Both the position numbers and the translations under genes were made by a program. 47,987 nucleotides of DNA from Alkalidesulfovibrio alkalitolerans DSM 16529 (lineage in GTDB: Bacteria; Desulfobacterota; Desulfovibrionia; Desulfovibrionales; Desulfovibrionaceae): contig NZ_ATHI01000010.1 of NCBI RefSeq assembly GCF_000422245.1, positions 1 through 47,987 of the forward strand. Reading direction: 5' to 3'. The notes beneath the pieces were generated by a model. That model made no database searches. It was not told the origin of the DNA and worked only from the letters and a program-made list of their open reading frames with translations. Positions 1 through 47,987 of the stretch are shown here, in pieces (the first letter of the stretch is position 1; every line of letters begins with the position of its first letter).

Positions 1-28
1 GTCACAACACTTCTGCGATGAGGTCGCC

Positions 29-1156
29 ATGCCCAATCCATTTCGTCTGGAAACCATACGACCGGGGCAGCCCTTCTGCGACAGGGAGGAAGAAACGCGC
101 GTACTGCTCGCCCATGCCCGCGACTTCCGCAATGTGGTGCTCTCGTCGCCGCGGCGTTACGGCAAAACGTCCCTGGCGCTGCGTGTTCAAAGCCAATTGG
201 AGAGCGAGGGATGGGCCTGCCTGCACGCCGATTTCTTTGGCGTGGATTCCATGGAAGACGTCGCCCGCAGGATCGGCCGGGCGCTGCTCAAGGCGCTGGA
301 CCGCCGTGAAACGCTTCTGGGCAAGGGCAGGCGGCTGCTCAAGGGGTTGAAGGCTTTTCGTCCTGCATTCCACCCCCGCGAAGACGGCGGCATCACACTG
401 ACCGTGGAACGGGTCAGCGAATCGGGTGACCCCGTCAGACTCCTGGAAAACGTTCTGGAGGATCTCGCCGAGGTGGTGGGGCGAAAGGAATTCTCCCTGC
501 ACGTCACCTTCGACGAGTTCCAGGAAGTCACGCGACTCAAGGAGTCCGGGCAGATCGAGGGCATAATCCGGACCTGCATCCAGGGGCAGGACGCGAGTTA
601 TCTTTTTCTCGGAAGCAGGCGCGGTGTGCTGCGGGCGATCTTCAACGAACGCAAGCGGCCGCTATTCCAATCCGCCATTCACATGCAGCTTGACCCCTTG
701 CCGTACGCGGATGTCGTGCCGTTCGTCGAAAACCTTTTCAAACAGGAAGGCAAAAGCATCACGACCGAGGGGGCAAAGGCTGTTCACGCGCTGGTCGAGG
801 GATATCCCTATTATGTCCAGCGCTTGGCAGGGGAAGCCTTCGAGGCGGCTGAAGGCCCCGTTTCGCGAGAAGACGTGGTTCGCGCCCTTGCCCGCGTCGC
901 CCACGGCGAGCGTTACGGATTCCAGGCGGTCCTCTCCACGCTCACGCCAAGCCAGATCAAGGTTCTCCGGGCCTTGACGAAACATCCAACCTCGGAGCCC
1001 CAAAGCGCGGAATTCACCGCCTTATCCGGCACTCCGGCCTCTTCCGTCGGGTTCGCGATCAAGAAACTCGAATCCGAGGATCTGATCGAAAAGGATGCCA
1101 GAGGAGTCTGGCGTGTCGTCGATCCAGTCTTCCGCCTCTGGCTCAACGAACTCTGA
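29..1156 (+). CDS. AAA ATPase of the archaeal-ATPase / ATPase_2 type
   Basis: A 375-residue P-loop ATPase. The Walker A region reads SPRRYGKTS (about residues 40-48), the form with RR before the GKT that is usual in the stand-alone archaeal-type ATPase family. A Walker B stretch, HVTFDEFQ, lies near residue 160. A sensor-like LGSRRG follows near residue 195. The C-terminus (from about 300) looks like a winged helix followed by VVDPVFRLWL, also typical of the family. A GAGG precedes the ATG at a short distance. Members are often lone genes of unknown role, sometimes in mobile or defence regions. No partner gene is visible here, and it converges with the transglycosylase gene 27 bp away. The family call is firm; no function can be given. 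Confidence 0.85.
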   Translation: MPNPFRLETIRPGQPFCDREEETRVLLAHARDFRNVVLSSPRRYGKTSLALRVQSQLESEGWACLHADFFGVDSMEDVARRIGRALLKALDRRETLLGKGRRLLKGLKAFRPAFHPREDGGITLTVERVSESGDPVRLLENVLEDLAEVVGRKEFSLHVTFDEFQEVTRLKESGQIEGIIRTCIQGQDASYLFLGSRRGVLRAIFNERKRPLFQSAIHMQLDPLPYADVVPFVENLFKQEGKSITTEGAKAVHALVEGYPYYVQRLAGEAFEAAEGPVSREDVVRALARVAHGERYGFQAVLSTLTPSQIKVLRALTKHPTSEPQSAEFTALSGTPASSVGFAIKKLESEDLIEKDARGVWRVVDPVFRLWLNEL

Positions 1157-1183
1157 GAAAGATACGCGGCAAAGCCGGGATCA

Positions 1184-2377
1184 TCAGATGGCCCTGAACT
1201 CGCGGCGGGCCATGACAACCTTCCAGAGATAGCGGCGCGTTTCCGAGGCCGGATGGCGCTCGGTGAGATGGTCGTAGACCGCGTCCGGGGGCATGGCGTC
1301 GATGCGACGTAGCGCCTCGGCCCGGTCGGCGGCGAAGACCCGCTGCACGCTGCCAGGCCCCCCGTTGTAGGCCGCGATGGCGCAGTATTCTCGGCTGATG
1401 GGGTCGGCCGCGGGCAGGTAGCGGTTCTTGACCAGGTGCAGATAGGCCGAGCCGTAGCGGATGTTGAAGTCCGGATCGAAAAGCTCGTCGCCCGACGGAT
1501 GGCCCGGCCTGCCGTTGAGGAACTGGTAGACATCGCGCCCGGCCGTTGAGGGTACGACCTGCATCAGGCCCAGCGCCCCGGCGTGGGACACGGCAAAGGG
1601 GTTGAAATCCGACTCCACGCGCATGATGGCCAGCACCAGGGTCGGGTCCAGGCCGAAGGCCTCGGCGTGCTTGCGTGCCAGGGGCAGATACTGCCGGGCG
1701 CGAGCCTCCAGGTGGCCGGGCACCATGTCCACACGCACGGAACGCACGGTCAGGGCCTTGCCGTCGCGCGTCACCGAGCGCGTCTGCAGGCGGCGCTGCA
1801 CCAGCCAGTCCGCGAAGCGCCCGGCCCGCCATTCCCAGCGGATGTCCTCGCCCTCGTGGTCCTTGACCAGGCCGTAAAGGTACGGCTCGGCCCCAAGCTG
1901 CACGCTGCTGTCGGTGAAGAGGTCCACGGCCCTTGGGTCGCGCGGGGTGAGCAAAGTCACGACCACGGCCTCGCGTAGCGCCTCCATGGGCCTGTCCTGA
2001 TCCACGGTCTCCACCACCACGGTGCCCGCCTCGAAATCGACGATGCAACGGCTCTGATAGTTGTCCAGATATTTTACGTACTTCTTTGGACCGGGCAGCT
2101 CGGCCTCGCCCTTGCCCCAGCGTTCCTCGGCTCTGTCTTCGAGCCTTTCGAAGAGCTTCTGCAGAGCTGTGGCAAAGGCCTTGAGGTCACGTTCGAGCAC
2201 CTGGGGGTTGGCGGCGTAGTCCACGGCGCGACGGCCGAGCACCTGGCTCACGGTGGTCGAAGACGGGCTCCTGGCGATGGTCACGGCGTCGGACACCGTG
2301 CGGCTCGTGCAGGCCGTGAGCAGCAGCGGGGCGGCGCCAAGGGCGCACAAGAGGGCAAAGAGGGCAAAGCGTCGCAT
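1184..2377 (-). CDS. mltC: Membrane-bound lytic murein transglycosylase, MltC-like
   Basis: A 397-residue lipoprotein predicted to cleave the glycan strands of peptidoglycan from the outer membrane. The chosen ATG at 2377 gives a hydrophobic signal sequence with a lipobox, LLLTAC; the open frame continues upstream but without that signal. The middle (about 120-240) resembles the MltC N-terminal domain (RCIVDFEAGTVVVET). The C-terminal SLT domain has the catalytic Glu in RVESDFNP, then GALGLMQV and AAYNGGPGSV. It diverges from the MarC gene, so their promoters lie within 2378-2501. MltC-like is the best fit; a general SLT-family annotation is certain. Confidence 0.88.
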   Translation of the reverse strand: MRRFALFALLCALGAAPLLLTACTSRTVSDAVTIARSPSSTTVSQVLGRRAVDYAANPQVLERDLKAFATALQKLFERLEDRAEERWGKGEAELPGPKKYVKYLDNYQSRCIVDFEAGTVVVETVDQDRPMEALREAVVVTLLTPRDPRAVDLFTDSSVQLGAEPYLYGLVKDHEGEDIRWEWRAGRFADWLVQRRLQTRSVTRDGKALTVRSVRVDMVPGHLEARARQYLPLARKHAEAFGLDPTLVLAIMRVESDFNPFAVSHAGALGLMQVVPSTAGRDVYQFLNGRPGHPSGDELFDPDFNIRYGSAYLHLVKNRYLPAADPISREYCAIAAYNGGPGSVQRVFAADRAEALRRIDAMPPDAVYDHLTERHPASETRRYLWKVVMARREFRAI

Positions 2378-2501
2378 GGGCCTTTGCAATCTGCCCCAAA
2401 AGGGCCTATTTGCCAAGTCACCCGGCGCGCCGCACCGACCCGGAGCACGAAACCGTGCGCCCCTGCCGTTCCGGGCAAAGATCAATCCATCCGGAGCCTT
2501 C

Positions 2502-3083
2502 ATGGAATCGTGGTTCGCCAATTTTCTGCTCGCCTTCATCCCCCTCTTCGTGGCCATCGACCCCATCGGCATGGCCGGGCTGTTCATCGGCCTCACCGAG
2601 GGAATCGACAACAGCCTGCGAGCGCGCATCGCGCGTCAGGCCGCCATCACGGCGCTCGTGGTCACGCTCGGCTTCATGGCGCTTGGGGCCTTCATCTTCA
2701 AGGCCATCGGCATCACCATCTCGGATTTCCAGGTCGCGGGCGGACTCATCCTGCTCATCGTCAGCACCCGCGCCCTGCTCGACCAGGAGCGCAAGGCCGT
2801 GCCGCTGCACGAGGACTTCGGCGTGGTGCCGCTGGGCCTGCCCCTGATCGCGGGTCCGGCCTCGCTCTCGGCCGTGCTGGTGCTGAAGGACACGGCCGGG
2901 CTCGGACCGACCATCGCGGCCATCGTCCTGAACATGTGGCTGACCTACCTGTGCATGCGCCACGTGCGCGCCGTGGTCCGGGTGCTGGGCAAGCGCGGCA
3001 TCCGCGCGGTCTCCAAGCTCATCGCCCTGCTCCTGGTGGCCTTCGCGGTGCACATGATCCGCGTCGGCGTGCAGACCATGTAG
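2502..3083 (+). CDS. MarC family integral membrane protein
   Basis: A 193-residue polytopic membrane protein with about six hydrophobic segments. The N-terminus (FIPLFVAIDPIGMAGLF) carries the DP-x-G signature of the MarC/UPF0056 family, and GLPLIAGPASLSAVLVL in the middle matches the second conserved block. Despite the name, MarC is not established as a multiple-antibiotic-resistance factor, and its substrate is unknown. The ATG at 2502 is chosen because it begins directly before the first membrane segment; the frame is open upstream to 2253, but that part overlaps the divergent transglycosylase gene and has no family likeness. Confidence 0.85.
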   Translation: MESWFANFLLAFIPLFVAIDPIGMAGLFIGLTEGIDNSLRARIARQAAITALVVTLGFMALGAFIFKAIGITISDFQVAGGLILLIVSTRALLDQERKAVPLHEDFGVVPLGLPLIAGPASLSAVLVLKDTAGLGPTIAAIVLNMWLTYLCMRHVRAVVRVLGKRGIRAVSKLIALLLVAFAVHMIRVGVQTM

Positions 3084-3185
3084 CAGGCCGTCCAGTGGGC
3101 GCCTTGCCTGCGCGGTTTCTCGACCATCTCGCAAGAGCCCGCGCAAGGGCCCGCGGGCCGGGCCGGGAACGCGATTCCGCCGTTT

Positions 3186-3214
3186 TTGACAAGCCCCTGC
3201 AAATCGCCTAAGGA
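3186..3214 (+). promoter_or_regulatory. Possible sigma-70 promoter upstream of hisS
   Basis: A perfect TTGACA at 3186-3191 is followed after 17 bases by TAAGGA, a poor -10 match. It lies about 30 bases before the hisS start codon, which has its own GGGAG ribosome site. The -35 match and position favour a promoter; the -10 is weak. Confidence 0.35.
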
Positions 3215-3241
3215 CAGGCGGTTCAGCACCCGGGAGCGCAC

Positions 3242-4486
3242 ATGTCCAAAATCCAGAAAATAAAAGGCTTCGCAGACCTCTTCACGGCCGAGGCCGGCAA
3301 ATACACGTTCCTCGAAAACACCGCCCGCGCGGTCTTCTCGCGCTACGGCTACGGTGAGCTGCGCACGCCCGTGGTCGAGTTCACCGAGTTGTTCGCCAAG
3401 GGCATCGGCCAGGACACCGACGTGGTGGGCAAGGAGATGTACACCTTCGCCGACCGCAAGGGCCGCTCCCTGACGCTTCGGCCCGAGGCCACGGCCGGGG
3501 TCGTGCGCGCCTTCGTCGAGTCCGGGACATACCAGCCCGGCGGGGTCCACAAATACTTCACCTTCGGCCCCATGTTCCGCTACGAACGGCCGCAAAAGGG
3601 CCGCATGCGCCAGTTCCACCAGATCAACGTGGAATGCTTCGGCTCGGCCTCGCCCTATACGGACGCCGAAGTGCTGCTCATGCTGCACGACTATCTCTCG
3701 GCCGTGGGCCTGACTAGGCTCTCCTTCGAGATCAACACCCTGGGCTGCCCCGAGTGCCGCCCCTCCTACCGGGGCTTTCTGACGAACTATTTCGAGTCGC
3801 TCTCGGCCGACACCCTGTGCGAGGACTGCCGCCGCCGCATGGCCACCAACCCCCTGCGCGTGCTGGACTGCAAGGTGCCCGGCTGCCGCGAGGCCACGCA
3901 AGGCGCGCCGAGCGTGCAGGACCACTGCTGCCCCACCTGCCGCGAGAATTTCGACGTGGTGCGCGAGGCGCTCTCGGCCTCGGGTCTGGCCTTCACGGTC
4001 AACCCCCGGCTGGTGCGCGGCCTGGACTACTACCAGGGCACGACCTTCGAGGTCGTCTCCGGCGACATCGGCTCGCAGTCCTCGGTGGCGGGCGGCGGCC
4101 GCTACGACGGGCTTGTGAAGACACTTGGCGGTCCGGACGTGCCCGGCGTGGGCTTTGCCTGCGGCATGGAGCGCCTGGCCCTGCTCTTGCCCGAACAGCC
4201 TGCGCCCGCGCCCGACTTCCACATCGCGGTGCTCGACCCGTCCGGGCTCTCGGCGGCCCTGCTCATGGCCCGACGGCTTCGCGCGCGCGGCCTCTCGGGC
4301 CAGACGGCCTTCGAGGCGGGCAGCATGAAGAGCCAGCTTCGCGCAGCCAACCGCGTCGGCGCTCGCTTGTGCCTGATCCTTGGCGGCGATGAGATTTCGA
4401 GCGGCACGGTCGTGGTCAAGAATCTGGCCACGGGCGAGCAGACCACGGTTTCGCAGGACAGCGTGGAGAACGCGATCCTGCCGTAA
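3242..4486 (+). CDS. hisS: Histidyl-tRNA synthetase
   Basis: A 414-residue class II synthetase that charges tRNA-His. Motif 2 appears as FRYERPQKGRMRQFHQINVE (about 112-131). The histidine-binding signature is RGLDYYQGTTFEV and motif 3 is GVGFACGMERL. An insertion at about 160-235 carries paired cysteines (GCPEC, CEDC, CKVPGC, CCPTC) that could bind a metal, as in several bacterial HisRS. The C-terminal anticodon-binding domain is present. It heads a run of translation genes: aspS follows after 124 bases, then def, fmt, DUF116 and rsmB. Confidence 0.97.
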   Translation: MSKIQKIKGFADLFTAEAGKYTFLENTARAVFSRYGYGELRTPVVEFTELFAKGIGQDTDVVGKEMYTFADRKGRSLTLRPEATAGVVRAFVESGTYQPGGVHKYFTFGPMFRYERPQKGRMRQFHQINVECFGSASPYTDAEVLLMLHDYLSAVGLTRLSFEINTLGCPECRPSYRGFLTNYFESLSADTLCEDCRRRMATNPLRVLDCKVPGCREATQGAPSVQDHCCPTCRENFDVVREALSASGLAFTVNPRLVRGLDYYQGTTFEVVSGDIGSQSSVAGGGRYDGLVKTLGGPDVPGVGFACGMERLALLLPEQPAPAPDFHIAVLDPSGLSAALLMARRLRARGLSGQTAFEAGSMKSQLRAANRVGARLCLILGGDEISSGTVVVKNLATGEQTTVSQDSVENAILP

Positions 4487-4536
4487 TTCACCAACCCGCC
4501 CTTCCCTTTGCAGCCAAATGTCTTGGATGCAGGGGC

Positions 4537-4582
4537 GGGGTTTTCCGGGAGAGGGGACGTGACATCCGGAAACGGTACCCCC
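4537..4582 (+). promoter_or_regulatory. Stem-loop in the hisS-aspS leader
   Basis: TTTCCGG (4542-4548) pairs with CCGGAAA (4566-4572) across a 17-base loop, and flanking GGGG (4537-4540) can pair with CCCC (4578-4581). It sits inside the 124-base gap before aspS and is not followed by a T-run, so it is not an ordinary terminator. A regulatory role is only a guess. Confidence 0.3.
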
Positions 4583-4610
4583 TCGCCACGGCAACGGAGC
4601 CGAAGACAGA

Positions 4611-6416
4611 ATGGAACACGCGCGCACTATCGACGACCTGGGCGGCTGGCGCCGCACACACGGCAACAACGAACTGACGGCCGCCAACATCGGGCAGGAA
4701 GTCTGCCTGATGGGATTCGTGCAATACCGCCGCGACCACGGCGGGCTGATATTCATCGACCTGCGCGACCGCGACGGCCTGACGCAGCTCGTCTTCGACC
4801 CGGCCGTGGACGAGAAGGCCCACGCGCGCGCGCACGCCCTGCGCTCGGAATACGTGCTTGCCTGCAAGGGCACGGTGCGGCCACGGCCCGCAGGCATGGC
4901 CAACCCCAACCTGCGCACCGGTGAGATCGAGGTCGAGATCACGGCGCTCAAGCTCCTGAACGTGGCCCAGACGCCGCCCTTCGAGATCGAGGACCGCATC
5001 GAGGCGGGCGAGCAGATGCGCCTGAAGTACCGCTATCTCGACCTGCGGCGGCCCAAGCTGGCCCGCAACTTCGTGCTGCGGCACAAGGCCGCGCAGAGCG
5101 TGCGCCGCTACCTCGACGGCCTGCGCTTCCTGGAGATCGAGACGCCCATCCTGACCAAATCCACGCCCGAAGGCGCGCGCGACTTCCTGGTGCCCAGCCG
5201 CCTGAACGCTGGGCAATTCTACGCCCTGCCCCAGTCGCCGCAACTCTTCAAGCAGCTCCTCATGGTCTCGGGCCTGGACCGCTACTACCAGATCGTCAAA
5301 TGCTTCCGGGACGAGGATTTGCGCGCCGACCGCCAGCCCGAGTTCACCCAGATCGACATCGAGATGAGCTTCGCGGACGAGGCCCTGGTCATGGACATGG
5401 CCGAGGGCATGATCCGCACGCTCTTCGCCGAGGTTCTGGGCGCGGCCCTTCCCGACCCCTTCCCGCGCATGACCTATGCCGAGGCGATCCGCGACTACGG
5501 CCTGGACAAGCCCGACGTGCGCTTCGGCCTCAAGCTAGTCGAATGCTCTGACATCTTCGCGGATTCCGGATTCAAGGTCTTCGCCAAGTCCGAGCTCGTG
5601 AAGTGCATGAAGATCGAGGGCGGCGAAGCCCTGACGCGCAAGGAGATCGACGAGCTGACCGAGTTCGTGAAGATCTACGGCGCGCAAGGGCTGGCCTGGA
5701 TCAAGGTCAAGGAAGGCGAGTGGCAGTCGCCCATCGTCAAGTTCTTCTCCGAGGCCGAGAAGGCCGCCCTGGGCGAGCGCATGGACGTGAAGCCCGGCGA
5801 CATCCTCTTCTTCCAGGCGGGTCCGGCCGAGATGGTCAACACCGCGCTGGGCAACCTGCGCAACCGCATGGGCGAGCGCATGGGACTCATTCCCGAGAAC
5901 ACTTTCGCGCCGCTTTGGGTCACGGATTTCCCGCTCCTGGAGTGGGACGCGGACGAGAAGCGCTGGGCCGCCAAGCACCACCCCTTCACGGCCGTGCAGC
6001 CCGGCCACGAGGATCTGCTCGACAGCGAGCCGGGCAAGGTCCTCTCGCGCGCCTACGACATGGTCATCAACGGCTACGAGGTCGGCGGCGGCTCCATACG
6101 CATCCACAACATGGAAGCGCAGCTCAAGATGCTCGCGGCGCTCGGCATCGACGACGCGACCGCCAAGTCCCAGTTCGGCTTCCTGCTCGACGCGCTGCAA
6201 TTCGGCGCGCCACCGCACGGGGGGATTGCCTTCGGCCTGGACAGGCTTATCATGCTCATGACCGGCTCGGCCTCGATCCGCGACGTCATCGCTTTCCCCA
6301 AGACGCAGAAGGGATCGTGCCTGATGACGGATTCGCCCTCCGAGGTCTCCTCGCGGCAGCTTCGCGACCTGCACGTCAAGCTGCGCGAGCGTCCCACGGA
6401 CCCAAAGCCCTCGTAA
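4611..6416 (+). CDS. aspS: Aspartyl-tRNA synthetase, bacterial type
   Basis: A 601-residue class II synthetase of the usual bacterial length. The OB-fold anticodon domain is at the N-terminus ([19 protein letters not shown]). Motif 1 follows [14 protein letters not shown], motif 2 is [20 protein letters not shown], and motif 3 is [14 protein letters not shown]. The bacterial GAD insertion fills about residues 290-420. Whether it charges only tRNA-Asp or also tRNA-Asn cannot be read here; no gatCAB or asnS is in the window. The stop is seven bases before def, so the genes are probably co-transcribed. Confidence 0.97.
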
Positions 6417-6423
6417 GGACGGC

Positions 6424-6936
6424 ATGAAGCGAGAGATCAAGAAATATCCCGATCCCGTGCTCAAGGAAAAGGCGCGGCCCATCGAGGCGATCACGCCCGA
6501 GGTGCGCGCCCTAGCCGAGGACATGCTGGAAACCATGTACGAGAGCGAGGGGATCGGCTTGGCCGCGCCGCAGGTGGGCGAATCCGTGCGCCTCATCGTG
6601 GTGGACGTGACCGGCCCCGAGGTGCGCGCCGAGCCGCGCGTCATCGTCAATCCCGAGATCGTCTGCTCCGAAGGGGAAATCACGTCGGACGAAGGCTGCC
6701 TCTCGGTCACGGCCATGCGATCCGAGGTCTGCCGATCCGCGACCTGCACGGTCAAGGGCCTGGACCTCGATGGCAATCCAGTGGAAATTGCGGCCGATGG
6801 CGTGCTCTCCGTGTGCCTGCAACACGAGATCGACCACCTCGACGGCGTGCTCTTCATCGACCGGATATCGCGCCTCAAGCGCACCCTCTACGACGCCAAG
6901 GTGAAGAAATGGCAGCGACAGGGCAAAAAAGCCTGA
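6424..6936 (+). CDS. def: Peptide deformylase
   Basis: A 170-residue metalloenzyme that removes the formyl group from the starting methionine of new proteins. All three family motifs are present: GIGLAAPQVG (motif 1), EGCLS with the metal-binding Cys (motif 2), and QHEIDHLDG with the two metal-binding His and the catalytic Glu (motif 3). Its last 28 bases overlap fmt, which makes the formyl-Met-tRNA whose formyl group this enzyme later removes, so the two are probably translationally coupled. Confidence 0.97.
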   Translation: MKREIKKYPDPVLKEKARPIEAITPEVRALAEDMLETMYESEGIGLAAPQVGESVRLIVVDVTGPEVRAEPRVIVNPEIVCSEGEITSDEGCLSVTAMRSEVCRSATCTVKGLDLDGNPVEIAADGVLSVCLQHEIDHLDGVLFIDRISRLKRTLYDAKVKKWQRQGKKA

Positions 6937-7907
6937 AACTCGTCTTCATGGGTACGCCCGACTTCGCGGCAAGTGTGCTGCGTACGGTGCTCGCCTGGCC
7001 GCGCGGTACGGTCGCGGCCGTGTACACCCAGCCTGACCGCCCCTGCGGCCGGGGTCAGGTCTGCCGCCCTTCTCCCGTCAAGACGCTCGCCCTCGAACAC
7101 GGTCTGCCCGTGCTCCAGCCCGAGAATTTCAAACGCTCCGAGACCGTGGCCGACTTGGCAGCGCTCGCTCCCGACCTCCTCCTCGTCGCCGCCTACGGCC
7201 TCATTCTGCCCTGCAGCGTGCTGGACATTCCGAAATACGGAGCGTTCAACGTGCACGCCTCGCTTCTGCCCAAGTGGCGGGGCGCTGCCCCCATCCAGCG
7301 CTCCATCCTGAACGGCGACCCGGCCACGGGCATCACCATCATGCGCATGGCCGAAGGCCTGGACACGGGCGACATGCTGCTGCAGCGCGCGCTGGCCATC
7401 GGCATCGACGATACCGCCCAGACCCTGCACGACGAGTTGGCCGAAATGGGTGGCGAGATGCTCTGCGAGGTCATGGATAGGCTTCTGGCCGGAAAGCTTG
7501 TGGCCATTCCCCAGAACCACGACTTGGCCACCTATGCGCCCAAACTGCGCAGAGAGGAGGGCCGCATCGACTGGAGCGAGCCCGCCCTGGCCGTGCATCG
7601 CCGCATTCGCGCCATGACCCCCTGGCCCGGAGCATACTTCCACCTCGCCCTGCCCGGCCGCGAGCACCCCTTGCGCATCGCCCTCGCGCCCGGCCGCATC
7701 GGGCCCGAGAAACCTTCCTGGGCCGCGCCCGGAGACGTTATCGGAATCGAAGACTGCGCCCTGGCGATAGCCACTGCCGACCGCGTGTACCTCATCGACG
7801 CGATCACGCCCCAGGGTAAAAAGAGCATGGACGGTCGCGCCTTTGCCTGCGGCTACCTGGAGAACTGTCCCGAGGGTGCGGCCAAGGCCTGCGTCCTCGA
7901 CGAATAG
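6909..7907 (+). CDS. fmt: Methionyl-tRNA formyltransferase
   Basis: A 332-residue enzyme that formylates Met-tRNA for initiation. The N-terminal formyltransferase domain starts LKLVFMGTPDFAASVL and contains the signature HASLLPKWRGAAPIQ with the catalytic Asn/His region (FNVHAS), then GLDTGDML. The C-terminal OB domain includes RAMTPWPGAYF. The ATG at 6909 lies inside the 3' end of def; a later Met at 6948 would remove the first strand and is unlikely. Confidence 0.96.
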   Translation: MAATGQKSLKLVFMGTPDFAASVLRTVLAWPRGTVAAVYTQPDRPCGRGQVCRPSPVKTLALEHGLPVLQPENFKRSETVADLAALAPDLLLVAAYGLILPCSVLDIPKYGAFNVHASLLPKWRGAAPIQRSILNGDPATGITIMRMAEGLDTGDMLLQRALAIGIDDTAQTLHDELAEMGGEMLCEVMDRLLAGKLVAIPQNHDLATYAPKLRREEGRIDWSEPALAVHRRIRAMTPWPGAYFHLALPGREHPLRIALAPGRIGPEKPSWAAPGDVIGIEDCALAIATADRVYLIDAITPQGKKSMDGRAFACGYLENCPEGAAKACVLDE

Positions 7908-8018
7908 GATGACGCCCGCCCTGCCCCGTCCATGCCCGACCGGGACAACCCTGCCGAAGCGCTTCCAGACTTTTCAATCCCGGTCGAATTGTGCCATACT
8001 CGGCACGGGACCAACGAC

Positions 8019-8918
8019 ATGACACGTAACTCCGTCAACGCCGACCTGAACGACGCCATCGAGGGCCCGGTGCGCAAGCGCCTTTTCATCGGCCTTATCG
8101 CGGGCACGAGCACCATCGTCTGCCTGCTCCTGGCTCTTGTCTGGCTGGTGCCGACGGTCGGCTTCGAGGCCATCCACCCCGCCGCCGCCTGGGTCTTCGG
8201 CGCGCTCGTGCTCGCGGCCATGCTCCTCGTCGTCTGGGCCACGGTCGGCCTGGTGGTGAACATCATGACCGGCCGCACCCTGCCCTTTTTCCGGCGCATG
8301 CGCGGCCTCACGGTCAAGCTCTTTCTGCCGCTCATGACCCTGCTCGGCAAATTCCTCGGCTTTTCCAAGCAGCAGGTCCGCTCCTCGTTCATCAAGGTCA
8401 ACAACGAGCTCGTGGCGGGCGAAGCCAGCACCTACCCGGCCTCGCGCATCCTCCTGCTTATGCCGCACTGCCTGCAGCGTAGCGACTGCGCGCGCCGCCT
8501 GACCTACGACATCCGCAACTGCAAGCGCTGCGGCCGCTGCCCAATTGACGGCCTGCTCGCCATCTCCGACCACTACGGCATCGAACTGGCCATCGCCACG
8601 GGCGGCACCATCGCGCGACGCATCGTGGTCCAGAAGCGGCCCAAGCTGATCCTGGCCGTGGCCTGCGAACGCGACCTCGCCGAGGGCATCCAGGACACCT
8701 ACCCCCTGCCGGTCTACGGCGTGCTCAACGAGCGCCCGCACGGCCCCTGCCTGGACACCCTGGTCTCGCTCAAGCACCTTGACGAGGCCATACGCCGCTT
8801 CCTCGATCCCGCCGACATCGCGGCTGCGGACGCCAAAGCCCTTTCGATTCCGACGATTCCGGTGCACGAATCCCCTGCCTCCCCGGACGGCGACGCGCCC
8901 GTGCGCGCGTCGAACTGA
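8019..8918 (+). CDS. DUF116 family membrane-anchored cysteine-rich protein
   Basis: A 299-residue protein from the ATG at 8019, which has GGGA upstream; an in-frame ATG at 7932 would add 29 residues. Two hydrophobic segments (about 21-45 and 57-83) are followed by a cytoplasmic domain with five clustered cysteines: C151, C157, C168, C171 and C174 (NCKRCGRCPIDGL). That pattern and the later CERDLAEGIQD block fit DUF116. The cysteines could hold a metal or Fe-S centre, but no biochemical function is established to my knowledge. It lies between fmt and rsmB, stopping one base before the rsmB start, which points to a role linked to translation or to simple co-expression. Confidence 0.88.
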   Translation: MTRNSVNADLNDAIEGPVRKRLFIGLIAGTSTIVCLLLALVWLVPTVGFEAIHPAAAWVFGALVLAAMLLVVWATVGLVVNIMTGRTLPFFRRMRGLTVKLFLPLMTLLGKFLGFSKQQVRSSFIKVNNELVAGEASTYPASRILLLMPHCLQRSDCARRLTYDIRNCKRCGRCPIDGLLAISDHYGIELAIATGGTIARRIVVQKRPKLILAVACERDLAEGIQDTYPLPVYGVLNERPHGPCLDTLVSLKHLDEAIRRFLDPADIAAADAKALSIPTIPVHESPASPDGDAPVRASN

Positions 8919-8919
8919 C

Positions 8920-10236
8920 ATGGCCGCCCCGCGCATCCCCCCTGCTCGCGCGGCCGCATTGCACGTGCTGCGGGCCTGCCTGCGCGAAGGTCAGGATCTG
9001 CAGCCCGCGCTTGACGAGACCGTGCGCGGCCTCTCCCTGGACCAGCGCGACGCGGCCCTTGCGGCCGAACTGTGCTACGGCTCGCTGCGTCTGCTGGCGC
9101 GTCTCGACGCCATGTGCGACGCCTTTCTGAAGGCTCCTGGCAAGATCCCCGCAAGGCTCCGCGACGCCCTGCGCGTGGCCGCCTATGAACTGCATTTCTG
9201 CGACCGCGTGCCCGACTACGCGGCCGTTGACTGGGCTGTGACCTTCGCGCGCTCCGTCTTCGGCAACGGCCTTGGCGGCCTGACCAACGCGGTCCTGCGC
9301 AACGTCGCGCGCCTTGGCGCGCAGGCCCACGACCCCGCCTTCTACCGCCAGGACGCGGCCTCGCACGCCGCCTTCCTGGCCCGCTTCTGGTCCTGTCCGG
9401 AGTGGATCGTCAGCCTGTGGCTCACGCAGTACGGCGAGGAAGGCGCGCTCGACTACCTGAAGGCCCAGGCCGCGCCCGCGCCGCTCGGCCTCCGCGTCAA
9501 CGCGCGTCGCGAGGGCCATGCCGCGCTTTGCGACGAACTCGCGGCCCGGCCCGGCCTCTTGCTGCGCGACGATTTTTGCCTGGCATTCGCACCGGGCAGC
9601 CTGCCGCTGCGCGAGATCGAGACGCATCTGGCGCAGGGTAGGCTCTCGCGCCAAAGCGCTGCCGCGCAGGCAGCCATGCACGGCCTCGATTGCCTGGAGT
9701 GGGAAAGCGGCGGCGACTCGGCGATCTGGGACGCCTGCGCCGGACGCGGCGGCAAAACCCTGCTTTTGGCCGAACAGGGGCGCGCCCCGCTACTCGCCTC
9801 GGACGTCAGTCTGCGCCGCATAGCCGCCCTGCCCGGCGAATGTCGGCGGCTGGGGCTGCCCCGCATACCCGCCTTGCTCTGCCAGGCCGAAGAGCCTCCC
9901 TTGCGCGGCTGGCGCGGGACCATCCTTCTTGACGCGCCCTGCTCGGGCCTTGGCGTGCTCTCCCGGCGGCCGGACAGTAAATGGAAACGCACACCCGCCG
10001 AATGCGCCGGACTCGCGCGGCTGCAACGCCACATCCTCGAATCCGCCCTCGATCTCGTGGATTCCGGCGGCCGCGTGGTCTATCTGACCTGCACCCTGAA
10101 CAGGAAAGAAAACCAGGACGTGGTCCACGCCCTGCTGCGGCAGCGGCCGGACGTGCGCGAGGAGATCGCCTACGTCACACCGCCGGACGGACCTTTCGGG
10201 GAATTCTTCTTCGGCGTCACGCTGCGAAAAGACTAA
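8920..10236 (+). CDS. rsmB: 16S rRNA (cytosine-967-C5) methyltransferase
   Basis: A 438-residue SAM-dependent RNA methyltransferase. The N-terminal NusB-like RNA-binding domain covers about 1-140. The SAM-binding motif is DACAGRGGKTLLLAEQ. The two reactive cysteines of the RsmB/RsmF class are seen in LDAPCSGLG and YLTCTLNRKEN. The start at 8920 follows the DUF116 stop almost directly. It ends the + strand translation block, and its stop overlaps the stop of the convergent DUF1992 gene by a few bases. RsmB is preferred over RsmF because of the NusB-like front half. Confidence 0.93.
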   Translation: MAAPRIPPARAAALHVLRACLREGQDLQPALDETVRGLSLDQRDAALAAELCYGSLRLLARLDAMCDAFLKAPGKIPARLRDALRVAAYELHFCDRVPDYAAVDWAVTFARSVFGNGLGGLTNAVLRNVARLGAQAHDPAFYRQDAASHAAFLARFWSCPEWIVSLWLTQYGEEGALDYLKAQAAPAPLGLRVNARREGHAALCDELAARPGLLLRDDFCLAFAPGSLPLREIETHLAQGRLSRQSAAAQAAMHGLDCLEWESGGDSAIWDACAGRGGKTLLLAEQGRAPLLASDVSLRRIAALPGECRRLGLPRIPALLCQAEEPPLRGWRGTILLDAPCSGLGVLSRRPDSKWKRTPAECAGLARLQRHILESALDLVDSGGRVVYLTCTLNRKENQDVVHALLRQRPDVREEIAYVTPPDGPFGEFFFGVTLRKD

Positions 10237-10619
10237 TCCTTGAGTGCACTGGCCTGGGCCTGGACGCGCTCGGCCACTTTCAGTTCGTATCCATCGACCA
10301 GCAGTTTGGCAGGGCGCTTGCGCGCCTTGTTCATACGCATGATCAGGACGTCGAGCTTTTGCAGCCTGCCGTGCGCGGCGCGCTCGTCGTGACACGTGGC
10401 GAGCAGATCGCGCGTGGATTCGATGTCGCGGGGCGAGGCGTCCTCGGCCAGGTGACCCGAATTGCGCAACAGCGTGTAGGCCATGCGCAGATCCTCTGGA
10501 ACGCGAAAGTAGTCGTCGAGATCGAGCGGTCTGCCAGCGCCGGGCAGGTCGTCGAACTCGCCACGCTCACGCGCCACCCGGATGCGCTCCTCGGCCACGA
10601 TGGCGATGGCGGAAAACAT
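10233..10619 (-). CDS. DUF1992 (DnaJ-like C28) domain protein
   Basis: A 128-residue soluble protein. The start FSAIAIVAEERIRVARERGE and GEFDDLPGAGRPLDLDDYF (about 20-38) match the DUF1992 domain, which eukaryotes carry in DNAJC28 without a functional J domain. No HPD motif is present, so it is not itself a J-domain co-chaperone. Its ATG overlaps the TGA of the STAS gene (TGATG), which implies coupled translation. Molecular function is unknown. Confidence 0.85.
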   Translation of the reverse strand: MFSAIAIVAEERIRVARERGEFDDLPGAGRPLDLDDYFRVPEDLRMAYTLLRNSGHLAEDASPRDIESTRDLLATCHDERAAHGRLQKLDVLIMRMNKARKRPAKLLVDGYELKVAERVQAQASALKD

Positions 10620-10945
10620 CAGTTTCCGCCCTCTTCCAGGCCGAAGAACCGGCCGACCTGTGTGATCTGGAATATTTTGGCCACGAGCGGCGTGACTGCA
10701 GTGATGCGCATGCCGCGGCCCGAAGCATGCAGGGCCTTGCGAATCTCCAGGAGTGCGGCCAGGCCCGAACTGTCCATGTATTCCAGGGCACCGAGGTCTA
10801 GGACCAACTCGCCCGCGCTTTTGTCCACATGCGCACGGAGCGCGGCACGCACATCCTCATGCACGGTGGAGTCGATCTCGCCCGAGATGCGCAGGACGTC
10901 GCCCTCCTCGACCGCCCGCCACTTGCCCGCTGCGTTGTCTTCCAT
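10619..10945 (-). CDS. STAS domain anti-sigma factor antagonist
   Basis: A 108-residue single-domain protein. The segment LEYMDSSGLAALLEIRK is the SpoIIAA/RsbV signature; by alignment to SpoIIAA Ser58, the phosphorylated serine would be S59. Such proteins are switched off by a serine kinase and, when unphosphorylated, bind an anti-sigma factor or related partner. No kinase, phosphatase or sigma gene is beside it, so its partner lies elsewhere. A GGGAGG site precedes the ATG. It sits 40 bases downstream of parB on the same strand, with DUF1992 coupled after it. Confidence 0.92.
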   Translation of the reverse strand: MEDNAAGKWRAVEEGDVLRISGEIDSTVHEDVRAALRAHVDKSAGELVLDLGALEYMDSSGLAALLEIRKALHASGRGMRITAVTPLVAKIFQITQVGRFFGLEEGGN

Positions 10946-10985
10946 GGACGCCTCCCTTCCTGCGTTTGGCCGTCCGTCTTCCCGG

Positions 10986-11888
10986 CTAGTCCGAGAAGCG
11001 CCTGAGCAGGCCGTCCCGCTCCTCGCGGCTGCCGAAGTAGAAGCTGATGCGTCCGCGCTCTTCCTTGCCCGTGCAGGTCACTTTCACGCCGAACCTGCCG
11101 GTCAGTTCGGCCGCGAGGTCATCGAGCGACGGACTCTTCTCCCTGCCCGCCCCTTTGCGCTTGCCTGCGCCGATGCGCACCACCGCGCCCTCCTGGGGCA
11201 GCTCGCTGTTCTTCTTCCAGAACGCGGCCTGGGCCTCGGCTTGGCGAACGGAAAGACCGAAATGGGCGATGCGCTCCATGAGCGCAAGCTGCGCCTCCTG
11301 GTCGGCGATGGCCAGGATCGCCCGCGCGTGGCCCGCGCTAAGCCCGCCCTTGAGGATGTCTTCCTGAATGCTCTCCGGGAGACTTAAAAGGCGCAGGGCG
11401 TTGGCCACGGCAGGCCTACTCTTGCCCACGCGATTGGCCAACTCCTCCTGGGAGAGGGAAAGGCGCTCCTGAAGCTCGCGCAAGCCCCTCGCCTCCTCAA
11501 TAGGATTCAGATCCTCGCGCTGCAGGTTCTCGATGAGGGCGATGGCCAGACTCTCTTCATCGTCCAGATTCCGTATCATGGCCGGGATCTCGGTCAGGCC
11601 CGCCATTTGCGACGCGCGCCAACGGCGCTCGCCAGCCACGAGTTCGTATTCGTCGTGCTTGCCGCCCGGCATGCGTCGTACGAGAATGGGCTGCAAGACC
11701 CCTTGCGTCTTGATCGAACGCGCCAGATCCTTCAGTCCTTCGGGGTCGAAGGTGCGGCGCGGCTGTTGCGGGTTGGGGAAGATGGACGTGATGGGCAGCC
11801 GCCTCACATCGGTCGTTCCGACCTCCTGGGCTGCTCCACCGAGCAGCGCGTCAAGCCCCCTGCCAAGTCCACGCGACGGTTCCGGCAT
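10986..11888 (-). CDS. parB: Chromosome partitioning protein ParB
   Basis: A 300-residue DNA-binding CTPase that loads at parS and spreads along DNA. The N-terminus has GLGRGLDALLGG. The CTP-binding box is GERRWRAS (about 87-94), the second box is ENLQREDLNP (about 120-129), and a helix-turn-helix follows (LSQEELANRVGKSRPAVANAL). The C-terminal dimerisation region ends SFYFGSREERDGLLRRFSD. AAGGAGAG precedes the ATG. Unusually, parA is not directly upstream: a + strand zinc-ribbon gene lies between them, so parB needs its own promoter in 11889-12009 or read-through from parA. Confidence 0.97.
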   Translation of the reverse strand: MPEPSRGLGRGLDALLGGAAQEVGTTDVRRLPITSIFPNPQQPRRTFDPEGLKDLARSIKTQGVLQPILVRRMPGGKHDEYELVAGERRWRASQMAGLTEIPAMIRNLDDEESLAIALIENLQREDLNPIEEARGLRELQERLSLSQEELANRVGKSRPAVANALRLLSLPESIQEDILKGGLSAGHARAILAIADQEAQLALMERIAHFGLSVRQAEAQAAFWKKNSELPQEGAVVRIGAGKRKGAGREKSPSLDDLAAELTGRFGVKVTCTGKEERGRISFYFGSREERDGLLRRFSD

Positions 11889-11920
11889 GTTCTCTCTCCT
11901 TCACGCCTGGCGGCGATTTC

Positions 11921-11948
11921 TTGACTCTTGGCGAATGTGCCCTATGTT
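11921..11948 (+). promoter_or_regulatory. Sigma-70-like promoter for the zinc-ribbon gene
   Basis: TTGACT (11921-11926) and TATGTT (11943-11948) are 16 bases apart, in the gap between divergent parB and the zinc-ribbon gene. The start codon lies about 60 bases further on. The -35 matches five of six consensus bases and the -10 four of six. Confidence 0.5.
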
Positions 11949-12009
11949 CCAGCACGAGCCGTGGCAACACAGCAGCCACGACGTCATTACACCGATCAAG
12001 GAGCACACC

Positions 12010-12459
12010 GTGAACATCGAAAATCCCTATCTTGCCCTGTACGACGCCAGCGGCGCGCTCAAGGGCGTTCTGGTCAGCCCTGAGATGTGGACAGCCTTGG
12101 AGCCACACGCCCTGAAAATTCTCGGCGAAACCGAGACGGAACCCGAGCTGCCCGAGCCCATGGCCGATCTTGAGACCCTGCTGAGCTTCTGGGACTTCAA
12201 ATATCCCTATTCCGCCGAGGCTCGCTGCGAGACTTGCGGCGCAGCGACCACCGACTGGCGCGCCGACGAGCCCCGAAAGTTTCGCCTCGCGACCGCAACC
12301 CTGGCTGGGATGGTGACCCTGACCTGCAGCCACTGCAAGACGAGGATCATCCACCGCCATTTCAAGGATCGCGTAACCGTCGAAACCAAGCCCTATTGCG
12401 AACAGAAAGATCCCAAGCTCAATGCGGTCTACGGTGACAAGCGCCAGTACTTCACCTGA
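12010..12459 (+). CDS. Zinc-ribbon protein of unknown function inside the par locus
   Basis: A 149-residue protein. The GTG at 12010 is chosen because AAGGAG stands six bases ahead of it; the longer ATG-started frame overlaps parB and lacks a ribosome site. Two CxxC pairs, C73/C76 (CETCG) and C106/C109 (CSHCK), are spaced like a zinc ribbon with a strand-rich insert. The N-terminal 60 residues (NPYLALYDASGALKGVLVS) look like a small separate domain. The tail is charged. I do not recognise a named family. It has its own promoter-like sequence and a strong terminator, and is read opposite to parA and parB. A role in segregation is possible only by location. Confidence 0.82.
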   Translation: MNIENPYLALYDASGALKGVLVSPEMWTALEPHALKILGETETEPELPEPMADLETLLSFWDFKYPYSAEARCETCGAATTDWRADEPRKFRLATATLAGMVTLTCSHCKTRIIHRHFKDRVTVETKPYCEQKDPKLNAVYGDKRQYFT

Positions 12460-12513
12460 TCCTGGTCGGATCGCCTCCGGCCCTATCCGACCCCACCAGA
12501 ACACCTGTTCCAT

Positions 12514-12538
12514 AAGCCCGCCGCCCTGCGGGCTTTTT
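12514..12538 (+). terminator. Rho-independent terminator after the zinc-ribbon gene
   Basis: AGCCCGC (12515-12521) and GCGGGCT (12528-12534) form a seven-pair stem with a six-base loop, followed by a run of T. It lies between the convergent zinc-ribbon and parA genes and is oriented for the former. Confidence 0.85.
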
Positions 12539-12551
12539 CATTGCCCGGCGC

Positions 12552-13325
12552 TTAAACGGTCCCAGCCTTGCGGCGCACGACCTCTTGCGCCAATTGCAGA
12601 TAGGCGGTCGCCCCCACGGACTTTATGTCGTAGGAGATCACCGGCTTGCCAAAGCTCGGCGCCTCGGAGAGCCGGACGTTGCGTGGCACCACGGTGTCGA
12701 AGAGGAAATTCGGGAGGGTGCGGCGCACCTCGTTCTTGACCTGTCCCGAAAGACGATTGCGCTTGTCATACATCGTCAGGACGACGCCGAGAAGCGCGAG
12801 CGTCGGGTTCAGTCTGCGCCGCACGAGCGTGAAGGTCTTCAGGAGCTGGGCGATTCCCTCCATGGCGTAGTACTCGCACTGCAAGGGAATGAGCAGCTCC
12901 GTGGCCGCGCACAGGGCGTTGACCGTGAGCAGCCCGAGCGACGGCGGGCAGTCCAGGATGATGAAGTCGAAGTCCCTGGAAACCGACTCCATGAGGTCGC
13001 GCAGGTAAAACTCGCGGCCGAGCTTGTCGGCCAACTCCAACTCCGCGCCGACGAGATCCTGTGAGGACGGGATGATGGACAGAAAGGGAAGCGCCGTGGG
13101 CACGATGGCCTGAGTCCCTTTCTCCGGCTGGAACAGCACCGAGTAGAGGTTGAGGTTGCCGTCCTCGGCGTAAGTTCCAAGACCGCTTGATGCGTTGGCC
13201 TGTGGATCGCAATCGACCAGCAGCACCCGCTTCTCCATGACCGCGAGACAGGCCGCAAGATTGACGGCCGTCGTGGTCTTGCCCACTCCACCCTTCTGGT
13301 TCGCGATGACTATCTGTCGTGCCAT
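12552..13325 (-). CDS. parA: Chromosome partitioning ATPase ParA
   Basis: A 257-residue MinD/ParA-type ATPase, Soj-like and lacking the N-terminal DNA-binding extension of plasmid type Ia ParA. The deviant Walker A box is KGGVGKTTT (11-19) with both lysines. LLVDCDPQANASSGLG and FIILDCPPSLGLLT are the following conserved boxes. It drives movement of ParB-parS complexes. Its leader holds a hairpin (13353-13379) and the parS site (13388-13407), so ParB binding there could also control parA expression. It ends convergent to the zinc-ribbon gene. Confidence 0.97.
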   Translation of the reverse strand: MARQIVIANQKGGVGKTTTAVNLAACLAVMEKRVLLVDCDPQANASSGLGTYAEDGNLNLYSVLFQPEKGTQAIVPTALPFLSIIPSSQDLVGAELELADKLGREFYLRDLMESVSRDFDFIILDCPPSLGLLTVNALCAATELLIPLQCEYYAMEGIAQLLKTFTLVRRRLNPTLALLGVVLTMYDKRNRLSGQVKNEVRRTLPNFLFDTVVPRNVRLSEAPSFGKPVISYDIKSVGATAYLQLAQEVVRRKAGTV

Positions 13326-13352
13326 GGATCAGTCCACCGTACTCCTTGGGCT

Positions 13353-13379
13353 TGCGCCCTTTTCGCCCCTAAGGGCGCA
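13353..13379 (-). promoter_or_regulatory. Hairpin in the parA leader
   Basis: TGCGCCCTT (13353-13361) and AAGGGCGCA (13371-13379) are perfect nine-base arms around a nine-base loop. It lies between parS and the parA start, with no T-run after it. It could be a leader RNA structure or a protein site. Confidence 0.45.
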
Positions 13380-13387
13380 TACGCGTT

Positions 13388-13407
13388 CATGTTTCACGTG
13401 AAACATG
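13388..13407. promoter_or_regulatory. parS: parS centromere site
   Basis: The 16-base sequence TGTTTCACGTGAAACA (13390-13405) matches the widely conserved chromosomal parS consensus exactly, and the palindrome extends to 20 bases (13388-13407). It stands about 60 bases upstream of parA. ParB of the type encoded at 10986-11888 is known to bind this sequence. parS sites usually cluster near the replication origin, so this window may be origin-proximal; no origin is visible in it. Confidence 0.95.
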
Positions 13408-13504
13408 CGGCTGGGGCCGAGGCAAGTACTCGATGGACAAATCTCTAGCCCTATCGGCGTTCCATGAAAAGAGGAAAAGCTGCAAAAAATGAAATAAAAA
13501 ATAA

Positions 13505-13529
13505 AAAAGCCCGGCATGGCCGGGCTTTT
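13505..13529. terminator. Bidirectional-looking terminator between parS and the epimerase gene
   Basis: AAAAGCCCGGC (13505-13515) and GCCGGGCTTTT (13519-13529) form an eleven-pair stem with a three-base loop. On the - strand it is followed by a T-rich tract, so it terminates the epimerase transcript; the + strand has four T in the arm. Confidence 0.85.
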
Positions 13530-13557
13530 GAAAAAACATTGATGCGGATCGTTCAAG

Positions 13558-14565
13558 TCAACAGTTGTAGTATTCGCGATACCAGGCAACGAAGTTGGCA
13601 ATACCGGTTTCAATTGTCGTGCTGGGCTTAAAGCCGACATCGCGGATCAAGTCGTCAACGTCGGCATAAGTAGCAGGAACATCGCCGGGCTGCATGTCCA
13701 TGTAGTTTTTGATCGCCTTCGCTCCCAATTGCTCTTCCAGGACTTCTATGTAGCGCTCAAGCTCGACGCAGTTGTTGTTGCCGATGTTGTAGATTTTATA
13801 AGGTGCCGGGCTGGAGGAAGGATCAGGCGAAAGGCTCGACCATTCGTCATTCGGCGTCGGGGCTTTGAGCATAACCCGAACAACGCCCTCGATGATGTCA
13901 TCAATATACGTGAAGTCGCGTTTCATTTTTCCATGATTGAAAACGTTGATGGGAGTTCCTTCGAGAATTCCCTTGGTGAAAAGAAAAAGTGCCATGTCCG
14001 GGCGACCCCAAGGTCCGTAGACCGTGAAAAAACGAAGCCCGGTGCAAGGGAGCTTAAAAAGATAGCTGTAGGAATGCGCCATGAGTTCGTTCGCCTTCTT
14101 CGAGGCGGCGTACAAACTGATGGGATGGTCCACGTTGTCGTGAACGCTGAAGGGCATCTTGGTGTTCAGGCCGTAGACCGAGCTTGAGGAAGCGAAGACC
14201 AGATGCTTGACGCCCGTGTGCCGACAGCCTTCGAGAATATGCCCAAAGCCGTTGATGTTGGCGTTGATGTACGATTTGGGATTGATGAGGCTGTAGCGTA
14301 CGCCCGCTTGGGCGGCCAGGTTGACCACGTAATCGAATGAATGGGCCTTGAACAGCGTCGCCACCCCCGACTCGTCGTTCAAATCCACATTGACGAACGT
14401 GAAGGCCTTGTTCGCCTGAAGGCGGGCCAAGCGGGCCTTTTTGAGATTGACGTCGTAGTAGTCGGTCAGGGCGTCGAGCCCGACGACCTCGAAGCCGTCA
14501 GCCAACAGACGCGCTGAGAGATGATAACCAATGAAGCCGGCGGCTCCGGTGACAAGTACTTTCAT
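13558..14565 (-). CDS. NAD-dependent epimerase, UDP-glucuronate 4-epimerase type
   Basis: A 335-residue short-chain dehydrogenase/reductase. The NAD-binding motif is TGAAGFIG (6-13) and the catalytic pair is in SLYAASKKANELMAHSYS. Blocks such as FASSSSVYGLN and TVYGPWGRPDMALF closely match the UDP-glucuronate/galacturonate 4-epimerase group, which makes precursors for capsule or O-antigen. The ATG at 14565 has AGGA upstream. Its base composition is visibly less GC-rich than neighbouring genes, and it sits alone between a terminator and a strong hairpin, which hints at acquisition. The exact sugar substrate is inferred. Confidence 0.88.
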   Translation of the reverse strand: MKVLVTGAAGFIGYHLSARLLADGFEVVGLDALTDYYDVNLKKARLARLQANKAFTFVNVDLNDESGVATLFKAHSFDYVVNLAAQAGVRYSLINPKSYINANINGFGHILEGCRHTGVKHLVFASSSSVYGLNTKMPFSVHDNVDHPISLYAASKKANELMAHSYSYLFKLPCTGLRFFTVYGPWGRPDMALFLFTKGILEGTPINVFNHGKMKRDFTYIDDIIEGVVRVMLKAPTPNDEWSSLSPDPSSSPAPYKIYNIGNNNCVELERYIEVLEEQLGAKAIKNYMDMQPGDVPATYADVDDLIRDVGFKPSTTIETGIANFVAWYREYYNC

Positions 14566-14588
14566 GTGGCGATCCTGGAAAACGATTT

Positions 14589-14632
14589 CGCGCGCGGGGC
14601 GAACGGACGATTCGTGTCCGTCCCCGCGCGCG
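14589..14632 (-). terminator. Very stable stem-loop downstream of the slipin gene
   Basis: Outer arms CGCGCGCGGGG (14589-14599) and CCCCGCGCGCG (14622-14632) and inner arms ACGGAC (14603-14608) and GTCCGT (14616-14621) give 17 pairs with a three-base bulge. On the - strand it follows the slipin stop and is succeeded by only a broken T tract, so it is terminator-like rather than canonical. Confidence 0.5.
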
Positions 14633-14670
14633 TAAAAAGTATAGCCCAAAACGAAGCGCTGCGCCAGTCT

Positions 14671-15408
14671 CTAGGGCTTCATGGCCATGCGCAAGAGGTC
14701 GAGAGGGACGGGTATGACCGTCGCTGCCTTGCTCTCGGAAGACATCTCTCGCAAGGTCTGCAGGTAGCGAAGCTGCAGGGCCTGGGGGGACTCGGCGATG
14801 ATCTTGGCGGCCTGGGTCAGCTTGTCCGCGGCCTGAAACTCGCCCTCGGCGGCGATGACCTTGGCGCGCCGTTCGCGTTCGGCTTCGGCCTGCTTGGCCA
14901 TGGCGCGCTGCATCTCCTGCGGGAGGTCGATGTACTTCACCTCGACCGTCGTGACCTTGATGCCCCAGGGATCGGTGTGCTTGTCCAATATGTCCTGGAT
15001 GCGCTGGTTGACCTCCTCGCGATGTGCGAGGAGATCATCGAGCTCCACTCCTCCGCAGACGCTGCGCAGCGTGGTTTGGGCGAGTTGCGACGTGGCAAAG
15101 ATGAAGTCCTCGACCTCTATGATCGACTTCACAGGATCAACGACGCGGAAATACACGACCGCGTTGACCTTTACGCTGACGTTGTCACGGGTGATGACGT
15201 CCTGGTGCGGAACGTCGAGCGTCACGATGCGTAGCGAGACACGGGTCATCTTGTCGATCACCGGGATGAGCAGAATCAGTCCCGGCCCCTTGGCCTTGAT
15301 GACCCGACCGAGGCGGAAGATGACCCCTCGTTCGTACTCGTTGAGCACGCGCAGGGCGCTCATGAGCAGGAACAAGACAATGGCCGCAATGGGAAGAACG
15401 GAAATCAT
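14671..15408 (-). CDS. Slipin (stomatin/prohibitin family protein)
   Basis: A 245-residue membrane protein: one hydrophobic N-terminal segment (2-20), then the SPFH domain starting [21 protein letters not shown], and an alanine/glutamate-rich coiled coil (about 175-220) that supports oligomers. GGAGG precedes the ATG at 15408. It is 17 bases downstream of the NfeD protease gene. Slipin and NfeD genes are commonly paired in bacteria; in Pyrococcus the NfeD protease cleaves the stomatin partner. The role is probably membrane microdomain organisation or membrane protein quality control. Confidence 0.92.
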
Positions 15409-15425
15409 ACACACCTCCGTGAAGT

Positions 15426-16814
15426 TCAGTTGACCGGGCCGTGGCCGGAATCCGTGTGCGCCTCGAGCATGACCTCGAGGGTCAGGCTCTCGGCCCGGAT
15501 CACCCGGACGACGTCGCCTGCGGAATATTCCAGATTGTCTGCGGAGACGGCGCTCCACAGCTCTCCATGAACGAGGATGGAGCCGCGGTTGCCGCTCCAG
15601 CGCTGGACCACGCCGCGCGCCCCGACCATGCCTTCGAGCCCACCGACTGGCTTCTCGTGATGCGCCTTGGCGGTAAGCCAGACGGCCAGGCCAAGCAGCG
15701 CTGAGACTCCGGCCACGGTGACGATGACGGTCATCTGGTCCACCTGGGCCCCCTCCCCTGCCCTAAAAAGGATCGTGGAGCCAACGAAAAGGGACACCAC
15801 GCCCGCGACGGACAACAAGCCGTAACTCGTGACGTGCACTTCGAGCAGGAACAAAACGACTCCGAAAAGCAGCAACACTAGGCCAGCCACGTTGGTTGGC
15901 AGGACCGACATGGCGTAAAGCCCGAGCAACAGGCACAGCCCGCCGAGAACGCCGGGAAACACCGCTCCGGGCGACGTCAGTTCGAAGAAGAGCCCTGCCA
16001 TGCCGCCCAGCAGGAGGAGGTAGGCGATTTGCGGGTCCAATAGCCAGGAAAGGACCGAATGCCGAAAACCTGGTTCATGAATCTCGACGCGGGCGTCAGA
16101 GGGCGAAAACTTGATTGTCTGTCCGGCAAAGGGAATGCCCCGAGAACCTGTTTGTTCGAGCAGATCCAAGGTGTCCTCAGCCAGAAAGTCCACCACTTTG
16201 AGCAGCGCGGCTTCTTGCGCGGTGATGCTCTCGGCCTCGCGCACGGCGCGTTCGTACCAATCTACGTTGCGTCCTCGTGACTGGGCGACACTGCGCACGA
16301 AACTGAGGATGTCGTTCATGATCTTGGCCGCCATGGTCTGATCGACATCCTCGCCGTCCATTTTCACGGGTGTGGCCGCGCCGATGGTGGACTGCGGGTG
16401 CATGACCGCGACGTGCGACGCCGCGACGAGAAAGACCCCGGCCGAGGTCGCCCTGGCCCCTGCGGGGGCGACATGCACGGCCACAGGCAAGGGCGCGTTC
16501 AGGATGGTCATGACCATGTCGCGCATGGCCTGCACGGTTCCACCGGGAGTATCAAGGCGCACCACGAGCAACGCGGCCCCGTCATCCACGGCGGCGCGCA
16601 ACGCGTCGGAAAGGAGATCGCTTTGGGCGGGGCTGATGCCCCCCTTGATGGTCACCTCGCGGACCAGAAAACTCTCTCCATTGGTCTGCGGGGCGGCGCG
16701 GGACAAAGAAAGGGGCAGAAGGAGGAAGCCCAGGGCGAGAAGGACGAGTGGCCACGCCGCAAGAATGCGGAGACGGGTACGGCAGGGGAAGGAAAGGGAG
16801 CGATTTTTCTCCAT
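15426..16814 (-). CDS. NfeD-family membrane serine protease (long form)
   Basis: A 462-residue protein. It has a signal/anchor segment (about 16-40), a ClpP-like protease domain (about 48-250), four to five membrane segments (about 255-395) and a C-terminal OB-like NfeD soluble domain. A catalytic Ser is seen at S124 in [10 protein letters not shown], and K164 (MAAKIMND), forty residues on, is in the right place for the Ser-Lys dyad of the Pyrococcus 1510-N enzyme. The ATG at 16814 has AGGAAG upstream. The partner slipin follows directly. Confidence 0.92.
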
Positions 16815-16880
16815 GATCTTCCTGTATCGCAGGAGCCATGGACTCGGCAAGGCAAATTGCCAAAGCGATGCCGTGCGGGT

Positions 16881-17639
16881 TCAGCCGAAGCGCAACGGTT
16901 CGAGGCTCCGCACGACAAGGCCCATGGCCTGCCTGTCCTCGGCCACAAGCAGGTCTGGATCGGGGAGGGCTATGACGCGCAGGCCGCCAACAGTGAACGC
17001 GCGGAAGGTGAACGGCCTGTCGGGAAAGAGCGCCATGAACGCCTTGCGTCCGAACACGACCACCGTGTCGGCGGCGAACTCGGACACCCCACGCCAGAAC
17101 AGGTCACGCCTTGCGCGAACCGCGTCCTGGACCGACTCGCACACGGGCCAAAAGGCCACTGTGCCCGATGGCCAGGCGAGGTGCTTGAGCAGCCTAGTCC
17201 ATATGGCGCGGCGCGCGGCACTGGGAGAATTTCCGAGGTCCTCGTGGAGTTCCCAGTAGGTGAAGACGACTCTTGGAGATTTGCAGACGCGTTGCAGATA
17301 CGTATCCCACGGGGGGGACAATTCACCTTCGTGAACTGCCAGGGGGAAAGCGTTTCGCGCTGGTCTGACAGGACGGGAAGCAAGGCTTGCGGACGGTTGC
17401 TGTCGAGCCCTTTCCAGATTGCCGGTGCGGGCCGTGCGCCCGGTTGACGCCGCGCCCTCGTGATCGACCCGTCGTTGCTGCGGCGCGGTCCCAGCGGCCC
17501 TTTCCCGAACATGACCAGACGCGCTGACCGGCGTACCGACCGGAGCAAAACCGTAGAGGAATCGCACGCCGAGTTCGCGCCAGGGGCGCAGGAATTCGGG
17601 CAGATCTAGAGCAGCGAAACGTGATCCCATATGCGCCAC
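16881..17639 (-). CDS. Protein of unknown function coupled to coaBC
   Basis: A 252-residue protein whose start lies inside the 3' end of coaBC (34-base overlap), so translation is probably coupled; Met-4 is an alternative start. Residues about 40-95 are an Arg/Ala-rich, low-complexity linker. The C-terminal half looks like an alpha/beta domain: VVFTYWELHEDLG, then TVVVFGRKAFMALF, then GGLRVIALPDPDLL. The last two blocks are loosely reminiscent of uracil-DNA glycosylase-fold proteins, but the catalytic motifs are not visible and I do not assign that function. Confidence 0.72.
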   Translation of the reverse strand: MAHMGSRFAALDLPEFLRPWRELGVRFLYGFAPVGTPVSASGHVRERAAGTAPQQRRVDHEGAASTGRTARTGNLERARQQPSASLASRPVRPARNAFPLAVHEGELSPPWDTYLQRVCKSPRVVFTYWELHEDLGNSPSAARRAIWTRLLKHLAWPSGTVAFWPVCESVQDAVRARRDLFWRGVSEFAADTVVVFGRKAFMALFPDRPFTFRAFTVGGLRVIALPDPDLLVAEDRQAMGLVVRSLEPLRFG

Positions 17640-18841
17640 GCAACCTCTGGCTTAGGCAGTACTGGCCAGGATTCCTCCCTGCCCGCTCGGTCGAGGAGAG
17701 TGATGCGGTTGGTCGAGGTTTCGAACCCCGACTCGGGCACACCCACGAGATTGGCGACGAGGAGGTCGCAATTCTTGCCTACAAGCTTCGCGCGGGCGTT
17801 TTCGGCCAGCGACGAGGTTTCGGCAGCGAACCCGATGAGGGTCTGTCCGGACTTTTTGCTTTGCCCCATGTTCAGCAGAATGTCGGGGTTCTCTTCCAGA
17901 TCGAATCCAAGCTGACCGCCCTGGGCAGTCTTCTTCTTGAATTTCTCTGCGCCGTAGGGGATCGGCCTGAAATCGGAGACCGCAGCAGTGAGGCAGGCGA
18001 TGTTCGCGCCAGGCCACAGGGCGAGCGCGGCCTCGTGCATTTCGCGCGCCGAAACCACACGCACGACGCTGATCCCGGACGGCAGTCGCGCCTCGCAGGG
18101 GCCGACAACAGCCGTAACCTCGGCCCCGCGCAGCCATGCCGCCGCGGCCAAGGCCGCGCCCATGGCTCCGGACGAGGAGTTGGAAAGAAAACGCACGCCG
18201 TCCCACATCTCGCGTGTGGGCCCGAGCGTCACGAGCACCCGCTTGCCCGCGAGATCGCCGGGGCCAGCCGCGCGCAGCACGTGATAAAGGATTTCCTCGA
18301 CGTCGGGCAGCCTTCCCTGTCCCTCCTCCCCGCAGGCCATGCAGCCCAAGCCGGGTTCGAGGCAGATGCACCCGCGCCGTTTCAGCGTCTCCCAGTTCTC
18401 GCGGGTGGCCGGGGCCTCCCACAGGCGCTGGTTCATGGCCGGGGCGATGACGAGCGGGCCGCCGAAGGCAAGGGCCTGAGTGGAGGCCATGTCATCGGCC
18501 AGACCGTGGGCGAGCTTGGCCAGGGCATTGGCCGTGGCAGGAACCACAGCCATGACGTCCGCGTTCTGGGCCGGTTCGAGATGGCCGAACACGTCGTGCG
18601 GTTCGCCTCCCTCGTCTGCCCACAGGCCGCCGTAGACCGGTGTGGCGCCGAGCGATTCGAGGAGCAGCGGACGCACGAAACGCTGCGCGGCACGGGTCAG
18701 CGTCGCCCCGGCATTCATGCCGGATGCAAGCAGCATTCGCAACAATTCCGGAGTCTTGCAAATGGCGACGCTGCCGTGCGCCAGCAAGTGCGCACGCTTG
18801 CCCCCGAAATTGGTGAAAACAGGCAACGCGCGCATGGGCAC
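17606..18841 (-). CDS. coaBC: Bifunctional phosphopantothenoylcysteine decarboxylase / phosphopantothenate-cysteine ligase
   Basis: A 411-residue fusion enzyme for two steps of coenzyme A synthesis. The flavin-dependent CoaC half (about 1-190) shows VVPATANALAKLAHGLADDM, APAMN and GCMACGEEGQGR. The CoaB half (from about 195) shows TLGPTREMWDGVRFLSNSSSG, the lysine-rich EKFKKKT and IGFAAET. The first motif, normally GSIAAYK-like, reads GSVAICK. The start is GTG at 18841, abutting the stop of the lipoprotein gene, or ATG at 18835. It lies between a lipoprotein and an unknown gene on the same strand. Confidence 0.95.
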   Translation of the reverse strand: MPMRALPVFTNFGGKRAHLLAHGSVAICKTPELLRMLLASGMNAGATLTRAAQRFVRPLLLESLGATPVYGGLWADEGGEPHDVFGHLEPAQNADVMAVVPATANALAKLAHGLADDMASTQALAFGGPLVIAPAMNQRLWEAPATRENWETLKRRGCICLEPGLGCMACGEEGQGRLPDVEEILYHVLRAAGPGDLAGKRVLVTLGPTREMWDGVRFLSNSSSGAMGAALAAAAWLRGAEVTAVVGPCEARLPSGISVVRVVSAREMHEAALALWPGANIACLTAAVSDFRPIPYGAEKFKKKTAQGGQLGFDLEENPDILLNMGQSKKSGQTLIGFAAETSSLAENARAKLVGKNCDLLVANLVGVPESGFETSTNRITLLDRAGREESWPVLPKPEVAWRIWDHVSLL

Positions 18842-19387
18842 CTACTGGGTCAGAGTCCTGTTCGTGGGTTGCTGTCCGCCGTAGGGCGGGGAGCTGTCCT
18901 GCGGCGAGGAACGCAGGCGTTCTTCCGCCTGGACTTTGAGCTCGACGATCTGCAACTCCACGCGGGTGTTGGTGAAGCTCTGGTCGATAACCTTGATGAC
19001 CGCGCGCTTGCGTGGCTTTTCGAATATGAGGTCCGAGGTCTCGGCCTTCATGACGTACACGTTCTTCCAGCCGTCCTTGGTCATGTTCTCGATGAAGAAA
19101 TTGACCAGGCTGAGGTGTTCGAGTCGCCCGTTGAAAGTCTGGAAACCGATCTTGAAGTCGCTGGTCTCCATGACCATGGAGCGTTTGGAATCGTACTTCA
19201 GATCGCGATGGATGAGCACGTCGTTGAAATCATAATAATAATGAACCTCTTGATACTCCTCTCCTCCCGCGCCATCGCCGCCCTGGCCGCCCGTGCCGGG
19301 CGTGGTGGATTTGAGGGTGCATCCAGGGAATACCAGAAAAGCGGCCACCAGCAGGGCCGCCAAGGGAAGCGCGCGTTTCGCTTGCAT
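18842..19387 (-). CDS. Predicted lipoprotein of unknown function
   Basis: A 181-residue secreted protein: basic N-terminus, hydrophobic core and lipobox FPGC at about 20-23, then a Gly-rich linker. The mature domain (about 45-165) appears beta-rich (VHYYYDFNDVLIHRDL, MVMETSDFKIGFQTFNGRLEHLS) and the tail is Ser/Pro/Gln-rich. AGGAGG precedes the ATG. It is divergent from queA and immediately upstream of coaBC (TAG followed by GTG). No family is recognised with confidence. Confidence 0.82.
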   Translation of the reverse strand: MQAKRALPLAALLVAAFLVFPGCTLKSTTPGTGGQGGDGAGGEEYQEVHYYYDFNDVLIHRDLKYDSKRSMVMETSDFKIGFQTFNGRLEHLSLVNFFIENMTKDGWKNVYVMKAETSDLIFEKPRKRAVIKVIDQSFTNTRVELQIVELKVQAEERLRSSPQDSSPPYGGQQPTNRTLTQ

Positions 19388-19513
19388 GCCCGATGTCCTC
19401 CTTGTCGTCCGTCACATGTTGGGCTATGCGGGTGCGCGACGAACAATCCTTCACGAACAGCTCGTCGGGCAACCACTGAAGCCCGTCGATACCTTAGGTT
19501 CCGACAAAGCGCA

Positions 19514-20635
19514 ATGAAACCCGATCTCATCGCAACGACCGACGAGGCCGATCTCCTCCTCGAAAGTTACGACTTCGAACTGCCGCAGGAGCAGATAGCC
19601 CAGCACCCAGCCGAGCGTCGCGACGCCTCGCGGCTGATGATCCTCGACCGCAGCCGGGACAAGGTTGTCTCGGCGCGTTTCGCCGACCTGCCGGACATCC
19701 TCGCCGAGCGCCTGCCAGACGGCGCGCTGCTGGTGGCCAACGACTCGCGCGTGGCGCCTGCGCGCGTCATGGGCGCGCGCGAGACGGGCGGCCGGGTCGA
19801 AATGCTCCTGCTAACGCCCCCTCCTCTGCTCCGGCCAAGTCCTGGCGGCGCGTCCGATTGGACAACCGCACGGGCCGAAGCCCTGCTGCGCGCCTCGAAG
19901 ACTCTCAGGCCCGGCGAGACCGTGCATTTCGGCGAGGATCTCGCGGCCCGGATCGTGGCCAAGGGCGAATTCGGCCGCCACGAGATAGAGTTGTCGTGGC
20001 GTGGCGAGCTCTCGGTCGTTCTGGAGCGGTGCGGCGCGATCCCCCTGCCGCCCTACATCCGGCGCGATCCCGGAGTCGAGGACGCGACGCGCTACCAGAC
20101 CATCTACGCAGACCCCCAAAAAACCGGCTCCGTGGCCGCGCCCACGGCCGGACTGCACTTCACCCCCGTGATCAGGGAGCGGCTCGCCCAGCGAGGCTTC
20201 GAATTTGCCTTCGTGACCCTGTACGTGGGCTACGGCACTTTCAGCCCGGTACGAGCCAAGGATCTGCGCGAGCACCGCATGCACGCGGAATACATCGAGA
20301 TACCCGAACAGACAGCCGGGATGATCCGCACCGCCAAGATGGAGGGCCGCCCGGTCCTGGCCGTGGGCACCACCTCGGCCAGAACCCTTGAAGGCGCCTT
20401 CCAGGCGAGCGGAGAAATCCAGGCCTTTGCCGGGTCCACCGACATATTCATCACGCCAGGCTATCGCTTCAGGGTCGTGGACCACATGCTCACGAATTTC
20501 CATCTCCCTTTATCTTCGCTGATAATCATGATATCGGGATTTGCCGGACGAGCCCGCGTACTGTCCGCCTATGACCAGGCGGTTCGGGAAGGATACCGAT
20601 TCTTCTCCTACGGCGACGCCATGCTCATCCTCTAG
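19514..20635 (+). CDS. queA: S-adenosylmethionine:tRNA ribosyltransferase-isomerase
   Basis: A 373-residue enzyme that builds epoxyqueuosine on tRNA using the ribosyl part of SAM. Family blocks seen: YDFELPQEQIAQHPAERRDA near the start, VANDSRVAPAR, VAAPTAGLHFT, YVGYGTFSPV, and NFHLPLSSLIIMISGFAGR. The frame is open far upstream, but the ATG at 19514 is the first giving a queA-like N-terminus and lies clear of the divergent lipoprotein. The next gene begins 36 bases after its stop. Confidence 0.96.
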   Translation: MKPDLIATTDEADLLLESYDFELPQEQIAQHPAERRDASRLMILDRSRDKVVSARFADLPDILAERLPDGALLVANDSRVAPARVMGARETGGRVEMLLLTPPPLLRPSPGGASDWTTARAEALLRASKTLRPGETVHFGEDLAARIVAKGEFGRHEIELSWRGELSVVLERCGAIPLPPYIRRDPGVEDATRYQTIYADPQKTGSVAAPTAGLHFTPVIRERLAQRGFEFAFVTLYVGYGTFSPVRAKDLREHRMHAEYIEIPEQTAGMIRTAKMEGRPVLAVGTTSARTLEGAFQASGEIQAFAGSTDIFITPGYRFRVVDHMLTNFHLPLSSLIIMISGFAGRARVLSAYDQAVREGYRFFSYGDAMLIL

Positions 20636-20671
20636 GCCGAAAGGCCATACCGCCCTATTGGAGTCCATACT

Positions 20672-20908
20672 ATGTCGCGCATCGTCATTCGCGAGGAACG
20701 CTGCAAAGGCTGTCTCCTGTGCACGGTGGTCTGCCCCAAGGAGATCATCGCGCAATCGGAGCGATTCAACGCCATGGGCTACAAGGTCGCCGAAGTGCCC
20801 GAAGGCCGCATGGAGGAGTGTACGGGCTGCGCCTCCTGCGCAAAGGTCTGCCCCGACTACTGCATCACGGTTTTCAAGACCGAAAAGCCCGCCAAGGAGA
20901 AGAAGTGA
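20672..20908 (+). CDS. 2-oxoacid:ferredoxin oxidoreductase, ferredoxin-like (delta) subunit
   Basis: A 78-residue protein with two complete 4Fe-4S motifs, C11-C14-C17-C21 and C50-C53-C56-C60, each followed by Pro. It carries electrons from the catalytic subunits to free ferredoxin. The stop TGA overlaps the ATG of the alpha subunit gene (TGATG). The delta-alpha-beta-gamma order fits the Kor/Vor type of oxidoreductase. Confidence 0.95.
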   Translation: MSRIVIREERCKGCLLCTVVCPKEIIAQSERFNAMGYKVAEVPEGRMEECTGCASCAKVCPDYCITVFKTEKPAKEKK

Positions 20909-21963
20909 TGGCAGAGCGCATCTTCATCAAGGGCAACGAAGCCATCGCGCACGGCGCGCTGGCCGCCGGGTGCGTCTGCTACTTCGGCTACCCCATCACC
21001 CCGCAAAACGACATCCCCGAGTTCATGTCCACGGCCATCTGCGAGGCAGGCGGGCAATTCGTGCAGGCCGAGAGCGAGATCGGCGCGGTGAACATGCTGC
21101 TGGGCGCAGCCGCGGCCGGAAAACGGGCCATGACCTCATCGTCTTCGCCGGGCATGTCGCTCAAGCAGGAAGCCATCTCCTACATGGCGGGTTCCGAACT
21201 CCCGGGCGTGATCGTGAACATGAACCGCGGCGGTCCCGGCCTTGGCGACATCGGCCCCTCGCAGGGCGACTACTTCCAGGCCGTGAAGGGCGGCGGGCAC
21301 GGCGACTACCGGACGCTGGTGCTGGCCCCGGCCACCTGCCAGGAGGCCTACGATCTGACCATCGCCGCCTTCGACTTGGCATTCGCCTACAAAAACCCCG
21401 TCCTGATCCTCGGCGACGCCATCCTCGGCCAGATGAAGGAACCCGTGACGGCTTGGAAGCCCGAGGCCCGATCGGCCGACGAGGCCGCGTCCTGGCGCCT
21501 GAGCGGCGCCAAGGGACGGCCCAAGCGGCTCATCAAATCGCTGTTCCTGGAAGACGGCGCGCTTGCGGGCCAGAACCTGCGGCTCAAGGAAAAATACGAG
21601 CGCATGAAGGCCGAGATCCGCTTCGAGTCCTTCCAGTGCGAGGATGCCGAACTCGTGGTCGTGGCCTTCGGCAGCATCGGCCGCATTGCCAAAAGCGCTG
21701 TGCGCACCCTGCGCGCGGCCGGTTTCAAGGTGGGGCTCTTCCGGCCCATCACTCTCTTTCCCTTCCCGAGCGAGGCCCTGGCCGAGCTCGCCAGGCAGGG
21801 CAAACGCTTTTTGACCATCGAACACAACCTGGGTCAGATGGTGGAGGACGTGCGTCTGAGCGTGCTGCCCCACGCCGACAGCGCCTTCTTCGGCGTGATG
21901 CCTGGCAACCTGCCCATGCCCGACGACTTCGAGCAGCCCATCCGCGACTGCCTGGGAGGATAG
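20908..21963 (+). CDS. 2-oxoacid:ferredoxin oxidoreductase, alpha subunit
   Basis: A 351-residue subunit with the pyrimidine-binding core of the thiamine-diphosphate enzyme. It shows CYFGYPITPQNDIPEFM, FVQAESEIGAVNMLLGAAAA with the conserved Glu, and TSSSSPGMSLKQEAISYM. The C-terminal part (from about 240) is the transketolase C-like domain. The complex oxidatively decarboxylates a 2-oxoacid to an acyl-CoA and reduces ferredoxin. Whether the substrate is 2-oxoglutarate or a branched-chain 2-oxoacid cannot be read from sequence alone. It is coupled to the delta subunit and four bases ahead of beta. Confidence 0.95.
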   Translation: MAERIFIKGNEAIAHGALAAGCVCYFGYPITPQNDIPEFMSTAICEAGGQFVQAESEIGAVNMLLGAAAAGKRAMTSSSSPGMSLKQEAISYMAGSELPGVIVNMNRGGPGLGDIGPSQGDYFQAVKGGGHGDYRTLVLAPATCQEAYDLTIAAFDLAFAYKNPVLILGDAILGQMKEPVTAWKPEARSADEAASWRLSGAKGRPKRLIKSLFLEDGALAGQNLRLKEKYERMKAEIRFESFQCEDAELVVVAFGSIGRIAKSAVRTLRAAGFKVGLFRPITLFPFPSEALAELARQGKRFLTIEHNLGQMVEDVRLSVLPHADSAFFGVMPGNLPMPDDFEQPIRDCLGG

Positions 21964-21967
21964 GATC

Positions 21968-22726
21968 ATGACTGAAAAATGCGTCTTCGATGTGCCCCAG
22001 AGCGTCATCGACCGGGCCACACACTACTGTCCGGGCTGCCAGCACGGCACCATCCACCGCCTGGTGGGCGAGGTGCTGGACGAAATGAAGCTGCGCGAGG
22101 ATACACTGCTCGTCAGTTCCATCGGCTGCTCGGTCTTCCTCTACAATTACCTCGACGTGGACGCCGTGGAGGCGCCGCACGGCCGCGCCCCGGCCGTGGC
22201 CACGGGCGTCAAGCGCGCGCGGCCCGACAATTTCGTCTTCACCTACCAGGGCGACGGCGATCTTGCCTCCATCGGCCTGGCCGAGATCGTGCACGCCGCC
22301 AACCGGGGCGAACGGCTCTCCGTGGTCTTCGTCAACAACACTGTCTACGGCATGACCGGCGGTCAGATGGCCCCCACCACCATGGTGGGCCAAAAGACCA
22401 CCACCTGCCCCTCGGGCAGGTGCCCCGAGTCGCAGGGCTTGCCCATCCGTATGTCCGAGATCATCGCCCAACTCGGCGGAGTGGCGTATTGCGCGCGCGT
22501 GGCCGTGAACACGGTCAAGAACCTGGGCCAGGCCAAGAAGGCTCTGCGCCGCGCCTTCGAGGTCCAGGCCACGGGCCAGGGCTTCGGCTTCGTGGAGTTT
22601 TTGGCCACCTGCCCCACCAACTGGCGCATGACCCCGGTGCAAGCCAACGAGCGCATCGCGGCCGAACTGATCCCCTACTTCCCCCTGGGCGTGTTCAAGG
22701 ACGCCCCCAAAGAGGAGTGCGCGTAA
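21968..22726 (+). CDS. 2-oxoacid:ferredoxin oxidoreductase, beta subunit (thiamine diphosphate-binding)
   Basis: A 252-residue subunit. The thiamine diphosphate motif runs from GDGDLASIG to VFVNNTVYGMTGG. HYCPGCQHG and SSIGCSVF provide cysteines expected to bind an Fe-S cluster, with a further CPSGRCPES. The Kor/Vor-like GQKTTTCPSGR block separates it from pyruvate-specific PorB. Its stop overlaps the ATG of the gamma gene (TAATG). Confidence 0.95.
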   Translation: MTEKCVFDVPQSVIDRATHYCPGCQHGTIHRLVGEVLDEMKLREDTLLVSSIGCSVFLYNYLDVDAVEAPHGRAPAVATGVKRARPDNFVFTYQGDGDLASIGLAEIVHAANRGERLSVVFVNNTVYGMTGGQMAPTTMVGQKTTTCPSGRCPESQGLPIRMSEIIAQLGGVAYCARVAVNTVKNLGQAKKALRRAFEVQATGQGFGFVEFLATCPTNWRMTPVQANERIAAELIPYFPLGVFKDAPKEECA

Positions 22727-23268
22727 TGTACCAGGACGCCATCATCGCGGGATTCGGCGGGCAGGGCGTGCTGCTCATCGGAAATCTGCTGGCCTACGCA
22801 GGCATGCACGCCGGGCTCAACGTGACCTACATCCCGGTCTACGGGCCGGAGATGCGCGGCGGCACGGCCAACTGCACCGTGGTCCTCTCCGACGACGACA
22901 TCGGCTCGCCCATCATCCATTCGCCCGTGAGCACCATCATCCTCAACCGTCCCTCGCTGGACAAGTTCCAGCCCCGACTCAAGGACGGCGGATTGCAGGT
23001 CGTGAACACCTCGCTGATCGACCCGGCGCTGATCGAGAAGGACCGTGTGCGCACCGTCGCCCTGCCCTGCAACGACATCGCCAACGAGCTGGGCAACCCC
23101 AGGCTCGTGAACATGGTCGCACTCGGGGCTTACGTGGCGGCCACGGGCTGCATCCCGCTCAACTCGGTGGAAGAAAGCCTGCCGAGCGTGATTTCAGCCC
23201 ACTACAGCCACCTGATACCCAAGAATGCAGCCGCGCTGAGGGCGGGCGCCGAGCGCGCCGCCGCTTGA
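22726..23268 (+). CDS. 2-oxoacid:ferredoxin oxidoreductase, gamma subunit
   Basis: A 180-residue subunit with the Rossmann-like CoA-contacting domain of the family. It shows IIAGFGGQGVLLIGNLLAYA at the start and YIPVYGPEMRGGTANCTVVL in the middle. It overlaps the beta gene by one base and closes the four-gene operon, which ends in a terminator about 30 bases downstream. Confidence 0.95.
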   Translation: MYQDAIIAGFGGQGVLLIGNLLAYAGMHAGLNVTYIPVYGPEMRGGTANCTVVLSDDDIGSPIIHSPVSTIILNRPSLDKFQPRLKDGGLQVVNTSLIDPALIEKDRVRTVALPCNDIANELGNPRLVNMVALGAYVAATGCIPLNSVEESLPSVISAHYSHLIPKNAAALRAGAERAAA

Positions 23269-23299
23269 CGCGGATAAACTCCATCCATGCCAAGTTGGA

Positions 23300-23333
23300 A
23301 CGGCGCGGTCTGTACGGATCGCGCCGTCTTTTT
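23300..23333 (+). terminator. Rho-independent terminator of the oxidoreductase operon
   Basis: CGGCGCG (23301-23307) and CGCGCCG (23320-23326) form a stem with a twelve-base loop, followed by TCTTTTTT. It lies about 30 bases after the gamma subunit stop. Confidence 0.9.
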
Positions 23334-23334
23334 T

Positions 23335-23704
23335 GCCCAAACCCTCCGCTCGGCTGCTGCCGCCAAACCGTTTCAGGGCGGCAGGCCGCGAATCAATCCG
23401 CCAGCGCCAGAATAGGCCTGTAAACAGGGCCAGAACAGCGAGAGCCCGCCTGCGCAAGGCATACCCTACATTTTGGTGTAAAAACGCGGCAGAAGACGGT
23501 TTACGCGAGCGGCCTTCACGGCATGGCGAATCTTCATGATTTCAGAAGGATATCAGGCTGGGCGGAAAGTCATGTTCTCGCATGCCTCCAATGGAGGCCG
23601 AATCCTGCGCTGGGCAGAATGAACAGCCTGAAGAAGTACGTAGAACCCCGGGATCAGACTCCCGCTATACTCGGCAGAGAGGAGAAAGGCGATAACAGAA
23701 AACG
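23335..23704. other. Gene-free stretch with one hairpin
   Basis: No reading frame here has a ribosome site or a family-like protein. A hairpin, CTGCCGCC (23357-23364) with GGCGGCAG (23377-23384) around a twelve-base loop, has no T-run. The rest is of mixed composition; nothing else stands out. Confidence 0.5.
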
Positions 23705-23968
23705 TTACTCCTGTTCGGCCACTTTGCCGCGCGTGCGGCGTGGCCGGGCATAGCCTTCGTCGATGACGGCGGCAACGGCCTGACCGAGATCGGCAACAAC
23801 CTTGGCGCGGAGCTTCTCGGCGGCGGCATTCTGTCCGTGCTCGCGCAGATAGAGCACGCTTTTGCGCTGGGCAGCATAGTCCTCGAGTGCGGCGACCAGT
23901 CGGGTCATGCTCGTTCCGGCCAACTCCTCCGCCATGCGGGCGGTTTTCACGCATCTTTCCATTCGCAT
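23705..23968 (-). CDS. Small helical protein of unknown function
   Basis: An 87-residue protein predicted almost wholly helical: MAEELAGTSMTRLVAALEDY, then REHGQNAAAEKLRAKVVADL. It has a basic tail (ARPRRTRGKV). Codon use is like the GC-rich genes of the window, unlike the AT-rich DNA just upstream, which supports real coding. AAAGGG precedes Met-1/Met-3; either could start it. No family is recognised. It stands alone at the border of the AT-rich region. Confidence 0.55.
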   Translation of the reverse strand: MRMERCVKTARMAEELAGTSMTRLVAALEDYAAQRKSVLYLREHGQNAAAEKLRAKVVADLGQAVAAVIDEGYARPRRTRGKVAEQE

Positions 23969-24954
23969 ACCCTTTGTTTGACAGAATGTTCGAGCACGGA
24001 TACAAAAAAATTGACATCATTTCAAGCCGCTGATGCGCCGGCATGGCGCTCACATCGGACTGCGCCACGGGCGGCTCGTGGGTGATTCCCGGCGAGAGGC
24101 GGGCCGGGCATAACAACAGCGCAGCATCCTATGCGCAACGCATGATGGCGAAAGCAATTTGAAATTCGTCAGGTTCACAGATTACAAGAAAATCGACCAA
24201 CCCTCCGAAGCTGCGCACGGTTCAACCCTACTGCCAACAAAATCTGGAAAAAAATCGACACTGAAAATTATGCTTTTCAAGACTCCAAAATTGGCGGAGG
24301 AACCGGAAGCAAGGACCAATTCTTTTCGATGGCAACAGTGAACAGAGGATACAAAATAATGAACCCTACTTCCTATCACAATTTTCTGAAATAAATAACT
24401 AAAATTGATTTAGTAAAAATTATGGATGAATCAAGTGAAAATCTAAATTAAAACATTTGACGGCAATTTCATGGGCAAAAATAAAATGAAAAATGAATAT
24501 TTATGCAGTCAGTTTTTCTTTCAATCAAATGCCGTCTGGAACATTAGTACTGGTAGCCGAAACATAAAAACCTGCCAGAATAAGAAATCATAATCACTCC
24601 GCTGCAACCTGTCGACCATGACGCGATGGACAGAAGTCCCGTCTCAGCGGAAGCAAGCGCATGGGGATAAGAGGGTGTGAATTAGTTGCTTCATAACTGA
24701 GCGTATATCGTATGCAAAATAGACAGTATTCCTACTGGCGATAAAAAGCTTGCCTGAAAATATCAAATTGACGCATGCTGTCGAGGAAGATCAGGCCTTG
24801 GATCACGGCGATACGAAGGCGCAATACGGGCAAAACGGGATATTCGGACATCAATGGACATACAGATGGACTTCAGCACGCGAGTTTCTTTCGATTATTT
24901 TAGCTTCAGCTTGTAATACTAATCGTTTGATTTGACAGAACAGGGGAAGCACGT
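23969..24954. other. AT-rich non-coding stretch upstream of aroE
   Basis: About one kilobase, from about 24130 strongly AT-rich, with many A and T runs against a GC-rich background. Frames at 24159-24341 and 24750-24935 have no convincing ribosome site or recognisable product. TTGACA-like boxes occur (for example 23978-23983 followed after 17 bases by TACAAA, and 24457-24462 followed by AATAAA), but such matches are expected by chance in AT-rich DNA. It may be remnant foreign DNA or a long regulatory region. Confidence 0.6.
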
Positions 24955-25788
24955 ATGTTAAAAAATTTTTTAGTTTTTGAAAAAATCTGCGGAATCATCG
25001 GCCATCCCCTCGGCCACACCATGAGCCCGACGCTGCACAACGCCATGTTCCAGCACATGGGGCTACCGTTCGCCTACGTTGCCCTGCCTACGCCCCCGGA
25101 CAAATTGATAGAAGTCGTCGCGGCGGTACGTGCGTTGCCCGTACATGGCCTGAGCGTGACCATACCGCACAAGGAGCCGGTTATAAGCCTGTGCGACGAG
25201 GTATCCTTGCGAGCGCAGCGCATTGGGGCGGTAAACACGTTGTATTGGCGCGACGGAGGGCTCCACGGGGAAAATACCGACATCATAGGATTTTGCGCCC
25301 CTCTCGGAGAACTCGGACGGAGCATCCGCAGCGCATTGGTGCTCGGTGCCGGAGGCGTGGCACGCGCGGCCATCGCCGGACTTCAGGACATGGACGTGGC
25401 GAACGTGGCCGTGAGCAACAGGGACGTCACGCGCGCGCAAGGTCTGGCCGACGAGTTCGGCTGCACGGCCGTGATGTGGGACGTACGTGGTGAAGTGGAC
25501 GCGGATATCGTGATCAACGCGACTCCTCTAGGCATGAAAGGCGAATTCGAACGCAACAGCCCCTATGACGCGTCGTGGTTCAAAAGCGGAATGCTCGCCT
25601 ACGATCTGGTCTACAATCCCCAGCAGACGCTATTTCTGCGCCAGGCCCAGGCGGCCGGATGCACCATCGTTGACGGGTTGGCCATGTTTCTCGGCCAAGC
25701 TGCCGAGCAGTTCCGGCTTTGGACCGGCCGCGAGATGGACGTAGAGTTCGGCAGGAGCGTCTGTCTGCGAGCCTTGCGGGATTTCTGA
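24955..25788 (+). CDS. aroE: Shikimate 5-dehydrogenase
   Basis: A 277-residue NADP-dependent enzyme of aromatic amino acid synthesis. It shows GHPLGHTMSPTLHN for shikimate binding, the catalytic Lys at K73 in TIPHKE and Asp at D109 in GENTDIIGF. The nucleotide-binding LVLGAGGVARAA is followed by VINATPLGMKG. A GGGGAAG lies ahead of the ATG. The first ten codons (LKNFLVFEK) are AT-rich like the upstream DNA, while the rest is GC-rich. No other aromatic pathway gene is nearby. Confidence 0.95.
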   Translation: MLKNFLVFEKICGIIGHPLGHTMSPTLHNAMFQHMGLPFAYVALPTPPDKLIEVVAAVRALPVHGLSVTIPHKEPVISLCDEVSLRAQRIGAVNTLYWRDGGLHGENTDIIGFCAPLGELGRSIRSALVLGAGGVARAAIAGLQDMDVANVAVSNRDVTRAQGLADEFGCTAVMWDVRGEVDADIVINATPLGMKGEFERNSPYDASWFKSGMLAYDLVYNPQQTLFLRQAQAAGCTIVDGLAMFLGQAAEQFRLWTGREMDVEFGRSVCLRALRDF

Positions 25789-26216
25789 GAACCTAAAAGC
25801 CACCCCGGAATACCCGTTTCCCCGCATTTCCCGGCATAAGTGTGCGCGGGTCTTTTGGCTCGAACCTGCCAATGCGCACGCCCGCCCCTCGTCTCTTCAA
25901 CATACTGTGATGCATAGCATTTTAGATTCATATCGACAAAAATGCAGAAAGATCAGGCTGCCGGCCCGCGTCCGAATCAAGTGCCATACATTCCAGACTA
26001 CAAGTAGGACGTATTGGAAATTCAGTATGTATTACAAAAATATATTCAATTTTACTCATTGTATTTTTGATTTTGAATACAAATATTTATTAAATATGAA
26101 TACCGTATCAGACACAGAACAACCCTTATCGCATATGCGAAAAAATTACTAATGATTTCAGATGGATAGGAATGGAAATCGAGAGGGTCCGGGCGCACCT
26201 CTCCCGTCGCGGAGAA
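25789..26216. other. AT-rich non-coding stretch downstream of aroE
   Basis: The first hundred bases are of normal composition; from about 25910 to 26160 the DNA is very AT-rich. The frame at 25907-26152 has no ribosome site and an unlikely composition. A seven-base inverted repeat, TTGTATT and AATACAA, lies near 26057-26085, and a CGCATATGCG palindrome near 26130. No gene is called. Confidence 0.6.
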
Positions 26217-27935
26217 CTACGGGAGTCGGATTCGGATTTCCTGGCCGGGCCGCAGGACGGAATTCCGGTTCAGGCTGTTCCAAGCGAGAAGATGGGAGGG
26301 ATTGACGTTGTACTTGCGAGCGATGCCCCAGATAGTGTCGCCTTGCTGGACACGATAGGTGATCTCGGAAAGCGTTTCCTTGGCCCGCGCCTGTTGTTCA
26401 CGGGTCTGGGCCTCGCCCGCGCCCGGGATGTACAACCGCTGCCCGGCCTTGATCCTGTTGCCATTGGAGAGGCCGTTGGCTGCGAGCAGGCTGTTCAGGC
26501 TCACGCCATGGCGCTTGGAGATGGACCACAGGGAATCACCGGATTTGACGATGTAGTTGGAGCGTTTGGCGGCCAAGGCCCGGGTCGCGGCTGTCCTGGA
26601 CTCTGCGTTGGCCACGGCTGATTCCGCCTGAGCGGCGCGTGATCCGGAAGGAGCCGCGGCGATGTTTGCATTCGCGCCTTGCGCGGGGATCATGACTGTC
26701 TGCCCTGGGTGCAGCGTGCTGGACAGCCCGCGATTGAGCGTCCTCAGGATGTTGATGGGCACCTGATGGCGACGCGAGATCGCCCACCAGGAGTCGCCGG
26801 AGCGAACGGTATAGGTCGCATAGCCCGCGAACGGCCGCGCTTCGGGCTTGGCCAGATATGCGTTGGCGTGGGCCACCTTCTCCGAGGGAAGATAGATGGG
26901 CGTCTCCATTTCCGGTGGGCTGACAGTGCGGCGAAAAGCCGGGTTCAGCGCCTCGAACTCGGACCAGTCGAGTCCCACGGCCTTGGACAAGGCGAGTAGA
27001 TCGGTGCCTCCGGGGACGTTCAGACTGGCTATGTCGGGATCATGGTTCCAATCGATGGGCTCAAAACCGAGCTCTTCGAGGTGGAGGATGATTTTGTTGA
27101 TAGCCATAATCTTGGGAACATACTGACGCGTCTCGCGCGGCAAATGGCTTCCCAGACGGCAAATCTCGAAGAAATCGTCGCTGCCGCTGTTACGGATGGC
27201 CCTCCCGACGCGGCCCTCGCCGGCGTTGTACGCGGCCAGGGCCAGATGCCAGTCGCCGAACATCCCGTAGAGCACGCTCAGATAGTCCATGGCCGCATGG
27301 GTGGCCATGTACGGATCGCGACGCTGGTCTATCCACCAGTCCACGGTCAGGCCGTACTTGCGCCCGGTGAAGGGCATGAACTGCCACATGCCGACGGCCC
27401 CGGCGCGCGAGACGGCCCAAGGGTTGTACCCGGACTCGGCGAAGGGCAGGAAGATGACGTCGTCGGGCAGTCCCCGCTCGCGCACGACCTGACGGACATA
27501 GGGGAGATAAATCTTGGCCCGTTCGAGCCAGCGTTCGAAGGAAACTCGCCCGCGACGCGACTTCCCGTTCTCGTCGGTCGCGGTGAAAAATTTGAAGAAG
27601 TTGACGAAATCCTGGTTCTCGCGCTGACTCAGAGTCAACGTAATGCCGTCGTCGGCTGAAAGAACCTTCTGCTGCTCGGGGGTCAGCGCGTCATCGCTAG
27701 CCTCCGCAGCCTCCTCGGCGCTGAAATCGACGCCGTCGCGCGCGTCGGCTTGGGTCGGCTTGGCCTTGGAGGCTTTCGCCACCTGCGCGGGGGGGGCATC
27801 AGGACCGACGGTATGGGTGGCGCACGCGGTGACGAACAGCAGCGCCGCGATGACCATCAGGATACGCAGAGAACCGCGCCTGACGCAGACCTTCGCGGAG
27901 TTGCGGAACGAACGTGTGTGCTCTGGAAAAATCAT
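26217..27935 (-). CDS. mltD: Membrane-bound lytic murein transglycosylase D with three LysM domains
   Basis: A 572-residue lipoprotein (signal segment about 24-38, lipobox VTAC). The transglycosylase domain (about 130-330) has the catalytic Glu in LPFAESGYNPWAVS, then GAVGMWQFMPFTGRKYGL and LALAAYNAGEGRVGRAI. Three LysM repeats bind glycan strands: from about 378 (YTVRSGDSWWAIS), 466 (YIVKSGDSLWSIS) and 528 (YRVQQGDTIWGIA). Two LysM is common in enterobacterial MltD, so this is a longer version. A weak hairpin overlaps the stop without a T-run. Confidence 0.95.
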   Translation of the reverse strand: MIFPEHTRSFRNSAKVCVRRGSLRILMVIAALLFVTACATHTVGPDAPPAQVAKASKAKPTQADARDGVDFSAEEAAEASDDALTPEQQKVLSADDGITLTLSQRENQDFVNFFKFFTATDENGKSRRGRVSFERWLERAKIYLPYVRQVVRERGLPDDVIFLPFAESGYNPWAVSRAGAVGMWQFMPFTGRKYGLTVDWWIDQRRDPYMATHAAMDYLSVLYGMFGDWHLALAAYNAGEGRVGRAIRNSGSDDFFEICRLGSHLPRETRQYVPKIMAINKIILHLEELGFEPIDWNHDPDIASLNVPGGTDLLALSKAVGLDWSEFEALNPAFRRTVSPPEMETPIYLPSEKVAHANAYLAKPEARPFAGYATYTVRSGDSWWAISRRHQVPINILRTLNRGLSSTLHPGQTVMIPAQGANANIAAAPSGSRAAQAESAVANAESRTAATRALAAKRSNYIVKSGDSLWSISKRHGVSLNSLLAANGLSNGNRIKAGQRLYIPGAGEAQTREQQARAKETLSEITYRVQQGDTIWGIARKYNVNPSHLLAWNSLNRNSVLRPGQEIRIRLP

Positions 27936-28106
27936 TTCAACCCGGTATGTTACAAGCTTAGTATCTTCAGTTGCAGTTGCGGCGCACCACTAGGACAGCA
28001 CGGCGTGCGGGCCGAATGCTGCCCTCTGCTAGCCTAAATCGCGAACCGAGGCAAGCACGACGTGACCAGTATACGTCCCGGCCCTGTTTGCTGTAGAACA
28101 GCTCGC

Positions 28107-28889
28107 ATGACGGACACGCCACACTTTCATGACGAACAACCGACCATCCTCGCGGGCCGGCACCCCGTGGAAGAAGCCCTGCGCGACTCGCCCGGACGGG
28201 TGCTGAACGTGCTCGTCCTGCGCGGCCACAAGGGCGGCCCCACGGACCGCATCCTCGACGCCTGCCGCGCGTCCGGAGTCCGCTTCAAGCTGGCGGAAAA
28301 GGCCGAACTCGATCGGCTCTACAAAGGGCCGCACCAGGGCGTGGTGGCCTTGCTCGCGCCCATGGAGAACGTCACTCTCGACGACCTGACTACAGCCATG
28401 GAAAAGGCTCCCCTGCCGCTCATCGTCGCCCTGGACCAGGTCCAGGATCCCCACAACGTGGGCGCGCTGGCGCGGACCCTGCTAGCACTGGGCGGCGCGG
28501 GCCTGATCCTGCCCAAACACGGCGCTGCGCGGCTCGGCCCAGGGGCGCTCAAGGCCTCGGCCGGGGCGCTTTCGCGCCTGCCCGTGGCCCGCGTGACGAA
28601 TCTCGCCCAGGCGCTCGACGCATTGGCCATGCACGGGCTGGAAATCCATTGCGCCTCGACCGGCCCCGGCGCGACAAGCTGCTACGAGGCGCGGCTCGAT
28701 CTGCCGGCCGTGCTCGTCTTGGGCAACGAGGGCCAGGGAGTGCGTCCTGGCGTGGCCAAGCGCTGCGGATCGCGCCTGACGATCCCCATGACGGGAGGGT
28801 TCGATTCGCTGAACGTGGCTCAGGCCGGAGCCATCCTCATCTCGCACTTTGCGCGCGCGGCCTTGCAACCGCGCGGCTCAGGCCGTTGA
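28107..28889 (+). CDS. rlmB: 23S rRNA 2'-O-ribose methyltransferase, TrmH/SpoU family
   Basis: A 260-residue SPOUT methyltransferase. The substrate-binding front domain starts ILAGRHPVEEALRDSP. The catalytic domain shows ALDQVQDPHNVGALARTLLA (motif 1), VLGNEGQGVRPGVAKRC (motif 2) and IPMTGGFDSLNVAQAGAIL (motif 3), the deep-trefoil-knot SAM site. The ATG at 28107 is preferred; a GTG at 28062 is in frame. The last codons and stop (TCAGGCCGTTGA, 28878-28889) belong to the arm of a dispersed repeat. RlmB is likeliest; another rRNA/tRNA SpoU specificity cannot be excluded. Confidence 0.9.
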   Translation: MTDTPHFHDEQPTILAGRHPVEEALRDSPGRVLNVLVLRGHKGGPTDRILDACRASGVRFKLAEKAELDRLYKGPHQGVVALLAPMENVTLDDLTTAMEKAPLPLIVALDQVQDPHNVGALARTLLALGGAGLILPKHGAARLGPGALKASAGALSRLPVARVTNLAQALDALAMHGLEIHCASTGPGATSCYEARLDLPAVLVLGNEGQGVRPGVAKRCGSRLTIPMTGGFDSLNVAQAGAILISHFARAALQPRGSGR

Positions 28890-28999
28890 AGAAGTCCCAT
28901 CCGCTGTGCTGCCGCAAAAAGTTCACACCCTCGCGGGCTGTACTACGCGTCGGCCGTGAACTTTTCTTGCGCCTTGCATCCGGAGCCTTTTGACCGGCC
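28878..28999 (-). repeat. Dispersed hairpin repeat, copy A (also a likely bidirectional terminator)
   Basis: Read on the - strand it aligns over its whole length with copy B at 42551-42676, sharing GATGCAAGGCGCAAG and GGCCGACGCGTA among others. AAAAGTTCAC (28917-28926) and GTGAACTTTT (28956-28965) form a ten-pair stem with T-rich ends on both strands. It lies between convergent rlmB and fliQ and overlaps the rlmB stop codon. Confidence 0.8.
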
Positions 29000-29064
29000 C
29001 GCGAAATTGAATTCACGAGCAACCTCAGCCGCTCATCGGCCCGGCCTATCTCATTTCGTGCGAA

Positions 29065-29334
29065 CTACCTGATGTAATTTGGAAAATTCATAAATATCTC
29101 ACGCGTGTAAGCCGTCATCTTGTTCATGATCCACGGGAACGAGATGAGGAGCGCGATGAACATCGCGACGATTTTGGGCACGAAGGAGAGCGTCATCTCT
29201 TGAATCTGGGTCGCGGCCTGAAGCACGCTGACGAGGACGCCGACGCTGAGGCCCACGGCCAACATGGGCAGGGCGATGGTCAGAGCCAGCTCGATGGCCT
29301 GGCGGGCGAAACCAATCACGAATTCCGGGGTCAT
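29065..29334 (-). CDS. fliQ: Flagellar export apparatus protein FliQ
   Basis: An 89-residue membrane protein with two hydrophobic helices, a core part of the flagellar type III export gate. GLSVGVLVSVLQAATQIQEM and the following FVPKIVAMF match the FliQ/SctS family. GAGGAGG precedes the ATG. It is the last gene of the motA-to-fliQ run; no fliR or flhB follows, since a repeat and convergent rlmB lie downstream. Confidence 0.96.
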   Translation of the reverse strand: MTPEFVIGFARQAIELALTIALPMLAVGLSVGVLVSVLQAATQIQEMTLSFVPKIVAMFIALLISFPWIMNKMTAYTREIFMNFPNYIR

Positions 29335-29345
29335 GCGAAGCCTCC

Positions 29346-30140
29346 TCAGGCGAAACTGTTGACCACGGACCCCACCAGGAGGTTCCAGCCGTCAACCATG
29401 ATGAAGAGCAGGATTTTGAAGGGAAGCGAGACCATCACCGGCGGCAGCATCATCATGCCCATGGCCAGAAGAATACTGGCCACCACCATGTCCAGGATCA
29501 GGAACGGAACGTAGATCATGAAGCCGATGGTGAAGCCCGTCTTGATCTCGGAGATGACGAAGGCGGCCACGAGGAGCATGGTCGGCACCTCGTCCTTGTT
29601 CTGCGGGCGCTCGATCTTGCTGATGGAGTAGAAAATCGAGAGGTCCTTTTCGCGCGTGTGCTTGAAGAGGAACTCGCGCAGCGGAACCTGGGCACGATCG
29701 AGAGCCTCGGTGAAGCCGATGGTCTCGTCCATGTAGGGTTGCAAGGCTTGTTCGTGGATCTGCTTGCCCACGGGCATCATGATCAGAAAGCTGATGAAGA
29801 TGGCCAGGCTGGCCAGGATCTGGTTGGGCGGCATCTGCGGCGTGCCCATGGCCTGGCGCATGAAATGGAAGACGATGATGAGCCGCGTGAAGGAAGTCAC
29901 CGTCAACATGATGGCGGGGGCCAGCGAGAGCACGGTGAGCAGGAACAATATCTCGAGCAGCAGCGAGACCTTGCCCGGCTCGGCCTGGCCGCCGGCCAGG
30001 GTCATGGTCAGGGTGGGGATGTCCTGGGCCAGGACGGGTGCTGCGAAGAGCAACGCCGCTAGGGCGGCGAGAAGACTAAGGCCCGCCCTGGTCGGCTTTG
30101 TCCATGGCTTTCTGGAAGGACTGCGGTCCGTCGCGGTCAT
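29346..30140 (-). CDS. fliP: Flagellar export apparatus protein FliP
   Basis: A 264-residue export-gate protein with a cleavable N-terminal signal (ALLFAAPVLAQ) and four further membrane segments. FliP blocks include VLSLAPAIMLTVTSFTRLII, GTPQMPPNQIL and KTGFTIGFMIYVPFLILDMV. The ATG at 30140 is inside the 3' end of fliO, giving a 65-base overlap; it is the start that yields a compact signal peptide. Confidence 0.95.
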   Translation of the reverse strand: MTATDRSPSRKPWTKPTRAGLSLLAALAALLFAAPVLAQDIPTLTMTLAGGQAEPGKVSLLLEILFLLTVLSLAPAIMLTVTSFTRLIIVFHFMRQAMGTPQMPPNQILASLAIFISFLIMMPVGKQIHEQALQPYMDETIGFTEALDRAQVPLREFLFKHTREKDLSIFYSISKIERPQNKDEVPTMLLVAAFVISEIKTGFTIGFMIYVPFLILDMVVASILLAMGMMMLPPVMVSLPFKILLFIMVDGWNLLVGSVVNSFA

Positions 30141-30453
30141 CGTTGTCGTCCACTTCGTGTAAAAGGTTGATGCTGTGGTCGGTGACCCCAAGCACCAGCC
30201 TCTTATTCAAGAAGCGGACCACCGCGACGCCGCGGCGCGGTCCGAGCATCAACTGGCTTTCGAGTTTCAGCCCCCCGCGCGAAGCGCCGAGCCCGGCGCG
30301 CGGGCCGTAACGCTTGAGCAACCAAAAGCCCGCGTACAGAACGCCCAATAGCAAGAGCAGCGCTCCGCCCACGGTCATCAGGTCACCCAGGCCCGGGCCC
30401 GCACCGGTGGCGAACGGCGCGGACGAGACAACGGTTTCGGTGGCGTTAGCCAA
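30076..30453 (-). CDS. fliO: Flagellar biosynthesis protein FliO
   Basis: A 125-residue protein with one membrane segment (about 25-47) followed by a small cytoplasmic domain (LESQLMLGPRRGVAVVRFLN, then LVLGVTDHSINLLHEV). This is typical of FliO, which helps FliP assemble in the export gate. It overlaps fliN by eight bases and fliP by 65 bases. The sequence is weakly conserved in the family, so context adds much of the support. Confidence 0.9.
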   Translation of the reverse strand: MANATETVVSSAPFATGAGPGLGDLMTVGGALLLLLGVLYAGFWLLKRYGPRAGLGASRGGLKLESQLMLGPRRGVAVVRFLNKRLVLGVTDHSINLLHEVDDNDDRDGPQSFQKAMDKADQGGP

Positions 30454-30976
30454 GCTGTTTCACCCGTTCGATGGGGCTGATGATGTCAGTCAGCCGGATG
30501 CCGAATTTCTCGTTGATGACCACGGCCTCACCGCGCGCCACGAGCTTGCCGTTGACGTAGATCTCCAGCGGCTCGCCCGCGAGCTTGTTCAATTCAACCA
30601 CCGACCCTTGGCCCAGCTGCAAAAGCTCGTTGATCAGCAGCTTGGTCCGCCCAAGCTCGGCTGAGACCTCCAAGGGAATGTCCAGGATGAAGTCCAGGTC
30701 GCGCTTGGAGCCGTCGTGACGGGGCGCCTTGGCCTCCTGCGTCAAATCCTTGAACTCGGCCTTGCGGCTTTTGGAGGAGAGGTAATCCTGCTCCTTTTCC
30801 TTCTTCAGCCCAGTCTCTTCCTGATCCGCCAGCGCGGCGGCCCATTCGTCGGCCAGACCGGCCTCGTCGCCGGAACCGCTCTCGCCGGTCTCGGGGGACT
30901 CGTCCTCGGGCTCGTCAGCCAGGGCCTTGGCCCATTCCTCGGCGAGCTTGTCTTGATCGATGTCGTCGGAAACCAT
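30446..30976 (-). CDS. fliN: Flagellar motor switch protein FliN
   Basis: A 176-residue C-ring protein. The C-terminal SpoA domain (about 98-176) shows LDIPLEVSAELGRTKLLIN, GSVVELNKLAGEPLEIYVNG and GEAVVINEKFGIRLTDI. The N-terminal extension carries the same peptide twice: LAEEWAKALAD (11-21) and LADEWAAALAD (41-51), separated by an acidic linker. A single such peptide occurs at the start of FliN in other bacteria such as Pseudomonas. The ATG at 30976 has GAGGT upstream. fliM is not in this cluster. Confidence 0.95.
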   Translation of the reverse strand: MVSDDIDQDKLAEEWAKALADEPEDESPETGESGSGDEAGLADEWAAALADQEETGLKKEKEQDYLSSKSRKAEFKDLTQEAKAPRHDGSKRDLDFILDIPLEVSAELGRTKLLINELLQLGQGSVVELNKLAGEPLEIYVNGKLVARGEAVVINEKFGIRLTDIISPIERVKQLG

Positions 30977-31039
30977 GTCCGCACCTCGTTCGTTCTGCCG
31001 GAACACGCCCGGCGTCATTGGGAGGGCCGTAGGCCCTGT

Positions 31040-31528
31040 CTACTGCACGACCATCTCGGTGAAATAGACCCGCAGCACCTTGGGACCGCCCAGAACCTGA
31101 TTCAGACGCTCCACAATCTCTTTGCGGAGCAGGATCTGCCCCTCGGTTGTCCCGATATCGTTGTAGGTTTTGCTCGAAAGCAGCAGGATCACCGCGTCAC
31201 GCACGCGCGACTCGTTCTGCTTGAGTTCGTTAACGGTTTTCAGGTCGACGACTTCGACGTCCATGCCCAGCTTCAGATAGCGGCGGCCCAGCGGATCGGC
31301 CAGGTTGACCACGAAGGTGGGCAGCGTGACCAAATCCTTGTAGCCCTTGACACTCTCGGGCGCAGGCGCGGCCGCCTCACCCGCCTTTTCGCCGGAAGGA
31401 GAGGCGAAAAACGTGACGTAGGCGAAATAGCCGCCGCCTGCCAAGCCCAGGATCAACAGGGCGAGGACAATCCATTTGATGAGGCCCTTTTTCTTCTTCG
31501 GGGCTTCTTGCTGTTCTTCTTCGGCCAT
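31040..31528 (-). CDS. fliL: Flagellar basal body-associated protein FliL
   Basis: A 162-residue protein with a lysine-rich cytoplasmic start (APKKKKGLIK), one membrane segment (about 24-44) and a periplasmic domain (LPTFVVNLADPLGRRYLKL, and the C-terminal VYFTEMVVQ). FliL surrounds the stator units and supports motor torque. The ATG at 31528 is chosen because the longer frame overlaps the MotB-like gene and adds no FliL-like sequence. Confidence 0.94.
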   Translation of the reverse strand: MAEEEQQEAPKKKKGLIKWIVLALLILGLAGGGYFAYVTFFASPSGEKAGEAAAPAPESVKGYKDLVTLPTFVVNLADPLGRRYLKLGMDVEVVDLKTVNELKQNESRVRDAVILLLSSKTYNDIGTTEGQILLRKEIVERLNQVLGGPKVLRVYFTEMVVQ

Positions 31529-31547
31529 TGTCCGTGTCTCCCGTGCC

Positions 31548-32276
31548 TCAAGAATAGCTGCCCAAGCGCGGGTGCGTCTTGAGGAGAATTTCGACCCGCC
31601 TGTTCCGGGCGCGGCCCTCTTCGGTCTCGTTGTCGTACATGGGCTGGTTGGGGCCGTAGCCCGCAACCGAAAAACGAATGGGATCGAACTCCTTCGCCAG
31701 GAAAAAGCCGAGAACCGCAAAGGCGCGATCGCCCGAAAGCGCGAAGTTGAAGTCCGATGCGCCTCCGACGTTGTCCGAATGTCCGGAAACGACCACCGGA
31801 GCCTCGTTCAGCATGAGCAGGAAGCCGATCTGGGTCAAAATCGCATCGGCCCCTGGCCCGAGCCGGGCGCTGGCCGTCTCGAAGAGCAGGCGATCGGAAA
31901 GCACCAGGGCCACGCCTTCGGGATGACTAAGGATTTCGAGATTCTCCTGCAACGTCTTCTTATCGATCATATCGGGCAGAACGTCGTCGGGGAAGAGAAG
32001 ATCCTTGATGCGATCCTTGGGCAGGAGCATGTCCTGGGGACGTTCGATGAGCTCGTAGACCATGCGAACCCGCGATGGCACCTTGCCCGCGCCCCGGTCG
32101 GTCAGAAAACCAAAATCCTTTGTGAAGACGGTGATCCGGGTGAGAAAGCTGTGATCCATCGACGACATACTGAGCAAGAGCACGAAAAAAGTCAAAAGCA
32201 GCGTGACCAGATCGCCGAAGGTCACGAGCCACATTTGGGCCGGTCCGCCCGATTTCGCGCGCTTCCTGCGTGCCAT
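31548..32276 (-). CDS. MotB-like flagellar stator protein, second copy
   Basis: A 242-residue protein with a basic N-terminus, one membrane helix with the proton/sodium-binding Asp at D22 (VTFGDLVTLLLTFFVLLLSM), and a C-terminal OmpA-like peptidoglycan-binding domain (VVSGHSDNVGG, then ARNRRVEILL). It begins right after the stop of the other MotB-like gene (TAG then ATG). Both copies keep the Asp. Which of the two pairs with MotA, or whether both do, is not decided by sequence. Confidence 0.92.
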   Translation of the reverse strand: MARRKRAKSGGPAQMWLVTFGDLVTLLLTFFVLLLSMSSMDHSFLTRITVFTKDFGFLTDRGAGKVPSRVRMVYELIERPQDMLLPKDRIKDLLFPDDVLPDMIDKKTLQENLEILSHPEGVALVLSDRLLFETASARLGPGADAILTQIGFLLMLNEAPVVVSGHSDNVGGASDFNFALSGDRAFAVLGFFLAKEFDPIRFSVAGYGPNQPMYDNETEEGRARNRRVEILLKTHPRLGSYS

Positions 32277-33116
32277 CTAGCGGTTCTCCGTGGCGTTCGG
32301 CGCGGTCGGCCTGCCGACTTCGAACACGAAGCCGCCAACCTCGTAGTCATCGCGGGTCCTGCGGGCCGCGGGCAGCACACGCTCAATCCTGGGTTCGAGC
32401 TGATTGCGCTTGTCCAGCACGATGTCCACGCGCCGATTGAGCCGCCTGCCTTGCGGCGTGGCGTTGTCGTGGCGCGGATGATAGCGGCCGAAAGCCTCCA
32501 GAAGCAGCTTGTCCGGGGGCAGTCCCAACCCGATCAGGTGCCGGTACACGGCCATGGCGCGACCAAGCGAAATGTTCCATGAAGGATCGAGGACGCGCCT
32601 CTCCTCCTGCACGGAGAACCTCTCGCCAAGCTCTTCGCGCAGGGTGGACGTGTGCCCGCCGACGAGGATGGGAAACCCGGCGTCCATGAGCACCGGAGCG
32701 ACGCGGGCAAGGATGTCGGCCCCTTGCTGGGTCAGCGTGACCGATCCCGGCGCGAAGAGGACGTCGGAGCTGATGGAGAATATCTGCACGAAGCGGTTTT
32801 CCGCGAAGCTCAGGTCCTTGGAGAGGTCCTCCCAGAGCATGGGCTTGAGGGGTTCGAGGTCACCGATGTCCTCCATTGGGCCGGGCTCGATGCTCCGCCG
32901 GGTGTCGCGGGTGCTGAGCACGTCGAAGCTGCGCGTTCCCTCACCGAAGGTGCCGATGATGGACCCGAGCACCACAAGCTTGCGGCGCTCGTCGAGCACG
33001 GCCATGGAGTTGAGCAACACGAAAAAAGTCAAAAGCAGCGTCATGATGTCGGAGAAGGTGATGAGCCAAGCCGGCAGACCGCCGCCTCCCCCCTTCGCCT
33101 TTCTCTCCCTGGCCAT
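32277..33116 (-). CDS. motB: MotB-like flagellar stator protein, first copy
   Basis: A 279-residue protein with one membrane helix carrying the ion-binding Asp at D23 (LITFSDIMTLLLTFFVLLNS), then a plug/linker region, and an OmpA-like domain (VGGHTSTLREELGERFSV, then GRRLNRRVDIVLDK). It is longer than its downstream neighbour, with a C-terminal extension beyond the OmpA fold. It lies 14 bases after motA, the usual position of motB. Ion type cannot be set from these residues alone. Confidence 0.92.
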   Translation of the reverse strand: MARERKAKGGGGGLPAWLITFSDIMTLLLTFFVLLNSMAVLDERRKLVVLGSIIGTFGEGTRSFDVLSTRDTRRSIEPGPMEDIGDLEPLKPMLWEDLSKDLSFAENRFVQIFSISSDVLFAPGSVTLTQQGADILARVAPVLMDAGFPILVGGHTSTLREELGERFSVQEERRVLDPSWNISLGRAMAVYRHLIGLGLPPDKLLLEAFGRYHPRHDNATPQGRRLNRRVDIVLDKRNQLEPRIERVLPAARRTRDDYEVGGFVFEVGRPTAPNATENR

Positions 33117-33130
33117 GACACCCGGCCCCT

Positions 33131-33892
33131 TTACGGCGTCACCTGACGCTGCTTGGGCGGCAGGAAGCTGTTCAGTTTCTCTTCGATGATGCGCGGGTTC
33201 TCGCCCTTGGAGATGGCCAGGATGCCTTCCTTGATGAGGTCGCGCGTCAGGAGTTCGTCGCGGCTGCGGTCCTTGAGCTTTCCGGCCATGGGCAAGAAGA
33301 CGAGGTTGGCAAGTATGGCGCCGTAGAAGGTGGTTATGAGGGCCACGGCCATGGCCGGGCCGATGGTGCTCGGATCGGACATGGTCTGCAGCATCTGCAC
33401 GAGTCCGATGACCGTGCCGATCATGCCCATGGCCGGAGCGAAAGCCCCCATGACGCCGACGATCTCGGCTCCGGCCTCGTGCCGTTGCTCCAAATAGGAA
33501 ACCTCGGTGTCCAGGATACTCTCGATGGTCGCGGGCTCCAGGCCGTCCACGGTGAGCTGCAGCCCCTTACGCAGATAGTCGTCGTCGATTTCCTTGAGCA
33601 GCGGCTCAAGGGAAAGAATGCCCTCGCGGCGGGCGCGGTTGGCGTATTCCATGAACCGGCCGATGATTTCGGAGGGGCTTTCGGCCTTGGTGAACACCGT
33701 CTTCTTGATGACGCCGATGACGGAAAGCACCTTATTGAGGGGATAGTTGACCAGGGTGCAGCCGATGGTTCCGCCGAGAACGATAAGCGCCGAAGGCACG
33801 TCGGCGAAGACGAGCAGCGAGGAACCGACCATGATGCCCGAGAGCACCAAGCCGAACGCGAGAACCAAACCTATGATGGTCGCCAGATCCAT
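33131..33892 (-). CDS. motA: Flagellar motor stator protein MotA
   Basis: A 253-residue membrane protein of the PomA-like short MotA group with four membrane segments (about 4-24, 30-50, 150-172 and 182-205). The large cytoplasmic loop has RREGILSLEPLLKEIDDDYL, and the family block GAFAPAMGMIGTVIGLVQML is present. With MotB it forms the ion-driven stator. AGGAG lies upstream of the ATG. It starts the - strand run motA, motB, motB-like, fliL, fliN, fliO, fliP, fliQ. Confidence 0.96.
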   Translation of the reverse strand: MDLATIIGLVLAFGLVLSGIMVGSSLLVFADVPSALIVLGGTIGCTLVNYPLNKVLSVIGVIKKTVFTKAESPSEIIGRFMEYANRARREGILSLEPLLKEIDDDYLRKGLQLTVDGLEPATIESILDTEVSYLEQRHEAGAEIVGVMGAFAPAMGMIGTVIGLVQMLQTMSDPSTIGPAMAVALITTFYGAILANLVFLPMAGKLKDRSRDELLTRDLIKEGILAISKGENPRIIEEKLNSFLPPKQRQVTP

Positions 33893-33954
33893 AGCAACCG
33901 AACTCCTCTAACGGTTCCTTCCGTGTAGCGAGGGCGCCGTCGCGCCTCGCGTCA

Positions 33955-34665
33955 TCATGCCGGGGCGGGGCGCTCCCCGAAAATCCGAGTCCCCACGCGC
34001 ACGAGCGTGGCCCCTTCCTCCACGGCCTGGACGAAGTCGCCCGTCATCCCCATGGAGAGTTCGGGCAGTGGCACCCCCAACTCCTTCGAAAGACTGTCCC
34101 GCAGCTCCCGCAAGGCCCGGAAAAACGGCCTCGACGCTTCGGGATCGTCGGCAAAGGGCGGCATGACCATCAGCCCCGAGAGCCTGAGCCCCGCAAGGCC
34201 AACCACTTCCCGCGCCAGGTCCTCGGCCGCGCAAACCCCGGTCCCGCGCTTTTGCGCCTCACCCGCCAAATTGACCTGGACGAGCACGTTTTGGACGGTC
34301 TGGGCCGCCACGGCCCGTTTATGCAAGGCTTGGGCCAACTTGAGAGAGTCGACCGAATGGACCAGGTGAAAGGCCCCGACGACGAAGCGGGCCTTGTTGG
34401 TCTGCAAACCGCCGATGAAGTGCCAGCGAAGCCCCTCTACGTCGCGCAGAGCCGCCTGTTTGGCCAGAGCCTCCTGCATGTAACTCTCGCCGAAGTCGCG
34501 CTGCCCGGCCTGGGCCAGTTCGCGCACCGCCTCGGCGTCGTGAGTCTTGGAGACGGCCACCAACCGGACGTCCCCAGGATCGCGTCCGGCCCGGCGTGCC
34601 GCCTGGGCGATTTCCTCGCGCACGGCCAAAAGCCGCGTCACGGGCTCAGACTCTCGCGCTTGCAT
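33955..34665 (-). CDS. YggS family pyridoxal phosphate-binding protein
   Basis: A 236-residue single-domain fold III protein. The PLP-binding Lys is in VRLVAVSKTHDAE, followed by DFGESYMQEA and LRWHFIGGLQTNKARF. The C-terminal SMGMTGDFVQAVEEGATLVRVGTRIFG binds the phosphate. YggS/PLPBP proteins bind PLP and help balance vitamin B6 and amino acid pools; no catalytic activity is established. GGGGAGG precedes the ATG at 34665. Confidence 0.95.
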   Translation of the reverse strand: MQARESEPVTRLLAVREEIAQAARRAGRDPGDVRLVAVSKTHDAEAVRELAQAGQRDFGESYMQEALAKQAALRDVEGLRWHFIGGLQTNKARFVVGAFHLVHSVDSLKLAQALHKRAVAAQTVQNVLVQVNLAGEAQKRGTGVCAAEDLAREVVGLAGLRLSGLMVMPPFADDPEASRPFFRALRELRDSLSKELGVPLPELSMGMTGDFVQAVEEGATLVRVGTRIFGERPAPA

Positions 34666-34704
34666 CGAACCCTCCCCGGAAACGGCCGCGCTCACGGCCG
34701 CAGC

Positions 34705-35610
34705 TCACTCCCCGAATCCCAGACCACGCAAAAATCCGGGATCCTCGGTCCAGCCCTCGCGCACCTTGACCCACAGTTCGAGGTGCACCTTCATGCCGGT
34801 CATTTCCTCGATTTCCAGGCGGGCGGCCTGGCCGATGCGCTTCAACCGTTCGCCGCGCTTGCCGATGATGATGCCCTTGTGGTTGTCGCGCGCGGTCCAG
34901 ATGAGCGCACCCACGCGCAACAGCCGCCCCTCCTCCGACCACTGTTCGATTTCCACGGCCGTCTGGTAGGGAAGCTCCTGGGAAAGTTCCAGAAAAACCT
35001 TCTCGCGCACGATTTCGGCCACCAGAAAGCGAAGCGGCACCGTGGAGAGTTGGTCTTCGGGGAACATGGCCGGTCCCTCGGGCAGGCAGGCCGTAAGACG
35101 CGCCAAAAAGCCGTCCACCCCCTCGCCCCGGGTCGCGGAGACGGGAAATATCTCCGCTTTTGGCCACAGAGCACCGATGCGCGCCAGGACAGCGAGCAAG
35201 ACCCGCTTGTCGGACACGAGGTCGACCTTGTTGGCCAGGACGAAGAGCGGCCTCGCCTCCGAGGCCAGAGGCTCGCGCAAAGGCGCGGTCTCCTTGTCGA
35301 AAAGGCCAGGCTTTTTGGCGTACAGCGCGGCGTCGAGAACCACGGCCACGGCGTCGGCCTGGGCCAGGGCGTCCCATGCGGTCTGCAGCAGGAAGCGGTT
35401 CATGCGGCCGCGCAGGCGGTGCAGACCTGGAGTATCCATGAAGACCACCTGGGCCTCATCCGTGGTCCAGATGCCGCTGATGCGGTTACGCGTGGTCTGG
35501 GGCTTTGGCGTGACGATGGCCAGCTTTTCGCCGAGCACGCGGTTCATGAGCGTGCTCTTGCCTGCGTTGGGGGGGCCCATCAGGGCCACGGTGCCGAAAA
35601 CATGCCGCAT
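34705..35610 (-). CDS. era: GTPase Era
   Basis: A 301-residue GTPase needed for 30S ribosome maturation. G1 is GPPNAGKST, G3 is DTPGLH and G4 is NKVDL. The KH RNA-binding domain is C-terminal, with KGIIIGKRGERLKRIGQAAR. The ATG at 35610 gives the usual MRHVFGTVAL-type start; the frame is open upstream for 31 more codons without likeness. It is upstream of yggS on the same strand and divergent from topA. Confidence 0.96.
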   Translation of the reverse strand: MRHVFGTVALMGPPNAGKSTLMNRVLGEKLAIVTPKPQTTRNRISGIWTTDEAQVVFMDTPGLHRLRGRMNRFLLQTAWDALAQADAVAVVLDAALYAKKPGLFDKETAPLREPLASEARPLFVLANKVDLVSDKRVLLAVLARIGALWPKAEIFPVSATRGEGVDGFLARLTACLPEGPAMFPEDQLSTVPLRFLVAEIVREKVFLELSQELPYQTAVEIEQWSEEGRLLRVGALIWTARDNHKGIIIGKRGERLKRIGQAARLEIEEMTGMKVHLELWVKVREGWTEDPGFLRGLGFGE

Positions 35611-35825
35611 GGTGTCGTCAGGACAGAAATGGACAACCGTTCGCGTCCAAAGCTTTTCCGCCCCTGTATCTCCTTTTCGAAAATTTCGCTCAGGAGGCAC
35701 CATAGCTGGTGTGGCGCGGCCTCACAAGGGGCGCGACGCGGCCTGAAAACGAAGCCGAAGTACGGCCGCACGCTTCGTTTACGGGACATTGCAGCGGCAA
35801 GCGCCCCTTGCCATGACCACGAAGC

Positions 35826-38147
<2,322 letters not shown>

Positions 38148-38188
38148 CCGCCCTTCCCGCGTTTTCCGCTTCTGTCGGCATTTCCTAC

Positions 38189-38219
38189 TTGACCCGCTGG
38201 AAACGGGAGCACATAGTAT
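38189..38219 (+). promoter_or_regulatory. Possible promoter of the response regulator gene
   Basis: TTGACC (38189-38194) is followed by CATAGT after 17 bases or TAGTAT after 19, each four of six to the -10 consensus, about 30 bases before the start codon of the response regulator gene. Confidence 0.4.
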
Positions 38220-38249
38220 TGCTTTCCGGTTTCAAGGGAAGGGGCGGAG

Positions 38250-38621
38250 ATGAAGGTTCTCCTGGTCGAAGACGAAAAGATCATCGCCTTGTATTATAAG
38301 AAGATTCTCGACGGCATGGGAGTCCAGGTGCTCGTCGCGCACAGCGGCGAGGACGCCTTGGCGTTGCTTGACGCCCAGCCCGCGCCCGATCTTTTGCTCA
38401 TGGACATCAATCTCGAAGGCGGCATGGACGGCATCGAGGCCTGCTCCAGGATCAAAATGCGCTTCGACGTGCCCGTGGTCTACGTGACCGCCTATTCCGA
38501 CCCCGACACCAGGGCCAGGGCCGAGAAGACCGGGCCGAGTGCCTATCTGGTCAAACCCGTAGACGCGAACACCCTGCGCGACACCGTGCGCTCCTTCCCC
38601 GCCTCGGACAACAACCACTGA
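38250..38621 (+). CDS. Single-domain response regulator
   Basis: A 123-residue CheY-like receiver domain with nothing attached. The acidic pocket is E7-D8-E9, the phosphorylated Asp is D52 (LLMDINLEGGMDG), the switch Thr is in VVYVTAYSD and the Lys is in YLVKPVD. AAGGGGCGGAG precedes the ATG. No histidine kinase is beside it, so it is an orphan that could be part of a phosphorelay. It ends 27 bases from the convergent MerR-like gene. Confidence 0.95.
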   Translation: MKVLLVEDEKIIALYYKKILDGMGVQVLVAHSGEDALALLDAQPAPDLLLMDINLEGGMDGIEACSRIKMRFDVPVVYVTAYSDPDTRARAEKTGPSAYLVKPVDANTLRDTVRSFPASDNNH

Positions 38622-38648
38622 TCCGGACCGCCGGTCTCGCCCGCCCAC

Positions 38649-39668
38649 CTACCTTCCAGGGCCGGGCTTTTCGACGAAGTCCCGGCCGATCTGCTTGAAC
38701 AACTCGTAGAGAAAAAAGACCGGCACGTCGCGTCCGGCAAAGCTCAGGCGCTCGATGAGCACGACCCGGTTGCCCTTGGGCGTTTTGGTGCGGCGCACGG
38801 CCAGATGGTGCTGCCGCTCGTCGCACAGCCCAGGTCCCTCCACCAGGTGCAAAAGCCAGCGATCCTTGTGACCGTCGGCCCAGCGCACGGCCACGGAGCG
38901 GTCCCCTCGTTCGAGAAGCCCCAGAAAATCCGCCAGGCTGAAGTGCTTGTGCGTGCCCGCACTGACGCCGAGAAATTCGCCCTTCTCGGAGCGAAAAACC
39001 AGCGGCAGCCGCCTGAATTCCTCCCCAGGCCCGAGCGTCTGGCGCAATTCAGCCATCTGCTCGGCCAGCCGCTCCTTCTCCGCGCGCAAACGGGCGATCT
39101 CGGCGCGAAGCTCGGCCGCCTCCTTGGCCCACGCACGACGATCCTGCTCCCGCGCGGCCTCGGCCTGGGCCTTCGCCTCCTCCCCCACCCTGGGCACCTC
39201 GGCCCTAAGCGACTTGAGCGCCGCGGCCAACTCGCCGAAGGAGCCGGGCACGGCCCTCCAGCGCCGGTATTCGCGCCACAGGATGGCCAGGGTGTTGCGG
39301 ATCAGGCTCACGTCGGCCAGGGCAGCCTCGTGCGCGGCAAGCCGGGCGTCTATGGCCGCAACCGCCGGAAGCGTCCGCGCGCCCATTTCTTTGGCGTCCG
39401 CCCCGTCCTGGCCGGGCAGGGGCGCTTGCAGGCGCATGGCCAATTCCGCGTGCAGCCGCTCGAATATCTCGGGCGTGGTCAGCCCCTCGCGGTAGAAGCC
39501 TGAAATGCAGGACAACAGGGCCGCGGCCTCGGCCGGATAGCGCATGGTGCGCCCGCGCTGGCGGCCCGCGAAGAATTCATCGAAAAGACGAACGTAGCGG
39601 CGGGCGGTGTTTTCGGCGATGCCGATCTCTTCGGCCAGTTCGGCAATGGTCTTTTCGCCCGCCGTCAT
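38649..39668 (-). CDS. MerR-like helix-turn-helix protein with coiled coil
   Basis: A 339-residue protein. The N-terminal helix-turn-helix (KTIAELAEEIGIAENTARRY, then RTMRYPAEAAALLSCISGFY) resembles MerR-type DNA-binding domains. A long coiled coil follows at about 150-235, rich in Ala, Glu and Arg. The C-terminal 100 residues form a domain I do not recognise (FLGVSAGTHKHFSLADFLGL). There is no metal-binding pattern of classical MerR regulators. GGGAGG precedes the ATG at 39668. It follows nadE by 22 bases on the same strand. Confidence 0.78.
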   Translation of the reverse strand: MTAGEKTIAELAEEIGIAENTARRYVRLFDEFFAGRQRGRTMRYPAEAAALLSCISGFYREGLTTPEIFERLHAELAMRLQAPLPGQDGADAKEMGARTLPAVAAIDARLAAHEAALADVSLIRNTLAILWREYRRWRAVPGSFGELAAALKSLRAEVPRVGEEAKAQAEAAREQDRRAWAKEAAELRAEIARLRAEKERLAEQMAELRQTLGPGEEFRRLPLVFRSEKGEFLGVSAGTHKHFSLADFLGLLERGDRSVAVRWADGHKDRWLLHLVEGPGLCDERQHHLAVRRTKTPKGNRVVLIERLSFAGRDVPVFFLYELFKQIGRDFVEKPGPGR

Positions 39669-39690
39669 GCCCGCGCCCTCCCGTTCGCCC

Positions 39691-41331
39691 TCAACCCAGC
39701 CGACAGGCCAGCGGCATCCGCCAGCCCGTGCCGAAGGCCCGTTGGGTGACCTTGAGCCCAGGCGGAGCCTGACGGCGCTTGAATTCCGCCGAGGCCACGA
39801 GCCGGGCCACGCGGGCCACGGTGGCCGCGTCGAAACCCCTGGCCGCGATCTGGTCCACGGACAGGCCCGACTCCACATGCAGGGCCAGGATGGCGTCGAG
39901 CACGTCGTAGGGCGGCAGGCTGTCCTGATCCTTTTGCCCGGGCCGAAGCTCGGCCGAGGGCGGCTTCTCGATGATCTCGCGCGGGATGGGCCCGCCGACA
40001 CGCTCGTTCACGTGGTCGGAAAGCCTGTAGACCATGGTCTTGGGCACATCGGCCAGCACGGCCAGTCCGCCCGACATGTCGCCGTAGATGGTGCAGTAGC
40101 CCACGGCCAGTTCGCTCTTGTTGCCCGTGGTGAGCAGCAGCGAGCCGAACTTGTTGGACAGGGCCATGAGCAGATTGCCCCGGATGCGGGCCTGGATGTT
40201 CTCCTCGGTCACGTCCGGGGCGCGGCCCGCGAAGGCCGGGGCCAGGGCCGCGTCGAAGGCGCGCATGAGGTCCGCGATGGGCATGGTCAAGGTGCGGATG
40301 CCGAGCCTGCGCGCGAGTTCGAGGGAATCGTCCACGCTGCCCCGGCTCGAATAGGGCGAGGGCATGCAGACCCCGAGCACGTTGTCCGGACCGAGCGCCT
40401 GGGCCGCGATCACGGCCGTGAGCGCGGAGTCGATGCCGCCGGAAAGCCCGAGCACCGCCGAGGAGAAGCAGGTCTTGCGCGCGTAGTCGCCAAGGCCGGT
40501 CACAAGACCCTGCCAGACCTCCTCCAGATCGGAAAGGTCAGGCTCGCGCACCTCCCCGGAAAGGTCGGCCAGATCCACGAGCAGCAGATCCTCGGCAAAG
40601 GCGCTGGCGCGCGCGAAGATGCGGCCGTCGGGCGCGGCCGCGCAGGAGCGGCCGTCGAAGAGCAGGTCGTCGTTGCCGCCGACCTGGTTGGCGTAGAGCA
40701 CGGGCACGCCCAGATTTCGCGCGATGGCCGAGAGCATGGCCTCGCGCGCCTGATGCTTGCCCATGGTGAAGGGCGAGGCCGAGAGGTTCAAGAGCGCGTC
40801 CACGCCCGCGCGGCCGATCTCGGCCACGGGGTCGCGCTCGTAGAGCGGATGCTCGAAGAACCCCGCGTCGTTCCAGATGTCCTCGCAGATGGTCACGGCC
40901 AACCGCCGTCCGCCAAGTTCGAGGATGTTCAGTCCGGGATACGCTTCGAAATACCGTGTCTCGTCGAAAACGTCATACGAAGGCAGGAGCGATTTGCGAT
41001 ACGAAGCGGCCACGCGGCCCTTGGAGAGCAGAAGCGCCGCGTTGTACAGCGGCTTGCCCCGGCCCGAGGCGTTCTCCTCGATGCAGCCCAGAAGCACGGG
41101 CGGGCAATCGGCCAGCCGCGCGGCCAGATCGCGCGCTCCCTCTGCCGCGCGGCGCGCGAAGTCGGAGTAGAGCAGCAGGTCGCGGGGCGGATAGCCCGTG
41201 AGGACCATCTCCGTGGTCAGACACAGGTCGGCGGAAAGCACGGCGGCGCGGCGCACGGCCGCCTCCACGCGGGCCGCGTTGCCCTGCACGTCCCCCACCA
41301 CGGGATTGGTCTGGATGAGCGCGATGCGCAT
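39691..41331 (-). CDS. nadE: Glutamine-dependent NAD+ synthetase
   Basis: A 546-residue two-domain enzyme that amidates NaAD to NAD using glutamine. The N-terminal nitrilase-type glutaminase has the Glu-Lys-Cys triad at E41 (TTEMVLTGYPPRD), K113 (YRKSLLP) and C149 (VTICEDIWND). The synthetase domain has the ATP loop LSGGIDSALT (296-305) and LTTGNKSELAVGY. The ATG at 41331 gives the standard start; the open frame further upstream overlaps the threonine aldolase gene and is not coding. Confidence 0.96.
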   Translation of the reverse strand: MRIALIQTNPVVGDVQGNAARVEAAVRRAAVLSADLCLTTEMVLTGYPPRDLLLYSDFARRAAEGARDLAARLADCPPVLLGCIEENASGRGKPLYNAALLLSKGRVAASYRKSLLPSYDVFDETRYFEAYPGLNILELGGRRLAVTICEDIWNDAGFFEHPLYERDPVAEIGRAGVDALLNLSASPFTMGKHQAREAMLSAIARNLGVPVLYANQVGGNDDLLFDGRSCAAAPDGRIFARASAFAEDLLLVDLADLSGEVREPDLSDLEEVWQGLVTGLGDYARKTCFSSAVLGLSGGIDSALTAVIAAQALGPDNVLGVCMPSPYSSRGSVDDSLELARRLGIRTLTMPIADLMRAFDAALAPAFAGRAPDVTEENIQARIRGNLLMALSNKFGSLLLTTGNKSELAVGYCTIYGDMSGGLAVLADVPKTMVYRLSDHVNERVGGPIPREIIEKPPSAELRPGQKDQDSLPPYDVLDAILALHVESGLSVDQIAARGFDAATVARVARLVASAEFKRRQAPPGLKVTQRAFGTGWRMPLACRLG

Positions 41332-41384
41332 GCCCTGCCTGTACGCCATCGCGGGCCGCGTCGCAACGCGCGCGAGCAGTCTTG

Positions 41385-42431
41385 TCAGATGTCCAGTGAG
41401 GAGCGCACGGCCGCGGCAAAGGCGCGCACGTCCTCCTCGCGGGTGTCGAAGGCGGTCATCCAGCGCACCTCGGGGTCCTTGGCCGGGTCCTCGTCGCGCC
41501 AGACGTAGAAGTGCCAGTCGGCCTCCAGCCGCGTCAGCGCGGCACGCGGCAGGCGGGCGAAGACGTGGTTGGTCTGCACCGGCCGGGTGATGGAAAGGCC
41601 GGGCAGGTCCTGCACCAGTTCGCCGAGCAGCGCGGCCATGCGGTTGGCGTGGCGGGCGTTCGCGAGCCACAGGTCGTCTTCGAGCAGGGCCGAGAACTGG
41701 GCCGCGATGAAACGCATCTTGGAGTAGAGCTGCATGGCCTGCTTGCGCTCGAAGCGGAAATGGGCCGCCAGACGCGGCTCGAAAAAGATCACGGCCTCGC
41801 CGAACATCAGGCCGTTCTTGGTGCCCCCGAAGGACAGCGCATCCACGCCGCACTCGGCGGTCAGCGCGGCCAGCGGCAGGTCGAGCGCGGCGCAGGCGTT
41901 GGCTAGGCGCGCGCCGTCCATGTGCAGGAACATGCGGTGTTCGTGGGCGAAGTCCGCTAGGGCCCGTATCTCGTCGGGCGAGTACAGGGAGCCGTATTCC
42001 GTGCACTGGGTGATGGACAGGGCCGCGGGCTGGGAGTGGTGCTCGTTGCCGATGTCGCGCAGAAAACGCCGGAAATCGCCGGGCGCGACCTTGCCGTCGC
42101 GCGAGGGCACGGTCAAAAGCTTGGCGCCGGTGAAGCGCTCGGGCGCGCCGCACTCGTCCACGGCGATGTGGGCGCAGTCGGCGCACAAAACGGCCTGGTG
42201 CGGCCGGATCATGCTCGAAAGCGAGAGCACGTTGGCGGCCGTGCCCAGGAAGACGAAATAGGGGTCGATGTCCGGCCCGAAGTGCCTGCGCAACAGCTCG
42301 TCCGCCCGCGCGGTCGCGCCGTCCTGGCCGTAGGGCTTGGCCGGGCCGTCGTTGGCCTTGGCCATGGCCTGCAAGATGCGGGGATGCACGCCGCTGACGT
42401 TGTCGCTGGCGAAGCTCTTGAGCGTGTTCAT
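41385..42431 (-). CDS. ltaE: Low-specificity L-threonine aldolase
   Basis: A 348-residue PLP enzyme of fold type I that splits L-threonine to glycine and acetaldehyde. The start FASDNVSGVHPRILQAMAKA is typical. HMDGARLANA contains the cofactor-binding Asp, and the PLP Lys is K205 in SFGGTKNGLMFGE. GGGAGAG precedes the ATG at 42431. It is upstream of nadE on the same strand, 53 bases apart. Relatives acting on other beta-hydroxy amino acids have the same motifs. Confidence 0.93.
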   Translation of the reverse strand: MNTLKSFASDNVSGVHPRILQAMAKANDGPAKPYGQDGATARADELLRRHFGPDIDPYFVFLGTAANVLSLSSMIRPHQAVLCADCAHIAVDECGAPERFTGAKLLTVPSRDGKVAPGDFRRFLRDIGNEHHSQPAALSITQCTEYGSLYSPDEIRALADFAHEHRMFLHMDGARLANACAALDLPLAALTAECGVDALSFGGTKNGLMFGEAVIFFEPRLAAHFRFERKQAMQLYSKMRFIAAQFSALLEDDLWLANARHANRMAALLGELVQDLPGLSITRPVQTNHVFARLPRAALTRLEADWHFYVWRDEDPAKDPEVRWMTAFDTREEDVRAFAAAVRSSLDI

Positions 42432-42519
42432 TCTCGGCTCTCCCGATCTCTTTTCACGCCGTTCGGCGCTGTCCGGAAAGGCGCGGTCATGATCCAAAAT
42501 CCGCCGCGTGTAAAGGGAG

Positions 42520-42538
42520 GCAACGCCGCAGATGGCGC
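42520..42538. repeat. 19-base direct repeat of the copy B right arm
   Basis: GCAACGCCGCAGATGGCGC here is identical to 42642-42660 inside the hairpin repeat just downstream. It appears to be a truncated tandem remnant of the same element, in front of the threonine aldolase gene. Confidence 0.8.
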
Positions 42539-42550
42539 TACTCCATCTTC

Positions 42551-42676
42551 GCAGGCCGCTCAAAATGCGTCAGATGCAAGGCGCAAGGGAAGTTCAAGGC
42601 CGACGCGTATTGCCAATACGCGAGGGTTTGAACTTCTCGCTGCAACGCCGCAGATGGCGCATTTTCAGCGGCCTGC
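42551..42676 (+). repeat. Dispersed hairpin repeat, copy B
   Basis: A nested palindrome. Outer arms 42551-42569 and 42658-42676 pair over 19 bases with one mismatch. Inner arms GAAGTTCAA (42589-42597) and TTGAACTTC (42628-42636) pair perfectly, and the tip is CGCGTATTG and CAATACGCG (42604-42622) with one base between. It aligns with copy A on the opposite strand and overlaps the stop codon of the flavin-binding protein gene. No open reading frame or transposase is inside. Confidence 0.9.
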
Positions 42677-43135
42677 CGCCGGGTTGCGCTTGCCGGTGAG
42701 CATGTCGGGCGAGAGCGCCAGCACGCAGGTGGCGGCAAGCGCCGCATCCGGGAACTCGGGCGCTACGCCGGGCAGAAGCTGCCGGGTGATGACCGAAAGC
42801 CCCTTGCGCTTCTCCGCCTCGTCCTCGACCACGCGAAGCTTGCCCCAACCGCAGACGCTGGCGTAATGCGCCGTGGCCTCGCAGGGGCTTTGCGCGGAAA
42901 CCACGGCGTAGTCCACGAGCACGGAAAAACCCGCGCGCGGGTCGCGGGCCAAAAGGTCGAGCCGCGTGCCCTCGCGCGCGCAGTGCAGCCAGATCACGCC
43001 GTCCTCGTAGCCGTAGTTCATGGGAACCACGTATGGCCCCTCGGCCGCGTTCAGGGCCAGGTGTATGACCTGCCCGCGCCGAAGAAGGGCCTCGATTTCA
43101 CCCTGGTCCTTGATTTCCCGAAGCGCCTTGCGCAT
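42665..43135 (-). CDS. Pyridoxamine 5'-phosphate oxidase family (flavin-binding) protein
   Basis: A 156-residue split-barrel protein. VIHLALNAAEGPYVVPMNYG and the next GVIWLHCAREGTRLDLL match the FMN-binding PNPOx-like/Nim-like family. Later ATAHYASVCGWGKLRVVED and the KRKGLSVITRQL helix support it. The substrate is unknown; it need not act on vitamin B6. GGAGG precedes the ATG at 43135. The last codons and stop (GCA GGC CGC TGA) lie in the arm of the repeat, so the natural C-terminus may have been changed by insertion. Confidence 0.9.
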   Translation of the reverse strand: MRKALREIKDQGEIEALLRRGQVIHLALNAAEGPYVVPMNYGYEDGVIWLHCAREGTRLDLLARDPRAGFSVLVDYAVVSAQSPCEATAHYASVCGWGKLRVVEDEAEKRKGLSVITRQLLPGVAPEFPDAALAATCVLALSPDMLTGKRNPAAGR

Positions 43136-43186
43136 GGTATCCTCCGCTGGCGCGGTCTTTTGCCGCGCGCAGACCCTTATGTCACC

Positions 43187-43945
43187 ATGACGAGTCGAGC
43201 GAAAGACCCCATCCCCCGCCTGAGCGTCGTCATTCCGGCGCTTGGCGAGGCCGCGACCGTCTGCCGGGCCGTTTCCTCCGTGGCCCTGGCTGCCGCTTGC
43301 GCGGACATGGTGGCCGAGGTCGTCGTGGCGGACGCCGAGCCCGGCGACGGCGGTTCGACCCTGTCCGCGCTCGACCGCCTCGACCCGGCCGCCCGCTCGC
43401 GGCTGGCCGGGGTGCGTGGCCTGCGCGCGCCGCAGGGCCGGGCCAGGCAGATGAACGCGGGCGCGGCAGCGGCCAGGGGCGAAATCCTGCTCTTTCTGCA
43501 CGCGGACACACGCCTGCCCGAAACCGCCCTGGCCACGGCCGCGCGGCTATTGGACAACGGCGCGCGAGCCGGGGCCTTCGGCCTTGAGATCGACTCGCCG
43601 CGCGCCTCGATACGGTTCATCGCCCGGATGGCCACGCTGCGCGCGCGATTCCTGGGACTGCCATTCGGCGACCAGGGGCTTTTCCTACGCCGCGACCTGT
43701 TCGAAAATCTTGGCGGCTTCGCGGACCTGCCGCTCATGGAGGACGTGGAGTTCGTGCGCCGCCTGGCCAGAAACGGCGCGCGCCCGGTCGTGGCCCGTGA
43801 AAACGTCGTGACTTCGGCCCGCCGCTTCGAGCGGTTGGGGCCGCTGGCCTGCACCTTGCGCAACTGGACGCTGCTCTCGCTCTACCTGCTCGGCGCGCCG
43901 CCCGCGCGGCTGGCCCGCTTCTACCGGCCCATGGGAGGCGCATGA
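43187..43945 (+). CDS. Family 2 glycosyltransferase, TIGR04283-like
   Basis: A 252-residue GT-A fold transferase. LSVVIPALGEAATVCRAVSS starts it; the metal/nucleotide-binding part is LLFLHADTRLP, and LGLPFGDQGLFLRRDLFENL matches the subgroup named rSAM/selenodomain-associated transferase 2. Its stop overlaps the start of a TIGR04282-like gene, the usual partner. Neither a radical SAM gene nor a selenodomain gene is nearby. The sugar donor and acceptor are unknown; the following genes suggest surface glycans. Confidence 0.9.
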   Translation: MTSRAKDPIPRLSVVIPALGEAATVCRAVSSVALAAACADMVAEVVVADAEPGDGGSTLSALDRLDPAARSRLAGVRGLRAPQGRARQMNAGAAAARGEILLFLHADTRLPETALATAARLLDNGARAGAFGLEIDSPRASIRFIARMATLRARFLGLPFGDQGLFLRRDLFENLGGFADLPLMEDVEFVRRLARNGARPVVARENVVTSARRFERLGPLACTLRNWTLLSLYLLGAPPARLARFYRPMGGA

Positions 43946-44676
43946 ATCCGGCCGAGCGCGTAATCGTCATGCTCAAGACCCCGCGCCCAGGCGAGGTCAA
44001 GACGCGCCTCGCGGCCGCGCTTGGGCCGGATCAGGCCGCACGGCTGGCCCAGGCCTTTGCCGAGGACGCGCTGGCCGCCGCGCGGCAGACAGGCGCTCCC
44101 CTGGCCGTATCCTTCACCCCGGCCGAGGCCGCGACAGAAATCGCGACCTGGCTCGGCCCGGACATTCCGCTCTGGCCGCAGGTCGAGGACGACCTCGGGC
44201 GGCGCATGACCCATGCCCTGGGGCTGGCCTTCGCGGCCGGGGCGACGCATGCCCTGCTCATGGGCAGCGACGTGCCAGACGCGCCGCCCGCGCTCATCCG
44301 TGAGGCGCTCGACCTTTTGAGCACGCATGCCGCCGTGCTCGGCCCCTGCGAGGACGGCGGCTTCTGGTGCATCGGGGTTTCAGCCCACGTCTTTACGCCC
44401 GACATGCTCGACCGCCTTCCCTGGAGCAGCGAAACCACCCTGGCCGCGACCGTCGAACGGCTGGCCGCGCTCGGCGTACAGCCTGCGCTCCTGCCGCAAT
44501 GGCGCGATGTTGACACGCTTTCCGATTTGCTGAATCTTCAATCGCGCTTGGAAAAGACCCCGAACGCGGCCCCCGCGACCCTTGCCCGCCTGCGCGAATT
44601 GCCGTCCGGACCCTTGTCCGGCCAGCCGTGCGGACCATCCCTTGCCACGACACGAGAGCCCGCTCGCGATGACTGA
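43942..44676 (+). CDS. DUF2064 / TIGR04282 family glycosyltransferase
   Basis: A 244-residue GT-A-like protein. VIVMLKTPRPGEVKTRLAAALG at the start, LLMGSDVPDAPP in the middle and LGPCEDGGFWCIG then LPWSSETTLAATVERL match the DUF2064 family (rSAM/selenodomain-associated transferase 1). It overlaps the preceding gene by four bases and the next by eight, so the run is one transcription unit. The C-terminal 40 residues after the domain are low-complexity. The substrate is unknown. Confidence 0.9.
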   Translation: MNPAERVIVMLKTPRPGEVKTRLAAALGPDQAARLAQAFAEDALAAARQTGAPLAVSFTPAEAATEIATWLGPDIPLWPQVEDDLGRRMTHALGLAFAAGATHALLMGSDVPDAPPALIREALDLLSTHAAVLGPCEDGGFWCIGVSAHVFTPDMLDRLPWSSETTLAATVERLAALGVQPALLPQWRDVDTLSDLLNLQSRLEKTPNAAPATLARLRELPSGPLSGQPCGPSLATTREPARDD

Positions 44677-45835
44677 AGCAACCGTTACGACACCCCCGCG
44701 CCTGCTCTTCGTGGTGGCCGAGGACTATTACTTCTGGTCCCACCGCCTGCACCTTGCCCGCGCCTGCCGCGAGGCCGGAGCCGAGGTGCACGTGGCCTCG
44801 GCCATGAACGCCTGCCGCGAGCACATCGAGGCCGAGGGCTTTATCGCCCATCACCTGCCCTTCGATCGCGCGGGCCTGAATCCCCTGCGCGAGGCCTCGT
44901 GCGTCGTGGCGATCGCGCGTCTCCTGCGCGCGGTGCGACCCGATCTGGCCCACCTCGTGGCCATCAAGCCCATCCTTTACGGCGCGCTGGCCGCACGCCT
45001 GGCGGGCGATCCTTCCCTGGTCGCGGCCGTGGCGGGCATGGGCTTCGTCTTTCTGCCCGGCGGCCGCAAGCGGCGCGTGCTGCGCTTCGTGGCCGAGAAG
45101 TGGTATCGCCTGTTTCTCAAGGGGCGGCCCAATGTGCGGCTGCTGGTGCAAAACCCCGACGACAAAACCCACTTCCTGTCCCACGGCCTGATCGATCCGG
45201 GGCAAGTGGACATTGTGCCCGGCTCCGGCGTTGACACCGGACGTTTCACTCCCGCGCCCGAGCCCGTGGACGGCCCGGTGCGGGTTTTGACCCATTCGCG
45301 CATGCTCTGGGACAAGGGCATCGGCGTGCTCGTGGAGGCGGCCGGGATTTTGGCCGCGCGCGGCCTGGAGATGGAATTTCTGCTCGCGGGCGAGCCCGAT
45401 CCCAAGAACCCGGCCGCCATCAGCCCCGAGACCCTGGCCGCCTGGGACGGAAAGGACGGCGTGCGCGTCCTTGGCCGCCGCGCGGACATCCCCGAGCTTC
45501 TCGCATCCTGCCACATCGCCTGCCTGCCCTCGTTTCGCGAGGGGCTGCCGCTCTCGCTCATCGAGTCGGCCGCGGCCGGACGGCCGCTCGTCTCCACGGA
45601 CGTGCCCGGCTGCCGCGAGATCTGCCGCCACGGCGAAAACGGTCTCCTGGCCGAGATCCGCGATCCGGTCTCACTGGCCGACAACCTCGAACGGCTGGCG
45701 CGCGACCCCGAACTTCGCCGCGCCTTCGGGGCCAAAAGCCGCGAAATAGCCGAGAACATCTTCTCCAAGGAGGCCGTGGTGGCCCGGACCTTCGACGTGT
45801 ACCGGCGGCTGTTGCGTGGAGCGTGGCCCGCATGA
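44669..45835 (+). CDS. Family 4 glycosyltransferase
   Basis: A 388-residue GT-B fold transferase. The N-terminal domain starts LFVVAEDYYFWSHRLHLARA, and the donor-binding domain has SFREGLPLSLIESAAAGRPL with the E-x7-E pattern of GT4. The ATG at 44669 overlaps the previous stop by eight bases, and its own stop overlaps the next ATG (ATGA). The position next to an epimerase and a polyprenyl-phosphate sugar transferase suggests an O-antigen or capsule step. Confidence 0.93.
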   Translation: MTEATVTTPPRLLFVVAEDYYFWSHRLHLARACREAGAEVHVASAMNACREHIEAEGFIAHHLPFDRAGLNPLREASCVVAIARLLRAVRPDLAHLVAIKPILYGALAARLAGDPSLVAAVAGMGFVFLPGGRKRRVLRFVAEKWYRLFLKGRPNVRLLVQNPDDKTHFLSHGLIDPGQVDIVPGSGVDTGRFTPAPEPVDGPVRVLTHSRMLWDKGIGVLVEAAGILAARGLEMEFLLAGEPDPKNPAAISPETLAAWDGKDGVRVLGRRADIPELLASCHIACLPSFREGLPLSLIESAAAGRPLVSTDVPGCREICRHGENGLLAEIRDPVSLADNLERLARDPELRRAFGAKSREIAENIFSKEAVVARTFDVYRRLLRGAWPA

Positions 45836-46824
45836 GCGCGGCAGGGGCGAAGCTTCACATGGCCGTGACCGGCGCGGCCGGATTCGTGGGCCGGGCCGTG
45901 TGCGCCGAGCTTTTGGCGCGCGGGCACGAGGTCACGGCCCTGACGCGCTCGGCGGACGCGCGGACTTCCGGGCATCTACCCGAGGGCGTGCGCGAGCGCG
46001 CCGTGGGCGATCTGGCCATGCCCCAGGGGCTGGCCGAGGCGCTGCGCGGCGTGTCCGTGGTCGTGCATCTCGCGGCGCGGGTGCACCGCATGCGCGAGGA
46101 CGCCTCCGACCCCCTGGCCGCGCACCGCGCCGCCAACCGCGACCTGACCCTGGCCCTGGCGCGCGAGGCCGCGGCCCAAGGCGTGCGCCGCCTGGTCTTT
46201 TGCTCCACGGTCAAGGTGCTGGGCGAGCGCACCGCGCCGGGCCGCCCGTTTCGCGACGACGACCCGCCCGCACCCGAAGACCCGTATGCCGTGAGCAAGC
46301 GCGAGGCCGAGGAAGGGCTCTTCGCCATGGATCGCGAAGGCGTGATCGAGGCCGTGGCCGTGCGGCCGACCCTGGTCGTGGGTCCGGGCGCTGGCGGCAA
46401 CCTGGCGCGGCTGGCTGCGGCCGTGGCGCGCGGGCTGCCGCTGCCGCTTGGGCTGGCGAATAACCGCCGAAGCCTCGTCTCGCTGCCCAACCTGGCCCTG
46501 GCCCTGGCCCTGGCCGCCGAGCACGAGGCCGCGCCCGGCAAGGCCTATCTCGTGCGCGACGACCGCGACATCTCCACGGCCGAACTGTGCCGCCTGCTGG
46601 GCGAGGGCATGGGGCGGTCGGCCAGACTCTTGCCCGTGCCGCCGGGCCTGATCTCGTTCCTGGCGAGGCTCGCGGGCAAGGGCGCGGCCTGCGGCCGCCT
46701 TTTGGGCGACCTGTGCGTGGACGACGCGCGCATCCGGGCCGAACTCGGCTACACCCCGCTCGCGGACCTTGGCGAGAGCGTACGCGCCATGGGCCGGGCC
46801 TTTGCCGCCGGAGGCCGCTCATGA
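45832..46824 (+). CDS. NAD-dependent sugar epimerase/dehydratase
   Basis: A 330-residue SDR protein. NAD binding is by VTGAAGFVGRAV (about 15-26), the serine is in FCSTVKVLGE and the catalytic pair is in EDPYAVSKREAE. The C-terminal half (SLVSLPNLALALALAAEHEA) matches the WbpV-like group of UDP-sugar epimerases. This group is often next to a WecA/WbpL-like transferase, as here (overlap of four bases), and would supply its UDP-sugar. Confidence 0.92.
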   Translation: MSAAGAKLHMAVTGAAGFVGRAVCAELLARGHEVTALTRSADARTSGHLPEGVRERAVGDLAMPQGLAEALRGVSVVVHLAARVHRMREDASDPLAAHRAANRDLTLALAREAAAQGVRRLVFCSTVKVLGERTAPGRPFRDDDPPAPEDPYAVSKREAEEGLFAMDREGVIEAVAVRPTLVVGPGAGGNLARLAAAVARGLPLPLGLANNRRSLVSLPNLALALALAAEHEAAPGKAYLVRDDRDISTAELCRLLGEGMGRSARLLPVPPGLISFLARLAGKGAACGRLLGDLCVDDARIRAELGYTPLADLGESVRAMGRAFAAGGRS

Positions 46825-47804
46825 GCTGGTCCCTGGCCGCCGGGCTCTTCGTCCTGGCCCTGATGTGCGGGCTTGCGGCCACGCGGCTGGTGCTCGGCTA
46901 CGCCTCGCGCTGCCTGCTCGACATCCCTTGCGGCCGCAGCTCGCACACCGCGCCCACGCCGCGCGGCGGCGGCCTTGGCTTCCTTTTGTCTTTCGCGGCC
47001 GTGGCGCTCGTCCTGCGCGGCCTTGCGCCCGAGGCCGCCCGTCCCGACCCCCTGCCCCTGCTGCTCGCGGCCGCGCCGTTGGCCTTCGCGGGCTGGCTGG
47101 ACGACAAGCGCGGCTTGTCGCGCCGCGCGCGCTCGCTGGTGCAGTTCGCCTGCGCCACGGCGCTCGTGGCCTGGCTCGGCGCGCCCCAGATGCTCACGCA
47201 GATCATGCCGCACGCGGCGGCCTTCGTCCTGTGCGTGGTCGCGGCCGTGGCCGTAATCAACTTCACCAACTTCATGGACGGCATGGACGGCTTCGTGGCC
47301 GGGGTGTCCGTGGTCATCCTGCTCTTCGCGGGCGCGGCCTTCGCGGCCCCGCTGTGGTGGGCCCTGGCCGGGGCGGTGGCGGGTTTCCTGTTCTTCAACT
47401 GGCATCCGGCGCGCATCTTCATGGGCGACGTGGGCAGCACCGCGCTCGGACTTTTCCTGTGCGCGGCCTTCCTGGCTCCGGCCGCCGGGCCGGACTTCTC
47501 CTGGCCCATGATGGCCGTGGGCCTGCCGCTTTTCGGCGACGCCCTCTACACCCTGGCGCGCCGCGCCCTGCGCCGTGAAAACGTCCTCAATGCCCACCAC
47601 AGTCACGTCTATCAGCGGCTGATGCGCTCAGGCCTCGGCCACGACGCCGTGGCCCTGCGCTACGTGGGATTGAGCGCCGCATGCGGCCTGCTCGGCCTGG
47701 CCGGGGCGACCGGCGCGCTCGCCGCGCTCTTGGCCTGCCTCGCGGGCCTCGTCGCGGCCGAGCTGCGCTGCGCGCGGGCCGACGTGCCCTTCACCAAGTC
47801 TTGA
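46821..47804 (+). CDS. Polyprenyl-phosphate sugar-1-phosphate transferase, WecA/WbpL family
   Basis: A 327-residue membrane enzyme with about ten membrane segments. It moves a sugar phosphate from UDP-sugar onto undecaprenyl phosphate to start O-antigen or a similar glycan. Family motifs: GWLDDKRGL, INFTNFMDGMDGFVAG, RIFMGDVGSTALG and the cytoplasmic HHSHVYQRLMRSG. Its partner epimerase overlaps upstream. The WbpL-like ending (HSHVYQ) favours O-antigen initiation over peptidoglycan MraY. Confidence 0.94.
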   Translation: MSWSLAAGLFVLALMCGLAATRLVLGYASRCLLDIPCGRSSHTAPTPRGGGLGFLLSFAAVALVLRGLAPEAARPDPLPLLLAAAPLAFAGWLDDKRGLSRRARSLVQFACATALVAWLGAPQMLTQIMPHAAAFVLCVVAAVAVINFTNFMDGMDGFVAGVSVVILLFAGAAFAAPLWWALAGAVAGFLFFNWHPARIFMGDVGSTALGLFLCAAFLAPAAGPDFSWPMMAVGLPLFGDALYTLARRALRRENVLNAHHSHVYQRLMRSGLGHDAVALRYVGLSAACGLLGLAGATGALAALLACLAGLVAAELRCARADVPFTKS

Positions 47805-47842
47805 ACGAGCTGTTCAAAAACCATCCAGCACGGCAAAAACGC

Positions 47843-47869
47843 CAGGCGGGCAGGCTGCAAACCCGCCTG
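47843..47869 (+). terminator. Stem-loop after the polysaccharide genes
   Basis: CAGGCGGG (47843-47850) and CCCGCCTG (47862-47869) form an eight-pair stem with an eleven-base loop. A second small hairpin, TTGAAC and GTTCAA (47801-47817), overlaps the preceding stop codon. No T-run follows, so the terminator call is tentative. Confidence 0.35.
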
Positions 47870-47932
47870 CGCACTGCCTAAAGGCGTGCTGCAACCTCTT
47901 CGCATGCGGCTGTTCACAAGCCTCGTCTCTCG

Positions 47933-47987
47933 GGCCGCATAAGAAAAGCTCCAGAGGCAAGGCGCGGAAAAGATTCAAGCCCTCGCG
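47933..47987 (+). repeat. Dispersed hairpin repeat, partial copy C cut by the window edge
   Basis: From GGCCG at 47933 the sequence follows copy A (- strand) and copy B (+ strand): AAAAGCTCC, then GCAAGGCGC, AAAAG, TTCAAGCC and CGCG. It is more diverged than copies A and B. The window ends before the second arm, so length cannot be given. Confidence 0.6.

Follow-up and report, generated by a model that had tools for sequence, protein, structure and literature searches.

A nested-palindrome repeat of Alkalidesulfovibrio alkalitolerans that is probably a MITE mobilised by an IS5/IS1182-group transposase

Introduction

The window, which is contig C10 of Alkalidesulfovibrio alkalitolerans DSM 16529 (positions 1–47987; 47,987 nucleotides), contains three copies, termed A, B, and C, of a dispersed hairpin repeat. 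The locus raises the question of what such a repeat is, where its ends lie, and by what means it spreads. The original prediction was of a folded mobile repeat without a gene, likened to REP/BIME sequences and moved by an outside enzyme or spread in another way. A folded, mostly intergenic, gene-less mobile repeat is indeed what emerges, from its many copies, its paired substitutions, and the empty sites in congeners. The kinship that we find is a different one: the repeat is probably a MITE that depends on a DDE transposase of the IS5/IS1182 group acting in trans, with two modes of insertion.

Copies of the repeat in the window

Copies A and B are real, as a covariance model of the family places both within 2 nt of the coordinates first proposed for them (Table 1). 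Copy C was recognised in the alignment and by eye, without a covariance-model score. The blocks of A, B, and C are collinear, as first described, and of copy C only the left half is present, the rest being cut off by the end of the contig. The location of the contig end inside this copy suggests that the assembly was probably broken at the repeat. The claim that each copy forms a long hairpin is borne out by copy B, which folds far better than its shuffles (0 of 200 as good), and not by copy A (z -0.84), whose fold is equalled or bettered by 38 of 200 shuffles. Copy A therefore looks decayed.

A stretch of 19 nt upstream of copy B is identical to positions 92–110 of that copy (blastn against the A. 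alkalitolerans genome, E 0.008). The copies are gene-less, as had been stated, but each right end contributes the TGA stop codon of a neighbouring ORF, which is rlmB/SpoU-like for copy A and pyridoxamine-oxidase-like for copy B. Copy B used as a query against plasmids and phages gave no match.

Table 1. Features of the repeat in the window, and the IS copies of a relative (G010) with which it is compared.
Feature	Position or locus	Strand	Basis
Copy A, palindrome part, decayed	28879..29001	-	Covariance model, 104.1 bits, E 1.9e-20; alignment with B
Copy A, left leader, GAGGTTGCTCGTGAATTCAATTTCG	29002..29026	-	Likeness by eye to the leader form given in the text
TGA stop of rlmB/SpoU-like ORF 28062-28889, within the right end of copy A	28887..28889	+	Sequence; gene family assignment
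Likely right-arm remnant of another copy, truncated and in tandem with B on its upstream side	42520..42538	+	19-nt identity
Copy B, palindrome part	42552..42675	+	Covariance model, 143.9 bits, E 7.7e-30; fold z -8.39
TGA stop of pyridoxamine-oxidase-like ORF 42665-43501 (-), within the right end of copy B	42665..42667	-	Sequence; gene family assignment
Copy C, left leader, GCGGCTGTTCACAAGCCTCGTCTCT	47906..47930	+	Likeness by eye to leader GAGGCTGTTGAAAAACTC
Copy C, left half, ending with contig C10	47931..47987	+	Alignment; sequence
IS1182-family IS copies of G010	L206, L223, L231, L302-L308		

Family size, anatomy, and ends

The count of three copies in 48 kb understates the family. The covariance model, built from 29 of 30 copies fetched by blastn (L029 was left out of the alignment), finds the repeat in at least 147 places in the 3.2-Mb genome (E <= 5.7e-5; 150 of 2411 candidates scored). 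A blastn search with copy B alone finds at least 43 places (E <= 2.1e-13; 40 of 197 candidates scored). The predicted paired substitutions are also present: the arms of the palindrome covary, with 16 of 43 pairs changed on both sides, as compared to 6.8 in shuffles and 2–8 in slid structures, and 97.4% of the cells of the palindrome alignment are paired.

The flanks were analysed in 103 copies, which include copy B and exclude A and C; copies lacking either of the two core motifs or lying too near a locus end were set aside. Information in these flanks rises weakly above background from about -25 to -1 on the left of the palindrome and over a single base on its right, beyond which there is little information and a slight preference for CTAG. 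The raised information on the left implies an element of ~150 bp. The element thus consists of a 25-nt left leader followed by a nearly perfect palindrome of 124 bp, and contains no gene. The boundaries first proposed fit the palindrome to within 2 nt and miss the leader.

The leader has roughly the form GAGnTTGTTGACAAACYCnTTTTTC, lies outside the palindrome, and is conserved in part of the copies. Matches of at least 16/25 to two leader consensuses, which were themselves drawn from the same 103 copies, occur in 27 copies and in 0 of 309 shifted windows; the other 76 copies fall below this threshold. Allowing up to three mismatches, the leader pattern has 30 sites in the genome and the reversed pattern none. 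In copies of the L027 type, the leader agrees with the reverse complement of the right end at 14/19 positions, and in copies with CAGGCTG...CAGCCTG ends the two are weakly alike (<13/19), both being ungapped comparisons of hand-picked 19-nt ends. The element ends are GAGnTTGTTGACAAAC / CAGCAGCCTG.

At two loci (L127 at C3:108676 and L138 at C2:38498), the leader is by eye fused to the right end and the palindrome is absent, yielding a solo form of ~35 bp, which at L127 has TTAA on both sides. Such forms possibly arose when CTTTTTCAG repeats, which stand on either side of the palindrome, underwent slippage. Six copies of the element in this genome (L079, L098, L103, L115, L122, and L123) adjoin another GC-rich repeat, made up of ggaggaggcagcgcctcctcc and neighbouring sequence.

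Placement relative to genes

The palindromes lie mostly outside genes and close to gene 3' ends, as judged with a crude codon-usage gene caller that is error-prone. Called genes are overlapped by the palindrome in 4 of 103 copies. Among the 93 copies having two neighbours, 59 lie between co-directional, 30 between convergent, and 4 between divergent genes. Gene 3' ends fall within 10 nt of the palindrome in 45 of 119 cases, as compared to 3 of 67 for gene 5' ends. Copy B was scored as divergent because the caller missed the pyridoxamine-oxidase-like ORF; by Pfam matches, it sits between two minus-strand genes.

Distribution and empty sites

A 20-kb stretch of the A. alkalitolerans genome (C4:95000-114999) contains six palindromes at four sites, all of which are absent in both congeners (G001 and G002) by alignment. 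At one of these sites (L027), A. alkalitolerans has CTAG, 150 bp, and CTAG, where just one CTAG is present in G002 and CTAA in G001. The flanks at the other three sites are too diverged for the exact scar to be read.

Among 59 genomes sampled from relatives, 34 have a match to the palindrome, as do at least 66 of 297 genomes sampled across the phylum (A. alkalitolerans included in both; 11 candidates scored per genome in the latter). The distribution of the family is patchy. In the two congeners, a search with the leader pattern gave no match, and the copies fetched from G002 have no clear leader by eye. G002 does have tandem arrays of the palindrome (C64:313128-314125, C63:92506-93217, and C4:118487-119030), spaced by ~292–294 or 209 bp. 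The richness of G002 in palindromes, along with these arrays and the lack of a leader match, means that another mode of spread or amplification may apply to a portion of the family. A scan of viral contigs gave 12 matches, and in 190 nt of each no hairpin flank or right end was seen by eye; we take these matches as chance or promoters.

The empty sites bear on the possibility that the palindrome has been retained to serve the cell, namely as a bidirectional terminator, an mRNA 3' stabiliser, or a structured RNA, and that mobility is merely its origin. The strong placement at gene 3' ends and the covariation of the arms speak for such a function. However, the four tested sites lack the palindrome in congeners, a search of the window against Rfam gave no match at gathering scores, and a scan around copy A found no terminator-like site. 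Covariation would also be expected if the two arms of a DNA palindrome served as templates for each other's repair, or if the ends were required to match. We therefore regard a function of this kind as improbable, and favour mobility by transposition as the explanation of the family.

Insertion scars

Direct repeats flanking the element provide further evidence of insertion. Eight of the 103 copies have such repeats at a score of at least 9, as compared to 0.05 expected from permuted flanks, and in the remaining 95 no long direct repeat was seen. The repeats are 25 bp (L011), 24 bp (L039), 21 bp (L010), and 17 bp (L030) in length, along with others of 14, 11, and 9 bp; the repeat of L034 is 19 bp with two mismatches and fits better when inverted. 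The repeated sequence is by eye a hairpin in at least five of these copies (L011, L039, L010, L034, and L031).

Two kinds of scar can be distinguished, along a division of the copies by their ends that was made post hoc from the same data: long repeats occur in 7 of the 19 copies with CAGGCTG...CAGCCTG ends and in 1 of the 84 others (p 1.8e-5). Six of the 19 CAGGCTG-type copies have a stem of at least 7 abutting their left side, as compared to 1 of 19 control windows. The second kind of scar is the tetramer YTAR, which in 18 of 103 copies stands immediately to the right of the element, against a background of 0.14% per site. By the same post hoc division, it is found in 0 of the 19 CAGGCTG-type copies and 18 of the 84 others (p 0.039). 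The same tetramer stands beside the leader in 3 of these 18 copies and in 0 of 108 control windows. As YTAR holds an opposite-strand TAG or TAA stop codon and many right ends touch stop codons, the signal may in part reflect stop-codon selection.

Hairpins also accompany the palindrome in G231, a genome that is kin to A. alkalitolerans only at the phylum level. By eye, a hairpin precedes all 11 fetched palindromes, and a matching hairpin lies on the far side in 8 of the 11 (5 direct and 3 inverted), a count that comes without a shuffled control. In these three (L309, L311, and L314, with a small margin at L309) and in L034 of A. alkalitolerans, the far hairpin agrees more closely with the near hairpin in inverted than in direct orientation. 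Inverted far hairpins could be due to flipping of the loop after insertion or to copying from the other strand.

These inverted pairs are not predicted by simple target duplication, and none of the sites compared was seen to be empty with just one hairpin present. Both observations lend something to the view that the flanking hairpins did not come from transposition, and are instead two similar terminators that were already present or products of replication slippage. To this view we give little credence, as the repeats are exact over 24–25 bp in A. alkalitolerans and over 21–40 bp around 7 of 10 copies of an IS described below, and permuted flanks give almost none. Duplication of the hairpin at insertion thus remains our preferred reading.

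Transposase search and related elements

The repeat has inverted-repeat-like, IS-like ends and target duplications, features not known from REP units. Spread by a RAYT (Y1 HUH) transposase, as in the REP/BIME analogy originally drawn, is very improbable: the element resembles REP/BIME sequences as a short, palindromic, intergenic repeat of many copies and, in G002, of regular tandem spacing, but Y1_Tnp (PF01797) has 0 matches in the A. alkalitolerans genome (completeness given as 100; a control search gave matches in 10 of 14 genomes, above the cut-off in 6), and its 124-bp palindrome within a ~150-bp element is longer than the REP unit described in PMC3733652, which is 20–40 bp and tagged GTAG or CGTC.

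Two domain models of the IS5/IS1182 group were searched. DDE_Tnp_1_6 (PF13751), searched in A. alkalitolerans, had 0 matches there; DUF772 (PF05598), searched in A. alkalitolerans and relatives, had 0 matches in this genome and in the two congeners. Among the 59 genomes, PF05598 does not track the palindrome, being present in 9 of the 34 that have the palindrome and in 9 of the 25 that lack it. An IS1182 transposase was thus not found in the host by these models.

An IS with similar ends occurs in relatives. G010, which belongs to the same family, has ten IS copies (1571 bp long in nine cases and 1384 bp in the tenth; Table 1) with a DUF772 transposase. The transposase at L206 belongs to the IS1182 family (NF033551, 463 bits against a cut-off of 270; PF13751 and PF05598 also above cut-off). 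Exact direct repeats of whole hairpins flank 7 of the 10 copies, with lengths of 40, 33, 32, 29, 24, 22, and 21 bp. In ISfinder, IS1182 is entered with long direct repeats. Two copies scored as misses, L304 and L305, have a single hairpin in common, apparently through recombination and an exchange of flanks.

G010 also has a gene-less repeat of 139 bp, for which three copies were found, two of them with hairpin repeats (26 and 34 bp, lengths by eye). In ungapped comparisons of hand-picked ends, those of this repeat match the ends of the G010 IS at 14/19 and 16/19 positions, and the A. alkalitolerans leader matches the 139-bp repeat at 16/19 and the left end of the IS at 14/19. The palindrome itself has no match in G010 or in G027, the two relatives with similar IS ends.

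Similar ends are found further afield as well. A leader scan of named genomes gave six stretches, three of which are from Pseudogulbenkiania (L235, L237, and L239), and the other three contain no such element by eye. The Pseudogulbenkiania stretches, from P. subflava and P. ferrooxidans, are copies of a different gene-less repeat of ~140 bp, by eye with similar hairpins on both sides, which has the left end of the A. alkalitolerans element and contains 18 nt of its leader exactly (19/19 for a longer form in L239). P. subflava further has an IS5-family IS (NF033581, 293 bits) with ends CAGGCCGTTGAAAAAG and, by eye, a TTAG duplication; its end agrees with the right end of L027 at 16/19 positions in a hand-picked, ungapped comparison.

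Proposed mechanism and its implications

The repeat has the attributes of a MITE in its small size (~150 bp, within the <500 bp typical of such elements), its lack of a transposase gene, its target site duplications, including the CTAG duplication that has an empty counterpart, and its presence or absence among close relatives. Insertion at hairpins, as would be characteristic of mobilisation by IS1182, is seen in the CAGGCTG-type copies and by eye in G231. From the fit of its ends and target behaviour, we infer that the copies were inserted by a transposase of the IS5/IS1182 group, and that the hairpin repeats were made at insertion by cutting at the feet of stem-loops.

In the proposed mechanism, the right arm of the palindrome would double as the right end and the 25-nt leader would constitute the left end. 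A DDE transposase of the IS5/IS1182 group, acting in trans, would recognise both ends and insert the element mostly just 3' of genes. One mode would leave a 4-bp duplication of YTAR (CTAG or TTAG) as its scar. The other, operating mainly on CAGGCTG...CAGCCTG copies, would insert at the foot of a terminator-like hairpin and leave the whole stem-loop repeated across the element, through cleavage at the feet of the extruded stem-loop.

A wider version of this mechanism, which we put forward tentatively and hold somewhat less probable than not, is that gene-less hairpin transposons exist across the phylum, whose transposase cuts the feet of extruded terminators such that both sides of the insert keep a terminator, sometimes a flipped one. 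If so, the insert would be self-insulating, with both neighbouring transcripts keeping their terminator, and hundreds of copies could therefore accumulate harmlessly. This suggests a route by which transposons may build up at gene ends without harm to termination. A flipped second hairpin would mean that the stem-loop can be copied from either strand of the cruciform, an outcome of strand transfer that we did not find described in the literature consulted.

What had been an anonymous nested hairpin repeat is hence seen as mobile, with ends that are defined, sites that are empty in congeners, and a rule for its targets. Its ends and targets, along with the transposase, offer concrete substrates for the study of structure-directed transposition.

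Comparison with known systems

The closest parallel in target choice is with the IS1182 family, as exemplified by IS1272 and TnSha1, which like the present element insert into hairpins, often terminators (PMC5678879 and PMC4923244). In the accounts given there, IS1272 targets hairpins, several of which are terminators, and the hairpin is replaced or partly deleted, for IS1272 and TnSha1 alike, without a target duplication. In contrast, the A. alkalitolerans element has the hairpin on both sides and has no transposase. PMC5678879 outlines a model path whereby joining takes place at the 5' feet of the extruded cruciform and duplicates the whole stem-loop, and both the IS of G010 and the elements of CAGGCTG type resemble natural cases of this path. 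They would represent an apparent natural duplication of a whole stem-loop by IS1182-type transposition, which PMC5678879 puts forward only as a model.

With respect to the IS5 family, the P. subflava IS and its TTAG duplication resemble the CTAG/TTAG subgroup of A. alkalitolerans copies. The P. subflava IS is autonomous, whereas an IS with exactly the ends of the A. alkalitolerans element was not found beside it.

Prokaryotic MITEs, among them Correia, Chunjie of Geobacter, and QMITE, are described in PMC10969869 as typically <500 bp in length, with end repeats and a stem-loop, and with target duplications in younger copies. The present element differs from these in its GC-rich nested palindrome, in the hairpin repeats at its target, and in having its left end outside the palindrome, with Chunjie compared by description. 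The multicopy nucleotide sequences of Geobacter, which as presented in PMC2700814 and PMC2996986 are palindromic families located largely in intergenic regions, are similarly numerous and could be relatives of the repeat; these too were compared by description only. We recognised no description of the repeat in the literature, with the Geobacter supplements and Chunjie lying outside this comparison, and make no claim of its absence from print. The kinds of element to which the repeat belongs, MITEs and hairpin-targeting IS1182 elements, are known; what would be new is a nested-palindrome MITE located between repeated terminators.
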